DNA of 64,000 nucleotides. It comes from Bacteroidota bacterium (lineage in GTDB: Bacteria > Bacteroidota > Bacteroidia > CAILMK01 > JACPUW01). Positions 1-64,000 of the stretch are shown here, piece by piece. Position 1 is the first letter of the stretch. Every line of letters begins with the position of its first letter. The position numbers and the translations under genes were made by a program. Below the pieces are notes generated by a model, which searched no databases, was not told where the DNA came from, and was given only the letters and a program-made list of their open reading frames with translations. The stretch is from NCBI GenBank assembly GCA_016192035.1, contig JACPUW010000043.1, forward strand, positions 1 through 64,000. The letters are read 5' to 3'.

Positions 1-68
1 CGTTGTTTTGAACATATAATATTCGCGTTTGCTTTGATGGTGTAAAAGTAGTCAAGTGAGCTCTTAAA

Positions 69-1406
69 ATGTTCCACGTGGAACACATGTTATTAACATT
101 CTGTGACTTGTGCGGGGCACGGACTTTTCGGAGTGGACTCTTTCTTTATGAGGTAAGGCAGTGCGTGGCTGAGCAATTTGGGGGTACACATAGGGTAGTG
201 GCAGAGATAGCCGCCATGCAGGGCAGCAAGCACCTGTACATGGAACTCATAGAGAAGCAGGGCGGCGAGACAAAGGCCAAAGTGCGCGCCAACTTATGGG
301 CCTATAACCGGTACCGCGTGCTGGGCCACTTTGAGCATGTAACCCGGGAAAGCCTCAAGCCTGGCATGAAGGTGCTGCTGGAGGTAGAAGTAGAATTTCA
401 CCTACAGTACGGGTTCAGCTTCACGGTGGTGAACATAGACCCTGCCTATACCCTGGGTGAATTTGAGCGGCAGAAACAACAGGCCATAGCGCGGCTACGT
501 GAAGAAGGATGGCTTGAAGCAAACAAACACTTGCCCCTGCCCCGTGTGATAAAAAGGGTGGCCGTGCTCACCTCGGCCACCGCTGCGGGTTACCAGGATT
601 TTCAACGGCAGATAGCGGAGAACGCTGCAGGCTATGCCTTTGATTTGGTGCTTTTTTCATGTCCGGTACAGGGCGAAAAGGCTCCCCAGGGCATCATGGA
701 AGCCCTTGACCTCATGGAGCGCGACAGCGCGGGCTTTGATGTGGTGGTGCTCATTCGGGGCGGGGGCTCGGTCATAGACCTGAGCTGTTTTGACAACTAT
801 GCCCTCAACCGCGCCATGGCCCAGAGCAGCTATCCCGTGATAACGGGCATAGGCCACGACCGCGACCAATGTGTGGCCGACCTGGTGGCACACACCGCAC
901 TTAAAACCCCAACGGCGGTAGCTGAAATGATCATAGGGCACAACGCGCTTTTTGAGCGCGACATGCTGGAGCTGGGAAATGAAATTGCCGCTAGGGCCAC
1001 GGATATGCTGGGGGAAGAAATGATTGGTTTGCAGCACATGGCACTTAAAATAAAACCTGTGGTACAGGGGCTTGCGCACACCCGGCACATGCTGCTCCAG
1101 GGCCAGGGCGGCAAGGTGAAACAGTGGGCCATGGCCTTGCTGGCGGCACAAGGACACCGTGTGGACAAAGCGGCGCACCGCATTCGCCATGTGGTGGCCC
1201 TTGGGCTGCAATCTGAACGTGAAAAACTGGAGCGGCGGCAAATACAGCTCCAAGCACTGGAGCCCAGCCGCTGGTTGTCAAGGGGATATACCATAAGTAT
1301 GGTAAACAACCTGCCCATAGGCAGCCAGGCCCTGGCCCTGGGCGACGAATTGACCACCATAAGCCAACACTACCGCATAACAAGTAAGATAACCCACATA
1401 GAATGA
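69..1406 (+). CDS. xseA: exodeoxyribonuclease VII large subunit
   Basis: Catalytic large subunit of exonuclease VII, which degrades single-stranded DNA to acid-insoluble oligonucleotides in the cytoplasm together with XseB. The N-terminal OB-fold region covers about residues 20-120 (LYMELIEK, then the FSFTVVNIDPAYTLGEF segment). The catalytic domain carries the family block RGGGSVIDL, then PVITGIGHDRD and KTPTAVAE. The total of 445 aa is usual for the family. The start is uncertain: the ATG at 69 lies inside a parS palindrome, another in-frame ATG is at 87, and homology really begins near FLYEVRQ (about residue 26). The stop overlaps the xseB start by 4 bp (ATGA), showing translational coupling. 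Confidence 0.95.
   Translation: MFHVEHMLLTFCDLCGARTFRSGLFLYEVRQCVAEQFGGTHRVVAEIAAMQGSKHLYMELIEKQGGETKAKVRANLWAYNRYRVLGHFEHVTRESLKPGMKVLLEVEVEFHLQYGFSFTVVNIDPAYTLGEFERQKQQAIARLREEGWLEANKHLPLPRVIKRVAVLTSATAAGYQDFQRQIAENAAGYAFDLVLFSCPVQGEKAPQGIMEALDLMERDSAGFDVVVLIRGGGSVIDLSCFDNYALNRAMAQSSYPVITGIGHDRDQCVADLVAHTALKTPTAVAEMIIGHNALFERDMLELGNEIAARATDMLGEEMIGLQHMALKIKPVVQGLAHTRHMLLQGQGGKVKQWAMALLAAQGHRVDKAAHRIRHVVALGLQSEREKLERRQIQLQALEPSRWLSRGYTISMVNNLPIGSQALALGDELTTISQHYRITSKITHIE
70..85. promoter_or_regulatory. parS: parS-like ParB-binding site
   Basis: The 16 bases TGTTCCACGTGGAACA form a perfect palindrome. They match the chromosomal parS consensus (TGTTnCACGTGnAACA), the centromere-like site bound by ParB. 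The site covers the upstream ATG of xseA, so either it is coding or xseA starts further downstream. No second copy was found by eye in the window, and parA and parB are not present. Bacterial parS sites usually lie in the origin-proximal part of the chromosome, so the window may be near oriC; that is inference. Confidence 0.75.
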
Positions 1407-1606
1407 GTAAGAAAGCATTTAGCTACGAGAAAGCGGAGCGCGAACTGCAAGACATACTGGCAGAACTGGAAGAAGGCACCATAGACATTGATCTATTGTC
1501 AAAAAAGGTGCAACGGGCATCGGAGCTCATAGCCCTCTGCCGTGACTACCTCCGCAAAACCCAAGAGGAGGTGGACATACTGCTTAATGAACTGGATGAC
1601 AATTAA
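1403..1606 (+). CDS. xseB: exodeoxyribonuclease VII small subunit
   Basis: Small subunit of exonuclease VII, 67 aa, within the usual 60-80 aa. It has the family signature: FSYEKAERELQDILAELEEG followed by a second helix (SKKVQRASELIALCRDYL), the helical hairpin that binds XseA. It begins within the last codon of xseA (4-bp ATGA overlap), so the two subunits are made from one message. Its stop lies only 11 bp from the stop of the convergent polysaccharide-lyase-like gene, and no terminator is visible between them. Confidence 0.93.
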   Translation: MSKKAFSYEKAERELQDILAELEEGTIDIDLLSKKVQRASELIALCRDYLRKTQEEVDILLNELDDN

Positions 1607-1617
1607 CAAACCTGGGG

Positions 1618-3879
1618 CTACTCCAGCACTTTATGGCCCCTGGCCTCAGAAACCCGCACCCGGCGGGCTTTCCAGGCATTGGCAGTGGGCGGGCCTCCCT
1701 GAGGCTGGTACTCATTGGTATTGTCAGCCTGGCGGTGCAGGGTCTTGCCCCTGTACTCCACCGCAGTGAGATTATGCGCCACACAGTGTACACTGTCGGC
1801 CATTAGCCACACGGTAGCCCTCTGCGCATCGGTGGCCCAGTGGCCAAACCACATAGATCCAGACGCGTAGGTATATCGGGGGCGTGGCCAGTCACGTGCT
1901 ACTTCGGCGTCCAGATCCACCTTATGGGCCAGGATTATGGTATCACCCTGGTTGGTTATGACCTGTACTGCCACACAGTTGGGGCCAGATTTCACCATGG
2001 CCACCGCTGCTGCGCGCTCGGCAGCCAATGCGTGAGCTTCAAGGGGAATAAGCACTGACACCAACACGGCGGGCTGGCCGGTCTTGGCGGGCCACTGGGC
2101 CATGTAGGCCAGGCTGCGCTCCCACTGCCTGTGGCGCACCATGCCACCGGCATGTACCACCGCATTGGGCTGGGGAAAAACCAGTAAGGCGCGGTGTGTT
2201 CCCGGATTATCCCATTTTTCTACCTGGTTATAGCGCATGGCCCAGTATCCGCTGCCGCTGTCCACCACCTGCTGGCCATGCCAGAGGGCGGCTGCCGTGG
2301 TAGGTTGGCCTTGGGCGGGCGGCCATACCAAGTCTATCACCACTATTTCACCGGTTTTTTTCAGGAAATCCACTATGCGGTGATGCACCATGCCCAGCTG
2401 TCCATGTATGGCCATCCGCAGGTGGTCCACGCAGGTGTTGTGGCCAAAGTCCACCATCTCGGTGCGCTGTGCTTGGTATAGGCCGTTGTTGGCCAGTGCT
2501 TTGAAAAAGGGCTGGGCCTGGGGCAGGTGGCCCGGGCGGGCTACCAGCCGGTTGTGAAAACGGTCAGCCCTAAACCGTCCGTGTTTTCCGCTGGGCAGTT
2601 GGTCGCGGTAACCGGCATCGTGCAGGAGCAGGCTGCCCTGGTGCAGCCAGCAGACCAGGCTTCCTTCGTCATTGTGGCCGTGGTGCGGTTTTTCATGTTC
2701 CACGCTTAGGGTACGGCTTATGTAGTTGGCAAAGTGCCCATTGTGTGCATCGGCATCCCTAAAATTGACCAGCGCGTAAGAAGACAAACTGTCCCAGCCG
2801 TTTCTAAACACCATTTTCTTCCCAACTGCCCCATCCAGTACCGGTCGGCTGCCGCCCGAAAGCTTGGTCAAGGGCAGGCAGGCATCAGCCCATAGGGCGG
2901 CTTCGCTCAGTTTCATGGCCAGGTCTATGTGGTGGCTGCCTTTTTTTCTGTTTCTCTCATATGCATCCCTGGCCACGGTGCGCATGGCAGGTGCTTGACA
3001 AGCCCGCGCCCCGGTCTCCATTATGGCAGGCAGCACCTGCCACCAGGCTTGCCACCAGCTATCGCCATAGTCGGGTATAAAGGAGGCCGGACTGTATAAT
3101 TCCTTGAAATAATGAAAGTAATAACTGATTTTTGGGTCAAGGGTGGCAATGGGTTGGCCCGAATAATTGGCGTACCCGCAGAGGGAATAGAGCCATATAG
3201 AGGCGTACATGCCGGCATCCTCCATGTTCCAGTTGGTGAGGTTGTCGTGTAGAATGGCCTGTCCCTGGCGGCGCCACTGGGGGGCATTGGGGTGCCCAGG
3301 TATGGCCCGGGCAGTGAGCAGGAGCCCCTCAGCCCTAAGCATGGCCCGGTTCATGGGGCCAAATTCTTGGGTAGCCAGGGTAAAATTGGCGCTGCTGGCC
3401 AGTGATGCGGTTATGGCCTGCCGTTCTGCACGGGTGCAGGGGGCATGGGCCAGCACTACCTCTGCTGCTCGCGCATATTTGGGCAGGGTAAAAAAATTGG
3501 GCACCACGGGCATGCCATGGGCATATTCTACCCTTTGGGCACTGTCATGCGGCAGGTATTCGCGGTAGCGCACCAGGATAGTTTTGGCCACTTCCAGGTA
3601 TTTATTGCCTTGGCCCATAGCGTACAAGTTGGCACATAGGGCCGCCAGATATACCTCCGAAACACCTGGGGTATAGCTTCCATCTAGCGCTGTCACAGGT
3701 GCTTGTCGCCATTTGGCCAGAAAGTGGTCCAGTGAGTCCGCGTAGTGGTTGGCCGTGCGCAGGGCGTAGCCCATATAAGCTTCGCTCCCGTGGGTACAAG
3801 TATGGGGAGTTTTTTGACATGAATAGGCCATTACCAATAGGAATAAGGGCCAAGCCCCAAGACGTACATGCGCAATCAT
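1618..3879 (-). CDS. heparinase II/III-like lipoprotein
   Basis: Predicted surface or periplasmic lipoprotein related to heparinase II/III-type polysaccharide lyases. The chosen ATG at 3879 gives a lipoprotein signal (hydrophobic run, then lipobox AYSC at about residues 18-21); the longer frame would run into the neighbouring gene. The first ~350 residues are helical with many W/Y residues (alpha/alpha toroid-like, e.g. DYGDSWWQAWWQVLP). Then comes the block SVEHEKPHHGHNDEGSLV...LLHDAGYRD, which looks like the His/Asn/Tyr region of the lyase beta-sandwich. About 753 aa is normal for the family. The substrate cannot be told from sequence, and no other lyase or SusCD pair lies next to it, so it is not in a classical utilisation locus. 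An alginate-lyase-like activity is equally possible. Confidence 0.72.
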   Translation of the reverse strand: MIAHVRLGAWPLFLLVMAYSCQKTPHTCTHGSEAYMGYALRTANHYADSLDHFLAKWRQAPVTALDGSYTPGVSEVYLAALCANLYAMGQGNKYLEVAKTILVRYREYLPHDSAQRVEYAHGMPVVPNFFTLPKYARAAEVVLAHAPCTRAERQAITASLASSANFTLATQEFGPMNRAMLRAEGLLLTARAIPGHPNAPQWRRQGQAILHDNLTNWNMEDAGMYASIWLYSLCGYANYSGQPIATLDPKISYYFHYFKELYSPASFIPDYGDSWWQAWWQVLPAIMETGARACQAPAMRTVARDAYERNRKKGSHHIDLAMKLSEAALWADACLPLTKLSGGSRPVLDGAVGKKMVFRNGWDSLSSYALVNFRDADAHNGHFANYISRTLSVEHEKPHHGHNDEGSLVCWLHQGSLLLHDAGYRDQLPSGKHGRFRADRFHNRLVARPGHLPQAQPFFKALANNGLYQAQRTEMVDFGHNTCVDHLRMAIHGQLGMVHHRIVDFLKKTGEIVVIDLVWPPAQGQPTTAAALWHGQQVVDSGSGYWAMRYNQVEKWDNPGTHRALLVFPQPNAVVHAGGMVRHRQWERSLAYMAQWPAKTGQPAVLVSVLIPLEAHALAAERAAAVAMVKSGPNCVAVQVITNQGDTIILAHKVDLDAEVARDWPRPRYTYASGSMWFGHWATDAQRATVWLMADSVHCVAHNLTAVEYRGKTLHRQADNTNEYQPQGGPPTANAWKARRVRVSEARGHKVLE

Positions 3880-3947
3880 GGGGGCCAACATACAATTTAT
3901 TTGGCAAAAAGAATTGTACAATAAGGCTTTAGGAATGGGGCGCCTGC

Positions 3948-4556
3948 TCAGAGGGCTTGCCAATAGGCCCCTGGCGAAAAGGTGCACACTTCAGGCAGGC
4001 CCGGCATACAGTTAAGTTCAAATCCCCCACGGTCATGGAGTGCCAAACGGTAGCCCAAGTCCAGGCCGTGCCACACAAACTTGGTTTGCCACTGGCGGGT
4101 ATTTCCTTTCAGTTCAAAGAGCCCATCATCGCGGTACTGGGGCAGGGCTGTCCACGCATGTCGGTAGAACCAAACGGGCCCCAGGGTAGCGCCCACATAC
4201 TGCCGGCTGTGGTCAAATGACTGCCATAGGCTTAGGCCCAATTGGGTTACGCCAAGGAATTTTCCGGCACAGTCGCTGGGTATGAGCGCTTGGTTGAGCC
4301 GTATGGCCAAGAGTGGGTTTACCTTGAATTCCAATCCGATGACCAATCCCTGTGTCAGGGCCAGGTATCCGTTTTTGTCCAACTTTTGCCTGTATAGGTG
4401 CACGTTTTGTCCCCGCTTGAGGTGGGCAGCCAGCCCCATCCATTTGATGCCAATATGCAAGTGTCCTGGGGTTTGACACTGGCCTTGCGGGCTGGTCAAA
4501 TGCAATAAAATCAATAGTATGCCACATAGCCTTACAGCGAAACCTACACCAATCAT
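3948..4556 (-). CDS. putative outer-membrane protein, unknown function
   Basis: 202 aa with an N-terminal hydrophobic signal (VRLCGILLILLHLTSPQGQ). The rest alternates polar and hydrophobic residues with many aromatic ends (GPVWFYRHAW, WHGLDLGYRLAL), consistent with a small beta-barrel or beta-rich periplasmic protein. I do not recognise the family. Same strand as, and 68 bp upstream of, the lyase-like lipoprotein, so the two may be co-transcribed. Confidence 0.55.
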   Translation of the reverse strand: MIGVGFAVRLCGILLILLHLTSPQGQCQTPGHLHIGIKWMGLAAHLKRGQNVHLYRQKLDKNGYLALTQGLVIGLEFKVNPLLAIRLNQALIPSDCAGKFLGVTQLGLSLWQSFDHSRQYVGATLGPVWFYRHAWTALPQYRDDGLFELKGNTRQWQTKFVWHGLDLGYRLALHDRGGFELNCMPGLPEVCTFSPGAYWQAL

Positions 4557-4603
4557 GGGGCTAACTTAGCATATACCCAGGCAGAAATTGCGATGCAAGA
4601 CAA

Positions 4604-4681
4604 CAGCCCAGGCCAACCCACATCCAGCCCAGGCACACTGCATGTGCCAAGCATTGAGGAAGGAAGGTAGGCCTGGGCTGG
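4604..4681. other. spacer with competing inverted repeats
   Basis: The spacer between two minus-strand genes holds one right arm, GGCCTGGGCTGG (4670-4681), that can pair with either of two left arms: CAGCCCAGGCC (4604-4614, 11 bp perfect) or CCAGCCCAGGC (4624-4634, 11 bp perfect). Between them GGCACA-ctgca-TGTGCC (4632-4648) forms a third, smaller hairpin overlapping the second left arm. On the transcript of the upstream gene these structures are mutually exclusive. No run of U follows, so it is not a standard terminator. It could be an attenuator or mRNA-stabilising structure, or simply a repeat. Confidence 0.5.
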
Positions 4682-4703
4682 GACGGCAAGGGTGCGGGTT
4701 CGG

Positions 4704-6380
4704 TTATTCGAACTTCAACTTATAGAACCATAGGTTTTTACCCTTTTTATCGGAACCAAAGTAGAAATACACATTGTCTTCCAAATGGTGCACGGGGAAG
4801 TTGTCGTCCAAAAAGTAATCGCGGTCACCGGCCTCAAGGAATTCGCCCATGGCAAGTCCGTCGTTTGACATGCGTGAGATGCGCGGGTAATAAAGGATCC
4901 TGCTGGTTTCGCCCCGTTTTTTGGCGCCGGCCACCTCATATACCGTCCAATAGACCCCGTTATTGGAGGGTGAGTCAAAGAAATTGTGTTCGGTAGGGCT
5001 AAACTCGTTGTAGTCATTCTTGTCGCGTTTGGCAGTGGCGTAGTTGGCAATGAGCTTACCCTGGTTGTTGAATACCAGGCTCACTATGTCGCCATACCCT
5101 TTTTTGGTGTCGTATTTCTGCCCTGCTACCAGCAGGTTGCCGTTGCTTGCCACGTGGAATCCCTGTATTTTCAGGTTGCCCGATGTATAAGGCTTTCCTT
5201 TCTTTTCGCCGGCTATGGTCTTGTATGAGGCTTTGAATTCGTCCATATTGGTCCGCGATACCCATTCTATCTTATTGTTGTTCAATTTCATGATTTGGTA
5301 TCCCGTGGGTTTTGAAGCATATGCCGAGAAATTGATGCCCTGCACGTACATGGCCAGGCCCACAATGCTTTTTTCGGTGATTTTGTATTTGGTAGAAAGG
5401 CCCTGGATGTAGATGTCATCGTCCACCTCCACTATGTCGTCTATAAGCCAGGCATACTCATCGGGCGCGTCAAAGGTGGTACGGGTGGTCACATTGGTGC
5501 TGTAGTCCACCTCCAGGTATTCATACTTTTGGTCGGCACGGTGAAACACATAGGCCATGTTTCCGCTGAGCAGGGGTTTTTTCATTATGGGCACGGCCAC
5601 CACGGGGAAATCCAGTTTGGTTTCTTGGAGAAGTTCAATTGATTCTGCGCTAAACTTTTGTATCACATAGTGTTTGCCGGTTTCTGCATCGGGGCGGTTT
5701 TTTTCGCTCAACATGCCCATGATCACCACGTCGCCATTGTTGCCGTCTATCAATTTGCGGGCATTGGCGCTCAGGTTTTGGCCGTATTCGGTATAGCCAA
5801 AGTGGGCCTGCGAATAGGATTTTAGCCGACGGTATTCCAGCATATCGTTTTTTGACCAGAAATTCACCAACTTGATTTTTTCCCCTGCTTCGCCTTTGGG
5901 CCTCACCCGGTCTTCTATTTTAAACTTGTTGTCGCAGTAGCCGGTATTTAAATTGGTGTACCAAATAATTTGGCCCTTTTTAAACACTACCTGTCCGGTG
6001 GCCCAGTTAGGCTCTACGGTGAGCAGGGGCTCGCTGTTTTCATTGCAGTCACTGCCAAATAACGATAGCTTGATTTTGTACTTGGTCTTTACCTTATCTA
6101 TTTCTTCTTCAATATTTTCTGATTTTATAAAATTGAAATCATAGTCAAAATAAGCCACTTCGCCCTTCACCTTTTTTCCTGTTGATTTGGTTAGGAAAAA
6201 CAAAATGATTTGCTTGTTTTCCTGGTCCACGGTCATTTCGGCCAGGTTGGCTATGTTGGCCTTGCCCGAAGGGTCAAATGTGGCCTCCTTTAGGAGTTCT
6301 TGCCCGGATAAGGGGCTCACCCATATGCATGATAACAATGTCACTGCCAGTGCGCTGAATGTTTGTAATATGCGTTTCAT
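4704..6380 (-). CDS. secreted protein of unknown function
   Basis: 558 aa with a Sec signal peptide (MKRILQTFSALAVTLLSCIWVSPLSGQ, cleavage likely after SGQ). The mature part is beta-rich with repeated stretches of the kind 'value - compare - report' (e.g. GNLLVAGQKYD, VYFYFGSDKKGKNLW), suggestive of a propeller or WD-like fold, but I recognise no named domain. It lacks a T9SS C-terminal domain; the protein ends KLKFE. Charged and lysine-rich compared with its neighbours. It has its own promoter box upstream (TACATTTG, 6406-6413, minus). Confidence 0.6.
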   Translation of the reverse strand: MKRILQTFSALAVTLLSCIWVSPLSGQELLKEATFDPSGKANIANLAEMTVDQENKQIILFFLTKSTGKKVKGEVAYFDYDFNFIKSENIEEEIDKVKTKYKIKLSLFGSDCNENSEPLLTVEPNWATGQVVFKKGQIIWYTNLNTGYCDNKFKIEDRVRPKGEAGEKIKLVNFWSKNDMLEYRRLKSYSQAHFGYTEYGQNLSANARKLIDGNNGDVVIMGMLSEKNRPDAETGKHYVIQKFSAESIELLQETKLDFPVVAVPIMKKPLLSGNMAYVFHRADQKYEYLEVDYSTNVTTRTTFDAPDEYAWLIDDIVEVDDDIYIQGLSTKYKITEKSIVGLAMYVQGINFSAYASKPTGYQIMKLNNNKIEWVSRTNMDEFKASYKTIAGEKKGKPYTSGNLKIQGFHVASNGNLLVAGQKYDTKKGYGDIVSLVFNNQGKLIANYATAKRDKNDYNEFSPTEHNFFDSPSNNGVYWTVYEVAGAKKRGETSRILYYPRISRMSNDGLAMGEFLEAGDRDYFLDDNFPVHHLEDNVYFYFGSDKKGKNLWFYKLKFE

Positions 6381-6405
6381 GTTCTACACTTTTAGGTTAT
6401 GGGTA

Positions 6406-6440
6406 CAAATGTATTTTTGGCCCCGGGCGGCAGGGCCAAA
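6406..6440 (-). promoter_or_regulatory. Bacteroidota-type promoter
   Basis: Read on the minus strand, TTTG (6437-6440) is followed after 23 bp by TACATTTG (6406-6413), matching the Bacteroidota sigma-A pattern TTTG-N17-23-TAnnTTTG. The start codon of the secreted protein lies 25 bp further on, at 6380. Confidence 0.55.
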
Positions 6441-6517
6441 TACGCCCCAAATGGCTATTTATGGGAAACATTTACGGTTAAATACGTAAGGAAAAGGCTG
6501 GCGGGATAGGATACTTG

Positions 6518-7930
6518 CTATACCGCACGCAGTTTCCACCTGCCCCGCCTAAAGAGGGCCACGCTCACCACGGCGTGTATGCTGTGGCAAAGGGAAATAC
6601 ACACCAACACGCCCAGAAGTCCCATGTGGAAATACTCCATGAGCAAAAAAGCAAGGGGAACCTGCAGCCCCCAGAACACCACCAAATTGATTATGGTGGG
6701 GGTATAGGTATCACCTGCTCCGTTAAAGGCCTGCTGCACCACCATGCCAAAGGCAAAAAAGAGGTAGCCCAGGCAAACGGTGCGCAGGGTAAGGGAGGCC
6801 AGACGGACCACCTCTGGCTCATTGGTGAAAAAAGTTTGGACGATATAGTTTGAAGCCAAGTAGAACATCACGCTTACAATGACAAGAAAGCCAGCGTTGT
6901 AATAAGCTGACCGCCATACGCTGGCCTGAGCGCGTTCGGGCTGTTTGGCGCCAAGGTTTTGGCCCACCAAGGCAGCGGCAGCCTGTGCCAGGCCCCAAGA
7001 AGGCAATAAGGTAAAAGCAATGATGCGAAACCCAATGGTATAGCCCGCCACACTCTGCGTGCCCAGGGCGGAAATAAATCGGATAAGCACCAGCCAGCTG
7101 GCCGACTCAATTAGGAACTGACCAATGCCACCCAGTGATATCTTTAGTAGGTTCAGCACGGTTTCTACATGCAATCTGGCCTGTTTAATTCCAATTTGCA
7201 ATGTCCCTTTGCCCAAGAAAAGGTAATAAAACTGCACTAATACGGCTATGCCCCGTCCCGTGGTGGTGGCTATGGCTGCCCCTTTCACCCCCAAGGCCGG
7301 TATGGGGCCCAGGCCAAAAATTAATATCGGGTCCAGCACTATGTTGAGGCCGTTGGCCAGTAGAAGCACCCGCATGGCGATGGCCGAATCACCTGCCCCG
7401 CGAAAGGCACCATTGATGATAAACAACAACATAATGACCACATTGCTGCCAAATATCCATTGGGTATATCCCAATCCCTCTTCAATCACGCCAACTTCGG
7501 CGTCCATAAGCGCCAAGACCTGCCTGGCGAAAAGGATGCCGACACCACCCAATACCAGCCCTACCACCACGCCCACCCATATGGCCTGAAAGGCGGCCCT
7601 GCTTGCGGCGGCCTTGTCTTTTTCGCCCACGCGCCGCGACACCACGGCCGTGGCGGCCATAGAAATACCTATGGCTATGGAATACACAATGAACATCACG
7701 CTCTCGGTGAGCCCCACCGTGGCTATGGCATTGGAACCCAGTTTGCTCACATACATCATATCCACTACCGCAAAGAGCCCTTCGCCCATCATTTCTATAA
7801 CCACTGGAAGGGAAAGCATAAAAATGGCCTTGTCAATGCTGCCGGTGGTGTATTCCTTTTCTTGGGCTGATAGGGCTTCTTTAATATGTCCTATCCATTT
7901 TCGCAATTGTCGGGCTATGCGTTCTGCCAT
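6518..7930 (-). CDS. MATE family multidrug/sodium antiporter
   Basis: Inner-membrane transporter of the MATE family, which exports cationic drugs or metabolites in exchange for Na+ or H+. 470 aa with two homologous MatE halves of about six hydrophobic segments each. Visible family features are IDKAIFMLSLPVVIEMMGEGLF at the first helix, the loop GLTESVMFIVYSIAIGISMAATAVVSRRVGEKD, and FRGAGDSAIA in the first half matched by FNGAGDTYTPTIINL in the second. An additional amphipathic N-terminus of about 30 residues precedes helix 1. Monocistronic by appearance; the upstream spacer is long and divergent. Confidence 0.92.
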   Translation of the reverse strand: MAERIARQLRKWIGHIKEALSAQEKEYTTGSIDKAIFMLSLPVVIEMMGEGLFAVVDMMYVSKLGSNAIATVGLTESVMFIVYSIAIGISMAATAVVSRRVGEKDKAAASRAAFQAIWVGVVVGLVLGGVGILFARQVLALMDAEVGVIEEGLGYTQWIFGSNVVIMLLFIINGAFRGAGDSAIAMRVLLLANGLNIVLDPILIFGLGPIPALGVKGAAIATTTGRGIAVLVQFYYLFLGKGTLQIGIKQARLHVETVLNLLKISLGGIGQFLIESASWLVLIRFISALGTQSVAGYTIGFRIIAFTLLPSWGLAQAAAALVGQNLGAKQPERAQASVWRSAYYNAGFLVIVSVMFYLASNYIVQTFFTNEPEVVRLASLTLRTVCLGYLFFAFGMVVQQAFNGAGDTYTPTIINLVVFWGLQVPLAFLLMEYFHMGLLGVLVCISLCHSIHAVVSVALFRRGRWKLRAV

Positions 7931-8376
7931 ATATCTTGGGCTGGTTATGTGGGGAATGTGTTCGACAAAAGGGGAGGTTGGTTTGCCTGTGCCTTACAAT
8001 ATGCTGCGCGTGAAGGGGCGCAATATTAGTTTATCAACTTGATATTGAGTATGAAAAAAAAGAAAAATTATTGAGTGATTGGGGCAAGGGGTTACGCCTA
8101 ACCCACACCGATGTACCCGTGAGGTTCGCTTGGGCTCAAACCATGGCCTTTGTAATCATGCTCCTTGTGAAGTAAGGTATGAGGGCTTGTTTTGGTGCGC
8201 CCAACAGGGATACTGATGGCAGTGGGACAAATGAATTTACACGGAATCCAGTCCTGAAATGGAGAATAAACCCATTAGTGTTCAATGTAATAAGTTTTAT
8301 TTGAATTCGGCATAGCCTATGGGCTAAAGTGAACTATAAACAAGTATTGCCCATATTGCCACGCAAAGCGTGACGC
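7931..8376. other. divergent intergenic region
   Basis: 446 bp between the MATE gene (minus) and the acyltransferase (plus). No open frame with protein-like content and no tRNA-like cloverleaf was found. It has an A-rich stretch around 8050-8075. A short hairpin CACGC-aaa-GCGTG (8360-8372) sits directly before the acyltransferase ATG and may affect its translation. I could not place a convincing TAnnTTTG box for either gene. Confidence 0.5.
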
Positions 8377-8943
8377 ATGCACCACAAACAGCAAATGGAA
8401 TTGATCGGATCCCTGTTTCCACGGTTGATTCACGGAACCGCGAGAGTGGAGAAAATAAAGGTAAATACTTTGCTACCTGCTGCTGCCTACTGGTACAAGC
8501 TGCGAAATCCCTGGACCATGTTGTGGCGGGGAGCCATGCAAGAGTTGGTGAAAAAATTGCCTCCCTGTGGGCTAAAAAACTCCCTTTATAGGTTCATGGG
8601 CATTACCATGGGCAAAAACGTAGTGATTTTTCCCAATGCCGATCTGAGCGTATCGCTGGGCGAGTTGGTTACCATAGGCAACCATGTGGTGATAGGCATG
8701 CATGCCGCGCTGGTGGTAGAGGCGCTCACCACCGATAGCATCAAACTGGGAAAGATACATATAGGCGACAGGGCAGTGGTAGGAGGCAGGTCATACGTGG
8801 GCCCCGGGGTGATTGTGGGTCCCGGGGCAATCATAGCCAATGGGGCCAGGGTGGTAAAAGACGTGCCAGCGGGCCAGGTGGTAGGGGGTGTGCCAGCAAG
8901 ACGAATCACAGACACTCTTGCGCCGCCCGCAATGGGCACATGA
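8377..8943 (+). CDS. left-handed beta-helix (hexapeptide) acyltransferase
   Basis: 188 aa. The C-terminal ~110 residues are hexapeptide repeats (VVIFPNADLSVSLGELVTIG, IHIGDRAVVGG, VGPGVIVGPGAIIANGARVV) ending in VPAGQVVGGVPARRI, the hallmark close of CysE/LacA/NodL-type O-acetyltransferases that use acetyl-CoA. The N-terminal 65 residues are helical and do not resemble the CysE N-domain, so a sugar or glycan acetyltransferase is more likely than serine acetyltransferase. The ATG at 8377 is the first in frame. The acceptor is unknown; the small downstream gene follows after 54 bp. Confidence 0.78.
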   Translation: MHHKQQMELIGSLFPRLIHGTARVEKIKVNTLLPAAAYWYKLRNPWTMLWRGAMQELVKKLPPCGLKNSLYRFMGITMGKNVVIFPNADLSVSLGELVTIGNHVVIGMHAALVVEALTTDSIKLGKIHIGDRAVVGGRSYVGPGVIVGPGAIIANGARVVKDVPAGQVVGGVPARRITDTLAPPAMGT

Positions 8944-8997
8944 CAAGGCCAATCCATTGTGATACAGGGTGTATTTTTGACAATAAATAAAAAAGCA

Positions 8998-9297
8998 ATG
9001 AGCCATACAGGTATCCTGTTAGTTATCATGTGTGCCATAGTATCAAGTGCCTCACCTTCCATTCCAATAAAAGATAAACCCATAGCGGTGTACCATGTAG
9101 GTATGAGCCGGGTAGTGGTATGGGAAAACTTGGGGCCTAATGGGCCCTGGAAGAATTTTGAAATAGAAAAGGCCTATCAAAAGGATGGGGAATGGAGAAC
9201 GGCCCATTCCTTTTCGGCCAGCGAATTGCTGGACTTGAGGGCTGCCCTTGATGAGGCCATTCGCCAAGAATTGGTGCGGGTGGAGCACCCTGAGTAA
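8998..9297 (+). CDS. small secreted protein, unknown function
   Basis: 99 aa from the ATG at 8998; the longer frame begins with a GTG at 8959 but the signal-like segment (ILLVIMCAIVSSAS) starts after the ATG. The mature part (about 70 aa) has the pattern KPIAVYHVGMSRVVVWEN...FEIEKAYQKDGEWRTAHSFSASELLDLRAAL. This resembles a widespread small beta-beta-alpha family in which W, Y-x-x-DGEW and S-F-x-x-x-E/D-L-x-x-L are conserved; those homologues are normally cytoplasmic and often suspected of nucleic-acid binding. The apparent signal peptide on such a fold is odd, and a start inside the frame near KDKPIAV cannot be excluded. Confidence 0.55.
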   Translation: MSHTGILLVIMCAIVSSASPSIPIKDKPIAVYHVGMSRVVVWENLGPNGPWKNFEIEKAYQKDGEWRTAHSFSASELLDLRAALDEAIRQELVRVEHPE

Positions 9298-9446
9298 ATG
9301 GGCAAAGGAGCTCCACGTGTGTCCATGATCTCCGCTTCAATTGCCCCTTGCACAGCCCCACTCCACACCTCCACATTCCCTAAAGGGGCCGGGAATCAAT
9401 TGTTTAAAAATCTGGATGTTCGGCGCTGCCCATAGTAGTTTGAAAG

Positions 9447-10412
9447 TCAAGCCTGATACTCACTGGGTGGCGCGGTAAGGGCATGCACTACCTCAGCTAT
9501 TGACCGTATGCCGTGCACGTGTGCTATACTGGGGCCGGCACACCATACTGTTTTATATGTAGCCGAAAAGGCCGCCTTTTCTAGGGCTTTCATCCCCTTG
9601 TAGAAGGTGAGCGCCTTGGCCCATTTTTTTAGTGACTTGTGCCTGTGTAGCAGGCGCTCCAGTGGCGTTTGCCCTGTGCCTATTTCTTCTACATAGGGCG
9701 TGTTGATCACCGTGCAGGGGGTGCCGCTAAGCTTGGTGGTCATTACGATATCCTTTGCGCCATAAGTCACGCAGGCCTGCTTATACTCTTCTGAAACAGG
9801 GCTTTCATGCGTGGCTATAAACACGGTACCCACCGAAACCCCCGCTGCCCCTAGGGCCAGCGACTCCTGCAACAGGCCATAGGTGGCTACCCCGCCTGCC
9901 GAAATAATGGGTATTTGGCATTTGGCGCGTAGCTGGGCCAGGAGCACTTCACGCGGCAATGGCCCGGCATGTCCACCTGCTTCTCGGTTCACGGCTATCA
10001 CGGCATCGGCTCCAAGTGCCTGCACCTTAAGTGCATGGTCCAGGTTGGTCACATCACAAAACACCCGTATGCCCCGCGCATGCGCCCGGCTTATGGTCTC
10101 GGCCGGGTTGCCCAAGGAAGTGATGATATAGCCCACCCGGTGGCCACACACAATTTCCAGTTGATCATGGAACTTGGGGTTTGATTTGTTAACTATCAAA
10201 TTGACCCCAAATGGTGAGGAACATGCCGAAACCAAATTGCCCAATCCCTTGTCAAGTAGTTCGTTGCTCCGCCAATTAAGTGCTGGAATGGCACCCGATA
10301 TTCCTGCCCGGTCGGCAGCTACCAGCATGGTTTCATCACTCACCAAAAACATGGGGGCCATGATTATGGGGTGCCTAATTCCCAAAAGGCTGCTGAGTGA
10401 TTCGGTTGGCAT
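9447..10412 (-). CDS. nitronate monooxygenase (FMN-dependent, NPD-type)
   Basis: 321 aa TIM-barrel flavoprotein of the nitronate monooxygenase / 2-nitropropane dioxygenase family, which oxidises alkyl nitronates using FMN and O2. Recognisable blocks are HPIIMAPMFLVSD at the N-terminus, SPFGVNLIVN, AVNREAGGHAG (the GGHxG loop with the usual active-site His), PIISAGGVATY and AAGVSVGTVFIATHESP. The stop is followed by a 149-bp spacer without a clear terminator. No neighbouring gene points to a specific substrate. Confidence 0.88.
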   Translation of the reverse strand: MPTESLSSLLGIRHPIIMAPMFLVSDETMLVAADRAGISGAIPALNWRSNELLDKGLGNLVSACSSPFGVNLIVNKSNPKFHDQLEIVCGHRVGYIITSLGNPAETISRAHARGIRVFCDVTNLDHALKVQALGADAVIAVNREAGGHAGPLPREVLLAQLRAKCQIPIISAGGVATYGLLQESLALGAAGVSVGTVFIATHESPVSEEYKQACVTYGAKDIVMTTKLSGTPCTVINTPYVEEIGTGQTPLERLLHRHKSLKKWAKALTFYKGMKALEKAAFSATYKTVWCAGPSIAHVHGIRSIAEVVHALTAPPSEYQA

Positions 10413-10462
10413 GAAAAGTTGATTGTAGTCTTGACAAAACTAGGCCCTTTATGCCCCTCTCC

Positions 10463-11872
10463 CTACTTACCCTTGCCCAGGGCTATGGTAAGCACCGTAT
10501 AGAGAAAAATCTTGAAATCCATAGCCAACGACATGTTTTCCAGATAGATAAGATCGTATTTCATGCGGGCTATCATTTGGCCCACGTTCTGTGCGTAGCC
10601 ATATTTCACCATGCCCCATGAGGTGATGCCGGGGCGCACCTTGAGCAAATAGCGGTATTCGGGTGCCTGTAGTACTATTTGGTCTATAAAGTACTGGCGC
10701 TCTGGGCGTGGGCCTACCAGCGACATGTCACCCACCAACACGTTGAAAAACTGAGGCAGCTCGTCTAGCCTATACTTGCGCAGTAGGCGGCCCACCGGTG
10801 TTATGCGCGGATCGTTTGCCCGGCTCAGCATGGGGATTCCTTGTTCCGCCTCTACTATCATGGTCCTGAACTTAATGATGTGGAAGGGTTTGCCCAAGTG
10901 CCCAACCCGTTCTTGTAGGTACCATATAGGCCCCTTGCTACTCGTTTTTACCCATAGTCCTATGAGGATATATACCGGGAGCAAGCTAATGAGCACCAGG
11001 GCCGACAGCCCAATATCAAGCATTCGCTTGACATTGGACTGGAATGGAGGCATAAGCTCCGGGAAAATCTCAATGAGCGCAGTGCCAAACACGTTTTTCA
11101 TTTTTACCCTACCTGCCAGTATATCCGCCGTATTGGGTATCATCTTCACGGCCAGAGATTGACCTTCCATTTGCCGCACTATGCCTGAGGCCAGGCCCGT
11201 TTCATCGGGTTCCAGGGCTATGAGCACTTCTTCTATGTTCTTTTCGCCCAGTATGCGCTGTAGGTCAGGCAGCCCTCCCAGGTGGGGCAATACATCCTGC
11301 CGCAGCGCCCCCGGCATACCTATGCCCACGAAGCCCCTAATGAGGTAGCCCTGCGAAAAAACATCATTCTCCAGTTCTTCATATAGCGCCTTGGCCCGTT
11401 GTCCGCTGCCTATCAGCAAGGTGCTAAAACCAATTTTGCGCTGGCCTATTCTGTGTTTGATATAGGTGAGTACCAAAAACCTGGGAATAAACCGCAACAG
11501 GAAAAACAGGGAGAATAGGGCAATAAAGGAATCCCTAAAAACCGCTGGCGCTTTCACAAAGTCGTCGAGCACCAGGGCAAAAAAAAGCAGTACAGAGCCC
11601 AGAAAGGAGGCTGTAAGGGTCTGTGCCAGATCTTGAAGGCGCGATTTGCGATATACCCTGCGGTAGCTGCCCATGAGGTAGTACACCAATAGCCAAAAGG
11701 CAGGAATGAAAATGATTCCCAGGTAAAAACTTTCGTTGAAGGTCAGCGGGATATCACCAAAAACAGGGGGCTCTAAATAGATTTTTCTGTAGGTATAAAA
11801 CAATGCCCAGGCCAGCGAAAGGCTAATGGCATCCATGGCCACAAACACCCTCCAGAGTCGGTTCTTATTCAA
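10463..11872 (-). CDS. exopolysaccharide polyprenyl glycosylphosphotransferase
   Basis: 469 aa membrane enzyme of the WcaJ/WbaP type that transfers a sugar-1-phosphate from a nucleotide sugar to undecaprenyl phosphate, the first step of a surface polysaccharide repeat unit. Four to five N-terminal membrane segments are followed by a nucleotide-binding-like middle domain (TLLIGSGQRAKALYEEL). The bacterial sugar-transferase domain comes last: a membrane hairpin (GLSALVLISLLPVYILIGLWV), then YLQERVGHLGKPFHIIKFRTM, LRKYRLDELPQFFNVL and MSLVGPRPER. The longest start is TTG (11872), overlapping the upstream lipoprotein by 8 bp; an in-frame ATG exists at 11836. Last gene of the polysaccharide cluster. 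Confidence 0.9.
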   Translation of the reverse strand: MNKNRLWRVFVAMDAISLSLAWALFYTYRKIYLEPPVFGDIPLTFNESFYLGIIFIPAFWLLVYYLMGSYRRVYRKSRLQDLAQTLTASFLGSVLLFFALVLDDFVKAPAVFRDSFIALFSLFFLLRFIPRFLVLTYIKHRIGQRKIGFSTLLIGSGQRAKALYEELENDVFSQGYLIRGFVGIGMPGALRQDVLPHLGGLPDLQRILGEKNIEEVLIALEPDETGLASGIVRQMEGQSLAVKMIPNTADILAGRVKMKNVFGTALIEIFPELMPPFQSNVKRMLDIGLSALVLISLLPVYILIGLWVKTSSKGPIWYLQERVGHLGKPFHIIKFRTMIVEAEQGIPMLSRANDPRITPVGRLLRKYRLDELPQFFNVLVGDMSLVGPRPERQYFIDQIVLQAPEYRYLLKVRPGITSWGMVKYGYAQNVGQMIARMKYDLIYLENMSLAMDFKIFLYTVLTIALGKGK

Positions 11873-12758
11873 ATGTGAGCAGTTTTATATTGTCTATAAA
11901 CACATTGGCCCCCAGCGTGTCGGCTGGGAGGGTAGCGGCAAGATAGACCTTAAATCCAGCTTCATCGTCCAGGGTTGACACCTGGTCGGTCAGGTTCACA
12001 TACACCTTTTTCCACACGCCACCACTGGGTTTCAAGTATAGCAATGGATTGGTTTGCTGCACTATGTTGTCCCTTGACTTGAGTATCAGGCCAATCATAA
12101 GGGTGGCTTCATTCCGGTAGTGGAGTTCCACATATACCGGGCTGCCTGTTTGCAGTTGGCTGCCGTAGTAGTAATTAAATGATTGTAGCGCCACATAGTC
12201 ACGTGAGGGGCTTAGGCCGGCATAGAGTGAGGCATTTCCCTCAAACACGTCATCGTTATCCTTGATCAATTTGGGGTTTGCCCCTGACTGGTCCATTGCT
12301 TCAAGTGAGTAGGTATCACTTTCAAAGTCTTCCAGCCACAAAAAACGCACATTGTCCTTGTAGGAAAAAAGTACCTCGCCGGCGGGTATGCCATATACTT
12401 TGCCCGGCTCAAAGTCCAGGTGCAGGCTTACCGGGTCAAAAAATGGGTAAATCACCCTATTGGTGCTTGTGGCATTGTCTTTTATTCCAGGATAGAGCAG
12501 CACCTCATGGCCGTTTGACTGGAGTATGGGCAGGGTAAACGGTATAGGCACTGCAGCCACTATGTTGCCGTCATGTACCGCCCATAGGTCGTGCACCTGC
12601 TGGCGGTCGGTGCCTTGTAGGGCGGGGTTGGTTTGCACGGTATAGCCATCTACCCGTATGTAGCTGGGTATGGGTTCATCACTGTCTAGCAGGCTACACG
12701 TGGCCAATGATATTGAAAAAATAGTGAAAAACAGCGTGTTGTAACTAAAACTTGGCAT
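11865..12758 (-). CDS. lipoprotein in polysaccharide cluster, unknown function
   Basis: 297 aa from the ATG at 12758, chosen because it gives a lipoprotein signal (LFFTIFSISLATC, lipobox LATC) and overlaps the oxidoreductase stop by only 14 bp; a longer frame would cover that gene's 3' end. The mature part looks beta-rich. The C-terminal ~130 residues (VYVELHYRNEATLMIGLILKS, KVYVNLTDQVSTLDD, FKVYLAATLPADTLGANVFIDNIKLL) read like a jelly-roll or carbohydrate-binding-like sandwich. Its place between the oxidoreductase and the glycosylphosphotransferase suggests an envelope role linked to polysaccharide; function unknown. Confidence 0.7.
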   Translation of the reverse strand: MPSFSYNTLFFTIFSISLATCSLLDSDEPIPSYIRVDGYTVQTNPALQGTDRQQVHDLWAVHDGNIVAAVPIPFTLPILQSNGHEVLLYPGIKDNATSTNRVIYPFFDPVSLHLDFEPGKVYGIPAGEVLFSYKDNVRFLWLEDFESDTYSLEAMDQSGANPKLIKDNDDVFEGNASLYAGLSPSRDYVALQSFNYYYGSQLQTGSPVYVELHYRNEATLMIGLILKSRDNIVQQTNPLLYLKPSGGVWKKVYVNLTDQVSTLDDEAGFKVYLAATLPADTLGANVFIDNIKLLTFE

Positions 12759-13731
12759 TTGCCTGTTCAATTTTTTGTAGAATCTCATGGGCCACGCGCA
12801 GGGATTGATAGCCTTCTTCAAGGCTAACTGCCGGGGCAAGGTTGCCTTGTATGGACTTGGCAAAAAGCTCCAGTTCATATTTGATGGCATTGATGGGCGC
12901 CACAGCCGGCGATTCATAGCTCAGGGTTTTCTTGTGGCCATCATTAAGTGGGTCTATTTCAAATTGGAAGGGGCTATTTGACAGGTCTCCATCGCTGAGC
13001 CTTATGGCTTCCACTTTTTTGTCGAGAAAATCAACGGAAAGGTATCCGTCACGCTGAAAAAAACGGGCCTTGCGCATTTTCTTGAGCGACACCCGGCTCG
13101 CGGTGAGGTTGGCCACCGCACCATTGTCAAACTCTATGCGGGCATTGGCTATGTCGGGGGTGGTGCTAATCACGGGTACCCCGCTGGCATGTATGCTGCG
13201 CACCCCAGACTTTACCACGCTCAGCACTATGTCTATGTCGTGTATCATCAGGTCAAGCACCACCGGCACATCAGTGCCGCGCGGATTGAACTGTGCCAGT
13301 CGGTGCACTTCCATAAACTTGGGTTTGTCCACATATTTTAATGCCGCCAGAAAAGCGGGGTTAAACCTTTCCACATGGCCCACTTGTCCTATTACCTGGG
13401 CTTCGGCAGCCAATGACAATAGGGCTTCGGCCTCAGACACGGTATTGGTAAGGGGTTTTTCTATAAAAACATGCCGCGACCTCCGGATAGATTTCACCGC
13501 ACAATCAAAATGCGAAAGGGTAGGGGTAACTATGTCCACGGCCTCACAAGCCTCAATGAGGGCCTCTACTGATTCAAACGCTTTAATGCCAAAACGATGG
13601 GTGGCAATTTCACATTTTTCGGGATCGGGATCGTAAAACCCGACCAATGCAAATTCCCCAATTTCGGCTATTTGTTGTAGGTGTATGCTCCCCAAGTGTC
13701 CAGCCCCAAGCACGCCGATTCGTGTCTTCAC
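12745..13731 (-). CDS. Gfo/Idh/MocA family oxidoreductase
   Basis: NAD(P)-dependent oxidoreductase, about 328 aa. The Rossmann fold starts at KTRIGVLGAGHLGSIHLQQ, with the dinucleotide motif GxGxxG. EKPLT lies at about residue 95, the usual Gfo/Idh motif holding the catalytic-dyad Lys. The C-terminal beta-sheet domain follows (FMEVHRLAQFNPRG, VLDLMIHDIDIVLSVV). The longest open frame starts with TTG at 13803, but homology begins right after the GTG at 13731, which I use. In surface-polysaccharide loci this family often makes UDP-sugar intermediates; the downstream glycosylphosphotransferase supports that role here. Confidence 0.88.
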   Translation of the reverse strand: MKTRIGVLGAGHLGSIHLQQIAEIGEFALVGFYDPDPEKCEIATHRFGIKAFESVEALIEACEAVDIVTPTLSHFDCAVKSIRRSRHVFIEKPLTNTVSEAEALLSLAAEAQVIGQVGHVERFNPAFLAALKYVDKPKFMEVHRLAQFNPRGTDVPVVLDLMIHDIDIVLSVVKSGVRSIHASGVPVISTTPDIANARIEFDNGAVANLTASRVSLKKMRKARFFQRDGYLSVDFLDKKVEAIRLSDGDLSNSPFQFEIDPLNDGHKKTLSYESPAVAPINAIKYELELFAKSIQGNLAPAVSLEEGYQSLRVAHEILQKIEQANAKF

Positions 13732-13809
13732 TCGTTCATTGTTCAGTGTGGCTGGCGAAAGTACGTGGGCACCACAGCCTGTATTCCCAAAACTATCCAC
13801 CAATTCAGG

Positions 13810-15210
13810 CTATTTCACCCATTCATAGGCTCCTGCATCAGGGCGTTGGGTATCCCTTGTTTGTCCCAGCTTATCGGTGGTCACCCCGGCCACCGGTATG
13901 CCCATTTCCAAAGCGGCGCTGCCTTCCATCAGCGCATATTTCAGTTTTGTGGTATTTTCAAATTTCGGGTCTTGGTTTACCTTGTTTCCATTCAAGTCCA
14001 GGCCATCCATCTTGCTCCTTATCAGGGTATGGGCTATGCTGGCGGTTATCGCGCCTTTGCCTGATTGGTTAAAACCCAATTCGTCTTCTTGCGATCCGTA
14101 AATGATACAATTTAGTATATTGAATTCCAGTGGATTAATATAAATATTGCCATCAGTATCGGTATAATCTGCATTGCTCAGGTAAACGGAGGGGTCGGTG
14201 CGGGCGCAGGCCACCTGGTAGTTTCCAAAAGTGCAATAGGCAAATTGATAGGCCCCCCCCAACTCGCCCACGGCCAAAAAACCACATGAGTTGTTAAAAT
14301 CACAATTGGTGGCCACCAAGCTTGCCGTATAGCCCAGCAGGCATACCTGCGTCATGGTGGTGATGGTAGTGTTTTCAAGAAACAGGTTGGGGCTTCGGTC
14401 CGCGCGCATGGAATCTACCTCTATGCCGCGCAACCCATTTTTTATAATGGCTTGATTCACTATGCATTCACCCGCCCCAGGGAGTAGCCTTATGCCTATC
14501 CATTGGCCGGGTTCTTCCTTAAACCTTTCTTCCAGCCTGTCGCCTTCAAACACCACTGGGCATTCGGCGGTGCCTTCCACCATCAATGAGCTGCCCCGGC
14601 CTATGTTGAGCCGCGACAGGGCATGGGCCCGCACCGTGGCGCAGGCCAATATGCGCAGGGTAGCGCCCTTGGCCACCAGCACCTCCCCAAACAGTATGTG
14701 GGGCTTGTCGCTATTCCAGGTTTGGTCTTCGGCTATGGTGGTGTTGTAGTGAAAATAGGCGTTTTGCCCCCACGATACCAATTTTATATCCTTGGCCGCA
14801 CCATCTTGACTGAATAGGATAGAATCTGTTACCACAAAGGGGTTCGCTTCTGAGTTGGGGTCTATGGTCACATCGGCAAAACAAAAAAGGCTATCGCCGG
14901 CAGGTATTTTCACATTCTTGAACACATATCCCGGAACCCCGTCAATGTTCAGCCTATAAGGGGACGTTTGCCCTTCGGCAAGGGTTATTTCATCAAAGTA
15001 CTGGTCATATTTCGCCCGGTTGTATATGATAAACACCTCTGTGGCCGAACCTATACTGGTAAATACGGTGTCAAATACTACCGAGTCGTTTTCAAATTCA
15101 ATAAGGTCAAGGGAGAATACGGGATCCAAATCTTTCTTGCACGATACCACAAAATTTGAAGCAACAAATAGAATAACAGCGAGTAACGTTTGAACGGCTG
15201 ATTTGTACAT
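13810..15210 (-). CDS. right-handed beta-helix lipoprotein
   Basis: 466 aa from the ATG at 15210, which opens a lipoprotein signal (VQTLLAVILFVASNFVVSC-KK). The middle and C-terminal parts show short beta-helix coils with N/D/G turns (GLRGIEVDSM, LFLENTTITTMTQVCL, ASLVATNCDFNNSCGFL, FNILNCIIYGS). The end TRDTQRPDAGAYEWV is the typical last coil of 'choice-of-anchor/parallel beta-helix' surface proteins. The N-terminal ~150 residues resemble an Ig-like or DUF-type domain. It sits 78 bp upstream of the oxidoreductase in the same direction, so it belongs to the polysaccharide cluster. An 8-G run lies in the coding strand (14253-14260). Confidence 0.78.
   Translation of the reverse strand: MYKSAVQTLLAVILFVASNFVVSCKKDLDPVFSLDLIEFENDSVVFDTVFTSIGSATEVFIIYNRAKYDQYFDEITLAEGQTSPYRLNIDGVPGYVFKNVKIPAGDSLFCFADVTIDPNSEANPFVVTDSILFSQDGAAKDIKLVSWGQNAYFHYNTTIAEDQTWNSDKPHILFGEVLVAKGATLRILACATVRAHALSRLNIGRGSSLMVEGTAECPVVFEGDRLEERFKEEPGQWIGIRLLPGAGECIVNQAIIKNGLRGIEVDSMRADRSPNLFLENTTITTMTQVCLLGYTASLVATNCDFNNSCGFLAVGELGGAYQFAYCTFGNYQVACARTDPSVYLSNADYTDTDGNIYINPLEFNILNCIIYGSQEDELGFNQSGKGAITASIAHTLIRSKMDGLDLNGNKVNQDPKFENTTKLKYALMEGSAALEMGIPVAGVTTDKLGQTRDTQRPDAGAYEWVK
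14253..14260 (-). repeat. homopolymeric G8 tract in coding sequence
   Basis: Eight consecutive C on the plus strand (G on the coding strand), encoding the Gly-Gly of GELGGAYQF in the beta-helix lipoprotein. Runs of this length in surface-protein genes can slip during replication and shift the frame. In this copy the frame is intact. Confidence 0.85.
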
Positions 15211-15280
15211 ATGGGATTGCATCAACGGGCTTGCACTGCAAATATTACCAATGTCCCATTGCTGTGGCCCGGGCTTGAAA

Positions 15281-15982
15281 CTAAGAAGCCATGGCCAGGG
15301 AGGCCACATGCACCGTACAGTTGGGGTTGGCTTTTATAATGGCCAGTATGGCCGATTCCAGTGTGGCCCCGGTGGTTACCACATCATCCACCAGCAGAAC
15401 GTGTTCATGGGCCATGGCCCCGCATTCAAAGGCGTCCTTCACGTTTTCCTGTCGCTCATATCGGTCCATTTTGGTTTGGGTGAGGGTATATTTTGTTCGC
15501 CTTAGTGTTTGGAAATCATAGGGTATGCCCATCGATTTTGACAGCCCCATAGAGAGCAGCCCACTTTGGTTATAGCCCCGTTTCTTCAGTTTTTTGGGGT
15601 GTAGCGGCACAGGTAGGATACACCCCACCTTATCCGCCCAGGGTTTGCGCAAGAGGCTATACCCAAACCAAATACCCAATATTACGCCCAGTTCTTTTTG
15701 CCCCTTGTATTTTAAATGGTGAAGCAGGCGCTGCACCACAGAGTGTTTTTTAAAGTATAAAAAAGCGGTACTAGGGCCTATTGGCACCCTACCCAACAGG
15801 GTCTTTTCAAGTTCATTGGTCAGGTGGTCAGGCCAATTGGTCAAGGGCAAGCCCAGGCGGCAGGTGGCGCATACACAACGCTCCTGGGCCAGGAGCCCTG
15901 TGCCGCAACCGCAGCACGACCGCGGCAGCAGGATGTCAACAAAGGCAGGCCAAATGGCACCAAGCCCCGCGTACCTTTTCAT
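15281..15982 (-). CDS. ComF family phosphoribosyltransferase-like protein
   Basis: 233 aa from the ATG at 15982; the longer frame runs antisense into birA and is rejected. The N-terminal zinc-finger-like part has CCGCG...CVCATC (two CxxC pairs). The C-terminal type-I phosphoribosyltransferase domain has VGCILPVPLHPKKLKKRGYNQS and the PRPP loop HVLLVDDVVTTGATLE. ComF/GntX proteins are linked to DNA uptake in naturally competent bacteria; the biochemical role is not settled. The gene is divergent from birA with only 36 bp between starts, and precedes the beta-helix lipoprotein by 70 bp. Confidence 0.9.
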   Translation of the reverse strand: MKRYAGLGAIWPAFVDILLPRSCCGCGTGLLAQERCVCATCRLGLPLTNWPDHLTNELEKTLLGRVPIGPSTAFLYFKKHSVVQRLLHHLKYKGQKELGVILGIWFGYSLLRKPWADKVGCILPVPLHPKKLKKRGYNQSGLLSMGLSKSMGIPYDFQTLRRTKYTLTQTKMDRYERQENVKDAFECGAMAHEHVLLVDDVVTTGATLESAILAIIKANPNCTVHVASLAMAS

Positions 15983-16018
15983 CGTAACTCGAAATTTTGG
16001 CCCTAATCTAGCAATTAA

Positions 16019-16756
16019 TTGGAAACGTTCCGCTTTGCAGTAACGGAGTTGGAGAGCACTCACTCCACCAATGATTATCTCAAATCCATGGACTTGGCTT
16101 CCCTGCCCGCTGGATTTTGTGTGGTGGCGCACTACCAAACTGCAGGGCGTGGGCAGCGGCAAAAGCAGTGGCTGTCGCTTCCTGGACAAAACCTTACCTG
16201 TTCCTTTCTCCTTAAGGGATTGGGCCTGAAGCCCACCCAACAAATAGCCCTATTGAAGGCGGTAAGCCTTTCTGTGAAGCACTGCGTGGCCGACCTAACC
16301 GGTGCCACTGTGCGCATTAAATGGCCAAACGACATCATGGTAGGTAGGGAAAAGATAGCGGGATTGCTCATAGAGAACTTCATACAGGCCGGCGATTTGG
16401 TTTCTGTAGTAGGGCTGGGCCTCAATGTGAACCAGGCCCGGTTTCCAGCTTTTTGTCCACAGGCTACCAGCTTGTGTAGGGTTAGCGGGCACCATCATCC
16501 ATTGCCCCAGGTCTTGCTGGCCGTGGAGTACCAACTGGCCCATAGCCTGGCCATCATGAAATCGAGCCGGCACATCCTTGACCAAATGTTTGCTTCAGGC
16601 CTGTATGCCATGGGGCAAACCCATGAATTTGAATCCCCTGGGCAGGGTTTGTTCTCGGCAGTGGTGGTGGGGGTTGATGCATTGGGCCGCCTGCTGCTCC
16701 AGCAGGGGGAGCAAATCAGGGCGTATCTCAACGGCGAAATTCAATGGGTTTTTTAA
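16019..16756 (+). CDS. birA: biotin--[acetyl-CoA-carboxylase] ligase
   Basis: 245 aa. Activates biotin with ATP and attaches it to the carboxyl-carrier protein of acetyl-CoA carboxylase. Motifs are LESTHSTNDYL at the N-terminus, the biotinyl-AMP loop GRGQRQKQW (variant of GRGRxxxxW), then KWPNDIMVGREKIAGLLIE and VVGLGLNVNQ. It lacks the N-terminal winged helix of the E. coli repressor form, so it is a ligase only. The start is TTG (16019); no ATG precedes the first conserved residues. It ends on TTAA shared with the convergent rfbC stop. Confidence 0.9.
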   Translation: METFRFAVTELESTHSTNDYLKSMDLASLPAGFCVVAHYQTAGRGQRQKQWLSLPGQNLTCSFLLKGLGLKPTQQIALLKAVSLSVKHCVADLTGATVRIKWPNDIMVGREKIAGLLIENFIQAGDLVSVVGLGLNVNQARFPAFCPQATSLCRVSGHHHPLPQVLLAVEYQLAHSLAIMKSSRHILDQMFASGLYAMGQTHEFESPGQGLFSAVVVGVDALGRLLLQQGEQIRAYLNGEIQWVF

Positions 16757-17295
16757 AAGGGCGACTTAAAATCCTTTACGCTGGGCTGATGGCTGTCCTT
16801 TTCTGATACAGTGGGAGTTTCTATGCCCCAATCAATGCCCAGTTGCGGATCATCCCAGGCAAGGCCTCCTTCACTCTCGCGGTGGTAATAGGTGCTGCAT
16901 TTGTAGGCAAACACCGTGTCGGGCTCAAGGGTAAGAAAACCATGCGCAAATCCTTCAGGTATATAGAGTTGTTGTAAATCTTGGGCGTTTAGCACCACTT
17001 TTACGTGTTTCAGGTACGTGGGCGATTCCTTTCTTATGTCCACTGCCACGTCAAGCACCGAACCCCTGATTACCCTCACCAGCTTGGCCTGAGCATGGGG
17101 CGGCGACTGGAAGTGCAGGCCCCGGAGCACCCCTTGGGCTGACATGCTTTGGTTTTCCTGCAAAAACATGCATGACATTCCCAAGGCCGTGAGCGCATCC
17201 ATCCTAAAGGTTTCCGCAAAATATCCCCTGGGATCCCTGATGATCTGAGGTGCAACAAGCAGGACATCGGGCAGGCTGGTGGGTTTGATTTCCAT
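16753..17295 (-). CDS. rfbC: dTDP-4-dehydrorhamnose 3,5-epimerase
   Basis: 180 aa cupin-type epimerase that makes dTDP-4-keto-L-rhamnose in dTDP-L-rhamnose synthesis. The start at ATG 17295 (MEIKPTSLPDVLLV) fits the family; the longer frame is rejected. Motifs are DPRGYFAETFR, the catalytic-His block QGVLRGLHFQ, the VDIRKESPTY strand, YIPEGFAHGF and YYHRESEGGLAWDDP. Length is typical. rfbA, rfbB and rfbD are not in the window, so the gene is separated from the rest of the pathway; its closest neighbours are birA (convergent, sharing TTAA) and the polysaccharide cluster. Confidence 0.92.
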   Translation of the reverse strand: MEIKPTSLPDVLLVAPQIIRDPRGYFAETFRMDALTALGMSCMFLQENQSMSAQGVLRGLHFQSPPHAQAKLVRVIRGSVLDVAVDIRKESPTYLKHVKVVLNAQDLQQLYIPEGFAHGFLTLEPDTVFAYKCSTYYHRESEGGLAWDDPQLGIDWGIETPTVSEKDSHQPSVKDFKSPF

Positions 17296-17426
17296 GTGGG
17301 CGGTATCGGGAGCCAAAGGTAATTGATGGAGGCAAGGGCTAAAAAATACCAAATTCACACAACGATTGGGCGCATTTGGTTTTTGCGGAGTAATATTGAC
17401 TGTTAATAAAACGTAAAGCACTTAGA

Positions 17427-19295
17427 ATGAGGAAATCATTACTCTTGGGATGCTTCATCCCTGTTCTTGGATTTGGCCAAGGATTGGTCACCAACAACAA
17501 CTTACAGACCGAACGGCCCAATGGAATGGCCGATGTCATAGCTGAAAGGCCGACCGGCGTGGACGGCTGGGACCGCCCTACCGGCGGCAGCAATGGCAAT
17601 CTGGAATGGCTGTACAAAATGGAAACCATTGGCGAAACCCAATATGACTTGCAGGTCAACGGTTCGCTGGCCAACCGGGTCATGGTGTATCCCGATGGAA
17701 AAATTTCTTGCGTCTTTACCATGGCCACCGATGGAAGCCCATTCAACACCAGGGGTACTGGGTATGCCCACTTTGATGGCACATCTTGGTCTGATATGCC
17801 ACTAACCCGTTTGGAATCAGGTCGCGCAGGCTGGCCCAATATTGGTGTGGTAGAAGTAGATGGCAACCCCGTGGAATTCGTGGTATCACACTATGCCCCT
17901 ACCGATCCAGATGCCAAATCTGGTGGATTGTACATCATGCTCAACGATGGTATTGGCTCTACCAATTTTACCGAGGTATTTCAAATTAGGGTAGCCAACA
18001 ACGGCCCCTTATGGCCCAGGGCAGTGGGCGTGGGCAGCTCCATACACATCTATGCAGCGTCTAACAACAACATAGCCAAGCCATTTATGGGAATCCGCAG
18101 GCCTAACGTGTACTACAGGTACGATGCCAACGGCGACAGCCTGGCCACTGACCGCATGCTCCTACCGGGCTATGATGCTTCAAGGATATCCTTTGGCTGG
18201 TCAGATGCCTATCAAATGGACCAAGATGGCGAAAACATTGCCATTGTATCAGGTGGTTCGGGCCAAGACCTACTTCTGTACATGTCATCTGACAACGGTG
18301 TTTCCTGGACAACCACCAAGGTGGATAGTTTTCCCATTGCTGCCTTTGACGGCAACACCAGTACCAACGGCGACACGCTTGAAACCAATAGCGGTAGCGT
18401 GGAGGTATTGATAGACAACAACGGCAAGGCACACGTGTGGTGGAACTACAACAGGATCATAGACGATACCGATGGGGATTCATCATGGAGTTTTTTTCCG
18501 GGTTCAAATGGCATTATCTACTGGAACGAATACACCAAAAACGCAACCAGGATTGCCGGTATGCTGGATTTAAATGGAAATAACGCCCTTGATTTGTTCA
18601 ATGACCAAACGGCTACCAACCCAGGCGCCCGGTACTCTAACAACACCCTGGCTTGTTTCCCCGATGCGGGTATTGATGAGGATGGCAACATCTATTTGGT
18701 TTACTCAGCGCCAAATGAAGAAGCCACCTCGGCCGAAGGCCCTCTGTACCGGGATATATATGTGATGTATAGCGAGGATAACGGCGACACCTGGAGCAGC
18801 CCCCAACCCATAGTGGAAGGCTATGAAACCGAAGATGTGTTCTGCCATTTGGGCCGTACGGTAGATGGTTCCCTGCACATTATGTGGCAGCGCGATGACT
18901 TTACCGGCACCTCCCTTATCAACGGGCACATGGCCACCCTTAGCAAAATCATGTATGCCAAAGTAGAAAAAACATTGGTAATCAATGAATCGCTTGAGTT
19001 TAGGCGTACTAGTTCATCCATTCACGATGTAAATAATGAATTTGAGGTAGCCACCGCCTACCCCAACCCCACCAGTGGCAATGCCCTGCTGCCCATTACG
19101 CTGCAAGCCCCCACAGCGGTTCGGGTGCAGGTAACCGATATGCTGGGCCGCGAGGTGCACAGCGCCGACCTGGGCCTGTTGCCCGCCGGCACGGCCAATG
19201 TGGAGCTAAAAACCAGCGGACTGAACAGCGGCATGTACCTATATAAGGTATTTGTGGGCAAGGGATACCTAAGCGGTAACCTGATGGTGGAGTAG
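17427..19295 (+). CDS. T9SS-secreted BNR/sialidase-like protein
   Basis: 622 aa extracellular protein. The signal peptide is MRKSLLLGCFIPVLGFGQG. The body looks like a six-bladed propeller with Asp-box (BNR) motifs: SSDNGVSWTTT and SEDNGDTWSSP. The C-terminal ~80 residues (TAYPNPTSGNALLPI...GMYLYKVFVGKGYLSGNLMVE) are a type A T9SS sorting domain that directs export across the outer membrane and cell-surface attachment. I do not see a full set of sialidase arginines, so enzymatic activity is unproven. The last 240 bp are almost identical to the end of the gene at 20714-22219. Followed by a strong terminator. Confidence 0.85.
   Translation: MRKSLLLGCFIPVLGFGQGLVTNNNLQTERPNGMADVIAERPTGVDGWDRPTGGSNGNLEWLYKMETIGETQYDLQVNGSLANRVMVYPDGKISCVFTMATDGSPFNTRGTGYAHFDGTSWSDMPLTRLESGRAGWPNIGVVEVDGNPVEFVVSHYAPTDPDAKSGGLYIMLNDGIGSTNFTEVFQIRVANNGPLWPRAVGVGSSIHIYAASNNNIAKPFMGIRRPNVYYRYDANGDSLATDRMLLPGYDASRISFGWSDAYQMDQDGENIAIVSGGSGQDLLLYMSSDNGVSWTTTKVDSFPIAAFDGNTSTNGDTLETNSGSVEVLIDNNGKAHVWWNYNRIIDDTDGDSSWSFFPGSNGIIYWNEYTKNATRIAGMLDLNGNNALDLFNDQTATNPGARYSNNTLACFPDAGIDEDGNIYLVYSAPNEEATSAEGPLYRDIYVMYSEDNGDTWSSPQPIVEGYETEDVFCHLGRTVDGSLHIMWQRDDFTGTSLINGHMATLSKIMYAKVEKTLVINESLEFRRTSSSIHDVNNEFEVATAYPNPTSGNALLPITLQAPTAVRVQVTDMLGREVHSADLGLLPAGTANVELKTSGLNSGMYLYKVFVGKGYLSGNLMVE
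19056..19295 (+). repeat. duplicated T9SS sorting-domain module, copy 1
   Basis: 240 bp encoding the C-terminal sorting domain of the BNR-like protein. It matches 21980-22219 at 238 of 240 positions. The two differences are at 19113/22037 (A to G, Thr to Ala) and 19160/22084 (C to T, synonymous). The sequence upstream of GCCTACCCC in the two genes is unrelated, so the identity begins abruptly at the domain edge and ends at the stop codon. Confidence 0.97.
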
Positions 19296-19323
19296 GACAG
19301 AAGGCATTTTACAATGATTTAGG

Positions 19324-19365
19324 CACAATGCCCACCGTAGTACCACGGTGGGCATTGTGGTTTTT
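19324..19365 (+). terminator. rho-independent terminator
   Basis: A 15-bp perfect stem CACAATGCCCACCGT / ACGGTGGGCATTGTG with a 6-base loop (19339-19344), then G and TTTTT. It ends the BNR-like gene. Confidence 0.88.
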
Positions 19366-19653
19366 GGCCAGTTATATAAATTATATCCATAATCCCCAGA
19401 AGGGTGTACCCAAACCAAAGTCGGTTGTAAACTGCCGACCAAAAAGGGTAAAAATTACTAAAATGCCCCAAGGGTGGTGAAGGTCAAGAATACCCTAGGG
19501 GGTGTTTGGATTTTTTAATGCTAATCTTCAGGCTATCTTTTTTGTATTGAATAGGGTAATGACTAATATTGGGCTACAATGTTTGAATTCCCCGGCTGAT
19601 GACTATACTATTTGTTTTCTATCCATCAACACCCATAAAAAAATTATTAAGCA
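19366..19653. other. A+T-rich intergenic region
   Basis: About 290 bp after the terminator and before the lipoprotein at 19654, clearly richer in A+T than the neighbouring genes. No protein-like frame and no RNA gene recognised. It presumably holds the promoter of the downstream lipoprotein gene, but no clean TAnnTTTG box was placed. Confidence 0.5.
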
Positions 19654-20706
19654 ATGATAAATATAGTCTTATGGCTAGTCTTACTGCTGTTTACCTTTTG
19701 GGGGCTGTCTTGCCACCGGCCCGAACCGCCCGAGGGGTTCGACTGGTACCAGGCCCTGGTGAAACGGGAAATATCCTATGGCGAACTGGAAGAACCCGCC
19801 TGCTATGACAAGGAGTGGCAGGTGGGAATGATAATCTATCCCAATTATTTCGCTTTTAAGTACGACACCGCAAACCTATGCCCCATATATATGTCGGTTC
19901 AAGACAGCCCCACTGCCTGGGTGGCCTACTGCAGGTGGGATTGGCGCGAGGGCGAGAAAGAGTTTGGACTCTATTCAGATTTGCTCCATGCCTATGTCTA
20001 TAACCTGAAAACCCGGGAGTTGGTGGACCTGGGCCTAATAAATTATGGCCGCAATCTTGACTTAGGGGGCAACAAGGTGATATACTCCTATATGGACCAA
20101 GGGATACTGTTCGATTTAGAAACCCGTGGCTTCACCCCCATTGGTATTGCTACCATTTATAATGACATTAGCCCTAAGGGGGCCAAGGTGTTCTTTAGGG
20201 CTGCTGCCACCAATGGGCCCTTTGAGCGGTCCAAGGCCTACATATGCCGCACCAATGACCTGGGGGTGCTGCACGAGTTTGAACCGGCGGATATGGGTCA
20301 GGCCAATTGGCTCAATGATTCGGTCATGCTGTTCGTAATTGGCCAATCGTCGGTGATGCAGTATTTTAACGTGCGCACCGGAGAGACGGGCGAGTATGGG
20401 CGCACCACGGCCAATCATTTTATGGACTTTATGGCCGTATCGCCCGAGGGCCGCTTTGTGTATGGCAACAATGCCTACTGGATAGACCTGGCCAGGGGAA
20501 CCATTTCATCGTTTGATGACCTGCACCCGCCCTGCCACGACAGGAGCTATGTGTTTGACTGCGTGCTGCCCAATGGACAGTTGGTGGTGCCCCGGCAGTA
20601 CTACCTGCTTGATAGCGTGGCCCGCACCTGCACCTACCAGGCCTACATTCATATGTTTAACCCCGATGGCACCCAGGAGCGCAGGGTGGAGCTTAGGCTC
20701 CCATAA
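19654..20706 (+). CDS. lipoprotein with propeller-like repeats, unknown function
   Basis: 350 aa. The N-terminal lipoprotein signal MINIVLWLVLLLFTFWGLSC has lipobox GLSC. The rest alternates short beta strands with D/G turns (KVIYSYMDQGILFDLETRGFTPI, SPKGAKVFFRAAA, SPEGRFVYGNNAYWIDLARG), resembling a TolB/WD-type beta-propeller, but no named family is recognised. Ten or so Cys residues are unusual for a lipoprotein of this size. It lies 7 bp upstream of the delta-60 repeat gene, so the two are probably co-transcribed. Confidence 0.65.
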   Translation: MINIVLWLVLLLFTFWGLSCHRPEPPEGFDWYQALVKREISYGELEEPACYDKEWQVGMIIYPNYFAFKYDTANLCPIYMSVQDSPTAWVAYCRWDWREGEKEFGLYSDLLHAYVYNLKTRELVDLGLINYGRNLDLGGNKVIYSYMDQGILFDLETRGFTPIGIATIYNDISPKGAKVFFRAAATNGPFERSKAYICRTNDLGVLHEFEPADMGQANWLNDSVMLFVIGQSSVMQYFNVRTGETGEYGRTTANHFMDFMAVSPEGRFVYGNNAYWIDLARGTISSFDDLHPPCHDRSYVFDCVLPNGQLVVPRQYYLLDSVARTCTYQAYIHMFNPDGTQERRVELRLP

Positions 20707-20713
20707 GTAATAA

Positions 20714-22219
20714 ATGCCCTTGAAAACCATGCGTACATTATTGAATCTTTGCGTGTTGACCAGTGGCAATGACCAGCTTTGCGCCAATTCTGCCCACAAG
20801 TGGTTCTTTTCAGCATTTCTGGGCCTTATGATTTGCCATAGCGGTAGGGCCAGCGGCCAGGCGGGCTTGCTGGACCCCAGCTTTGAGGTAGGGTTTACCG
20901 GAAGAAATCAGGCCATATTGGATATCCACGTGCTACCTAACGAAAAAATACTGGCCACCGGCCTGTTTACCGAGTATAACGGCCAGGCGTTTAAGCGGAT
21001 CGTGCGTTTGCAGCCCGATGGCCAAATAGACTCATCGTTTGACCCCGGCAAGGGGGCGAACGGCAGCATTTGGGACCTTGCCGTGCAGGCCGATGGCAAA
21101 GTGGTGGTGGCAGGTGATTTTAGCAAATTTGACGGCCGCGCCCGCCCGGGTATCGCCCGTCTCCATGCCGACGGTAGCCTGGATACTGCTTTTCATCCTG
21201 ATTTTGGGCCAAATACCTTCATTTATGCCATGGCCGTTCAAGCGGATAATAAAATAGTGATTGGCGGATACATGGAAGACTTGGATGATATAGAAATGCC
21301 ATATTTAATCAGGTTACAGCCAGATGGCAGTATAGACATGTTGTTCGATCCATTTTTAATTAATCGTCCACCAAATTTTATGGTCATTCAGAAAGATGGG
21401 AAATTCTTGCTTGGTGGTAGCCTTTCTATGCTAAATATTTCGGATAATGCGTACTTAATCAGGCTCAATTCGGACGGCAGTTTAGACAGTTTGTATAAAA
21501 TAGGTAGAGGGTTAAATTATCGGGTAACTTCTGCCGCCACACTCAAAAGTGGAAAAATACTTGCCGGAGGCTGGTTCACCAAAGTCCAAGGAGCCAGCAG
21601 GAATTTTATAGTGCAATTGAATGCCGATGGCAGCTTGGATACGCTTTTTAACCCAATCCTTGGGCCCAATGACATTGTGAATGGATTGGCCGTGCAGGAA
21701 GACGGTAAAATACTGGTGGTTGGTGATTTTACTGAGTACGATGGTGTTTCGCGCCGCTTTATAGCCAGGTTGCATCCTGATGGCAGCTTGGATCCTTCCT
21801 TTCACCACAAGGATGTGGGCTTGGTGGGCCTTTTGATAGCCGTTGGCCTGCAGCAGGATGGCAAGATGGTGGTAGGAGGGGATTATAATGATTTGGATAA
21901 TAATGAGTTGAATCTTGTTCGCCTGCACAATGACCATACGGGTATAGTGGAATCATGGGTACCACTGGCAGAGATGCATGCCTACCCCAACCCCACCAGT
22001 GGCAATGCCCTGCTGCCCATTACGCTGCAAGCCCCCGCAGCGGTTCGGGTGCAGGTAACCGATATGCTGGGCCGCGAGGTGCATAGCGCCGACCTGGGCC
22101 TGTTGCCCGCCGGCACGGCCAATGTGGAGCTAAAAACCAGCGGACTGAACAGCGGCATGTACCTATATAAGGTATTTGTGGGCAAGGGATACCTAAGCGG
22201 TAACCTGATGGTGGAGTAG
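20714..22219 (+). CDS. T9SS-secreted delta-60 repeat protein
   Basis: 501 aa secreted protein made of about seven tandem delta-60-type repeats of ~55 residues. The recurring pattern is LPDGxxDxxFxPxxGxNxxVxxxAVQxDGKxxVxGDF, e.g. LQPDGQIDSSFDPGKGANGSI and VQADGKVVVAGDF. This probably builds a large propeller or solenoid. It ends in a type A T9SS sorting domain nearly identical to that of the gene ending at 19295. The N-terminus is unusual: a ~28-residue leader precedes the hydrophobic part (WFFSAFLGLMICHSGRASGQ); a later start is possible. Repeats around 21240-21540 look richer in A+T than the flanking ones. Terminator at 22244. Confidence 0.83.
   Translation: MPLKTMRTLLNLCVLTSGNDQLCANSAHKWFFSAFLGLMICHSGRASGQAGLLDPSFEVGFTGRNQAILDIHVLPNEKILATGLFTEYNGQAFKRIVRLQPDGQIDSSFDPGKGANGSIWDLAVQADGKVVVAGDFSKFDGRARPGIARLHADGSLDTAFHPDFGPNTFIYAMAVQADNKIVIGGYMEDLDDIEMPYLIRLQPDGSIDMLFDPFLINRPPNFMVIQKDGKFLLGGSLSMLNISDNAYLIRLNSDGSLDSLYKIGRGLNYRVTSAATLKSGKILAGGWFTKVQGASRNFIVQLNADGSLDTLFNPILGPNDIVNGLAVQEDGKILVVGDFTEYDGVSRRFIARLHPDGSLDPSFHHKDVGLVGLLIAVGLQQDGKMVVGGDYNDLDNNELNLVRLHNDHTGIVESWVPLAEMHAYPNPTSGNALLPITLQAPAAVRVQVTDMLGREVHSADLGLLPAGTANVELKTSGLNSGMYLYKVFVGKGYLSGNLMVE
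21980..22219 (+). repeat. duplicated T9SS sorting-domain module, copy 2
   Basis: Second copy of the 240-bp module, 2.9 kb from copy 1 and in the same direction; 238/240 identical. See copy 1 for the two differences. Confidence 0.97.
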
Positions 22220-22243
22220 GTTAGCCCTTAAAGCACTAAAAAT

Positions 22244-22276
22244 AAAAAGGCCCGGTCGGTATGATCGGGCCTTTTT
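22244..22276. terminator. bidirectional terminator
   Basis: AAAAAGGCCCG and CGGGCCTTTTT form an 11-bp stem around an 11-base loop. A-run before and T-run after make it usable from both sides, fitting the convergent genes ending at 22219 and 22305. Confidence 0.85.
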
Positions 22277-22304
22277 GATTTTATATGATTGGTTTTGGAG
22301 TGAA

Positions 22305-23339
22305 CTAGAATCCATCAAGCAGGCGTATGCCCACTTGAAAAGTATAGAGTTCTGGGCCTTTGTCCTTTTCAAAAAATTGGGTAAGCGGGTAATTGGCAAA
22401 AAAGGTAAAGTTTCGGTAGCCCAGCCTTGCTATTATATCTGCTCGCCAGGGGTTTATGTTGTAGTGGTCCCTGATTTTGCTGTCGTAGGAATCGCTGTTG
22501 AGCACGTATTCCTGTTTGGCCTTACTGTATAGCCTAAACCCACCCTGTGCACCAAAAGCCAGGCTTAGGCCCTTTTTCTTTAGGGGTGATGTATGTAACT
22601 CAAGCATAAGGGGAAGGGTGAGGTATCCCGCGTTCAATTTGTTTTTTTCAAATTTCCGGTCATCTGTCAGGGTAGCCCAGGTCCCATTTTGGTCAAAATC
22701 TAGGGTAATGGGGTTTCTCCAAGCAAAGTGGTTGAATGTGACCCCCATGCCGGTTACTATGGCTGCATGTCCCTTGGCAAATCCTATGGCCTGCTCAAAA
22801 AAGTTGAAATTAAATACCAGTGATTTTGAGTAGTCCAGATCAAAATTTGGGTCTTCGCGGGCCAACCGGTTGTTGCTGTTGATAAACCAATTGGTTCCCA
22901 GTTCTAGGCCATCCCAGTGGGCCTTGGCTTTGTCCTCCTTGTCCCATTCTATGGTTTTGGTTTCGTTTCTGCCCCTGTCATCTTTATTTCTCTCCTCCTT
23001 CATTTCTTTGGCCTCCCGTTCTATCCGTCTGCGCAGTTCCTCAGCTTCCAGCCGTATGCGTTCGGCCTCTTTGTGCAGGGAGTCCACGTAGCGGCTGCGC
23101 TCCAGCGAATCGGGAAAATCAATGGGGGGTATCTCTATCAGGATTTCTTCTTCCAGTATTTCAATTTGTTCAAGGGAATCCAACATATCATCAATATTGA
23201 TTTCATTGTTTCCCTTAGATACTTTAGGGTTGGTAATGATGATAATGGTTTTGCCACCGGCTATGATACGGGTGGTGTCTTGGGCCCAGGCGCTGCCATA
23301 GAGTGCCGCGCTGATCATGATTAGGCTAAGTGTTCGCAT
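22305..23339 (-). CDS. outer-membrane beta-barrel protein with coiled-coil insert
   Basis: 344 aa. Signal peptide MRTLSLIMISAALYGSAWA. Residues ~65-130 are highly charged and probably coiled-coil (DSLHKEAERIRLEAEELRRRIEREAKEMKEERN). From ~140 on, the sequence alternates like an eight-stranded barrel (LELGTNWFINSN, LVFNFNFFEQAIGF, AAIVTGMGVTFNHFAW, LTLPLMLELHT, GLSLAFGAQGGFRLY) and ends in GIRLLDGF. It lies downstream of the ECF sigma/anti-sigma pair in the same direction, an arrangement common in Bacteroidota, and may be the envelope component or target of that regulon. Confidence 0.72.
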   Translation of the reverse strand: MRTLSLIMISAALYGSAWAQDTTRIIAGGKTIIIITNPKVSKGNNEINIDDMLDSLEQIEILEEEILIEIPPIDFPDSLERSRYVDSLHKEAERIRLEAEELRRRIEREAKEMKEERNKDDRGRNETKTIEWDKEDKAKAHWDGLELGTNWFINSNNRLAREDPNFDLDYSKSLVFNFNFFEQAIGFAKGHAAIVTGMGVTFNHFAWRNPITLDFDQNGTWATLTDDRKFEKNKLNAGYLTLPLMLELHTSPLKKKGLSLAFGAQGGFRLYSKAKQEYVLNSDSYDSKIRDHYNINPWRADIIARLGYRNFTFFANYPLTQFFEKDKGPELYTFQVGIRLLDGF

Positions 23340-23632
23340 CGGTATTGTTATCTTGGTTTTGTGCCCTTTCTACGCGGCAGTGGTTCCATAGGTTACAAGT
23401 GGTGCCATATTTTTTGGCTGCACCATTCACGGGCACCAGGGGTGTGTACATTTTTGCTGGGTGGGAATGAGGCGAGCAGTGGCCAAATACTTAGTGCTAA
23501 GTTGTGGGTATTTCGCAGTAAAAGAATAGGATAGGTTAAGCAATGCCGTGAGCGGGCTGCACCGGCCATGCCTGCGCCGTGGCCACTAGGGGTCTTGTGT
23601 TCATTGGGGAGTTTCGCCCTAATAGAGCCGGT
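23340..23632. other. intergenic region, nothing recognised
   Basis: 293 bp between the anti-sigma factor gene and the barrel gene, both minus. No open frame of protein-like content. Because of this length the barrel gene may have its own promoter, possibly one used by the ECF sigma factor. Confidence 0.45.
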
Positions 23633-24748
23633 TTATTTGGCCCGGGCTGAACGCTCTATGCCAAAATTGCCAATGTGGAAACCATAAAAAACCCGCCCAT
23701 TGCGGTTTTCCTCGCGGTAGTCCACCTTGTCAGGTAGTACTTCGTTAATTCCCAGCGCCATGGCTTTCATGTAGTCGTTTTCCCTCAACCGGCCATCTTC
23801 CACCTGGTCTTGGTCCAGCACATTGCGTTTTATCACCATGCCGGCGTAGTCCCAAATGCCTATGGCTTGGTCGCCCATATACTCAGGTTCGGTTTTTGGC
23901 TTTTCCATGTGGGTATTGATACCTGCGTCTGTTTGCGCAAAAGCCCAGAAATCGCTGGTCCACTGACCGTTCCATAGTTCCTGTATAAAAAGGCTATCCG
24001 TAGCCGGGAGTTCTGGCCACACTTGGTCCATTTGATGGTGCGTGGGGGGGTATGCGTGCTCCGTGGCTCCCTTGCCATCAGGCATTGGATTATTTTGTCT
24101 GTTGTCTGCCGTCATGCCTACCGGTAGGTCTGTGTCCACAACGCTTGGCAATTGGCCCGGACTGGATGCTAGGCCTTGAAATGTGGCGTCCTGCCCCTTG
24201 TCATTCGTTTGTTTGGGGCTGGCGGTTTCTTCTGCCAAATGGGTATTTGTGGTATGGGCAGGTTGGCGGAGTATATAGCCTATTCCCAAAAGCAGTAGTA
24301 GGCTGGCGGCCACGGCCATCCACGGCCATAGTGACACCGTGGCTGGCTGCTTTTTCAACCTGCCTTTATTGGGCATATATATGGCGGGAGCTTGTAGATA
24401 TGCCCTGCCATACAGGTCATGGGCTTTCTTCAAGGCAGGGTCTTTCTTTAGCCTTTTGGCCAGTAGTTCAGACCTCTTGCCATCCAGCAGGCCTTCATGT
24501 TTGGCTATGAGTAGGTCATCGGCAGCCGAACCACTCAGGCTACCGGCGTCCTTTTTTAGCGTAGCGGGGTTGGGGTACGCCACCATGCCCACACGCAGGG
24601 TAGGCACTTGGGCCATACCATCCAGTTCGTTTTTCACCTGGGGATTAACTTGAAGATAAGTCAATAAATCGGCAACCTGCCCCGGGCTGAGCTTGCCTTC
24701 TAGGTAGTCTAGCAGCCACGCCTGATAATTGTCTTGATCTATGTTCAT
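23633..24748 (-). CDS. probable anti-sigma factor (single-pass membrane protein)
   Basis: 371 aa. The N-terminus (DNYQAWLLDYLEGKLSPGQVADLLTYLQVNPQVKNELDGM) resembles the short helical, zinc-less anti-sigma region often seen in Bacteroidota (YLEGxLSxxExxxLxxFLxxNP). One membrane helix, WPWMAVAASLLLLLGIGYIL, lies around residues 140-160, followed by a periplasmic domain rich in Gln/Thr/Pro of unknown fold. The start overlaps the sigma-factor stop by 4 bp (TCAT on the plus strand), so the two are translationally coupled. Expected role: sequester the ECF sigma factor at the inner membrane until an envelope signal arrives. Confidence 0.72.
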   Translation of the reverse strand: MNIDQDNYQAWLLDYLEGKLSPGQVADLLTYLQVNPQVKNELDGMAQVPTLRVGMVAYPNPATLKKDAGSLSGSAADDLLIAKHEGLLDGKRSELLAKRLKKDPALKKAHDLYGRAYLQAPAIYMPNKGRLKKQPATVSLWPWMAVAASLLLLLGIGYILRQPAHTTNTHLAEETASPKQTNDKGQDATFQGLASSPGQLPSVVDTDLPVGMTADNRQNNPMPDGKGATEHAYPPTHHQMDQVWPELPATDSLFIQELWNGQWTSDFWAFAQTDAGINTHMEKPKTEPEYMGDQAIGIWDYAGMVIKRNVLDQDQVEDGRLRENDYMKAMALGINEVLPDKVDYREENRNGRVFYGFHIGNFGIERSARAK

Positions 24749-25230
24749 GCCACCATTTCTATTTTGCCTATGAATTCCTTGAGTGCCTTGCGGGCCCTGA
24801 AAATGTACACCTTTACTTGGCTCTCGTTCAGGTTGGTTATTTGTCCTATTTCGTCATAGCTATACCCTTCATAGTCCCTAAGCATCACCACGGTTTTCTG
24901 TATGGTAGGTAGCTGGTTGAGTGCATGTTCCAATACTTCCTGTATGTCAAAGTTGCCCTCATTGCCCAGGTGCCAGGGTTCATCGGCCAGGTCTAGCCCC
25001 ACGCTCATTTTGTTTCGGCGCAGGTGGTCAATCATGGTGCGGTAACCCACTGAAAATAAATAGGATTTTGCGGTATCATATTGCACATCGTCCACGTGTC
25101 TCCATATCTTTTCAAACGTATCCTGCACCACGTCTTGCGCCGAATCGGCGTTGCGCATGCTTTTCACCACAAACCTGTATAGGCTGTCGGCGTACAAATC
25201 AACCGTTTTGTTGTACTCGGCGGTGGTCAT
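24745..25230 (-). CDS. ECF-type RNA polymerase sigma factor
   Basis: 161 aa sigma-70 family factor of the extracytoplasmic-function class. Region 2 is YADSLYRFVVKSMRNADSAQDVVQDTFEKIWRHVDDV (with DVVQDTFEKIW, the core-binding/-10 region) and YLFSVGYRTMIDHLRRNK. Region 4 is LEHALNQLPTIQKTVVMLRDYEGYSYDEIGQITNLNESQVKVYIFRARKALKEFI, a helix-turn-helix for the -35 element. ATG at 25230. It is first in an operon with the membrane anti-sigma factor and, further down, the outer-membrane barrel. Confidence 0.93.
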   Translation of the reverse strand: MTTAEYNKTVDLYADSLYRFVVKSMRNADSAQDVVQDTFEKIWRHVDDVQYDTAKSYLFSVGYRTMIDHLRRNKMSVGLDLADEPWHLGNEGNFDIQEVLEHALNQLPTIQKTVVMLRDYEGYSYDEIGQITNLNESQVKVYIFRARKALKEFIGKIEMVA

Positions 25231-25309
25231 GCTTCCTTATGGGCGTGTTACGCGCCACGGCTACAAAGGTTACAACCGGGCAAAAAAAAATTGCACAAGC
25301 GTTAAGCGG

Positions 25310-25828
25310 CTAATCCTGAAGCCGATCTAAGGCCTGGTGGGCATCCATTACCCACTGGCGCAGATAGACGGGCAGGGCACTGGTATCATTGTCCATCATA
25401 TAGAAGAACTTTTTGTTGTCTTTTTCAACCCCCAGGTATATGCCACCCTGGTCGGCACAGTCTGGGCAACCCAGCACATGTTCCGTTTCATCCCACAATT
25501 CTGAGGGAATGTTGGCCACTAATTGCAAGGCCAAATCGGTATCCACAGTGTTGATTTTCTTGAAATTACCTTGATAATGCGCTTCCTGGCTGGGGTAACT
25601 TGGGTTGGCATCCTGTTTCATCTGCCCACTGCGGTCCAGGCGGTACATGGCCAGGCAGTCACTGCCTCCACAAAAACCATAGAACCTTCCAAAGGTTACC
25701 TTTCGGTAGGGCAAGTGTATGTCTGTGCTGTCAGGGGTGCGGCATCCCGCGAGAAGTAGTACAAGTATCAGGATGCCAAATGCTTGACAAATGGGTTTAG
25801 CGGCACTAAATGAATTTCTAAATGGCAT
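25310..25828 (-). CDS. small lipoprotein, unknown function
   Basis: 172 aa. Signal with lipobox: FGILILVLLLAGC-RTP. The mature part contains the Cys pairs YGFCGGSDC and LGCPDCADQGG, which look like metal- or disulfide-forming loops, and FYMMDNDTSALPVYLRQWVMD near the end. No family recognised with certainty. Separated by 79 bp from the sigma gene in the same direction and 77 bp from lipA on the other side; probably a separate unit. Confidence 0.62.
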   Translation of the reverse strand: MPFRNSFSAAKPICQAFGILILVLLLAGCRTPDSTDIHLPYRKVTFGRFYGFCGGSDCLAMYRLDRSGQMKQDANPSYPSQEAHYQGNFKKINTVDTDLALQLVANIPSELWDETEHVLGCPDCADQGGIYLGVEKDNKKFFYMMDNDTSALPVYLRQWVMDAHQALDRLQD

Positions 25829-25905
25829 TTTTTTTTGGATAAAATTGCCGGTGTCAATGCCAATGCATCAAGGCTGGTTGCACCCAGCCTAAAGGAGAGC
25901 CCGCA

Positions 25906-26793
25906 TTATTTTGATAACCTGGGAAACACGTGCCTTTCGCTGTGGTAACTTGACCGCACCATGGGGCCTGACTCCACATACTCTATGCCCATGCCTTCGC
26001 CTACTTCCTTGTAGTGCGCAAATACATCGGGATGTACGTACTCCGCTACCTCCAGGTGCAGGTAGGTGGGCTGCAGGTATTGGCCTATGGTCACCACGTC
26101 GCACCCATGTTCCATCAGGTCTTTCATTATGGTGTAAACCTCCTCTTTTGTTTCGCCCAACCCCACCATAAATCCTGATTTTGTGCGCATTCCAGATTTT
26201 TTTGTGCGCTGGATTTGATCAAGGCTCCGTTGATAATTGGCCTGGGGGCGCACTTTTCTATAGAGACGTTCCACGGTTTCCATATTGTGGGAAATCACTT
26301 CAGGTTTAGCTTCTATCACAAGCTGTAAAGAGTCCCATTTGCCCTTAAAATCTGGAATCAATACCTCAAGTGTGGTATGTGGACTTAACCGTTTTACCTC
26401 CCGTATGGTCCTGGCCCAGATGGATGCTCCGCCATCGGGCAGTTCATCCCTGTTCACAGAGGTGATTACGCAGTGCTTTACCTCCATCATTTTCACCGCA
26501 TTGGCTACCCTTTCAGGTTCTTCTTCATCCAGTACGGTGGGCCTACCCGTAGCCACCGCGCAAAAATTGCAGGAGCGGGTACAGACGTTGCCCAGTATCA
26601 TAAAGGTAGCCGTACCTGCATTCCAGCATTCGCCCAGGTTGGGGCAGTGCCCATCTTGGCATATGGTATGCAGGCTGTTATCATCAACCAGTCTCTTTAC
26701 ATGTTTATATTTCTGCCCCAGTGGCAATTCCACGCTCAGCCACTTCGGTTTTCTCTTGAGTTGACGTTCTTCTATTACAGGTAGTTCTATCAC
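25906..26793 (-). CDS. lipA: lipoyl synthase
   Basis: 295 aa radical-SAM enzyme that inserts two sulfur atoms into protein-bound octanoyl groups to form lipoyl cofactors. The auxiliary cluster motif is [12 protein letters not shown] near residue 45. The radical-SAM motif is [10 protein letters not shown] near residue 72. Further blocks are [32 protein letters not shown] and [15 protein letters not shown]. The start is GTG at 26793 (VIELPVIEE). The C-terminal arginine/serine segment SSYHSERH, where the sacrificed cluster serine lies, is present. lipB is not nearby. Confidence 0.96.
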
Positions 26794-26814
26794 GGGTTTC
26801 TTGTAGTTAAAGCA

Positions 26815-27549
26815 TCACCACCGGTTGCCTATCATCAACACGGCATATAGGTTCACAAACAAAAAATCATTTTGAGCAAAGGCCATTATAGGTACCCTTT
26901 GGCCAAAGAAATCCAACATAACCCCGGTTTCCAATGACTTGAACTGATGGTCGCGGCTACCCCACTCAAAACTTAAAGCGGCCTTGCCACTAATGCCAGG
27001 CCTAAACTCCAGTTCATTGATTCCTTTGTTCCACCGAGCCTCGCCATAAAATTGGGTGGCGTAGAAGTGTTGGTCTGGATCAAAACGCACCTCCACGGTC
27101 TTGTTGTCCACTGGGTCGCTCACCAAGTAGTAAATCGGCTTGAGCAATCCCAGGTTTATGCCTGCACTGTAGTGAAAATTAACCCTCACGCTCATGGAGT
27201 TGATATAGTCGGCCAGTATGCGCTGCCTACCGTACATGGCCCTTAACACCCCCATAGAGAACTGCTTGCCAAACACAAAGGACCTGGCTCCGGTGTTTCG
27301 GTACTTAAATTCCCTGTCGTGTTTCATACTGGCCACAAAATCTACCTCGTACTGTTTTTTCACATAATAGGTCTTGTTGCGCGTGAGCTTGGCGCCAAGG
27401 GTGGTACCTAAGGTATGTAAGCCCAAACCAAACTGAAAATCATTGTTGTATATCCTACTGCTTCCGTCAGGATTGTACTGTGCCACAGCACTGTGGGCCA
27501 GTAAGCCAAACAGTAGTGCGATAACCGGTGCAGGGCGTGTTAGGGGCAT
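26815..27549 (-). CDS. putative outer-membrane protein, unknown function
   Basis: 244 aa with signal peptide MPLTRPAPVIALLFGLLAHSAVA-Q. The mature part alternates like a beta-barrel (FQFGLGLHTLGTTLGAKL, YYVKKQYEVDFVASMKH, FHYSAGINLGLLKPIYYL, LFVNLYAVLMIGNRW). The family looks like a conserved hypothetical of Bacteroidota but I cannot name it. It lies 21 bp upstream of lipA in the same direction, so they are probably co-transcribed. Divergent from the OsmC gene. Confidence 0.65.
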   Translation of the reverse strand: MPLTRPAPVIALLFGLLAHSAVAQYNPDGSSRIYNNDFQFGLGLHTLGTTLGAKLTRNKTYYVKKQYEVDFVASMKHDREFKYRNTGARSFVFGKQFSMGVLRAMYGRQRILADYINSMSVRVNFHYSAGINLGLLKPIYYLVSDPVDNKTVEVRFDPDQHFYATQFYGEARWNKGINELEFRPGISGKAALSFEWGSRDHQFKSLETGVMLDFFGQRVPIMAFAQNDFLFVNLYAVLMIGNRW

Positions 27550-27585
27550 GTGCTAAGGCAAATTTATTCCATTTACATTTACGGC

Positions 27586-28002
27586 ATGGACAACACTAAG
27601 CTCACATCAAAGGTTGGTTACTTAGGAAATCTTAGGACTGAAATGGTGCATTTGGCATCGGAATCTAGGGTATGCACCGATGCGCCGCCAGACAACCACG
27701 GGCTGGGCCAGGCATTTTCGCCCACCGATTTGGTAGCCACGGCATTGGCTTCGTGTATGATGACCGTTATGGGCATTAGGGCGCGCGACATGGGCTTGAA
27801 TATGGAAGGGAGCCTGGCTTATGTTAGAAAGGAAATGTATGCCAACCCCAGAAGGATAGGAGAAATCCATATAGTACTGGAAATACGCGGCATAGATGAT
27901 GAAAGGAGCCAAAAAGTGCTAAGGCAGATAGGCTTGTCGTGCCCAGTGGCCAAAAGCCTACACCCTGAACTACAGCAGGTAATTGATTTTCAATTTGTAT
28001 AA
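27586..28002 (+). CDS. OsmC family peroxidase-like protein
   Basis: 138 aa from the ATG at 27586; a GTG at 27550 would add 12 residues that do not look like the family. OsmC/Ohr proteins reduce organic hydroperoxides with two cysteines. Both are present: ATALASCMMTVMGIRA and IGLSCPVAKSLHP. The segment GLGQAFSPTDLVATALASC is the typical entry to the first Cys helix. This looks like the YhfA/OsmC branch rather than Ohr. A near-consensus -7 box (TACATTTA, 27574-27581) overlaps the region just before the ATG, so any transcript from it would have almost no leader. Confidence 0.88.
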   Translation: MDNTKLTSKVGYLGNLRTEMVHLASESRVCTDAPPDNHGLGQAFSPTDLVATALASCMMTVMGIRARDMGLNMEGSLAYVRKEMYANPRRIGEIHIVLEIRGIDDERSQKVLRQIGLSCPVAKSLHPELQQVIDFQFV

Positions 28003-28014
28003 TACAAGCCCAAG

Positions 28015-28146
28015 CTACCGTGGCGGCTGGTTGAGCTGCTTTATTTCATCCCTGTTAAACGTATCGGTAGGGCATTTTACCCTGTTGCAGGCTGTAAATG
28101 ATGCACTTAATACTATCAAGAGTGCAATGGCTTTAACTACTTTCAT
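28015..28146 (-). CDS. very small lipoprotein
   Basis: 43 aa from the ATG at 28146: MKVVKAIALLIVLSASFTAC gives a clear lipoprotein signal (lipobox FTAC), followed by only ~23 mature residues including a second Cys in the motif KCPTD. Bacteroidota encode many tiny lipoproteins with a CPxx motif after the lipid-modified Cys, so I think it is real. Convergent with the OsmC gene (12 bp apart) and divergent from the DtxR regulator. A start at 28197 would add 17 unlikely residues. Confidence 0.5.
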   Translation of the reverse strand: MKVVKAIALLIVLSASFTACNRVKCPTDTFNRDEIKQLNQPPR

Positions 28147-28262
28147 ATCAGATTGGGTTGATTGGCCAAAAGTATTACATCCTATATAAACAAGCATATT
28201 AATATTTCAAACACCCCATGGGCCTCCTGTGCCATAGCGGCAAGGGGTTTAATTTTGCCGAT

Positions 28263-28922
28263 GTGACAATTGCCGAAGAGAACTACCTTAAAGCCATATT
28301 CAAGTTGTCAGACGGCGCACTGGGCAATATTTCAACCAATAGCATAGCCATGGAAATGAGTACCAGTGCCGCAAGCGTTACTGATATGCTTAAGCGATTG
28401 GCTGACAAGGATATGGTGGACTATGAGCGGTATAAGGGTGCCAGTTTGACCAACAATGGACTGGACATGGCCAAACGCTTGGTAAGGAAACACCGGCTAT
28501 GGGAAGTGTTCCTTACCGAAAAACTCGGTTTTGCCTGGGACGAAATCCATGAAATAGCCGAAGAGTTGGAACATATTGGATCCAATGCACTTACCGAAAG
28601 ATTGGACAGGTACCTGGGATATCCCCGCTTTGACCCCCACGGCGACCCCATTCCTGATGCGGCTGGTGCCATTGTACACCGCTCTTGTGAACAGCTGTCC
28701 ATGGTTAAGCCGGGCCAATCTGGCCAAGTGGTTGGCGTGGGCAATAGCAATAGTTCTTTCTTGCAGTTTCTCAATAAGTTGTCAATAGGTATTGGCAGCC
28801 ATATACGGGTAGATGACTGCTTTGAATTTGATGGGAGCCTAAAGGTAACCGTTAACCATGGTGCGCAACACACCTTGTCAGACCGGGCTGCCGCCAACCT
28901 TTTTATTAGCCTGAATGCGTAA
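28263..28922 (+). CDS. DtxR/MntR family metal-dependent transcriptional regulator
   Basis: About 219 aa from the GTG at 28263 (VTIAEENYLKAIFKLSD); an ATG at 28218 would add 15 residues not seen in the family. The winged helix is STNSIAMEMSTSAASVTDMLKRLADKDMVDYERYKGASLT. The dimerisation and metal region is HRLWEVFLTEKLGFAWDEIHEIAEELEHIGSNALTERLDRYL with the expected His/Glu ligands. The C-terminal FeoA-like SH3 domain is MVKPGQSGQVVGVGN onwards. It likely represses metal-uptake genes when Mn or Fe is bound; no metal transporter lies in the window. Overlaps the thioesterase-like gene by 8 bp. Confidence 0.9.
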   Translation: MTIAEENYLKAIFKLSDGALGNISTNSIAMEMSTSAASVTDMLKRLADKDMVDYERYKGASLTNNGLDMAKRLVRKHRLWEVFLTEKLGFAWDEIHEIAEELEHIGSNALTERLDRYLGYPRFDPHGDPIPDAAGAIVHRSCEQLSMVKPGQSGQVVGVGNSNSSFLQFLNKLSIGIGSHIRVDDCFEFDGSLKVTVNHGAQHTLSDRAAANLFISLNA

Positions 28923-29304
28923 CCTGTTTCAAGCGGGCGATACCAAAGAGTATGCGCATGTGGTGCAGGAGGCTGATCTGGCCGCTTTTCCCAGCGGGGC
29001 TGTCCATCCGGTATATGCCACCTTTGCCCTGGGCCGCGACGCTGAATGGTGCTGCCGCTTGTTTGTCCTTGATATGAAAGAAGATGGGGAAGAAGGAATC
29101 GGCACATCGCTCACAATCCAACACGTGTCGCCAGCCTTGGTGGGACAGCAAGTTTGCTTTACCGCAAGTTTGGTGTCAATCAATGGCAACGATATCCAGT
29201 GCAAGTATGAAGCCCGGGTGGGCAATAGGCTGGTTGCTCAAGGTATGCAGGGTCAAAAAATATTGTTAGTGAGTAAGTTAAAGCAAATTTTTTCTAATCT
29301 GTAG
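28915..29304 (+). CDS. hotdog-fold thioesterase-like protein
   Basis: 129 aa of the fluoroacetyl-CoA-thioesterase-like (FlK) hotdog family: AGDTKEYAHVVQEADLAAFPSGAVHPVYATFALGRDAEW, then GTSLTIQHVSPALVGQQVCFTASLVSINGNDIQCKYEARVGNRLVAQG. The second part is the classic hotdog strand pattern (H-x-x-P-x-x-V-G, A-x-L). A CoA-thioester substrate is likely but unidentified. It starts inside the last codons of the DtxR gene (8-bp overlap) and smpB starts 2 bp after its stop, so all three are in one transcript. Confidence 0.83.
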   Translation: MRNLFQAGDTKEYAHVVQEADLAAFPSGAVHPVYATFALGRDAEWCCRLFVLDMKEDGEEGIGTSLTIQHVSPALVGQQVCFTASLVSINGNDIQCKYEARVGNRLVAQGMQGQKILLVSKLKQIFSNL

Positions 29305-29306
29305 GA

Positions 29307-29756
29307 ATGCCCAAAGAAATTACCATAGCATCAAATAGAAAAGCATCCTTTGAATACGAACTCGTAGAGCGGTTAGTGGCGGGTATGTCGCTGTTGGGCA
29401 CAGAGGTAAAATCCCTGCGTTCGGGCAACGTGAGTTTTGCCGACGCCTACTGCACCATAGACCACCGGGGTTTGTTGCTGCGAAACCTAAACATACCCAT
29501 ATATAAGGAGGGCACTATATACAACCATGAACCCCTTCGTGTACGGTCCTTGTTGGTTACTAAATTGGAATTGAAAAAGTTGGAACGAAAGGTCAAAGAG
29601 AAGGGACTGACCATAGTGCCCACCCGGTTGTTCTTTGGCGAAAGGGGATTTGCCAAGATAGAAATTGCCCTGGCACGTGGAAAAAAATCATTTGATAAGC
29701 GGGAAACGATCAAACAGAAGGATTTACAAAAACAGATTAACAGAAACGAATACTGA
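29307..29756 (+). CDS. smpB: SsrA-binding protein
   Basis: 149 aa tmRNA partner that delivers tmRNA to stalled ribosomes for trans-translation. Family blocks are ASFEYELVERLVAGMSLLGTEVKSLRSGNVSFADAY, NHEPLRVRSLLVTKLELKKL, GLTIVPTRLFFGERGFAKIEIALARGKKSFDKRETIKQKDLQKQI. The C-terminal tail that enters the decoding centre is present but short. ATG at 29307; the TGA overlaps the ATG of the WG-repeat gene by one base (TGATG). Confidence 0.97.
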   Translation: MPKEITIASNRKASFEYELVERLVAGMSLLGTEVKSLRSGNVSFADAYCTIDHRGLLLRNLNIPIYKEGTIYNHEPLRVRSLLVTKLELKKLERKVKEKGLTIVPTRLFFGERGFAKIEIALARGKKSFDKRETIKQKDLQKQINRNEY

Positions 29757-30961
29757 TGCGGGGATACCTGTCCATTTGGGCATTTATGCTCACCCTATCG
29801 GCTGGTGCCTGGGCACAATCCGGACTTATACCCTACAAGGAAGCGGGCAAGTACGGATACAAGGATTTGACAGGCAAGATGGTAGTGCCTGCGCGGTTTG
29901 ACCGCACATTTCCACACAAGGACGGAATGGGCAGGTTTAGCCACCAAGGCAAGTTTGGATACCTTGATGTGGCCGGTAAACTGGTTATAGCCAACGTGTT
30001 TACCGAAGCATATGATTTTCAGGAAGGCATGGCCCGCACCAAGGATGGCCCTGTATGGGGTTTTATTGACAAAAGGGGCAAAACGCTGTTTACTGTTGCG
30101 GGCGAACAGGTTTCTGACTTTGTGAACGGTATGGCCGTGTTCTCGCGCAACGGGTTCTTTGGCTATATCAATCAGAAAGGGGAGGAGGTGTTTCCACCCA
30201 TCCTTACCCAAGCCGATCAATTTATAAACGGTGTGGGCCGAATAGCCGTGGGCCAGTACTATGGCTTGATCAACGCGCAGGGTACCATGATACTGGAACC
30301 CAAGTACGATTACGTGGGCATACCTCAAGATACCGTGATAAGGGTGAAATCGGGTGGGTACTGGTATATATATAACCTGAAGGGACAGAAGCGTGTACAG
30401 GCCAAGGAATCCCTATCGGCTGAATTTTCGGAGGGTCTATGTGTGGTGCGCGTGCTAGACCCCTCCATGATTATCTGGCGCAACTACATGGATTACAAGG
30501 GGGATGTGGTGATTGATGAAAATTTTATATGGGCAGGAAATTTTTCGGGTGGCCTGGCAGTGGTCAAAGCGGAGTACAATGGCCTAGAGCGATATGGGGT
30601 GATCAACAAGGAAGGGCGATACCTGGTCAACCCGACTTATACCAAAACCCTGGGCCTTTATTCCGAAGGCTTGCTGGGTGTAGAAAAAGGGGGCAAATGG
30701 GGCTACATAGATTCCCGTGGCATAGAAGTGATTGGGTTTGGATTTACCCAAGTGGATCCGTTTAAAAATGGGTACGCCATGGCCAGCAAGGGCGAACACA
30801 GATGGGGCTTGATCAATAAACAAGGGGAAACCATCATTCCCTTCAAGTACGATTTGGTGATAGAGGGTGCCTATTTCTTCTTTGCCTCGCTGGGCCACTA
30901 TCATTCCTTTTATTCTAAATCGGGTACCCTGATATGGGAAGAGCAACCCGAAACCGAATGA
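29756..30961 (+). CDS. WG-repeat secreted protein
   Basis: 401 aa. Signal peptide MRGYLSIWAFMLTLSAGAWAQ. About nine WG repeats of ~40-45 residues follow, each with the pattern G-x-x-G-a-h-x-x-x-G-x-x-h-x-P-x-a/h-D/Y (GKYGYKDLTGKMVVPARFD, GKFGYLDVAGKLVIANVF, GKWGYIDSRGIEVIGFGF, HRWGLINKQGETIIPFKYD). WG repeats are thought to bind other proteins or form a beta solenoid; no enzymatic role is known. Start codon shared with the smpB stop (TGATG), stop 4 bp before the helicase TTG start. Confidence 0.88.
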   Translation: MRGYLSIWAFMLTLSAGAWAQSGLIPYKEAGKYGYKDLTGKMVVPARFDRTFPHKDGMGRFSHQGKFGYLDVAGKLVIANVFTEAYDFQEGMARTKDGPVWGFIDKRGKTLFTVAGEQVSDFVNGMAVFSRNGFFGYINQKGEEVFPPILTQADQFINGVGRIAVGQYYGLINAQGTMILEPKYDYVGIPQDTVIRVKSGGYWYIYNLKGQKRVQAKESLSAEFSEGLCVVRVLDPSMIIWRNYMDYKGDVVIDENFIWAGNFSGGLAVVKAEYNGLERYGVINKEGRYLVNPTYTKTLGLYSEGLLGVEKGGKWGYIDSRGIEVIGFGFTQVDPFKNGYAMASKGEHRWGLINKQGETIIPFKYDLVIEGAYFFFASLGHYHSFYSKSGTLIWEEQPETE

Positions 30962-30965
30962 ACCC

Positions 30966-33900
30966 TTGACCCTACCAAAGCATAGCACGGTATCCGAATA
31001 CTGTTCCACTTACAACTGGCTGCAAAGGGATGTGCGCCAGCTTTTTCCATCGGTTTTAGATTGGTTTCGTTGGTTGCGCCTACAGCATTTGTCCGGCCAG
31101 GTGGCCATTATGCACCAGGCAATGGGCATAAGGGGCCATCAGGCAATTCACTTGACCGCCGGGCTATTAAAACCACAAGTCAATTTTGACAAAATCCAGG
31201 CCCTGGCTTGGGATGAAGGCTTATTCAGCAAAGAACAACGCCCTAACCATCCGGTGGCCCGTTACTGGAACCAGCTTACCGGCAGGCCGAGCCTGGTATA
31301 TGATGAAGTATTTTGGGCCCCTGAGGTAAAATGGCGCCACCACGACCAGCGTTCAGATGTATGGTCGGCAGGCATGGTACTGGCTGCCCTGTTTTCTGAT
31401 TTTGACCCCACCGATGCGCGCATATACAAGGCGCTTTGCCAGGGCCAAGTAGATGTTTGTGCTTGGCGTTTGCCAAATTTGGCCCCGGTTGTAGCTACAT
31501 GCCTGTCAATTGATCCGGATAAAAGGATTCACCTTCATGAGCTGATTGTACTGCTGTCACAGGAGGCAGCAAACGCCAGTGAATTAGTGGGTTTGCCCTC
31601 ATCCCTATATGAAGGGCATATCCATGGGCTCAAGCTTGCCGTGCTTGATTTTACCAATCGCAACCCGCTGTTTCACTTTGGTTTGACCAATGGTTTTGTG
31701 GCCTTGCAAATGGAATTGGCCGACTTTTTGGCCACAGGAAAGAAATGGGTATTCGAGCAATCAAATGACCCTTTGCTCTCTGCGCTTAACCAAGTGAGGC
31801 TAAAGCGCATGCAGGCACTGCGTGACAAAGGGGAAGATAACCTTTGGTGCGTAAGCCATTGGTTATATTGGCAGTATGAAGGGCAGACAAAAAAAACGCC
31901 CTTGCTTATGGTGCAGGTCAATCTGGATCTGGTCAAGTCACTGGCCCTAGAGTACCAGCTGCAGCCCAGCTCCAGCAAAGTGCTTGTGAATGAAGTGCTC
32001 AGGATTTTCCTCGCCGATAGGCTACACCTTGGGCTACCGTCAAACTTGACGTTTGACGAGGCCTCGCTTACTGCCTTTTTTAACCGGTTAACCCAAGATT
32101 TGGAGGCGCTGGGTGGCGGGCCGGTGCGGGTAGAACAATACCCGCTGGTAGGCAACCTGAGCTACCGGCACTATACCATAGGCGCCAACTATACAGAGAT
32201 GCTCAGACAGGCTCCTAATTCCATATGTTTGGAATTGATGGGCTTAGAAAGCCGTGAAAGCCAACAAGCCCTACCCTTTGCCCCAACTTTTCCTTGGTCC
32301 AATATGCGGGTACTGCCGTCCGACCCATCACAAGATAAGGCGTTGGGCGCAGCGTCCACCGCTTCTTTGGTAATAGAAGGGCCGCCAGGTACAGGAAAAT
32401 CGCAAACCATTGTAAACCTTATAGCACAGGCCTTGGCGGCAGGTGAACGCGTGCTTTTTGTGTCAGAAAAACGTGCGGCCCTGGAGGTAGTGTACCGCCG
32501 CTTGGAGCAGGCAGGCTTGGATCCCTTGGCCCTGCTGGTGCACGACACCCTTCGCGACCGAAAGTCCATTATTGATTCCATAAGGACGAGTTACTCCAAG
32601 CTCATGTGCCCCTTGGAGCGCGATGCCAAACTAGGCGCACAACTGGCGGCTTGGCGCTTAGAAGAAGCAGTAAACGAATTAGATACCTATTGGACAGCGG
32701 TGCGTGACCGCACACATGGTTTTTCACTCAACGAGCTCTTTCTCCATAGGCCCAAAGGACTGTGCGTGACCCCCGAGCATCTGGTGCCCGGCTATGATAG
32801 TTGGCTGAAAAACATCCATTTGCTGAATAAAATTCGGGATGGTTTGTTGCACCTTGAAGGACATGAAATATGGAACCACTCTCCGCTCTCCCGGCTCCAC
32901 CCATGGGCCATAGCCACCAGCAATGATCCTATTGGCTATTGGGCCAATTCCAAAAAGGCGTTGCAAGAATTATGGCCTGCGTTAGAAGGGCTTATTCGGC
33001 AGACCGGGCTACCGGCCACCATGACCATAGGCCAAGTAATGCAATTGGCTTCACTGGCCCGGAGCTGCGCCAAGTTGTTGCAGCGCAATCTGTTTCGCTT
33101 GCTCATGGACGACACCCAGGCCAGGCGCGATTATGATTCATTGAAGGCGCGGTACCTCACCAAGAAGACCATGCTCCATAAAATAGGAGGGGCGCTGGGG
33201 CCCATGGGCAACCTGGATATCGGACAAATAGCATCCATCTGGGCCATGGCTAAACTGGAGCCAAATTCACCTGAAGTACAGGTATTTATAGAAACAAGCC
33301 TGAACTTGAAAGGCGGGGATTTTGGGGATCGGGGAAAAGACCTGTTGGAACTTGCCATGAGGCATGCAAAGGCCTCCTGGCAAATGCATGAACTAGAAGG
33401 GCTTTTTATGGCCCGGTATGGAAGCCAGGACCCAATGGCCTTTATCCAGGAAATGGATTTGTTGCAGGACTTGGTGCAACGCACCCAACTCCATATGCCC
33501 CAAGTTTTTGGCTATCTACATACCCTGCGGAAACCCGATGAGGTGTTGCGGGCTTTTTTGGAATGTCAAGGGGAGCTCTCCAGGGTAGAAACGGCCATAA
33601 ACATACTTGACCACCGTTTTAGGAACCTCACGCCCACAGCCGGACTGGGGTATATCCATTCCATGGATACCGTGTTTTTTGGTGATTCGGAAGTAGCCAT
33701 ACTCTTGTGGTATAATTCCCTAAGTCCCGATGTAAAATTCTGTCTGTCTGAAGCAGAAACTTCCATTGCCCAGCTAGGGCTTGATGCCCAGATAAAGGAA
33801 CTGTCCAGGGCTTATGTGGCGCGCCCCAATCTGGAGCAGTATCACTCTCCCAAGATAAACCAATGCCTAAACGCCATAGATGCAGGCTACGAGGACTTAC

Positions 33901-35414
33901 TATCGTGGAACAGCGCCAAGCTACTGGATGCCCAAGCAGCCTATTTTCAGCAAAAAGTAGCCGCTGCACAAACCCCTGCCGAGCGGCTGGGCAAAGAAGC
34001 CAAAATAGGCCGTACACAGTTCAAAAAGGGCTTGCGTTTACTCCATCGTGAAATGGATAAACAACGAAAATTTAAATCATTAAGAAGCATACTGTTAGAT
34101 GGTCAGAATACGGCACTCATGGCGCTGAAGCCTGTTTTTATGCTGTCGCCGGTGGCCGTGGCCGAAATATTCCCATGCGTGGCCCAACTCTTTGACCTGG
34201 TAGTTTTTGATGAAGCCGGTCAGCTTAGGTTGGAAGAAGTCCTTCCCATCTGCCACCGCGCCAAGCGCGTGGTGGTGGTGGGCGATAGCCAGCAATTGCC
34301 GCCAAGTACTTTTTTTAGGAATAAAATTGACCAAGAGATTGATGGCAACGTATTGAAATTTAATTCATTGTTCTCAGCGGCAAAGACGGCTTTCCCTACG
34401 CATTCCCTTTGCTGGCACTACCGCTCATCACACCAAGACCTCATTGCGTTTAACAATGTGGCGTTTTACCAGGGCCAACTCTCGGCGTTTCCTTCCTTTG
34501 GTGGCCTTCAAGCCCCCTTGGTTTTTCAAAACGTGCCCCATGGCCTGTATCACCATCGGCAGAATCATGTAGAAGCCCAAGCACTGGTAGAGTCGCTGGC
34601 CAGAGAAATGAACTTGAGGCCTACCCTCAGCTACGCCGTGATAGCATTCTCAGAGGCGCAACAAGAGGCAGTGGAACTGGCTTTGGAAAGGCACAAACTG
34701 CATGACCTAACTTTTGCCCGGATATTGGATCGGGAGGAAACACGGTATGATTCAGGGGTGTTTTCGGGATTGTTGATTAAAAACCTGGAAAACATGCAGG
34801 GGGAGGAGCGCGATGTGGTAATGGTCACAGTGGGTTATGGTCCTGATGAGTCTGGAAAGCTGGCCCAGCACTTTGGCCCTATCATGCATGAAGGGGGCGA
34901 CAGGCGCATCAATGTGCTCAGTTCCAGGGCTAGGCTGCAGATACAGGTGTTCTGTTCATTTGACCCTGACCGGCTACAACCAAAAGAAAATGGTGGGGTT
35001 TGGGTTTTACAGCAGTGGCTCAGGTATGTGCGCGCTCACAGTGGAGGTAAGCGGGGTGAGGCCGAAGCCATATTGCGCGTGGTGCATGGAGGTGCTGGCC
35101 CAGGGGTATCAGGGGATACTTTGGTTGAAAATGTTAAAAAACAAGGGATTGAAGAATGGATATTGTCCCATGGCCATGAAAATGGTACTCAATTGCGCCC
35201 GCTGTTTACTGGATCTGGCGAGAGAGAAGCCTATTTTTATTCTGTATGGCAGCAGGGGAAGGAAACAGGGCAACTGATTGAAACAGAGCCAACCTGGATA
35301 AATACTTGGAAAGAATTTTTTGTGTCCAGGAGGGTAATGGCCCGCAGGGGATACCAGGTGCAAAAGCTTAGTACACAGTTTATCCAAAAGGAATTTAGGT
35401 CTTTGACTACATAG
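30966..35414 (+). CDS. SF1 helicase with N-terminal kinase-like C-lobe
   Basis: 1482 aa. The core is a UPF1-like superfamily-1 ATPase: Walker A GPPGTGKSQT at residue 472, then VLFVSEKRAALEVVYRRL, the DEAG box (FDEAGQLRLEE, residue ~1082), GDSQQLPPS, the NLENMQGEERDVV motif and INVLSSRARLQ. It resembles the large DUF4011-type helicases often found in defence and DNA-metabolism settings. The first ~200 residues look like the C-terminal lobe of a protein kinase. They show a degenerate catalytic loop (GLLKP, residues 66-70), APE (118-120), RSDVWSAG (129-136) and the closing Arg in DPDKR (187). The N-lobe, HRD and DFG residues are absent, so it cannot be an active kinase. No C-terminal nuclease was recognised. 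Start is TTG, 4 bp after the WG gene. Confidence 0.85.
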   Translation: MTLPKHSTVSEYCSTYNWLQRDVRQLFPSVLDWFRWLRLQHLSGQVAIMHQAMGIRGHQAIHLTAGLLKPQVNFDKIQALAWDEGLFSKEQRPNHPVARYWNQLTGRPSLVYDEVFWAPEVKWRHHDQRSDVWSAGMVLAALFSDFDPTDARIYKALCQGQVDVCAWRLPNLAPVVATCLSIDPDKRIHLHELIVLLSQEAANASELVGLPSSLYEGHIHGLKLAVLDFTNRNPLFHFGLTNGFVALQMELADFLATGKKWVFEQSNDPLLSALNQVRLKRMQALRDKGEDNLWCVSHWLYWQYEGQTKKTPLLMVQVNLDLVKSLALEYQLQPSSSKVLVNEVLRIFLADRLHLGLPSNLTFDEASLTAFFNRLTQDLEALGGGPVRVEQYPLVGNLSYRHYTIGANYTEMLRQAPNSICLELMGLESRESQQALPFAPTFPWSNMRVLPSDPSQDKALGAASTASLVIEGPPGTGKSQTIVNLIAQALAAGERVLFVSEKRAALEVVYRRLEQAGLDPLALLVHDTLRDRKSIIDSIRTSYSKLMCPLERDAKLGAQLAAWRLEEAVNELDTYWTAVRDRTHGFSLNELFLHRPKGLCVTPEHLVPGYDSWLKNIHLLNKIRDGLLHLEGHEIWNHSPLSRLHPWAIATSNDPIGYWANSKKALQELWPALEGLIRQTGLPATMTIGQVMQLASLARSCAKLLQRNLFRLLMDDTQARRDYDSLKARYLTKKTMLHKIGGALGPMGNLDIGQIASIWAMAKLEPNSPEVQVFIETSLNLKGGDFGDRGKDLLELAMRHAKASWQMHELEGLFMARYGSQDPMAFIQEMDLLQDLVQRTQLHMPQVFGYLHTLRKPDEVLRAFLECQGELSRVETAINILDHRFRNLTPTAGLGYIHSMDTVFFGDSEVAILLWYNSLSPDVKFCLSEAETSIAQLGLDAQIKELSRAYVARPNLEQYHSPKINQCLNAIDAGYEDLLSWNSAKLLDAQAAYFQQKVAAAQTPAERLGKEAKIGRTQFKKGLRLLHREMDKQRKFKSLRSILLDGQNTALMALKPVFMLSPVAVAEIFPCVAQLFDLVVFDEAGQLRLEEVLPICHRAKRVVVVGDSQQLPPSTFFRNKIDQEIDGNVLKFNSLFSAAKTAFPTHSLCWHYRSSHQDLIAFNNVAFYQGQLSAFPSFGGLQAPLVFQNVPHGLYHHRQNHVEAQALVESLAREMNLRPTLSYAVIAFSEAQQEAVELALERHKLHDLTFARILDREETRYDSGVFSGLLIKNLENMQGEERDVVMVTVGYGPDESGKLAQHFGPIMHEGGDRRINVLSSRARLQIQVFCSFDPDRLQPKENGGVWVLQQWLRYVRAHSGGKRGEAEAILRVVHGGAGPGVSGDTLVENVKKQGIEEWILSHGHENGTQLRPLFTGSGEREAYFYSVWQQGKETGQLIETEPTWINTWKEFFVSRRVMARRGYQVQKLSTQFIQKEFRSLTT

Positions 35415-35442
35415 AATGCTGGCGCCAAAGCCTGCCATAATA

Positions 35443-36267
35443 TCACACATGATAGCCCGCTTTTTCCAGTGAGTCCTTAATGTCCGCCCAATTGGTGATA
35501 ACTTCATTTGGATTGATGGGCATGATTTTTTTGATGCGTGGGGGTACAAAGACCGGATCAAGGCCCAATTTCTTGTGTATATGGTGTACTGTCCTGGCCA
35601 AATCATCAGGATACTGAATATCCTGTTCATAGCAAATGGAAGTAAATCCTAGATGTTCTGCTTGTTGCATCTGTATTGATAAGCTATCGGCATTGTTGCC
35701 CACCGTTTTTAAGAGCAGTGCTGGGTCTAACCAAACCTTTTCTATGGGCCTACCTCCTGCCGACTGGAACACGCCCGTAGATTTTGCCATGACCAAGGAG
35801 ATAGCCTGGTTTACCAAATTGTGCCTATACAGGTGTATGCCAATGTATTCCCTTGGCCGCAGGGCATGAATTAATTGTGCCAAGTCCATCTGTAGGGGGT
35901 TCAAATGCATGGGCTTTACCTTTACTAGATACCAGGCATATGGATGCTTGGCAGCATGGCCCATCAAAAAGGTGCGCGGATGCCACACCCGTCTTCTCAG
36001 TACTTCCTCTTCATAGACTATACCGGCATGGCTTGCCAGGGCTTGGGCCAGTACCGTGCTGCCGGTTCTGCCACTGCAATATACCACCAGGTATTTTCCA
36101 TTCACCGGCATAGCAGTGAATCTCAAAAAGAAATAAAACTGCCTTATCCAATTGAAATAGTATATGTTACGCCATATCCTATAGGCCGTTAACCTAAACC
36201 TTCTTAGGTAAGCTTTTAATGCCATGCTGGGGCAAAGTACGCAAGCCTCATATGCTTCAACCATCAT
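35443..36267 (-). CDS. sulfotransferase (Stf0-like)
   Basis: 274 aa PAPS-dependent sulfotransferase. The 5'-phosphosulfate loop is VVYCSGRTGSTVLAQAL (family SGRxGSTxL). The 3'-phosphate region is LYRHNLVNQAISLVMAKSTG (R...S). A C-terminal helix YPDDLARTVHHIHKKLGL follows. Related to the Stf0/LPS-type enzymes that sulfate sugars; a surface glycan or sulfolipid acceptor is likely. The N-terminal ~50 residues before MPVNGKYLVVY (YLRRFRLTAYRIWRNIYYFNWIRQFYFFLRF) are basic and aromatic and could hold it at the membrane. Two adjacent ATG codons lie at 36267/36264. Convergent with the helicase, divergent from lhgO. Confidence 0.8.
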   Translation of the reverse strand: MMVEAYEACVLCPSMALKAYLRRFRLTAYRIWRNIYYFNWIRQFYFFLRFTAMPVNGKYLVVYCSGRTGSTVLAQALASHAGIVYEEEVLRRRVWHPRTFLMGHAAKHPYAWYLVKVKPMHLNPLQMDLAQLIHALRPREYIGIHLYRHNLVNQAISLVMAKSTGVFQSAGGRPIEKVWLDPALLLKTVGNNADSLSIQMQQAEHLGFTSICYEQDIQYPDDLARTVHHIHKKLGLDPVFVPPRIKKIMPINPNEVITNWADIKDSLEKAGYHV

Positions 36268-36348
36268 GTCTTCTTGGCTCCGCCATGCCGCACCCGTGTG
36301 GATAGGGCGGCATGGCCTATGGCTACATTTGCCACCTCATTTATATCC

Positions 36349-37542
36349 ATGCCATACCACGTAGTAATAGTAGGAGGGGGAATAGTTGGCCTAGCCACTG
36401 CCTACCAGTCACTTAAGGCCAATCCTAATTTGAAATTGCTGCTCCTTGAGAAGGAAAACCAACTGGCCAAACATCAGACAGGAAACAATAGTGGTGTAAT
36501 ACACAGTGGTTTGTACTATAAGCCTGGTGGCTTAAAAGCCACCAATTGCATAAGGGGGTACCACATGCTCCTTGATTTTTTGCAAAAAGAGCAGATACCC
36601 TATGAACTCTGTGGTAAACTGGTGGTAGCCACCCAAGGGCAAGAGTTGCCTATGCTGGATACCTTGTTTAATCGCGGCATAGAGAATGGGCTCCAAGGGC
36701 TAGAAAAGCTGAGCCCCAATCAAATACGGGAGATAGAACCACACTGCGCCGGTATTTCGGGAATTAAGGTGCCTCAAACAGGGATTGTAGATTACAAGGC
36801 TGTTTGTGAAAAACTGGCATTGAGAATACGGGAAATGGGCGGTGAGATAGCACTGGGTGAGAAGGTGCACGCCATAAGGAGCCAAGCCCAGGGGCTAATG
36901 GTTGAAACCGTGACTGCCACGCATGAAACAAAATTTTTGGTAAACTGTGCCGGGCTTTATTCTGACAAGGTAGCGGGAATGACCCAGCGCCCAGAAGCCA
37001 AAATTATCCCCTTTAGGGGTGAATATTATGAGCTAAAGCATGATAAATCGCACTTGGTCAAGCACTTGATTTACCCTGTGCCCGACCCGAATTTTCCGTT
37101 TTTGGGCGTACACTTCACCCGGATGATAGGTGGAGGGGTAGAGGCGGGCCCTAATGCCGTACTCGCTTTTGCACGGGAGGGATATTCCAAAAGCAAGATC
37201 GACCTATCCGAGTTGCTAGAAACCCTCACGTACCCTGGATTTTTGCGCGTAGCGGCCAAATACTGGCAAACGGGTTTTGGCGAGATGTATCGCAGCTTTT
37301 CCAAGTCGGCCTTTACCAAGGCATTGCAACGGCTCATACCGGAGATACAAGAAAGCGATTTAATGCCTGGCGGGGCGGGTGTTCGCGCCCAAGCCTGCGA
37401 CCCACAGGGTGGTTTGCTTGATGACTTCAAGATCCAAGAAACCGAGCGGGTTATCAATGTGATCAACGCTCCTTCACCGGCAGCCACCAGTTCTTTGTCC
37501 ATTGGTGCCACCATATCTTCCATGTTGGCTCACAAGCAGTAA
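36349..37542 (+). CDS. lhgO: L-2-hydroxyglutarate oxidase
   Basis: 397 aa FAD enzyme oxidising L-2-hydroxyglutarate to 2-oxoglutarate, feeding electrons to the quinone pool. The ATG at 36349 places the dinucleotide motif VVIVGGGIVGLATAYQ at residue ~5, as in the family. Further blocks are GNNSGVIHSGLYYKPGGLKA, EIEPHCAGISGIKVPQTGIVDYK, KIIPFRGEYYEL, PVPDPNFPFLGVHFTRMIGG and GGAGVRAQACDPQGGLLDDF. Longer in-frame starts at 36274 add residues unlike the family. The metallo-hydrolase gene starts 3 bp after its stop. Confidence 0.93.
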   Translation: MPYHVVIVGGGIVGLATAYQSLKANPNLKLLLLEKENQLAKHQTGNNSGVIHSGLYYKPGGLKATNCIRGYHMLLDFLQKEQIPYELCGKLVVATQGQELPMLDTLFNRGIENGLQGLEKLSPNQIREIEPHCAGISGIKVPQTGIVDYKAVCEKLALRIREMGGEIALGEKVHAIRSQAQGLMVETVTATHETKFLVNCAGLYSDKVAGMTQRPEAKIIPFRGEYYELKHDKSHLVKHLIYPVPDPNFPFLGVHFTRMIGGGVEAGPNAVLAFAREGYSKSKIDLSELLETLTYPGFLRVAAKYWQTGFGEMYRSFSKSAFTKALQRLIPEIQESDLMPGGAGVRAQACDPQGGLLDDFKIQETERVINVINAPSPAATSSLSIGATISSMLAHKQ

Positions 37543-37545
37543 AAT

Positions 37546-38391
37546 ATGAAGTTATTTAGCATAAACACGGGTTATTTCAAACTAGATGGTGGGGCCATGC
37601 ATGGGGTAGTTCCCAAATCGCTCTGGCAGCGGTATAATCCTGCCGACGGCAACAACCTGTGCAATTGGGCCATGCGCTGTCTCTTGATTGACACAGGGTC
37701 GCGCAGGGTACTCATAGATAACGGAATGGGGGATAAACAGGATGCCAAGTTTCTGTCGCACTACTATTTAAACGGCAATGATTCCCTCTTGGCTTCCCTG
37801 GCCAAGGTAGGTTATGGTCCGGGCGACATAACCGACAATTGGCTAACCCATTTGCACTTTGACCACTGTGGCGGAGGTATTGCATGGAACCGCGACCACA
37901 CGGGATATGAACCTTTATTTCCCAATGCTACCTACCATGTACATGCCAAACAATGGGACTGGGCCATGCACCCCAATGCGCGAGAGAAAGCCAGTTTTTT
38001 GAAAGACAACCTACTGCCCATGCAAACCAGCGGGCATATGGCATTTATGGAAGACCCTAAGACACTGGATATGGGGTTTGACATGGAACTGGTATTTGGC
38101 CATACCGAGGCCATGATGCTGCCAAAAATTACCTATGGTGGCAAAACCATGTTATATATGGCTGATTTGTGCCCTTCGGTAGCCCACCTGAGGATAGCAT
38201 GGGTTATGGGATATGATATACGCCCGCTTGAAACCATGAAAGAGCGTGCCCGGATCTTGGAGATGGCTGCCGACTTGGGCTATATCCTTTTTTTTGAGCA
38301 TGATGAAAAAGTGGAGTGCTGCTCGGTACAGCGCACCGACAGCGGAGTGGCCATTGACCAAGTATTTGCATTGGCCGAGGCGGGATTTTAA
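37546..38391 (+). CDS. MBL-fold metallo-hydrolase
   Basis: 281 aa metallo-beta-lactamase-fold hydrolase. The zinc motif is HLHFDHCGG (HxHxDH) at residue ~104; further ligands are likely in GHTEAMM and MADLCPS (Asp). FEHDE near the C-terminus supplies the last His. Overall length and the N-terminal pattern (GVVPKSLWQRYNPADGNN...CLLIDTGSRRVLIDNGMG) resemble the AHL-lactonase-like branch, but also many unspecified esterases or lactonases. Co-transcribed with lhgO (3-bp gap). The link to 2-hydroxyglutarate metabolism (e.g. lactone hydrolysis) is speculative. Confidence 0.86.
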   Translation: MKLFSINTGYFKLDGGAMHGVVPKSLWQRYNPADGNNLCNWAMRCLLIDTGSRRVLIDNGMGDKQDAKFLSHYYLNGNDSLLASLAKVGYGPGDITDNWLTHLHFDHCGGGIAWNRDHTGYEPLFPNATYHVHAKQWDWAMHPNAREKASFLKDNLLPMQTSGHMAFMEDPKTLDMGFDMELVFGHTEAMMLPKITYGGKTMLYMADLCPSVAHLRIAWVMGYDIRPLETMKERARILEMAADLGYILFFEHDEKVECCSVQRTDSGVAIDQVFALAEAGF

Positions 38392-38427
38392 CCCTTTTCT
38401 TTGATTCAAACAAGGATATGGGCCAGG

Positions 38428-38455
38428 TTGCTTGTGCATGATGGGAATACCTTTG
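38428..38455 (+). promoter_or_regulatory. Bacteroidota-type promoter of gap
   Basis: TTG (38428-38430), 17 bp, TACCTTTG (38448-38455), matching TTG-N17-23-TAnnTTTG. The gap start codon is 35 bp downstream. Confidence 0.6.
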
Positions 38456-38490
38456 CACCACTTATTTTATCAATTCAATAAATTTCAATA

Positions 38491-39948
38491 ATGAGCGAAA
38501 CTGTTCAACTGAGCGTATCAGCCAAAGTGGACGAAGCTTTGAACGTCTGGCACGCCAAAGAAAAGTGTGCCCTACAGCTAATTGGAATCGTAGGCGACCT
38601 ATGGTATGAGCATTCCATTGAGCTGGTACTTTTTAGGGAAACCCTGGTTGACAAGGGGGTTGGCGAATTGCTAAACCTGCACTTGCGGGCCCGCGAGGTG
38701 GTGAAATGTGATTTGGTGGTGGACGTTACCCTCAAATTGGCCAAGGCCATACAGGATGCCAAGCTTGCCCCTGCCAAAATTGACCTGGGACGACTGGGTG
38801 CCGAATGGCTGAAATTGGGCACTTCCGCTATGGGCCCTACCGAATTTATCAATGATAAGCTGAAGGATTTTAAGGGTGATGGCTATGAGCTGGCGCCAAA
38901 AGACGTGGTACTCTTTGGTTTTGGCCGCATAGGCAGGATCGCTGCCCGATTGCTGATCAACCAAACCGGCAAGGGCCAACAGCTCCGGCTCAAGGGTATA
39001 GTGGTGCGCAAAGCCGAGCTAAAAAAGCGGGCCGAACTGCTGCGAAATGACTCGGTGCATGGGCCTTTTAAAGGGGTGATCATAGAAAACTATGATACCA
39101 ATGAATTGATTGTGAACGGACAGACCATTAAGTTCATAGAAGGGGTGGATCCAGCGGCCATAGACTATACCACTTATGGCATTCATGATGCGCTGTTGAT
39201 AGACAACACGGGTGCTTTCCGCGACCGCGAGGGGCTATCCAAACACCTATTGGCCAAAGGCGTATCACAAGTGTTGCTAACCGCTCCCGGCAAAGGGGAT
39301 TTGCCCAATATAGTACATGCTGTGAACCAACATATTATTACTGATGAGGATGTGGTTATCTCAGCAGCGTCATGCACCACCAATGCCATAGTACCCACCC
39401 TAAAAGTAGTGAACGACGCCATAGGCATAGAGAGCGGCCACATAGAGACGGTGCACTCTTACACCAATGACCAAAACCTGCTTGACAACATACATAAAAG
39501 CCAACGAAGGGGAAGGAGCGCTGCGCTAAACTTGGTAATAACCGAAACCGGGGCTGGGAAGGCGGCAGCCAAGGCACTGCCTGAATTGGCAGGAAAGCTC
39601 ACGGGCAATGCCGTTCGGGTACCTACTCCGAATGTTTCCTTGGCCATTCTCAAGCTAAATCTGGCAAAACCAGTAACCAAGGAATCAATTAATCAATTGA
39701 TTAAGGACGCCAGTCTCTCCGGCAATCTCGTGGAGCAATTGCAGTTTTCTGAAAACGACGAGCTGGTGTCGAGCGACGTGATTGGGTCTATCCACGCCGG
39801 GGTGGTTGACGGGCCATCAACCATAGTAGGTACCGACGGCAAGAGCGTGGTACTCTATGTGTGGTATGACAATGAGTACGGCTATACCTGCCAAGTACTG
39901 CGGCTGTCCAAGCATTTTGCCAAGGTGAGAAGGCCTACCTATTACTAG
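38491..39948 (+). CDS. gap: glyceraldehyde-3-phosphate dehydrogenase, long form
   Basis: 485 aa. Converts glyceraldehyde-3-phosphate to 1,3-bisphosphoglycerate with NAD(P)+. The N-terminal ~130 residues are an extra helical domain found in a long GAPDH class of Bacteroidota and some gamma-proteobacteria. The Rossmann fold begins at KDVVLFGFGRIGRIAARLL. The catalytic Cys is in SAASCTTNAIVP, and the catalytic His region is ETVHSYTNDQ. WYDNEYGYTCQVLRL closes the protein. Own promoter and strong terminator; the gene stands alone, as expected for a highly expressed enzyme. Confidence 0.95.
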   Translation: MSETVQLSVSAKVDEALNVWHAKEKCALQLIGIVGDLWYEHSIELVLFRETLVDKGVGELLNLHLRAREVVKCDLVVDVTLKLAKAIQDAKLAPAKIDLGRLGAEWLKLGTSAMGPTEFINDKLKDFKGDGYELAPKDVVLFGFGRIGRIAARLLINQTGKGQQLRLKGIVVRKAELKKRAELLRNDSVHGPFKGVIIENYDTNELIVNGQTIKFIEGVDPAAIDYTTYGIHDALLIDNTGAFRDREGLSKHLLAKGVSQVLLTAPGKGDLPNIVHAVNQHIITDEDVVISAASCTTNAIVPTLKVVNDAIGIESGHIETVHSYTNDQNLLDNIHKSQRRGRSAALNLVITETGAGKAAAKALPELAGKLTGNAVRVPTPNVSLAILKLNLAKPVTKESINQLIKDASLSGNLVEQLQFSENDELVSSDVIGSIHAGVVDGPSTIVGTDGKSVVLYVWYDNEYGYTCQVLRLSKHFAKVRRPTYY

Positions 39949-39970
39949 TGCAATAGATTTGAAATCAATA

Positions 39971-39999
39971 AAAAAAGGCGGCTTAAGGCCGCCTTTTTT
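39971..39999. terminator. bidirectional terminator after gap
   Basis: AAAAAAGGCGGC / GCCGCCTTTTTT, a 12-bp perfect stem around TTAAG. A-run and T-run on either side serve both the gap gene and the convergent DUF4294-like gene. Confidence 0.92.
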
Positions 40000-40015
40000 G
40001 TTGTCCTTGATATGC

Positions 40016-40588
40016 TTAAATGTAGCCTAGGTAGTCTAGGATCACCTCTATTTCTTGTTCTTCCTTGGCGTTGTACCCTTCTCTAAGGTCCATGCCAAAT
40101 ATTCCGGCTATGCCGTTCCAAAAAAAGGCCGAACGGCTGCTCTTATACAGTTTGATCAATTCATAGGAATTCGCCCCACATTGACGGTCAATGAGTTTGA
40201 TCAATAATTTGCCCTGGGTAAACGACATTTTCCGCAAATCGTCTTCATATTCCTTTTTCAGCTCTTTCTCCGCATAATTGAGGTACTTTTCCTTTTCCCT
40301 AACGGTGGAAAGGGTGGCCATGTGGTTGTTGATTTCAGTAATCTTGGCTGCACAAGCCTGGGCATAGGGCATCACTTTTTGAATATTGTATAAGAGCCTA
40401 TGGTTTTCGCGAATGATCCTATAGCGCTCACTTTCTGACAGGCGGCCATAAATATCCACTCCTTGAAGTTTGATGTAGGGAATGGTATCGCCGTTTTCAA
40501 CCACGGCCGTTACCCAAGTTTGCCCCCAAGCTAATGCCCCAAGGGCAGTAAAAAGCGCCGTAGCGCCCAATGTTCTGAAAGCCTTCAT
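40016..40588 (-). CDS. DUF4294-like secreted protein
   Basis: 190 aa from the ATG at 40588, which opens a signal peptide (FRTLGATALFTALGALAWGQ). The mature part, VENGDTIPYIKLQGVDIYGRLS, followed by a mostly helical region (RYRIIRENHRLLYNIQKVMPYAQACAAKITEIN... KYLNYAEKELKKEYEDDLRKMSFTQGKLLIKLIDRQCGANSYELI) is the pattern of the Bacteroidota DUF4294 family; function unknown. The longer frame overlaps the barrel gene and is rejected. Last of a three-gene minus-strand cluster, 59 bp after the barrel gene. Confidence 0.8.
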   Translation of the reverse strand: MKAFRTLGATALFTALGALAWGQTWVTAVVENGDTIPYIKLQGVDIYGRLSESERYRIIRENHRLLYNIQKVMPYAQACAAKITEINNHMATLSTVREKEKYLNYAEKELKKEYEDDLRKMSFTQGKLLIKLIDRQCGANSYELIKLYKSSRSAFFWNGIAGIFGMDLREGYNAKEEQEIEVILDYLGYI

Positions 40589-40647
40589 ATGTTGGTTTTG
40601 CCTGCGCAAACTCAAATATAGTGCCTTATAGTATGTACCGCCCTGTG

Positions 40648-42303
40648 CTAAAACACAAACTTGCCTCCAATCTGTATATGCAGGCCTTGGACCGGAAAAC
40701 CGTTCCATAGCATGTACTTTTTGTTTAAAACGTTGTTAATGTTCAGGTAGAGAGACATTTTTTCATTAAACTGATACGCCCCGCCCAGGCACAAGTCTAT
40801 GAGTGCTGGCAACACATACATAGAGTCGCCAAGTGCGGTGCCACCCTGGCGCTGCCCTATGGCCACGGCCTGTACATGGGCTAGTATCTTGTTCTGCAGA
40901 TTGTATTTGGCATTCAGCCGAATGTCATAAGAGGGTAGGTGGAGTGCAGGCCTGTTTACCAGTACATACTGGTAATAATTGCCCTGCAGGTCTATTTCCA
41001 AGCGTTCCAATTGCTTGTAGTTCAACTGGGCACTGGCCGTAAACATGGTGGAATTGGTGCCAGTGTACAAGGGGGTAAAGTAATTCAGGGCCGAGTCCAC
41101 ATTGGCGTAAAGCAGCATTTGGTTCAAATTGGCATACCGAACCCAGGCGTGGTAACCCAATTCCCGGGTGATGGAACCTTTCATGCCGCCCTCTAATCTA
41201 ATCCTTTCTATTGTGTTCTTTAACTGAAGGTTGGAGCCAATAAATGGGTTATTGTGGCTCAATGAGCGCATGGAGTTTTTATGCAGTCCGCCGTGTATGC
41301 CCAAGTAGGGCAGGTGTTTGCCATTGGCCAATGAATAGCGCACCAATATGTCGGGGAAAATGTACAGGTTGTTTACCGATGAGGCGCTATCGCCGGGAGG
41401 CCAGGTATTATCAGCGGCTGTTTTAAACCCTGCCTGAATGTTGAGCTGGTCTTTGGTAAGCAGGTATTTGGCCCCTACCCTTACTATGTTTCGGTTCCAG
41501 GTGCCGGTCAAACTGTGGTAGGCGTTGTAGTCATACTCTAGGTCAAAGGCTAATTCACCCATTTTGAGCGGCTCACGCAGGCTTCCGCCTGCCATGGCTG
41601 CCCATTCGGTTTCACCAGCCCTACTCGCCCAGTAATAGGGTTGGAAGTGGGAGCTAAACAGGTGCTTTTGTTTTCTGCTCAGGCTATTGTTAAAATTGCC
41701 AAGGGCTGTAGCCAAGAAGTAATCAGATCGGAAATCCTTTGGATCCACGGCCTCACTGCTGGGCGTTAGGGGGCGGTAACCGTAGTGGTGTACCCTTTGG
41801 TGGGATACGGTGGTCCTAAGTTTCAATTGGTGGTTTGGATACAACTTATCCAGGCCAAATTGGGCAGACGTGAGGCCAAAATTTGACCAGTTGGCCGGGG
41901 CTTTCCCTGACCTATGGCTAAGGGATAGGTCCACACGGGTGCCCCTATTGCGCTTGCTGCCGTAGAAAAAATCGCCCCAGAGGTTGCGGTAATTGCCCAT
42001 GGACAGGTCCAAGTACTTCTTCTTGATGTCGGGCATTTTTACATCGCCAAGCGTAATGGGCTGTATGCGTTCGCGATGATATGGGTTTAGCACAAACAAA
42101 ACCGGGACAATATCATAGGTATATTCGGGTTCCTTTACCGTTATCTTTTCAATTTGTATGGGTACACCAAGCTTTTTGGCTTCCTGTATAAAAATGGTCC
42201 TAGATATATCTATTTCTTTGGTTCCCAGCGGGTTGTTATCGTTGTTTTGGCCTTGGGCCAAAACGGTCATCAAGCATAACAGTATGGCTATTCTACTTTT
42301 CAT
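40648..42303 (-). CDS. outer-membrane beta-barrel, TonB-receptor-like without plug
   Basis: 551 aa. Signal peptide MKSRIAILLCLMTVLAQG-Q. A short ~90-residue region follows, then many beta strands typical of a large barrel (FDLEYDYNAYHSLTGTW, LNIQAGFKTAADN, LRLNAKYNLQNKILAHVQAVAIG) ending in LNINNVLNKKYMLWNGFPVQGLHIQIGGKFVF, a TonB-dependent-receptor-like C-terminus. There is no room for a TonB box and a full plug domain, so it is not a standard receptor. It starts inside the end of the TPR gene (11-bp overlap), so the two proteins are made together and may form a complex. Confidence 0.78.
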   Translation of the reverse strand: MKSRIAILLCLMTVLAQGQNNDNNPLGTKEIDISRTIFIQEAKKLGVPIQIEKITVKEPEYTYDIVPVLFVLNPYHRERIQPITLGDVKMPDIKKKYLDLSMGNYRNLWGDFFYGSKRNRGTRVDLSLSHRSGKAPANWSNFGLTSAQFGLDKLYPNHQLKLRTTVSHQRVHHYGYRPLTPSSEAVDPKDFRSDYFLATALGNFNNSLSRKQKHLFSSHFQPYYWASRAGETEWAAMAGGSLREPLKMGELAFDLEYDYNAYHSLTGTWNRNIVRVGAKYLLTKDQLNIQAGFKTAADNTWPPGDSASSVNNLYIFPDILVRYSLANGKHLPYLGIHGGLHKNSMRSLSHNNPFIGSNLQLKNTIERIRLEGGMKGSITRELGYHAWVRYANLNQMLLYANVDSALNYFTPLYTGTNSTMFTASAQLNYKQLERLEIDLQGNYYQYVLVNRPALHLPSYDIRLNAKYNLQNKILAHVQAVAIGQRQGGTALGDSMYVLPALIDLCLGGAYQFNEKMSLYLNINNVLNKKYMLWNGFPVQGLHIQIGGKFVF

Positions 42304-45300
42304 CGTATTCTAGGGTTGTTTCCTGTTCGTGTTTCAGGGCATCTTCTTCCATTTTCTTCTCCCCTTCCAGGATTTCTATTTCGGCCAATTTCCCCAATGC
42401 TATGTCCACCAAGTCTTTTCCCGCATAGTTTTGGGCTATACTGTTGAGTATAACCTTAGCATTGAACAAATCTTCTTTCTTTACGTAAATGTCGGCAAGC
42501 AGGATAAAACTCTTGGCCAAGAAATAATCCTGTGAAGGGAAGTTGTTCTTTACCTGCAATATGGCAATTTTGGCCGAGTCGAAGTCTTCTTGGGTATAGT
42601 GCAGATAGCCCACCAAGTATTGGCATTCGGCACCAAGCCGGTTTGGGTTGTCATTGGCTATGTCTTGAAACACGGAAATAGCCTTGGCATGATTGCCCTT
42701 TGCCATGGCGCAGCGGGCCAGGGTGTAGTCGGCCTGTTGTATCACTTCTCTTTCGGCATTGTCAAAAGCCTTGATTTTCTTCAAGTACTTTTCGGCCTCC
42801 ACACAGTTATCCAGTTCTAGGTGGCACCTAGCCAGGGCTTCATATACCAAAAGCAGGTCGGTGTTGTTGTTTGTTACCTGGGTACGCAACTCAAGGTAGG
42901 GTACGGCAAGGGCAAAGGAATCACGTTCATAACATAGTGCGGCAGCCTTTTCTACCGCCGTTCCAGAATAGTCGTTGGGCGCTTTGTCTATGATTTGGTC
43001 CAGCGCCTGCAATGTGCCGGTAAAATTGTCCAGTTCATAGAGGCAATCGGCGGTGTAGTACCAGGCATCAAGTGAGTAAATGCCCTGTGGAAACTGTTCG
43101 AGATACTTGCCCAAAGTGGTTACGGTGTTTTGGCAATCGCCATTTTTTAGGTAGCTCAGGCCTGACTGAAACAGCGCGCTATCCCTTTCGCTTTCCCGTA
43201 TATTGTACTTGCCCCCAAGGCCTTGCAGCCAGGTAAAATATTCATCGGCCTTGCCCCAATCGGTGTATATGTCCTTGAGTATGCGCAGGGATTCTTTCGA
43301 TTCGTTGGTGGAGGGAAACTCTTCCACTATGCCCTTAAATATGGCAATGGATTTTTCGGGTTGGTCCAACTGGTAGTAGATAAGCCCGATTTTTTGTAGG
43401 GCCTTTTTGTGATATACGTTGTTGGGGAAATCAAGGTTTAGGTATTCAAATTCACTCAATGCCTGGGTCTTGTTGCCCATGATAAACTTCTCGTTGGCCT
43501 TTTCGAACAGTGCGTCGTCGGTATAGGCCGATTTTGGATATTGGGACACCATTTGGTCCAGCCACTTGATTTTGTCCGCCACGTTGCCTTGGAGCCCGCG
43601 TATCACCCCTATCTGAAACATGGCATAATCGGTTTCGCTATACTTTCTGTTCACCGCTTGCTGGTAGTTCTCTATGGCTTTGTCATATACCCTTAATTCA
43701 TAGTAGCAGTCGGCCATGCGCAGGTGGGCATCGGCATCAAATTGCGATTTAAATATGGTGTTGTTGCCCCCCAAATACAGGCCTAAATGGTATAGGGCTT
43801 CTTGGTAGGCAGCTTCTTTTATGTGGCAATATGCCAAATTGTAGTGCGCAATGGAGGTAAGCGCAATTTCTTTTGATTCAGGTACCAATAAATAGTTGCC
43901 ATAACTGGTTTTGGCTTCTGCATACCGCGATTCCAAGTACAGCGACTCGCCGATCCAAAAATGGGCAAGGGCCTTGTAATCAGGTAGGACTGGTTTTCCC
44001 AACGATAGGTTTAGGTATTCCCTTGCCTTGGTTGCATTATTAATGTCCAGGTATTCTAGGCCTACATTAAACGCCAACCGCTGGTATGCTTCATCTATTT
44101 TTTTTGATGGGCTTGGTATTTCAGCTATGCGCTCCAGGGCTTCCAGGTAGTTGTTAGAACTGAGCAACAAGCGGGTATAATTCACCTTTACATCTTCTAC
44201 ATGGCGTGATTTGGGGTATGTTTCAATAAAGGAATGGAATGCATCAATGGCCGCCTTGGCAAATGATAGCTCATGAGAAAGTTTGGCATATTGATAATGG
44301 GCATCTTCTTGTATCTGTGTATTAAAGGATAGGGATGACGCAAACTGAAATGCATTGCGCGCTTCCATTTTCTTTCCTGTCTGTACATAGGCATCGCCCA
44401 GCAAGTAGCTCACATTTTGTCCAAGGGAATCTGCTTCTTTGGTAAAAGACTCAAATTGGCCTATGGCTTCAGCGTAATCGTTTTCAGCCAAACAGGCATA
44501 TCCATACTGGTAGCAATCTGCTGTTCCCAGTTTTCGCAGCTTGGAATAGGATTGGTAAAAGCTGCGCGACTTTTGGTAATTCCCCAACTTAAAGTGCGCC
44601 TGGGCCATGAGCAATTCTACCACATGCTTCATTTGCAGGTCTTTATTGGCCAAAATGGAATCGCCGTAGCTCAGAACCTTATCATATTGGCGGTTAAAGG
44701 CAAATACCTCGGTTATATAAATGGGCACGAAATCCTTGAATTCCGCTTGTTTTTCTATCCGCCGAAACCCTTTCAGTGCCTTGTCATATTCCCTGTTCTC
44801 AAATGACACATACGCGTGAAAATAATTGGCAAGGTGATAGTATTCATTCTGATAATCAATTATTTCGTTGAAATAAGCCCTTGATTCGCTAAGGTTGCCT
44901 TCCACGAAATGGCAGTAGCCGGTCATAAAGTAATATGCCTCTGATTCATGTAGGTCAAGGCCCAGCAATGGTTCTATTTCTATAAATTCATACAGGGCGT
45001 TTCGGTACTGTTTCACCCTGAAATAGTATGCGCCCAATTTGTAGTGCGAGGCATCTGTGAGGGCTCCTTTACGTGCGTTGGCCCTAAAGTCGTGTGCCAA
45101 TAAAGGGGTATTTGCCAGCAGCAATTCACCGGCACAAACTCCTCTATAATGAATGGCTTCGTCGCGGAGTAGGCCGTTGTCGGCTGTGGCGGCATAATCT
45201 TCAAACCGTGCGTAGGCCGCGGCATACTGGCCTTTTTGGTATAGATCGTGGGCTCGGTGATAGGTGCGGTTGAGCGGTGATTCATTGGCCGTGGTCTGGG

Positions 45301-45382
45301 CTAAAGCCATAGAGGCTGCCAAACAGAGGGCCGCGCTCACCAAGTAGCGCAAAGTAAGGCGCAAGGGTAGAGGCGTATCCAT
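42293..45382 (-). CDS. large periplasmic TPR protein
   Basis: 1029 aa from the ATG at 45382, which opens the signal peptide LTLRYLVSAALCLAASMALA. Virtually the whole mature protein is tetratricopeptide repeats of 34-37 residues, more than twenty by eye (e.g. YFRVKQYRNALYEFIEIEP, HFWIGESLYLESRYAEAKTSYGNYL, ALFEKANEKFIMGNKTQALSEFEYL). It ends in a charged tail (EGEKKMEEDALKHEQETTLEYDEK). It is likely a scaffold in the periplasm. Overlap of 11 bp with the downstream barrel gene suggests that both act in one envelope machine; large TPR proteins next to a barrel are common in Bacteroidota but the role is not known to me. Confidence 0.85.
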   Translation of the reverse strand: MDTPLPLRLTLRYLVSAALCLAASMALAQTTANESPLNRTYHRAHDLYQKGQYAAAYARFEDYAATADNGLLRDEAIHYRGVCAGELLLANTPLLAHDFRANARKGALTDASHYKLGAYYFRVKQYRNALYEFIEIEPLLGLDLHESEAYYFMTGYCHFVEGNLSESRAYFNEIIDYQNEYYHLANYFHAYVSFENREYDKALKGFRRIEKQAEFKDFVPIYITEVFAFNRQYDKVLSYGDSILANKDLQMKHVVELLMAQAHFKLGNYQKSRSFYQSYSKLRKLGTADCYQYGYACLAENDYAEAIGQFESFTKEADSLGQNVSYLLGDAYVQTGKKMEARNAFQFASSLSFNTQIQEDAHYQYAKLSHELSFAKAAIDAFHSFIETYPKSRHVEDVKVNYTRLLLSSNNYLEALERIAEIPSPSKKIDEAYQRLAFNVGLEYLDINNATKAREYLNLSLGKPVLPDYKALAHFWIGESLYLESRYAEAKTSYGNYLLVPESKEIALTSIAHYNLAYCHIKEAAYQEALYHLGLYLGGNNTIFKSQFDADAHLRMADCYYELRVYDKAIENYQQAVNRKYSETDYAMFQIGVIRGLQGNVADKIKWLDQMVSQYPKSAYTDDALFEKANEKFIMGNKTQALSEFEYLNLDFPNNVYHKKALQKIGLIYYQLDQPEKSIAIFKGIVEEFPSTNESKESLRILKDIYTDWGKADEYFTWLQGLGGKYNIRESERDSALFQSGLSYLKNGDCQNTVTTLGKYLEQFPQGIYSLDAWYYTADCLYELDNFTGTLQALDQIIDKAPNDYSGTAVEKAAALCYERDSFALAVPYLELRTQVTNNNTDLLLVYEALARCHLELDNCVEAEKYLKKIKAFDNAEREVIQQADYTLARCAMAKGNHAKAISVFQDIANDNPNRLGAECQYLVGYLHYTQEDFDSAKIAILQVKNNFPSQDYFLAKSFILLADIYVKKEDLFNAKVILNSIAQNYAGKDLVDIALGKLAEIEILEGEKKMEEDALKHEQETTLEYDEK

Positions 45383-45408
45383 TGATACGGCGAATTTAGG
45401 CGGCTTGA

Positions 45409-45564
45409 TTAGGGGCCTACACCGTATTTGTTCACATAGTGTTTGGCCGTTTCCAAGCACCGCTTACGGAAGCCCGCTGTTTGCTTACACATCTCCCAAT
45501 TGTGGGGAACACGGGCCGGGCTGTCCGTGGTATGCCGGTCGCAGCAAGTACTAAAGTGGGCCGG
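45409..45564 (-). other. open frame without start, possible gene remnant
   Basis: Between yebC and the TPR gene, a 51-codon open frame (stop 45409-45411, upstream stop 45565-45567) reads as protein-like sequence rich in Cys, Lys and aromatic residues (CCDRHTTDSPARVPHNWE, MCKQTAGFRKRCLETAKHYV). The only ATG would leave 27 residues. It may be the 3' end of a lost gene, a short real gene with a rare start, or chance. Confidence 0.25.
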
Positions 45565-45574
45565 TTATTCGGAT

Positions 45575-46285
45575 TTAAGCTATATTGGTAAATACGGCCT
45601 GTACGTCGTCATCGTCTTCCAATTTGTCGAGTAGCTTCTCTATATCGCCCAACTGGGCCTCGGTAAACTCCACCGGTGAAAGGGCTATGCGTTTGAGTGC
45701 GGCGTTCTTGCAGGGTATATTCAGTGATTCGAGCGATGACTGCATGCTGCCAAAATCGGTATAATCGGCGTACGCATAGTACATGCACTCATTTTCCTCC
45801 AGTTCTTCCAATCCCGCATCAATCAACTCCATCTCCAATTCTTCTTGATTGCGCCCTTGTGGCATTTCAAATTCAAATACGGCCTGACGTTTGAACATAA
45901 AGTCCAGTGAACCAGATGGTACAAGCCCACCGCCAGATTTGTTGAAATACGATTTTACGTTGGCCACTGTGCGGGTGCCATTGTCGGTGGCGCACTCCAC
46001 AAAAATGAGTACCCCATGAGGGCCTTTGCCCTCGTATGTAATTTCGGTATAGTCCGCAGCATCATTGCCCAGGGCCCGCTTTAGGGCATTTTCTATGTTG
46101 TCTTTGGGCATGTTTTGTGCCCGGGCATTTTGTATGGCCGTACGCAGTTTTGAGTTGGTATCGGGGTCTGCGCCACCTTCTTTGGCCGACACGGTAATGG
46201 CCTTGGCCAGTTTTGGAAATACTCTCGACATCTGACCCCATCGTTTTTCCTTGGCAGCCCGGCGGTATTCAAACGCTCGTCCCAT
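45575..46285 (-). CDS. yebC: YebC/PmpR family protein
   Basis: 236 aa. Family blocks are [108 protein letters not shown] and [15 protein letters not shown]. Long regarded as a transcriptional regulator (PmpR); more recent work on the family points to a role on ribosomes in easing translation of difficult sequences. The ATG at 46285 matches the family start. Divergent from the alpha/beta hydrolase. Confidence 0.96.
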
Positions 46286-46307
46286 ATTGAATTGAAACTT
46301 TTTTGGG

Positions 46308-46315
46308 CAAACTTA
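46308..46315 (-). promoter_or_regulatory. -7 promoter box of yebC
   Basis: On the minus strand TAAGTTTG matches TAnnTTTG, 22 bp before the yebC ATG. No good upstream TTG element was found, so this is a weaker call. Confidence 0.4.
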
Positions 46316-46397
46316 CGCACCCAGGGCGGCCTAAGGTGATAGGGCTACGTGCTTATCACCCCTGGGGACTATCCTGATTGGGAGGTAATTTAACACC

Positions 46398-47252
46398 GTG
46401 AATAGGAAAGTTGGAAGGAGTAAATGGCTGGTTGTGGCCTTGTTGGTCATTTCAGGGGTAGTGGGTATAGTATTGTTGGCCTTTTCGGTCAAGTCGAGGG
46501 AAAAGAAGGATAAAGGCCTAGAAAAACTTGCCCACAAGGGTGTGGTGGCCCAAGTGGAATACTTGCCATACCAAAATGGGCAAGTGAAATGGGTGGCCGT
46601 GGGCGACCCCGCCAAACCAAAACTGCTTTTTATACACGGTTCTCCCGGCGACTGGGCTGGATGGGCTGATTTTATGTCGGATACTGATTTGCTTGGTACA
46701 TACTATATGGTGGCCTATGACCGCATGGGCTACGGCGGTACCACCATACCCGCCGAAGGAGATTTGGCCAAACATGGAGCACTGGCCTTTGGGCTAATGA
46801 AGTTTATTTCCCCTGTGGATAGATGGTTGGTAGTGGGCCATTCTTATGGCGGCGCGGTAGTGGCACATCTCATGGCCACACACCCTGAAATATTGGACAA
46901 GGCCGTATTGATAGCCCCGGCGGTGTCTCCCAATTTGCAAGAGCCAAAATGGTACAATAAAATTGCCCGGAACGGATTGGTAAATAAGTTGATAGGAAAA
47001 GATTGGCGCGCCAGCAACGTGGAGATGCTGGGCTTAAGCGGATCCCTGCGCCACATAGAGCCACGGTTCCAGTACTTGGAAATGAAACAAGTGTTTATTC
47101 ACGGCCAACGGGATATGATTGTGCCTTTTGAAACCGTAGCCTATTGGCAGGAGCAGCACATGGCAGACGTGAGCTATGTCACCGACAAAAAAATGAACCA
47201 TTTTGTGCCCTGGTCACATCCTTGGTATGTTAAAGATGCCATACTTGACTAG
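46398..47252 (+). CDS. alpha/beta hydrolase, membrane-anchored
   Basis: 284 aa. N-terminal signal anchor WLVVALLVISGVVGIVLLAF. Hydrolase domain: LLFIHGSPGDWAGW (oxyanion HG), YDRMGYGG, nucleophile elbow VVGHSYGGAV (catalytic Ser), FIHGQRDMIVPF (Asp region) and MNHFVPW (catalytic His). Start is GTG at 46398. The active site probably faces the periplasm. Substrate unknown. Its stop shares four bases (CTAG, 47249-47252) with that of the convergent arginase-family gene. Confidence 0.86.
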   Translation: MNRKVGRSKWLVVALLVISGVVGIVLLAFSVKSREKKDKGLEKLAHKGVVAQVEYLPYQNGQVKWVAVGDPAKPKLLFIHGSPGDWAGWADFMSDTDLLGTYYMVAYDRMGYGGTTIPAEGDLAKHGALAFGLMKFISPVDRWLVVGHSYGGAVVAHLMATHPEILDKAVLIAPAVSPNLQEPKWYNKIARNGLVNKLIGKDWRASNVEMLGLSGSLRHIEPRFQYLEMKQVFIHGQRDMIVPFETVAYWQEQHMADVSYVTDKKMNHFVPWSHPWYVKDAILD

Positions 47253-48181
47253 GATATTCCAGCTAGGTGCAGCAGGCTCGCCACCTTTTTAGCTGTGTTG
47301 TTTTCTTGGTCTAGCAGTGGGTTTATTTCAGTGATTTCCAGTAACCTGCATCTATTGTCATGGTATAGGGCCGACAGGATGACCGAAGCTTGGTCCAGGC
47401 TCAGCCCGTTGGCTACCGGGGTTCCCGTTCCCTTGGAAATGCTGGGGTCTAGGCTGTCCACATCAAACGAAACGTAGATCACATCCTTGTCAGCTAGCAG
47501 TTCGATGGTTTTGCCAGCCAATGCCTCCATTCCCATCTGGTCTATGTGGGCCGGGGTGAAATGTGGAATTTGGTGTTGGTGTACCAAGTCCCATTCGGCA
47601 GGCTCCAAATCTCGGATTCCTATGAAAACAATGTCGTTAAGCCCAATTTTTGGCTGGTCACTTGGCCCACCCAAACCAATCATTTGGTTCCACAACCTTA
47701 CCCGGTCTTCAAGGGCATGGGTGGTTGGTGCTTGTTTTATGCCGGTAAGGGCCGCCAATGGCATGCCATGCATGTTGAGAGAGGGGCTGGTAAAAGGGTT
47801 GTGAAGGTCGGCGTGGGCATCAATCCAAACCACGCCTATACGCGACTGTGGAAATGCACGCCTAAGACCGGAAATGGTACCTATGGCATTGGAGTGGTCG
47901 CCGGTGCAGCAGATTAGCTTTTCCGTATGGGGAAAAGATGCGGCCACGGCTGCGCACACTTGTTGGTTAAAACCAAGTATTTTCTCTTGATATTCAATGG
48001 CATACTTATTGGAATTTAGGTACACCCTGTAATCATTTTCCAATACCTCCATTGTTTTGTCGAGTAACAATGGGAGCCCCAACTCTTCACAGGCTATGAG
48101 AAGGGCAAAAGGTCCCAATTCAGCGCCTTTGGTACCGGCACCCAGGCCGGAGGAACAAATCAATAGTTTGGTTGCGCTCAT
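47249..48181 (-). CDS. arginase/agmatinase family protein
   Basis: 310 aa ureohydrolase from the ATG at 48181 (a start at 48232 adds 17 residues). The binuclear Mn site is complete: TGDHSN (His), VVWIDAHADLHNP (DAHxD) and YVSFDVDSLDPS (DxDxxDP). The Gly-rich N-terminus (SSGLGAGTKGAELGPFAL) and length fit arginase more than the longer agmatinases. Context argues for polyamine synthesis: it is divergent, with 66 bp between starts, from an arginine decarboxylase, whose product agmatine would be an agmatinase substrate. Arginase and agmatinase cannot be told apart here. Confidence 0.87.
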   Translation of the reverse strand: MSATKLLICSSGLGAGTKGAELGPFALLIACEELGLPLLLDKTMEVLENDYRVYLNSNKYAIEYQEKILGFNQQVCAAVAASFPHTEKLICCTGDHSNAIGTISGLRRAFPQSRIGVVWIDAHADLHNPFTSPSLNMHGMPLAALTGIKQAPTTHALEDRVRLWNQMIGLGGPSDQPKIGLNDIVFIGIRDLEPAEWDLVHQHQIPHFTPAHIDQMGMEALAGKTIELLADKDVIYVSFDVDSLDPSISKGTGTPVANGLSLDQASVILSALYHDNRCRLLEITEINPLLDQENNTAKKVASLLHLAGIS

Positions 48182-48247
48182 AATACTTTTGCCGCCTTCA
48201 AAGAAGCGTTCGAAAGTAAGACACCTCCTCAAAAGAGCCCCTATTAG

Positions 48248-49636
48248 ATGAAAAACCGCTACATCGACTTAATTGTCCAAACCTTTGACTGGCCAGTATT
48301 TGACCTATCGCTGGACAAGGACGAGTTGTTGGTTTATGGGATCAAGGTTTCAGACATTGTGGAACGGTTCGGTTCACCCCTAAAGGTGTTTTACTTGCCC
48401 AAGATCCGCGGGCAGATTGACATGGCAAGGACCCTGTTTGCCTATGCCATGAACAAGCTCGATTACAAAGGCACTTATACCTTTTGCTACTGTACCAAGA
48501 GTTCCCATTTTTCATTTGTACTAGACCAGGTGCTGGCCATGGAGGGCCATTTGGAAACCTCGTCGGCATTTGATATGTATTTGATCAAATCGCTGTTTGA
48601 CAACAAGAAACTACCGAAAGATCGATTTATTCTCTGCAACGGGTACAAGGTAGAGGAATACAAAAAGATGATCTCGGATTTCTTGAATGCCGGGTTTGAC
48701 AATGTGGTACCCATCTTGGACAATATGGACGAGATAGATTACTACAATGCCCATGTGGAGCAATCATTTACCCTTGGCCTGCGCATAGCCGCCGAAGAAG
48801 AGCCCAATTTCAGCTTCTACACCAGCAGGTTGGGCATAAGGTATAAAGATTTGAAGAGCTTCTACTTGCAGAAGATAAGGCCCAACAAAAAGGCGAACCT
48901 TAAAATGCTTCACTTCTTTATAAACACCGGCATACGGGACACGGCGTACTACTGGAACGAACTCAATAAGTGTATCCAAGTGTACTGCGACCTATGGGAG
49001 GTGTGTGAAACCCTTGATTCCCTTGATATTGGTGGTGGTTTTCCCGTGGCCAACTCCCTGAACTTTGAGTTTGATTACGAATACATGGTGTATGAAATCC
49101 TCTCAGTGATCAAGGCGCGGTGCGATGATAGGGGCGTACCGGTACCCAATATTTTTACGGAGTTTGGGAGTTATACGGTGGCCGAGAGCGCATTCAACAT
49201 ATTCACCGTGCTTGGCGAAAAGGATCAGAACGATGCCGAGCGGTGGTATATGGTAAACGGGTCGTTTATCAACTCCATGCCTGACGTGTGGGCCATAGAC
49301 CAACGGTATATTCTCTTGGCGGCCAACAACTGGGAGAATGAATACCAAAGGGTGAACCTGGGTGGACTTACCTGTGACAGCATGGACTACTATAATTCAG
49401 AGGCGCATCTCAACCAGATATTCCTTCCCAAACTGTCCAGGGGCAAAAACCTGCACCTTATTTTCCTCAACACCGGCGCCTATCAAGAGTCTTTGAGTGG
49501 CTATGGCGGTATAAAACACTGCCTTATACCCGCTTCCAAAATTTTGTTGATAGACCAAGTGGATGGGGATTATTCGTATCAAGTTTTTCGGGAGGCCCAG
49601 CGCCCTCAAGGTATGTTGGAAATTTTGGGGTACTAA
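48248..49636 (+). CDS. speA: arginine decarboxylase (alanine-racemase fold)
   Basis: 462 aa PLP enzyme of the group IV decarboxylases. The PLP lysine lies in YTFCYCTKSSHF (~residue 81). The phosphate-binding Gly loop is SLDIGGGFPVANS; the dimer/active-site segment is FTEFGSYTVAESAF. The C-terminal Cys/Asp/Tyr region is GLTCDSMDYYN followed by FLNTGAYQESLSGYGG. The family converts arginine to agmatine, the first step to putrescine and spermidine in Bacteroidota. This compact form is shorter than E. coli SpeA (~660 aa). Divergent from the arginase-family gene. Confidence 0.9.
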   Translation: MKNRYIDLIVQTFDWPVFDLSLDKDELLVYGIKVSDIVERFGSPLKVFYLPKIRGQIDMARTLFAYAMNKLDYKGTYTFCYCTKSSHFSFVLDQVLAMEGHLETSSAFDMYLIKSLFDNKKLPKDRFILCNGYKVEEYKKMISDFLNAGFDNVVPILDNMDEIDYYNAHVEQSFTLGLRIAAEEEPNFSFYTSRLGIRYKDLKSFYLQKIRPNKKANLKMLHFFINTGIRDTAYYWNELNKCIQVYCDLWEVCETLDSLDIGGGFPVANSLNFEFDYEYMVYEILSVIKARCDDRGVPVPNIFTEFGSYTVAESAFNIFTVLGEKDQNDAERWYMVNGSFINSMPDVWAIDQRYILLAANNWENEYQRVNLGGLTCDSMDYYNSEAHLNQIFLPKLSRGKNLHLIFLNTGAYQESLSGYGGIKHCLIPASKILLIDQVDGDYSYQVFREAQRPQGMLEILGY

Positions 49637-49673
49637 ACCACCCATCCAGCCATCTGGTATTGCATATACGGTG

Positions 49674-49681
49674 TACATTTG
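49674..49681 (+). promoter_or_regulatory. -7 promoter box before small basic protein
   Basis: TACATTTG, a perfect match to TAnnTTTG, 26 bp before the ATG at 49708. The upstream -33 element is only approximate (CTG near 49654). Confidence 0.5.
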
Positions 49682-49707
49682 CACCCTTAAAAAATTCAGC
49701 TAGAGTC

Positions 49708-49851
49708 ATGCCCAAGAAAGCATCAAAAAGAGAAATGGTACGGCTGGAGCGCACCGTGAAGCGTGCAACCCTGCTAAAGAAGACCACCAAGAAATCGTAC
49801 ATAAGGCCAGAGGCTTACCGTAAAGACGATCAGGCCCTCCAAGCCGAGTAA
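49708..49851 (+). CDS. small basic protein, unknown function
   Basis: 47 aa, very rich in Lys and Arg (MPKKASKREMVRLERTVKRA...KKTTKKSYIRPEAY). The ATG at 49708 is preceded by a good -7 box, and the gene is followed by a terminator (49877-49907), so it is a small transcription unit of its own. The composition suggests RNA or DNA binding, or association with the ribosome, but it does not match a ribosomal protein I know. A longer start at 49660 would run through the promoter box and is rejected. Confidence 0.6.
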   Translation: MPKKASKREMVRLERTVKRATLLKKTTKKSYIRPEAYRKDDQALQAE

Positions 49852-49876
49852 TCGTTTTAGGTACCAATAACTCAAG

Positions 49877-49907
49877 ACCGCCTCCTTTTGGGAGTGCGGT
49901 TTTTTTT
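49877..49907 (+). terminator. rho-independent terminator
   Basis: ACCGCCTCC / GGAGTGCGGT pair around TTTTG with a one-base bulge, followed by eight T. It ends the small basic protein gene. Confidence 0.75.
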
Positions 49908-50055
49908 GCGCCCTTTTGGGTGATGGATAGTGCCATTTGCACCTGATGGCAAACTGGGTTTGTCACCGCCTTTAGAAATAGGTGTAGTTTCGTTGAATTT
50001 ATTTAATTGCCCGATAAACGCTAGTTCTTTCGTGCCAAAGTTTTAAACGCACGTC

Positions 50056-52785
50056 ATGAAACTCAAGCAACGGATGCAACTCGCTCAGTGGCGGGTATGG
50101 GTAGAAATGGGTTCCGCCATATTGGTCATTGCCTTGCTGTTGCTGGCCAATTTTTGGCACTCAAAAAAAGGAAAGGCAGAATCGGACCTGCGGTCATACT
50201 GGGTGGGCGGAATCCAGGGCACTTGGGACGACCCCAACAACTGGTCGTTGGGGCGGGTACCCGATAAGGCCACCATGGTGACGCTCCAAGGAGGTGTATC
50301 GGTGGTAATTGACAGCGCATTCGGTGCCGAGGCCTCGGATATGGTAATATCAGAGGCCTCGGCATTGGTGCTAAAGGGAAACCTTGATTTGGCTGGCGAT
50401 ATCTATGTACTGCACAAGGGAAGCCTGGCCTTGGTCCAGGGCAATATGGCGGTAGATGGCCATGTTTATGTGATGCAGGGCGCCACCCTGCAAATTCCAT
50501 CATCCGGTGGGGTACAAGTGGTGGGCGACCTAGTGTTGGAGCAAAGCCGTGCACAGATAAAGGGTACCATTGAAATTGGGCAAGACATGGAATTGCGCCG
50601 GGGCGCAAGCCTGGTTGCCATAGATTCGGGTGACTGCCAAGTGGGCAGGGACATGGTGCTTTACGCTGCAGATGGCTTGGCAAACCAGTGCAACCTGCTG
50701 CGGGGCAATCTTAATGTTGCGGGCAATGTGGCATTTGTGGCCAACGACACACGGGAGCCGGTAGCCCCACTCCTGCGGGTAGATGGTGGCAAATGCACAC
50801 TGGGCGGGGTGGTGCGCAATGAGAACCATGAATTTAAGGAAGGCACCAATATAAAAATGACGGTGAACGGCGGTGAGTTGGTGTGCAGGTCTTCCCTCGT
50901 GTTCGATACATTTTCCACCGCTGTTCCCCTTATGGGCCAGGGAGTGGCTCCATGGATGGCAGATAAGCCATATGGGAGAAAGGATGAAAACCACATGGTG
51001 GAAGTGACACATGAAGGCAAGGTGTATTTTCTCTCCGATAACAAATGGAATTCAAAGGGGAATGAGCCTGGGGTATCGGCTGACTGGATAGAAAGGGGTG
51101 AGGCAGATGGGGATGATTTTTCAAAAGATTGCACCCTAGTGCCCACTTGGAGCGCTGTGCAAGCCTATTCGGCTGAAAAGGACAAGGACATTTTTGTAGA
51201 GCACAAAGGATTCATATACAGGATGAACAAAACATGCGCCTTCTCAAAGGGCAACGAACCTGGGCTGCACGGCTGGGCTTGGATCGCCTGGCACAGGTGC
51301 CCGCCTGGCAGGGTGTACCGCGACATACTGGAGGCCAATGGGGGAAAGGTGGTGTTTCATGAGGGATGGATACGGAAGCCGGGAATTGTGTTGGGCGCCG
51401 CATCTACCTTGGTTATAGCACCCGGGACCAGCCCGTTTACCTTTCAAACAGGTGATGTGATAGGAAGCCTACAACTGGAGCCCGGGGCTGAAGTAACGCT
51501 GTTGGGCGATTTGCGCGTAATGGGCAACCTATTGAACCACTCAAGCCACCCCATGAAAGGCAGTGGACTACTGGTGCTTACGGGGGGCAATATCCAAAAT
51601 ATAGCGGGAAAATCGGCCATAATGTTGTCTAAGTTGATGGTTGACAAAGATTCCGGGGAGGTGCGTCTGTACCAGGACCTGCATATAACAGATAGTTTGG
51701 TGCTGGTAAATAAGGCCCCAGTACTGTCTATAGCCCAGGGGCCTTCAGCCACATCAGGTGGGCCCGGGCTACATTTTGGGCCATTGGCCGGATTTAGGGG
51801 CCAGGGATGGTTTACCGGCATGGTCAGCCGCCAAGGCGCTTCGGCCTTTGTTATGCCCACGGGTAGCCGGGCTGGGCCTGCCTATTTTGGAATTGGCCCT
51901 ACGGCCAAAACCGCGATGCACCAGGTGAGGTACTATGAGGGCACGCCCATAAAGTACCTGGAGCCGCCACAAGGGGTAGCACAGGTTTCTACCAAAGAAT
52001 ACTGGGCAGTAAGCACTGGTGGACAGGGCAGCCCGGCCATAGCCACGGCATATTCAGGGTGTGCGGTTGAGCTAGGCCTGGATGACCCGGATAATCTGGT
52101 ATTGTTGGGGTATAATGGCAGCGAATGGCATTCGTTGGGCAACGGGGCCGCTATTTCAGCCGCCCTGCCGGGGGGCATTACCGCGCTTGATAAACTGGGC
52201 AGTTCGGTATTGGTGACCCTGGGCAACCTGGACGAGAACGACCTGTGGGGCCAAGACAACAACCCTTTTGGGCTAGATGGGGCCAATGGCAACAACCTGG
52301 AACTCACATGGACTGACCTGCCCACGGGTATAGGTGCCCTGCGCGTAGAACAGGCGGGAGGACAGGCTAATTGGGAGCCCATAATAATAGAAAGCCCCGG
52401 AACCTACGGCCGCTATGCACTGCAAGGAAAAGCGGCGGACGTGGGCCTTCACATAGTGGCCTTATCCAATGGTGAGGTAACCAAGACATACTACGCCGAG
52501 GTAACGGGCCACCTGATTGGCAATACGGTGGGGCCGGCACTGTCGGTGTTTCCTAACCCCTTTATTGACCGGTTTACCATGCAGGCCCAGTGGGCTGCGG
52601 GAGGGGAGGCTTGGTGGCAATTGGCCAACACTTCAGGTACCGTGCTTTTTTGTGATAGGGTGGACTTGAGTGCCGGCACGCAAACCTGGACCTATGAGGC
52701 AGGCATGTCATTGCCGCCGGGCACATATATAGTAGGCCTTACGGCCAGTGGTCACCGGGTAAGCAAGGTGATAGTAAAGAAATAA
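50056..52785 (+). CDS. large secreted protein with T9SS domain and CBM5/12-like modules
   Basis: 909 aa. A basic N-terminus (MKLKQRMQLAQWR) precedes a hydrophobic segment (GSAILVIALLLLANFW) and KKGK; this looks more like a signal anchor than a classical cleaved signal. The N-domain YWVGGIQGTWDDPNNWSLGRVPD is frequent in secreted beta-helix proteins, and residues ~80-270 look like beta-helix. Two similar ~45-residue modules follow (about 300-350 and 370-415) with the pattern V-x-H-x-G-x-x-Y-x(10)-KGNEPG-x(5)-W, like chitin-binding CBM5/12 domains. The C-terminus (LSVFPNPFIDRFTMQ...GTYIVGLTASGHRVSKVIVKK) is a type A-like T9SS sorting domain. Terminator at 52814. Confidence 0.78.
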   Translation: MKLKQRMQLAQWRVWVEMGSAILVIALLLLANFWHSKKGKAESDLRSYWVGGIQGTWDDPNNWSLGRVPDKATMVTLQGGVSVVIDSAFGAEASDMVISEASALVLKGNLDLAGDIYVLHKGSLALVQGNMAVDGHVYVMQGATLQIPSSGGVQVVGDLVLEQSRAQIKGTIEIGQDMELRRGASLVAIDSGDCQVGRDMVLYAADGLANQCNLLRGNLNVAGNVAFVANDTREPVAPLLRVDGGKCTLGGVVRNENHEFKEGTNIKMTVNGGELVCRSSLVFDTFSTAVPLMGQGVAPWMADKPYGRKDENHMVEVTHEGKVYFLSDNKWNSKGNEPGVSADWIERGEADGDDFSKDCTLVPTWSAVQAYSAEKDKDIFVEHKGFIYRMNKTCAFSKGNEPGLHGWAWIAWHRCPPGRVYRDILEANGGKVVFHEGWIRKPGIVLGAASTLVIAPGTSPFTFQTGDVIGSLQLEPGAEVTLLGDLRVMGNLLNHSSHPMKGSGLLVLTGGNIQNIAGKSAIMLSKLMVDKDSGEVRLYQDLHITDSLVLVNKAPVLSIAQGPSATSGGPGLHFGPLAGFRGQGWFTGMVSRQGASAFVMPTGSRAGPAYFGIGPTAKTAMHQVRYYEGTPIKYLEPPQGVAQVSTKEYWAVSTGGQGSPAIATAYSGCAVELGLDDPDNLVLLGYNGSEWHSLGNGAAISAALPGGITALDKLGSSVLVTLGNLDENDLWGQDNNPFGLDGANGNNLELTWTDLPTGIGALRVEQAGGQANWEPIIIESPGTYGRYALQGKAADVGLHIVALSNGEVTKTYYAEVTGHLIGNTVGPALSVFPNPFIDRFTMQAQWAAGGEAWWQLANTSGTVLFCDRVDLSAGTQTWTYEAGMSLPPGTYIVGLTASGHRVSKVIVKK

Positions 52786-52813
52786 GCCTGGTAAAAGTGC
52801 ATTGCCAATTGCT

Positions 52814-52850
52814 CAGTGCCCGCCCACATATAGGCGGGTACTGTTTTTTT
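52814..52850 (+). terminator. rho-independent terminator
   Basis: CAGTGCCCGCC / GGCGGGTACTG (one G-T pair) around CACATATA, followed by seven T. It ends the large secreted protein gene. Confidence 0.85.
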
Positions 52851-52940
52851 GGGCCCAGGACTAATGATTTGGGACTACCGATCCATGATGGAAAGCATGG
52901 TGCAAATACCAAGCGTTACACGCTTTGCCGCAGGGGGCGG

Positions 52941-54128
52941 CTACATGGCCGAATCGGAAAAAATTAGGTCTTCAGTTTCTATCTTATCGTTGTCAGAAAT
53001 AATGATGGCCCTCTCTACCACCGATTTGAGCTCGCGGACATTACCCGGCCAGGTATGCTGCATAAGGATGCGGGCTGCCTCACCGGTGAGGGCCAGCTCA
53101 GGCTGGCGGGTGTTTTTGGCGTATTGTGACTTGAAATAGTTGGCAAGGATGATGATGTCGTTGCCCCGCTCGCGCAGCGGCGGCATCTTGATTAGGAAGC
53201 CTTGTAGGCGATAGTATAGGTCTTCCCTAAACTTGCCTTCTTTCACGCTGTCGGCCAGTATTTTATTCGTGGCCGCTATGATACGGATATCGAGGTTGAT
53301 GGTCTTGGAGCCACCCACGCGCTGAATGCTTTTTTCCTGTAGCACCCTGAGGAGTTTGGCCTGCAGCGACATGTCCATTTCGGCTATTTCATCCAGGAAA
53401 ATGGTGCCGCCGTCGGCCTCTTCAAACCTGCCTATGCGCTTGGATGAAGCTCCGGTAAACGACCCGCGTTCATGGCCAAATAGTTCGCTTTCCACCAGGT
53501 CTATGGGGATGGCCCCCATGTTCACCGCTACGAAAGGCTTCCGTTTTCGGTTGGAATTATAGTGCAGGGCATTGGCTATCACTTCTTTGCCTGTTCCGCT
53601 TTCGCCTGTTATGAGCACGGTAAGGTCGGTATTGGCCACTTTTTCCATGAGCCGTATCACCTTATGCATGGCCGGGCTCTCACCAATTATAGAACTGTAT
53701 TTTCCATACTCTATGGCCTTGTCCCTCAGTTCTTCTATCTCCCTTTTCAACCGGAGGTTCTCCGCTATGTTTTCCAGTGACTTCTGTAAAAGGAGCACGG
53801 CATTCTCCTCTTTCATGATATAGTCTTTGGCGCCGTCTTTATATGCCTGTACCACCACTTGTATTTCATCTTGGCCTGACATATAGATGGGTACTATGTT
53901 GGGGTCATACTCGCGGACTTTCCTAAGTATTTCTATTCCCGACATATCGGGCAGGTTGTGGTCTATGGTAATAATGTCGGGCTTTTCATATAGATGTTGA
54001 ATTGCATCCGTGCCATTGCCAAACACCCTCACGTCATATCGGTCCACCTTGTCAAGGGTGCTTTTGAGGAGCTTGGAGTAAAACATGTCGTCCTCTATAA
54101 TGAAAATCTTAATGGCACTGTCGGTCAT
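52941..54128 (-). CDS. NtrC-type response regulator lacking a DNA-binding domain
   Basis: 395 aa from the ATG at 54128; the longest frame starts with a TTG that lies inside the -7 box and is rejected. The receiver domain has acidic pocket IIEDD and phospho-acceptor Asp56 in TIDHNLPDMSG. The sigma-54-type AAA+ domain has Walker A GESGTGKE, the sigma-54 contact loop as GSFTGA (usually GAFTGA), Walker B GGTIFLDEIAEM and WPGNVRELKSVVERA. The protein ends ~25 residues later (IETEDLIFSDSAM), so the Fis-type helix-turn-helix is missing. It probably activates sigma-54 promoters from solution, or acts through another protein. No sensor kinase is adjacent. Confidence 0.88.
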   Translation of the reverse strand: MTDSAIKIFIIEDDMFYSKLLKSTLDKVDRYDVRVFGNGTDAIQHLYEKPDIITIDHNLPDMSGIEILRKVREYDPNIVPIYMSGQDEIQVVVQAYKDGAKDYIMKEENAVLLLQKSLENIAENLRLKREIEELRDKAIEYGKYSSIIGESPAMHKVIRLMEKVANTDLTVLITGESGTGKEVIANALHYNSNRKRKPFVAVNMGAIPIDLVESELFGHERGSFTGASSKRIGRFEEADGGTIFLDEIAEMDMSLQAKLLRVLQEKSIQRVGGSKTINLDIRIIAATNKILADSVKEGKFREDLYYRLQGFLIKMPPLRERGNDIIILANYFKSQYAKNTRQPELALTGEAARILMQHTWPGNVRELKSVVERAIIISDNDKIETEDLIFSDSAM

Positions 54129-54155
54129 GCTTGGGGCTTTGCTTTCACTGTTGCG

Positions 54156-54163
54156 CAAATGTA
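54156..54163 (-). promoter_or_regulatory. -7 promoter box of the NtrC-type regulator
   Basis: On the minus strand TACATTTG matches TAnnTTTG and lies 27 bp before the ATG at 54128. Its position rules out the longer TTG start at 54158. No clear upstream TTG element was found. Confidence 0.5.
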
Positions 54164-54427
54164 TTCAATTAAGTGTTTGCTAAGGGGCAGCGGGCAGCGT
54201 GTCCTAATTCATCCGTTTCAATTGGTGTTCTGGGCGTATTGTCGCTGAAATCAATAAATACATCGATTAAATAGGTTTAATGCCAGATAAAGGTGGGATA
54301 GCCCTGTTTTATTCGACGAATTATGGGCTTGAACGAAAAGTTTGAAAATAAATCGACGATAATGAATAGTTCATCGTAGTAAAAGGTAAGTTTGTCTATG
54401 TATTGACACGGTTAAACCTTTTGACAG

Positions 54428-56566
54428 ATGAAAACGAACCTACCCATTTCACTCGCGCTACTGATGGTGTTTGCCTTGGTCAGCACCAGTGGCTTTGCCC
54501 AGGTTGACAAGAAACAAGGATGCGCCATGCTGGAGCGCCCTCTTACCGCAATGGGTAGTTGCCTTGGCGATTCCGTGTGGTTTGATGCCGGTTCGTTTAG
54601 GGGAGCCACTTACTCTTGGGACTTTGACGGCGACGGAAACATGGACTTGCAGCACGCTGACAGGGGCCAAGTAAAACATAAGTATGCCAGCTCAGGCATC
54701 TATACTCCTTATGTATTGATATTCAATGATTCATGTACTGTCGGCAATAGAAACGATTTGATGGACAAGCTGGATATAGCCCCAGTAGCTACACCTGCCT
54801 TTAAAATAGAGGATATGGTATGTGAGCAGGTACATGCACGACAAATTGCCCTCCCAGGCCAGAAGGTAGATAGCTTGGTGTGGAAACTGAGCGATGGCAC
54901 GGTTTACAGGGATAAGTCATTGATCCACCGCTTTTCAAGCGATATGGGTACGCAGTTTGAAATTACCCTGTTGGCGTATTTGGGCGCATGTGTGGCTGCC
55001 AGCACCAAGACTGTGGCTTTCCAGCCTGTAGAAGCAAAACCCAACGTGTATGCCAGCTCTGCCTGTGCCCCGGCTAGGGTAACACTCTCTCAGCCTATTG
55101 ATACCCATTTGCTCTCATACACTTGGTATCTGGACGGCCTTCCGGTATCTGGTGCAGCCAGCCATGTCATGGATTTTTCAGCAGGCACTACGCATGACGT
55201 GGCCTTGGTGGTGAAAGGACAGGATGGATGCATGGACAGTACCTACATGGGCCAGGCCATTCAGGTGGCTGCGCCTGTGGTGGCCCAGGCCAGGGCAAGC
55301 GACACGGCGGTGTGCGTGGGCCAGCCCATAGAGTTGATGCCTACCCATACCGGCCATACCGGCCAAGCCATTTACTGGGGAGATGGCGCCTTGGATACCG
55401 TGCTCAATACCCGTTCACACGCTTTTTCCAAACCAGGTTTGTACCAAGTCAAAGTGTTGGCTACCAACTCAATATTCAATTGCGCGGACACCCAGGTGCT
55501 TCAGGTAAAGGCCTTTGGCATACCGCAGGCAGAATTCTCAATTAAAACGGAGGGCGCCTGTGTGCCACAAATGGTGGAAATGGACAACCGCAGTAAGGGA
55601 AAGTTTACCTCTATGGTGCTGATCATGGACCAGTACGATACCCTTTCGTTTGACGATGCCCTGCTGCTGCGCGACCCAGGCACCTATGAGTTTCGCCTAA
55701 GTTTGGCCAATGGGCTACCTACCTGTAAGTCGGAGTATGTGGCTACCTTGGATCTTGTGTCGCCCTTGTCAGCCGAACAACAGGTTACTATTTCACAGAT
55801 TTCATCACAAAATGGGGCCTTTCACCTACAGTGGAAAGGAGTGGATAAGATGACCACCTACGAGATAAACCTGGTGCAAGCGGAAGGTTTTACACCACTG
55901 GCTGTGGTGGAAGATACCCAGTACCAATGGGTTCCACTGCCGGGACTTGACTCTTTTCCCGCGTTTTCGGTGCGTGGAATGGACGCTTGTGGGGCTTTTT
56001 CAAACTATAGCCACCCCGCAGGCGCAATAGCCCTGAGCGGTCATTACCAAACCGATAGCCTACCCACCCTGAGCTGGACTCCTTTTACTGCATGGGGCGA
56101 ATCACTGGCCTATTATGAAATCCAGAAAGACCTGGGCGACGGATGGATACCCGTGGGAATATCAGGTCAACCACACTATATTGACAGGGACTTTAACAAA
56201 CAAGAAACAATGGAAGCCCGGTACAGGGTAGTGGCCATACATGTTAACGGCACTTGGAACAGTGCCAGCACCGAATATTCCTTTGATTATGTATCTGATA
56301 TATTTATACCCACCGCTTTTAGTCCTAACTATGACAATGTGAACGATATATACGAAATAGTGGGCACCGGGATGGGCAAGTTGCAGGTGCAGATTTTCAA
56401 CCGGTGGGGACAAAAGGTATATGACAATGAAGGGGAAAAACCCCAATGGGACGGCAAGTTCCAGGGCAATCTGGCAGAAGCTGGCACCTATATATGTGTG
56501 GTGGATATGGAGAGCCCCAATGGGCGCAGCTTCAACTACCAAAAAGCCATTACCTTGATTCGCTGA
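54428..56566 (+). CDS. PKD-domain secreted protein with gliding-type C-terminus
   Basis: 712 aa. Signal peptide MKTNLPISLALLMVFALVSTSGFAQ. PKD-like Ig domains follow (GSFRGATYSWDFDGDG... VKHKYASSGIYTPYVLI; AIYWGDGALDTVLNTRSHAFSKPGLYQVKVLA), then a fibronectin-like part (SLAYYEIQKDLGDGWIPVG). The C-terminal ~95 residues (DIFIPTAFSPNYDNVNDIYEIVG...VQIFNRWGQKVYDNEGEKPQWDGK...GTYICVVDMESPNGRSFNYQKAITLIR) are the gliding-motility-associated / type B T9SS domain. Likely an exported surface protein or adhesin. Preceded by ~270 bp of A+T-rich sequence, followed by a terminator. Confidence 0.9.
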   Translation: MKTNLPISLALLMVFALVSTSGFAQVDKKQGCAMLERPLTAMGSCLGDSVWFDAGSFRGATYSWDFDGDGNMDLQHADRGQVKHKYASSGIYTPYVLIFNDSCTVGNRNDLMDKLDIAPVATPAFKIEDMVCEQVHARQIALPGQKVDSLVWKLSDGTVYRDKSLIHRFSSDMGTQFEITLLAYLGACVAASTKTVAFQPVEAKPNVYASSACAPARVTLSQPIDTHLLSYTWYLDGLPVSGAASHVMDFSAGTTHDVALVVKGQDGCMDSTYMGQAIQVAAPVVAQARASDTAVCVGQPIELMPTHTGHTGQAIYWGDGALDTVLNTRSHAFSKPGLYQVKVLATNSIFNCADTQVLQVKAFGIPQAEFSIKTEGACVPQMVEMDNRSKGKFTSMVLIMDQYDTLSFDDALLLRDPGTYEFRLSLANGLPTCKSEYVATLDLVSPLSAEQQVTISQISSQNGAFHLQWKGVDKMTTYEINLVQAEGFTPLAVVEDTQYQWVPLPGLDSFPAFSVRGMDACGAFSNYSHPAGAIALSGHYQTDSLPTLSWTPFTAWGESLAYYEIQKDLGDGWIPVGISGQPHYIDRDFNKQETMEARYRVVAIHVNGTWNSASTEYSFDYVSDIFIPTAFSPNYDNVNDIYEIVGTGMGKLQVQIFNRWGQKVYDNEGEKPQWDGKFQGNLAEAGTYICVVDMESPNGRSFNYQKAITLIR

Positions 56567-56592
56567 TTACTGTTGTTTTTGTTGTTGCACTT

Positions 56593-56625
56593 AACCGCCT
56601 TTGTCATTCAGGGGCGGTTTTTTTA
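56593..56625 (+). terminator. rho-independent terminator
   Basis: AACCGCC (56593-56599) and GGCGGTT (56613-56619) with a partly paired loop, followed by a T-run. It ends the PKD-domain gene. Confidence 0.75.
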
Positions 56626-56715
56626 TTGCCCGTGACTGGGGCCGGTACTTTTTCCTTACTCCATCCAGGTCATTGCCTAAACCTTCATTTGGTGCCCAAA
56701 GGCAGGGCTACCCTG

Positions 56716-56723
56716 TACATTTG
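56716..56723 (+). promoter_or_regulatory. -7 promoter box of the prolyl oligopeptidase gene
   Basis: TACATTTG, 30 bp before the ATG at 56754; TTTG at 56688-56691 could be the upstream element, though the 24-bp gap is slightly long. Confidence 0.45.
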
Positions 56724-56753
56724 CCCGTTTTTTAACCCATTATATGTTTATCC

Positions 56754-58904
56754 ATGAGCCGCCATGCCCTTGTATTGATCATTCTTTTGGCCCTGGGCCA
56801 ATCTTGTAAAGAAACAACTCCCGAAGAAGGTACCATGCAGTATCCCCAAACCCGCACCGAGCAAGTAGTTGACAACTATTTTGGCACCGAAGTAGCCGAC
56901 CCATACCGGTGGCTGGAGGATGACAACGCCGAGGAAACCAAAAACTGGGTAAAGGCACAGAATGAGGTAACCCGGGCCTATCTCAACGGAATTTCCTTTT
57001 TGCCGGCCATCAAGCAGCGGTTAACCCAGTTGTGGGACTATCCCAAAGTGTCGGCCCCCTTTAAAAAAGGGCCCAGGTACTACGAATTCAGAAACACGGG
57101 ATTGCAAGCGCAATCTGTGCTGTACGGCATGGACAGCCTGGGCACCGATGGGGAGGTAGTGCTTGACCCCAACGGGTTTTCAGAGGATGGCACCGTATCA
57201 CTGGCCGGTATGGCCTTCTCTAAAGACCACAAGTACCTGGCATACGGCATAAGCCGGGGCGGGAGCGACTGGAACGAATGGTTCGTAATGGATGTGGAAA
57301 CCAAAGAGCTGCTTGATGATAAGATAGAATGGGTGAAATTTGGCGGAGCTTCCTGGTATGGAAGCCACGGTTTTTTCTACACCCGGTTTCCTGCACCAGG
57401 CCCAGGCGAGGCCCTTAGCGGTGCCAACACAAACGGCAAAGTATATTTCCACCGACTGGGCAGCCCGCAGTCTAGCGACTTGCTTATTTGGGAAGACCCT
57501 GCAAATCCCACCTACTATAATTTTGGTGGCACCACCCACGACGACCGTTTTTTTGTGCTAAACCAAAGCCAGGGCACACACGGGCAAAACCTATTTGTGC
57601 TGCCGCTTACCGGCCCTGACCTACTGGTGGAAAAACCTGCCTTTGTGCCTGTGGTCACTGATTTTGACAACGACCACCAACTAGTGGACAATGACGGCGA
57701 TGCGCTCTATATACTTACCAATTACCAGGCACCAAATTATAGGCTGGTCAAGACCGGCATAGCCGCTCCCGGCAAAGAAAATTGGGTGAATGTGTTGCCA
57801 GAATCCAATGACGTGCTGCAATCGGCATCACTGGTGGGCGGCAAGTGGTTTTCTACCTACCTCAAAGATGCCAGCAGCAGGGTCTATGCGCATGAAAAAG
57901 AAGGAAAACAACTGGGCGAAATAAACCTGCCCACCATAGGCACCGTGTCAGGATTTGGGGGCAACAAGGAAGACGAAGAAATTTTTTACACTTTTACCTC
58001 CTTTACCTACCCATCTACCGTGTTTAGATATGAGGTGGCCACGGGCCACACCACCCTGTACCGGCAAAGCGAGGTAACATTCAATCCCGCCGACTATGAA
58101 ACCAAGGAGGTGTTTTACCCAAGCGCCGACGGAGAGAAAATCCATATGTTCATAACGCACAAAAAAGGATTGGCCATGGATGGCCAGAGGCCCACCCTTT
58201 TATATGGTTATGGGGGGTTTAACATTAGCCTAAGCCCCAGTTTTTCAGTAGCCAACGTAGTATTGCTGGAGAATGGCGGCGTATATTGTGTGGCCAACCT
58301 GCGCGGTGGTGGGGAGTATGGCGAACGGTGGCACCAGGCCGGTATGCTCCTGAAAAAGCAACATGTTTTTGATGACTTTATAGCCGCCGGCGAATACCTC
58401 ATTTCAGAGGGTTATACCAGCAAGGACCGATTGGCCATTCGTGGCGGATCAAACGGGGGATTACTGGTAGGTGCCTGTATGGTGCAGCGCCCCGACTTGT
58501 TTAAGGTGGCCTTTCCTGCGGTAGGGGTGCTTGATATGCTTCGCTACCACAAGTTTACCGTAGGTGCTGGCTGGGCAGTGGAGTATGGTTCCAGTGATGA
58601 GGAAACCCATTTTAAGAATCTTTATGCCTACTCCCCTTACCACAACCTACAGGAGGGAACGAGCTATCCCGCCACCATGGTAATGACCGCCGACCACGAC
58701 GACCGGGTAGTACCTGCGCATTCGTTCAAGTTTGCCGCCAGGCTACAGGCCTGCCATAAGGGCCCAAACCCTGTACTCATCAATATAGAAACCAAGGCTG
58801 GCCACGGGGCAGGCAAGTCCACCCAACAAACCATTGACGAATACGCCGATATATGGGCGTTCATGTTTGCCAATATGGGTGTTGCACCCATTTATGGCCA
58901 ATAG
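56754..58904 (+). CDS. S9A family prolyl oligopeptidase (lipoprotein)
   Basis: 716 aa serine peptidase cleaving after proline in short peptides. The N-terminus is a lipoprotein signal (HALVLIILLALGQSC-KE). The N-terminal strand region YPQTRTEQVVDNYFGTEVADPYRWLED is a family hallmark. A seven-bladed propeller covers roughly residues 95-440. Catalytic domain: LLYGYGGFNISLSPSFS, NLRGGGEYGERWHQAGML, nucleophile GGSNGGLLV, Asp in MTADHDDRVVP and His in TKAGHGAGKS. Likely exported and held at the membrane. Monocistronic with its own promoter box; convergent with the DUF4249 gene. Confidence 0.93.
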   Translation: MSRHALVLIILLALGQSCKETTPEEGTMQYPQTRTEQVVDNYFGTEVADPYRWLEDDNAEETKNWVKAQNEVTRAYLNGISFLPAIKQRLTQLWDYPKVSAPFKKGPRYYEFRNTGLQAQSVLYGMDSLGTDGEVVLDPNGFSEDGTVSLAGMAFSKDHKYLAYGISRGGSDWNEWFVMDVETKELLDDKIEWVKFGGASWYGSHGFFYTRFPAPGPGEALSGANTNGKVYFHRLGSPQSSDLLIWEDPANPTYYNFGGTTHDDRFFVLNQSQGTHGQNLFVLPLTGPDLLVEKPAFVPVVTDFDNDHQLVDNDGDALYILTNYQAPNYRLVKTGIAAPGKENWVNVLPESNDVLQSASLVGGKWFSTYLKDASSRVYAHEKEGKQLGEINLPTIGTVSGFGGNKEDEEIFYTFTSFTYPSTVFRYEVATGHTTLYRQSEVTFNPADYETKEVFYPSADGEKIHMFITHKKGLAMDGQRPTLLYGYGGFNISLSPSFSVANVVLLENGGVYCVANLRGGGEYGERWHQAGMLLKKQHVFDDFIAAGEYLISEGYTSKDRLAIRGGSNGGLLVGACMVQRPDLFKVAFPAVGVLDMLRYHKFTVGAGWAVEYGSSDEETHFKNLYAYSPYHNLQEGTSYPATMVMTADHDDRVVPAHSFKFAARLQACHKGPNPVLINIETKAGHGAGKSTQQTIDEYADIWAFMFANMGVAPIYGQ

Positions 58905-58925
58905 GCAGCCTGGATTTTTTGATAA

Positions 58926-59831
58926 TTAGGGCGTTATGACAATGCTGGATGATGACGATCCGGCAAAAATGCCATGCCCTCCTTCCACGTTGCTAAATAC
59001 CTGCACCGGGGTGGCAAATGGGTCGTATCGCACCCGGTTATACTTATCAAGCGAAGTGAAATACCTATAGGCAGACAAGCCCATATTGCTTAGGGTTAGG
59101 GTAATATCTACATCGTTACCTTCAAAGGTGTAGCCATCAATAATGATCCTAAACCCATAGGTTTTGCCGTCTATACGGCTGTCGTCCACCACTATGGCCT
59201 GTCCATAATACCGCGTTTCGCCACTGTTCAACTGACTGGTTACCATAGGATCGGTTGAGCTCACCATCAATTGTTCGGTCCACTCCTGGTAGATGTTGTT
59301 AAAAGAATCCTCGTAGTAGTAGTGGCCAAAAGCCTCTATCATGTAGTAATTCTGTTCATTAACTGGATCGGCAAACTGGATGGTTATCTCTTTGTCGGTG
59401 GTGCCCAACATGGGGTTTGGTATGTCGCGCACGCTATAATCTATAATGGGCACTTGCTTGGGCACCATATCAGTGGCCCAAGCGGGATCGTACCCATTAT
59501 GTGACACTTCCACGCGGTATTCCTTGCCATACTCGGGAGCAAACCCTTCAAGTAAATAGATGCCATTAACCTTGTGTTGTGGCTGTCCAACCAGGTTGCC
59601 ATTTTGGTCCAGGAGTTTTACCGATGCGGCTTCCAGGTTTTCCAATTCTTGTATATCCACCAGGGCTAGGCTGCGGCTCAGGTGTACCTTAAAGGTGTCT
59701 TGGTTGTTAAACAAACTGTTTATTACAATCTTAGGCTCTTTTATTTGCCCATCAAATTCTATGGTTTTTTCACAGGCCACCAGTGCACCCAGTGCCACGG
59801 TAAGCAGTAGGAAAAGTCGTATTCTATACAT
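58926..59831 (-). CDS. DUF4249 lipoprotein
   Basis: 301 aa. Lipoprotein signal YRIRLFLLLTVALGALVAC-EK, then TIEFDGQIKEPKIVINSLFNNQDTFKVHLSRSLALVD, a standard DUF4249 opening. An Ig-like beta-sandwich follows (ASVKLLDQNGNLVGQPQHKVNGIYLLEGFAPEYGKEYRVEVSHNGYDPAWATD). DUF4249 proteins are encoded next to TonB-dependent receptors and probably work as surface partners, as SusD does for SusC. Here it starts 14 bp after the receptor stop. The substrate is unknown. Confidence 0.9.
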   Translation of the reverse strand: MYRIRLFLLLTVALGALVACEKTIEFDGQIKEPKIVINSLFNNQDTFKVHLSRSLALVDIQELENLEAASVKLLDQNGNLVGQPQHKVNGIYLLEGFAPEYGKEYRVEVSHNGYDPAWATDMVPKQVPIIDYSVRDIPNPMLGTTDKEITIQFADPVNEQNYYMIEAFGHYYYEDSFNNIYQEWTEQLMVSSTDPMVTSQLNSGETRYYGQAIVVDDSRIDGKTYGFRIIIDGYTFEGNDVDITLTLSNMGLSAYRYFTSLDKYNRVRYDPFATPVQVFSNVEGGHGIFAGSSSSSIVITP

Positions 59832-59845
59832 GTAGGTTTGGGGTT

Positions 59846-62248
59846 TTAGAATTTAAAGGCATAGGATATGGAGGGAATCATGGGGAAAAGGGCCACTTGT
59901 TTGAGCACCCTTGCAGAATTGTCGCTAAAGAAACCATCCTCATAGCCCCAGTAAATAAAGAAGGGATTCTGGCGGCTGTAGGCATTATAGAGTCCCAGGC
60001 TTATGGTCCTCTGGCCCCATTTGGTGGGTTTGTGAAAATTCACGGCCAGGTCCAAGCGGTGGTAGGATGGGGCCCTAAAATTGTTGCGGCTCTCTACGTG
60101 CTCTATATCATCAAAATACACCCATTCGCCACTTTGTCCCAGTTCATCGTTATAGGCCCAGTAGTGTTCTAGCCCCAGGGTATAGGCATTGCCGGTGCCA
60201 TACACCCACACCAGGCCGAAATCCACTTTGTCGTTCTGTTTATACGTGATTACCAGGCTCATGTCGTGTCGGCGGTCATAGCGGTAGGGAAATGCCTTGC
60301 CAAAATTTAGGTCGTCAAACTGCCGGTTGGTCCATGATAGGGTATAGCCTATCCAGCCCGAAAGCTTCCCCACTTTTTTCTCAAACAAAAGCTCTAGGCC
60401 GTAGCTCCAACCCCGGCCTATGGCCACCTTGTTTTCCCAATTGGCATCTGATCCTCCAAATGATTGGCCGTCTTTATATTCTATCAGGTTATCCATGGTT
60501 TTGTAGTAGGCTTCCAAGCTCAGTTCATAGGCATCTTTCACGGTTTGGGCATATCCCAGGGCCACCTGCTGCGAATACTCCACGGGTACATTTTTGGTGG
60601 CAGGTACCCAGAGGTCGGTAGGAAGGCCAATGGTGGGGTTGGTGAGCAGGTGCAAAGCCTGCATCATGGTGGCATATGATGCCTTGATGGACGCCTTGTC
60701 ACTTACCAGAAAACGGGCGGCTATCCTCGGTTGGAGGGAATAAAAGGTGGTATCGGTGGGCATGAATGCCGTGGCATGTAGCCCCAGGTTTACCTTTAGG
60801 CGGTTGCCCAACCGGAGGTCATCCTCTATATATGCGTAGGCTTCATGGGCATACATGGTGTTTGATGCCACGGTGGAGTCCAACTTGATTCCATCAAACT
60901 CAAATTTGGTTTGAGATGCCCCAGGGGAAAACTTGTGGTATATGTCGCCAAAGCCAAATTTGACAAAATGCTTCGGAGAGGGCATATAGTCAAAATCCAC
61001 TTTGGCGGTAATGTCGTCTATGCCGCTGTAAAAGCCTGAATAATAGCTATTTTTTTTCTCCACATCATTTTCCCAGTACGTTTCATAAAACTCCACATCG
61101 GTATCAAACTTGTATTTGCTGTAGGTTACCGTGGTGTTGCTGAACAGTTTGGGGCTAAACATATAGTTCCAGCGCAAGGCAGCAATTTTATTTCCCCAAC
61201 TCAGCCCGCCCCCTGTGCCATATTCGTTCTTTTTGCCTTCCGAAACGTAGTCGTCCTTAATATCAAAATAAAAAATGTCATCGCCGCCGTATGCACTAAG
61301 ATAGAGCCTGCTGCGGTCAGAGAACTTGTGGTTTAGCTTGGCATTTAGGTCGTAGAAATAATACCCCGCCACCACATTGGCTTCACCGGCACTCCTGCCC
61401 ACGGCCTTGATGATTGGCCTGGCCAGTATGTCAAGGTAGGTGCGCCTGCCCGAAACGATAAAGGTGGTTTTTTTGGCCTTGCCTATGGGGCCCTGCAGGC
61501 TCAGTTTTGATGAGATAATGCCTACGCTGCCTTCACCTTCAAATTTGTTGGTGTTGCCCTCCTTCATCCTAATATCCACCACCGACGACAACCTGCCGCC
61601 GTACCTGCTTGGAAATCCACCTTTTATCAATTCCACGCTGTTGATCGCATCGGCATTGAACACAGAAAAGAACCCAAAGAGATGGGAGGCATTATACACC
61701 GGCACACCGTCAAGGAGTATAAGATTTTGGTCAGGCCCACCGCCACGTACATATAGCCCACTGCTGCCCTCACCGCCACTCTGCACCCCGGGCAATAGCT
61801 GTAGGGTCTTGATCACATCTTTTTCGCCCATAAAGGCCGGTAGGTTCTTTACCTTATCCATGCCCAGGGTAATGGTACTCATTTGGGTTTTTTCCTGTAT
61901 CCGGTTTGAACGGTCTTCGGTAATTACCACCTCTTCCAGGGCTATGTTGGCTTCTAGTTTCACGTTCAGGGTTTTGCTGGCCGTAAGGGCCACGGTAGTC
62001 AATTGGGCATTGTAACCCACGTAGCTATATACCACATCGTATGTGCCCTGGGGAAGGGTAAGGCTGTAGAAACCATACACATTGGTTGCGGTTCCATCTT
62101 TCAAGTCCTTAACAAACACGCTAGCCCCTATGAGCTGCTCACCTGTGGCGGCATCGGTGAGATAGCCGCTCAAGGTAACTTTTTGCGCCATGCCCTCCAG
62201 GGCAATGCCAGTAATTAAAATACAGATTAACAGCTTTTTTACTTTCAT
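59846..62248 (-). CDS. TonB-dependent receptor with carboxypeptidase-like domain
   Basis: 800 aa outer-membrane receptor. Signal peptide MKVKKLLICILITGIALEGMA. The carboxypeptidase-regulatory-like domain is GYLTDAATGEQLIGASVFVKDLKDGTATNVYGFYSLTLPQGTYDVVYSYVGY. The plug is KVKNLPAFMGEKDVIKTLQLLPGVQSGGEGSSGLYVRGGGPDQNLILLDGVPVYNASHLFGFFSVFN. A 22-stranded barrel follows to the C-terminal aromatic end (SISYAFKF). Energy comes from TonB-ExbBD, which is not in the window. It forms an operon with the DUF4249 lipoprotein; the absence of degradative enzymes nearby leaves the cargo open. Divergent from the rRNA methyltransferase gene (63 bp between starts). Confidence 0.94.
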   Translation of the reverse strand: MKVKKLLICILITGIALEGMAQKVTLSGYLTDAATGEQLIGASVFVKDLKDGTATNVYGFYSLTLPQGTYDVVYSYVGYNAQLTTVALTASKTLNVKLEANIALEEVVITEDRSNRIQEKTQMSTITLGMDKVKNLPAFMGEKDVIKTLQLLPGVQSGGEGSSGLYVRGGGPDQNLILLDGVPVYNASHLFGFFSVFNADAINSVELIKGGFPSRYGGRLSSVVDIRMKEGNTNKFEGEGSVGIISSKLSLQGPIGKAKKTTFIVSGRRTYLDILARPIIKAVGRSAGEANVVAGYYFYDLNAKLNHKFSDRSRLYLSAYGGDDIFYFDIKDDYVSEGKKNEYGTGGGLSWGNKIAALRWNYMFSPKLFSNTTVTYSKYKFDTDVEFYETYWENDVEKKNSYYSGFYSGIDDITAKVDFDYMPSPKHFVKFGFGDIYHKFSPGASQTKFEFDGIKLDSTVASNTMYAHEAYAYIEDDLRLGNRLKVNLGLHATAFMPTDTTFYSLQPRIAARFLVSDKASIKASYATMMQALHLLTNPTIGLPTDLWVPATKNVPVEYSQQVALGYAQTVKDAYELSLEAYYKTMDNLIEYKDGQSFGGSDANWENKVAIGRGWSYGLELLFEKKVGKLSGWIGYTLSWTNRQFDDLNFGKAFPYRYDRRHDMSLVITYKQNDKVDFGLVWVYGTGNAYTLGLEHYWAYNDELGQSGEWVYFDDIEHVESRNNFRAPSYHRLDLAVNFHKPTKWGQRTISLGLYNAYSRQNPFFIYWGYEDGFFSDNSARVLKQVALFPMIPSISYAFKF

Positions 62249-62311
62249 CTTTTTAGGTTGTCGAGGGTATTGCGCCCATAAAGCGGACTTTAACGGGTAG
62301 GCGTTGCTTTT

Positions 62312-63703
62312 ATGTCAATCTTTGCCGCGAAATACACCAGATTATTGCACCGCGAATTTGAGCAACATTTCCGTTCGTTATTCCCACTAGATTATGAGTG
62401 GTTTGTGGATGCCATGAATGAAACCCCGGCTGTATCCATCAGGGTCAACCCTACAAAATGGCTCGGTTGCCCTTTTTCTGAATGTGGGCCAGTGCCGTGG
62501 TTCACCGGTGCATATTATTTGCCCAGCCGCCCTGCTTTCTATGCCGACCCACTGCACCATGCCGGTGCCTACTATGTGCAAGACGCTTCCACCATGTTCT
62601 TTGCCAACGCCATAGATTGGACCAGGCCCATGTTGGCACTAGACCTATGTGCCGCGCCCGGTGGAAAAAGCACTTTGCTCCTTGACCGTTTGGCACCGGG
62701 CTCGTTCCTGGTGAGCAATGAGGCCGATCTGAACCGAAGCCGGGCGCTGGTAGAGAACCTGGGCAGGTGGGGCAGGCACAATGTGCTGGTTACCAATGCA
62801 GTGGTCAAATCTTTTCTGCCCATGGGCCCTATGTTTGACCTGGTACTGGTAGATGCGCCTTGCAGTGGTGAGGGCATGTTTAGAAAAGATGTCCGTGCCC
62901 TGGAACAATGGTCGCCCAATTTTGTGTCGGCGTGTGCGGCGGTACAGCAGCCTCTGCTTGCCCAAGCCGCCACCCTGGTGGCGCCCGGAGGTTACCTGGT
63001 GTATAGCACCTGTACCTATGAGCCTATGGAAAACGAAGCACAAATAGCTGGTATTCTCGACAAAATGCCTGAATATGAAGTGGTGACAACCCAATGCCAC
63101 CCCGGTTGGGGAGTAGATCAGGTGGATATACCCACAGTAAGCGAACCCCTAAAGGGATATTACCTGTACCACCACAGGGTGCGGGGTGAGGGCCAATTTG
63201 TGTGCGTGATTCGGCGAAGGGAGGAGGGGCTCCGCGCCAGGATACCGGGCAAACCTGCTTTTTCAAAACCCAGTAAACAGGAGGCTGAAAACATACTGGC
63301 TATGGTGCCCGCGCCCATGAACACTCGTTTGGTGAAGGTAAGGGGCCATATACACGCCTTGCCCAGCGAGCATGAATCCCTAGCATCATTCTGTCACTCG
63401 CTTATGCCGCTATGGAAACTGGGCGTGGACATGGGAACTGTGAGCGCGAACAATGTACGGCCCGGATACGAGGCAGCATTGCACTGTGAATCAGTTAATC
63501 GCTTGCCAATGTTTGAATTGGGATTGCCGCAGGCATTGGACTACCTAAAAGGAGGGCCTTTGCCGGTGCATCCACAGTGGCCCAAGGGCTGGGGGCTGGC
63601 CTGTTTTAAGGGGCTGGCACTGGGCTGGGGAAAAAATGTGGGCACCAGGCTCAATAACTACCTGCCCCGTGATCGTTGGTTGCGCAAGGAAGTAGTTTGT
63701 TAG
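62312..63703 (+). CDS. RsmB/NOP-family RNA (cytosine-5) methyltransferase
   Basis: 463 aa SAM-dependent methyltransferase making m5C in RNA, most likely 16S rRNA as RsmF does. The N-terminal RFT region is PAVSIRVNPTK...YYVQDASTMFFANAID. SAM motif I is LDLCAAPGGKSTLLLDRL. Motif IV is VDAPCSGEGMFRKD and motif VI is LVYSTCTYEPMENEAQ, giving the two catalytic Cys residues. The C-terminal ~150 residues (LVKVRGHIHALPSEHESL... NNYLPRDRWLRKEVVC) form a PUA-like RNA-binding domain as in RsmF. ATG at 62312. Confidence 0.9.
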   Translation: MSIFAAKYTRLLHREFEQHFRSLFPLDYEWFVDAMNETPAVSIRVNPTKWLGCPFSECGPVPWFTGAYYLPSRPAFYADPLHHAGAYYVQDASTMFFANAIDWTRPMLALDLCAAPGGKSTLLLDRLAPGSFLVSNEADLNRSRALVENLGRWGRHNVLVTNAVVKSFLPMGPMFDLVLVDAPCSGEGMFRKDVRALEQWSPNFVSACAAVQQPLLAQAATLVAPGGYLVYSTCTYEPMENEAQIAGILDKMPEYEVVTTQCHPGWGVDQVDIPTVSEPLKGYYLYHHRVRGEGQFVCVIRRREEGLRARIPGKPAFSKPSKQEAENILAMVPAPMNTRLVKVRGHIHALPSEHESLASFCHSLMPLWKLGVDMGTVSANNVRPGYEAALHCESVNRLPMFELGLPQALDYLKGGPLPVHPQWPKGWGLACFKGLALGWGKNVGTRLNNYLPRDRWLRKEVVC

Positions 63704-63754
63704 TATTGCCTACATATTTGTGTAATAATGTGAAAAACAGTCATTTGATAGAAA

Positions 63755-63775
63755 GGCAACACGGATTGCCGTTTT
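63755..63775 (+). terminator. weak terminator candidate
   Basis: GGCAA-cacgga-TTGCC followed by GTTTT, 51 bp after the methyltransferase stop. The stem is only 5 bp. Confidence 0.3.
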
Positions 63776-63823
63776 CCTTTCGGCCCCTTGAGGTTGTGTG
63801 TGGTGGAACCAGGAATTGCCTGT

Positions 63824-64000
63824 CTATTCGGCCGATTGGAGTAAATCGAGCCGATCCATAATGCGGTGAGATACACCCATGGATGAAAACCCACCGTCGT
63901 GAAACAGGTTTTGCATGGTGACCATACGGGTAAGGTCAGATAGCAGGGTAATGCAGTAGTCGGCGCATTCGGCAGCGTTGGCGTTGCCCAGTGGCGAAAT
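63824..64000 (-). CDS. SDR-family reductase, C-terminal fragment (cut by window end)
   Basis: The last 58 codons of a gene running off the window end; stop TAG at 63824-63826. The sequence ISPLGNANAAECADYC...LLSDLTRMVTMQNLFHDGGFSSMGVSHRIMDRL is the C-terminus of a short-chain dehydrogenase of the enoyl-ACP-reductase-like type. The features are P-L-G-N, a Cys/Ala-Asp-Y helix, LFSDLTRxVTxQ and the closing D-G-G-F. The substrate cannot be decided without the N-terminal part. Confidence 0.75.
   Translation of the reverse strand: MSPLGNANAAECADYCITLLSDLTRMVTMQNLFHDGGFSSMGVSHRIMDRLDLLQSAE

Follow-up and report, generated by a model that had tools for sequence, protein, structure and literature searches.

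The gene at positions 30966-35414 on the forward strand of the window, the 64,000-nucleotide stretch of Bacteroidota DNA analysed here, raises the question of whether a helicase may begin with half of a protein kinase and, if so, what that half would do there. The original prediction, made from the order of motifs, was that a kinase C-lobe with no N-lobe precedes an intact DUF4011-like ATPase. The open reading frame is uninterrupted over 1482 amino acids, and its TTG start lies 4 nt past the stop codon of a WG-repeat protein gene directly upstream (29756-30961, forward strand), which itself follows smpB (29307-29756, forward strand). The first 212 codons resemble the neighbouring genes in G+C by codon position, and this region is therefore coding.

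The protein is an SF1 helicase, Upf1-like and of the DUF4011 group. Helicase motifs I, II, III, IV, V, and VI are all intact, with a Walker A GPPGTGKS (residues 472-479; 32379-32402), a Walker B DEAG (residues 1082-1085; 34209-34220), and a motif VI NVLSSRAR (residues 1316-1323; 34911-34934), each on the forward strand, and Pfam AAA_11 and AAA_12 both score over their cut-offs. The description of the ATPase as intact is thus borne out, whereas its DUF4011-like label needs qualification: the Pfam DUF4011 model matches the relatives described below and misses the window protein, for which the label rests on matches to the ProA, Hhe, and PDC-S37 profiles.

ProA (NF058533), an anti-phage protein, matches residues 259-1357 from profile position 445 onward (1.3e-141), and the PADLOC matches are PDC-S37 (2.3e-145) and Hhe (4.4e-84). 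Scores of 473.7 bits for ProA, against a curated cut-off of 1500, and of 386.5 bits for Hhe (NF042953), against 2000, fall far below what would allow the function of either to be transferred. ProA shares the DUF4011-type SF1 helicase core with its long insert, but one of its members starts with a weakly transglutaminase-like domain and not with a C-lobe. Hhe (NF042953 / PDLC02194) likewise has an SF1 core of the DUF4011 group, and its best matched stretch lies in the helicase, not in the C-lobe. PDC-S37 (PDLC05009), a candidate profile only, is the best PADLOC match of both the window protein and its family, and in family members this best match starts after the C-lobe.

Kinase likeness of the N-terminal domain

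Residues 1-212 (30966-31601, forward strand) almost certainly correspond to a protein-kinase C-lobe. The Pfam Pkinase profile (PF00069) aligns its positions 146-256 with residues 99-192 at E=0.0012 (E=1.8e-4 in a search of the protein's own genome), at a score of 18.7 bits that is below the 31.7-bit gathering cut-off. A phmmer search of all PDB chains with residues 1-219 as query gave 187 matches at E<=1; the best 60 are all kinases, and the best of them covers residues 127-194 at 6.5e-6. The relatives alone reach E=0.22 at best against PDB sequences. When a profile of the relatives, with the window protein left out, was compared with a profile of seven kinases encoded in the window genome and in genomes related to it, their residues 16-224 aligned with kinase columns 90-266 of 276 (E=3.1e-8, probability 95%). 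None of the controls, namely 12 column-shuffled versions, a reversed profile, and a profile of the N-lobe alone, exceeded 1.5%.

Structure prediction points the same way. The AlphaFold model of residues 1-212 of the window protein has a modest pLDDT of 69, and its best 50 PDB matches by Foldseek are all kinases, so that the fold search and the profile search proposed with the original prediction both led to kinases. The model of a representative relative, L085 (residues 1-234), predicted from an alignment without the window protein, has a pLDDT of 89; its best 50 Foldseek matches are again all kinases, with PknB the best. Since the rmsd of these matches is large (about 5-13 A) and the TM score about 0.5, the similarity is distant, and the models would support a C-lobe topology, not a close structural likeness.

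A family spanning several phyla

No related locus was found with the window protein alone, and the relatives were therefore reached through the ProA profile. A class-wide search with this profile yielded proteins with longer N-termini, whose genes start with the same domain of about 225 amino acids. Genome contigs scanned with an alignment of C-lobe and DUF4011 then gave 46 named loci in the Bacteroidota, Planctomycetota, Verrucomicrobiota, Actinomycetota, Myxococcota, and Pseudomonadota. The architecture, in the order C-lobe, DUF4011, SF1 helicase, an REase-like domain (REase_MTES_1575), and often WGR, thus defines a family spanning several phyla and is not a one-off. The same scan gave one short contig labelled Nealsonbacteria. 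Where an acidic motif would be usual, the family's REase-like domain reads LGIL(V)D. Pfam does not recognise the C-lobe as kinase-like in the relatives that were scanned whole, so part of the bacterial pseudokinases goes without annotation. It is through the window member, as a bridge, that the kinase kinship of the family becomes visible.

A gene for a HEXXH peptidase, which matches the Pfam M48 and SprT-like models and has no PADLOC match, adjoins the helicase gene in 42 of the 43 testable loci. The four remaining loci comprise three with too little upstream sequence and L117, where an ORF about as long, but lacking HEXXH, takes the place. In most of the 42 loci the peptidase stop codon either overlaps the helicase start or lies directly against it; this fixes the helicase start and leaves no N-lobe ahead of the domain. 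Indeed, the C-lobe begins at helix D/E, and an N-lobe with its glycine loop and VAIK lysine is present in none of the 46 named homologues and not in the window protein, which answers the check, proposed with the original prediction, of whether some homologues carry a complete one. Consistent with this, the helix-F Asp has a mean position of residue 146 in the relatives versus about 185 in complete kinases. Four loci appeared to have longer N-termini (L100, L119, L123, and L126); we rejected these as N-lobes because they are out-of-frame readings over the peptidase gene, whose stop overlaps the true helicase start. We also rejected an N-lobe supplied in trans by the peptidase partner (hhalign probability 0.1%).

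The catalytic residues are absent as well. In the family alignment, H41..V46-A47-I48-M49 of the window protein is aligned with the kinase H..VHRD, placing the lost HRD catalytic loop at V46-M49 (31101-31112, forward strand), with A47-I48-M49 at the HRD position itself; among 39 relatives this position reads Ala (37), Pro (25), and Leu (36). The LKP at residues 68-70, formerly taken for a catalytic-loop remnant, lies about 20 residues downstream of that position and is thus not the catalytic loop. No DFG occurs in the window C-lobe or in the 46 named homologues, so that the predicted loss of N-lobe, catalytic Asp, and DFG extends to the whole set. The other motifs are where they had been reported: APE at residues 118-120 (31317-31325), with a Glu that 38 of 39 relatives share; RSDVWSAG in helix F, subdomain IX, at residues 129-136 (31350-31373); and CLSIDPDKR at residues 179-187 (31500-31526), which includes the subdomain XI Arg187, all on the forward strand. 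The subdomain XI Arg, the helix-F Asp, and the Gly following that Asp are each found in 39 of 39 relatives. The VAPL and HHD motifs are strongly conserved in the relatives, and the helix-F stretch [IL][GN]HHD[AP][LI][TS]D is one of two patterns selected as most conserved. Like the Hanks-type kinases (PF00069), the family therefore has the C-lobe fold, the APE Glu, the helix-F Asp, and the subdomain XI Arg; unlike them, it has no N-lobe, catalytic Asp, or DFG and is fused to a helicase. It is unusual for the kinase fold to be employed as a C-lobe with no N-lobe.

The window protein is very probably a divergent member of this family. A family profile built without it and without G002, a genome from another genus of the same family as the window genome, has one match in the window genome, the C-lobe domain (E=0.001), and one in G002 (8.9e-11). 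A quick helicase-core tree, which excludes the C-lobe and contains long branches, places the two as sister to the C-lobe family with SH-aLRT of 95-96; for this placement only, two G002 contig pieces with a six-residue overlap were joined end to end. Both genomes share the gene order smpB, WG-repeat gene, helicase. No HEXXH peptidase of the family type was found in the window genome or in G002 (88% complete), and at the window locus the adjacent peptidase is absent, the upstream neighbour being the WG-repeat gene. The window protein has no Pfam match to the MTES_1575 REase-like domain or to WGR; the C-terminal region at the site of the family REase-like domain (35118-35360, forward strand) can be compared with it only by a weak multiple alignment, with homology unproven and the nuclease unrecognisable. 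The APE motif is missing in G002. In the window branch the peptidase, WGR, and any recognisable nuclease have thus disappeared while every helicase motif persists, so that the gene would be either a pared-down helicase or a relic in slow decay.

Docking, defence, and repair

The best explanation overall, to which we give a probability of about 0.5, is that the C-lobe docks a partner on a helicase that acts as sensor or motor, probably in defence. The C-lobe would neither bind ATP nor transfer phosphate and would serve as a docking or adaptor module, a role that we hold to be as well founded as not. The helicase ATPase would be the nucleic-acid sensor or motor, and its engagement with nucleic acid would release or position a docked effector, which in most bacteria would be the peptidase. 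The whole device would probably be an antiviral defence, comparable to its DUF4011 relatives ProA and Hhe. The dock-and-release scheme is inoperable as drawn in the window genome, which encodes no such peptidase. Stripped of peptidase, WGR, and recognisable nuclease, the window lineage would be left with only motor and dock, the helicase perhaps acting by itself or through a partner encoded elsewhere.

Two points count for defence, the relatedness to ProA and Hhe and the patchy occurrence, and we regard defence rather than repair as an evenly poised choice. Within the class, 7 of 388 genomes, the window genome and G002 included, carry the C-lobe domain in a frame that is either of helicase size or cut. 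The defence-island signal is unclear: among 94 neighbour proteins even the most frequent PADLOC families reach only 3 matches, a count that stands without a control set, and these families are all UvrD/GajB-like or RT-associated helicase models. The module was not found on plasmids, phages, or viral contigs in the collections searched.

SPRTN-type proteases work with helicases, and by analogy the peptidase-helicase module may instead serve in DNA repair by clearing DNA of proteins crosslinked to it. Such a protein would be unwound or stripped by the helicase and digested by the SprT/M48-like peptidase; WGR would bind DNA, and the C-lobe would couple peptidase and helicase. The peptidase's matches to SprT-like and M48 models, WGR in part of the family, the unclear defence neighbourhood, and the lack of mobile-element copies in the collections searched are all in keeping with repair. 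Such a role nevertheless seems rather unlikely, as so patchy an occurrence in the class is unusual for core repair and the nearest relatives of the helicase have been named as anti-phage proteins.

A different reading concerns the window lineage itself, where the gene might be a slowly decaying relic of the family. The missing partner, an unrecognisable C-terminus with nuclease and WGR lost, the long branches of the tree, and a C-lobe that appears to be eroding in G002 are what decay would produce. Against it, the 1482 codons are stop-free, the codon positions are coding-like, and the gene order is conserved in two genera; above all, the helicase motifs are complete in both, and for this reason we favour a functional gene and consider a relic improbable. 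It is more doubtful still that the C-lobe retains an unusual enzymatic or nucleotide-binding activity, as in some pseudokinases: the strongly conserved VAPL and HHD could form a new site, but no homologue has the N-lobe, which together with the C-lobe forms the ATP cleft, and neither HRD nor DFG has survived. Chance resemblance of a domain unrelated to kinases would fit the sub-threshold Pkinase score and the poor PDB matches of the relatives alone, but is scarcely credible beside the window protein's own PDB match, the profile-profile result with its negative controls, and two models whose best 50 structural matches are kinases throughout.

Inactive kinase domains are also a feature of the MoxR-vWA ternary systems, putative conflict systems in which these domains are thought to be non-enzymatic (PMC7159879). 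They resemble the window family in their catalytically disrupted kinase domains but use different ATPases, and the portion of that account drawn on here contains no fusion of a C-lobe-only kinase to a DUF4011 helicase (PMC7159879). Searches of the family libraries and of the part of the literature covered revealed neither a C-lobe-only pseudokinase on a helicase nor its pairing with a HEXXH peptidase. The helicase type is known; what appears new is the C-lobe-only pseudokinase as helicase N-terminus, together with the near-constant HEXXH peptidase pairing. The fusion and the peptidase operon make up a testable two-gene helicase-protease module, and the C-lobe family adds to the DUF4011 helicases, a group that includes named anti-phage proteins. 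Tentatively, we suggest that C-lobes without N-lobes may be bacterial adaptors, which here would couple a DUF4011 SF1 helicase sensor to a HEXXH peptidase effector. The two genes would then form a new helicase-protease system for defence (or repair) that occurs in several phyla, with the window protein as its peptidase-free derivative.

The product of the WG-repeat gene was considered as a physical partner of the helicase and set aside, since a signal-like N-terminus, read by eye, suggests that this protein is exported.

C-terminal and N-terminal domains

In the REase_MTES_1575-like domain of the kinase C-lobe/DUF4011 helicase family, the usual acidic motif is often replaced by C-N/D-L-A-V and LGIL(V)D (C-termini of the family loci L085, L115, L090 and L122), and the nuclease may therefore be inactive or altered family-wide. 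In a ProA homologue (L036), the N-terminal domain weakly matches transglutaminase-like folds (Pfam, 0.0096); because of this match, peptidase-like domains may be coupled to two DUF4011 helicase groups.

In genome G212, one family helicase gene is divided between two frames of 985 and 816 aa (L069 and L106), either because this copy is broken or because of misassembly.

Neighboring genes

At L085 (4046-6523), the locus of the family representative, which comes from Bacteroidetes bacterium RIFCSPLOWO2_12_FULL_35_15, the neighbors of the peptidase-helicase pair include bpX4 (Pfam, 7.5e-73), a component of the MoxR-vWA-beta-propeller ternary system, and an apparent MoxR AAA+ gene, encoded divergently.

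Upstream of the window helicase (29307-30961), smpB comes first and overlaps by one base a WG-repeat protein gene, whose product is apparently exported; this order is common to the window and G002 (contig C362), a genome from another genus of the same taxonomic family. WG-repeat matches are numerous in these genomes.

The window also encodes a metallo-beta-lactamase-fold protein (37546-38391) that most resembles quorum-quenching lactonases of the YtnP type (NCBIfam, 2.9e-49, below the model's cut-off).
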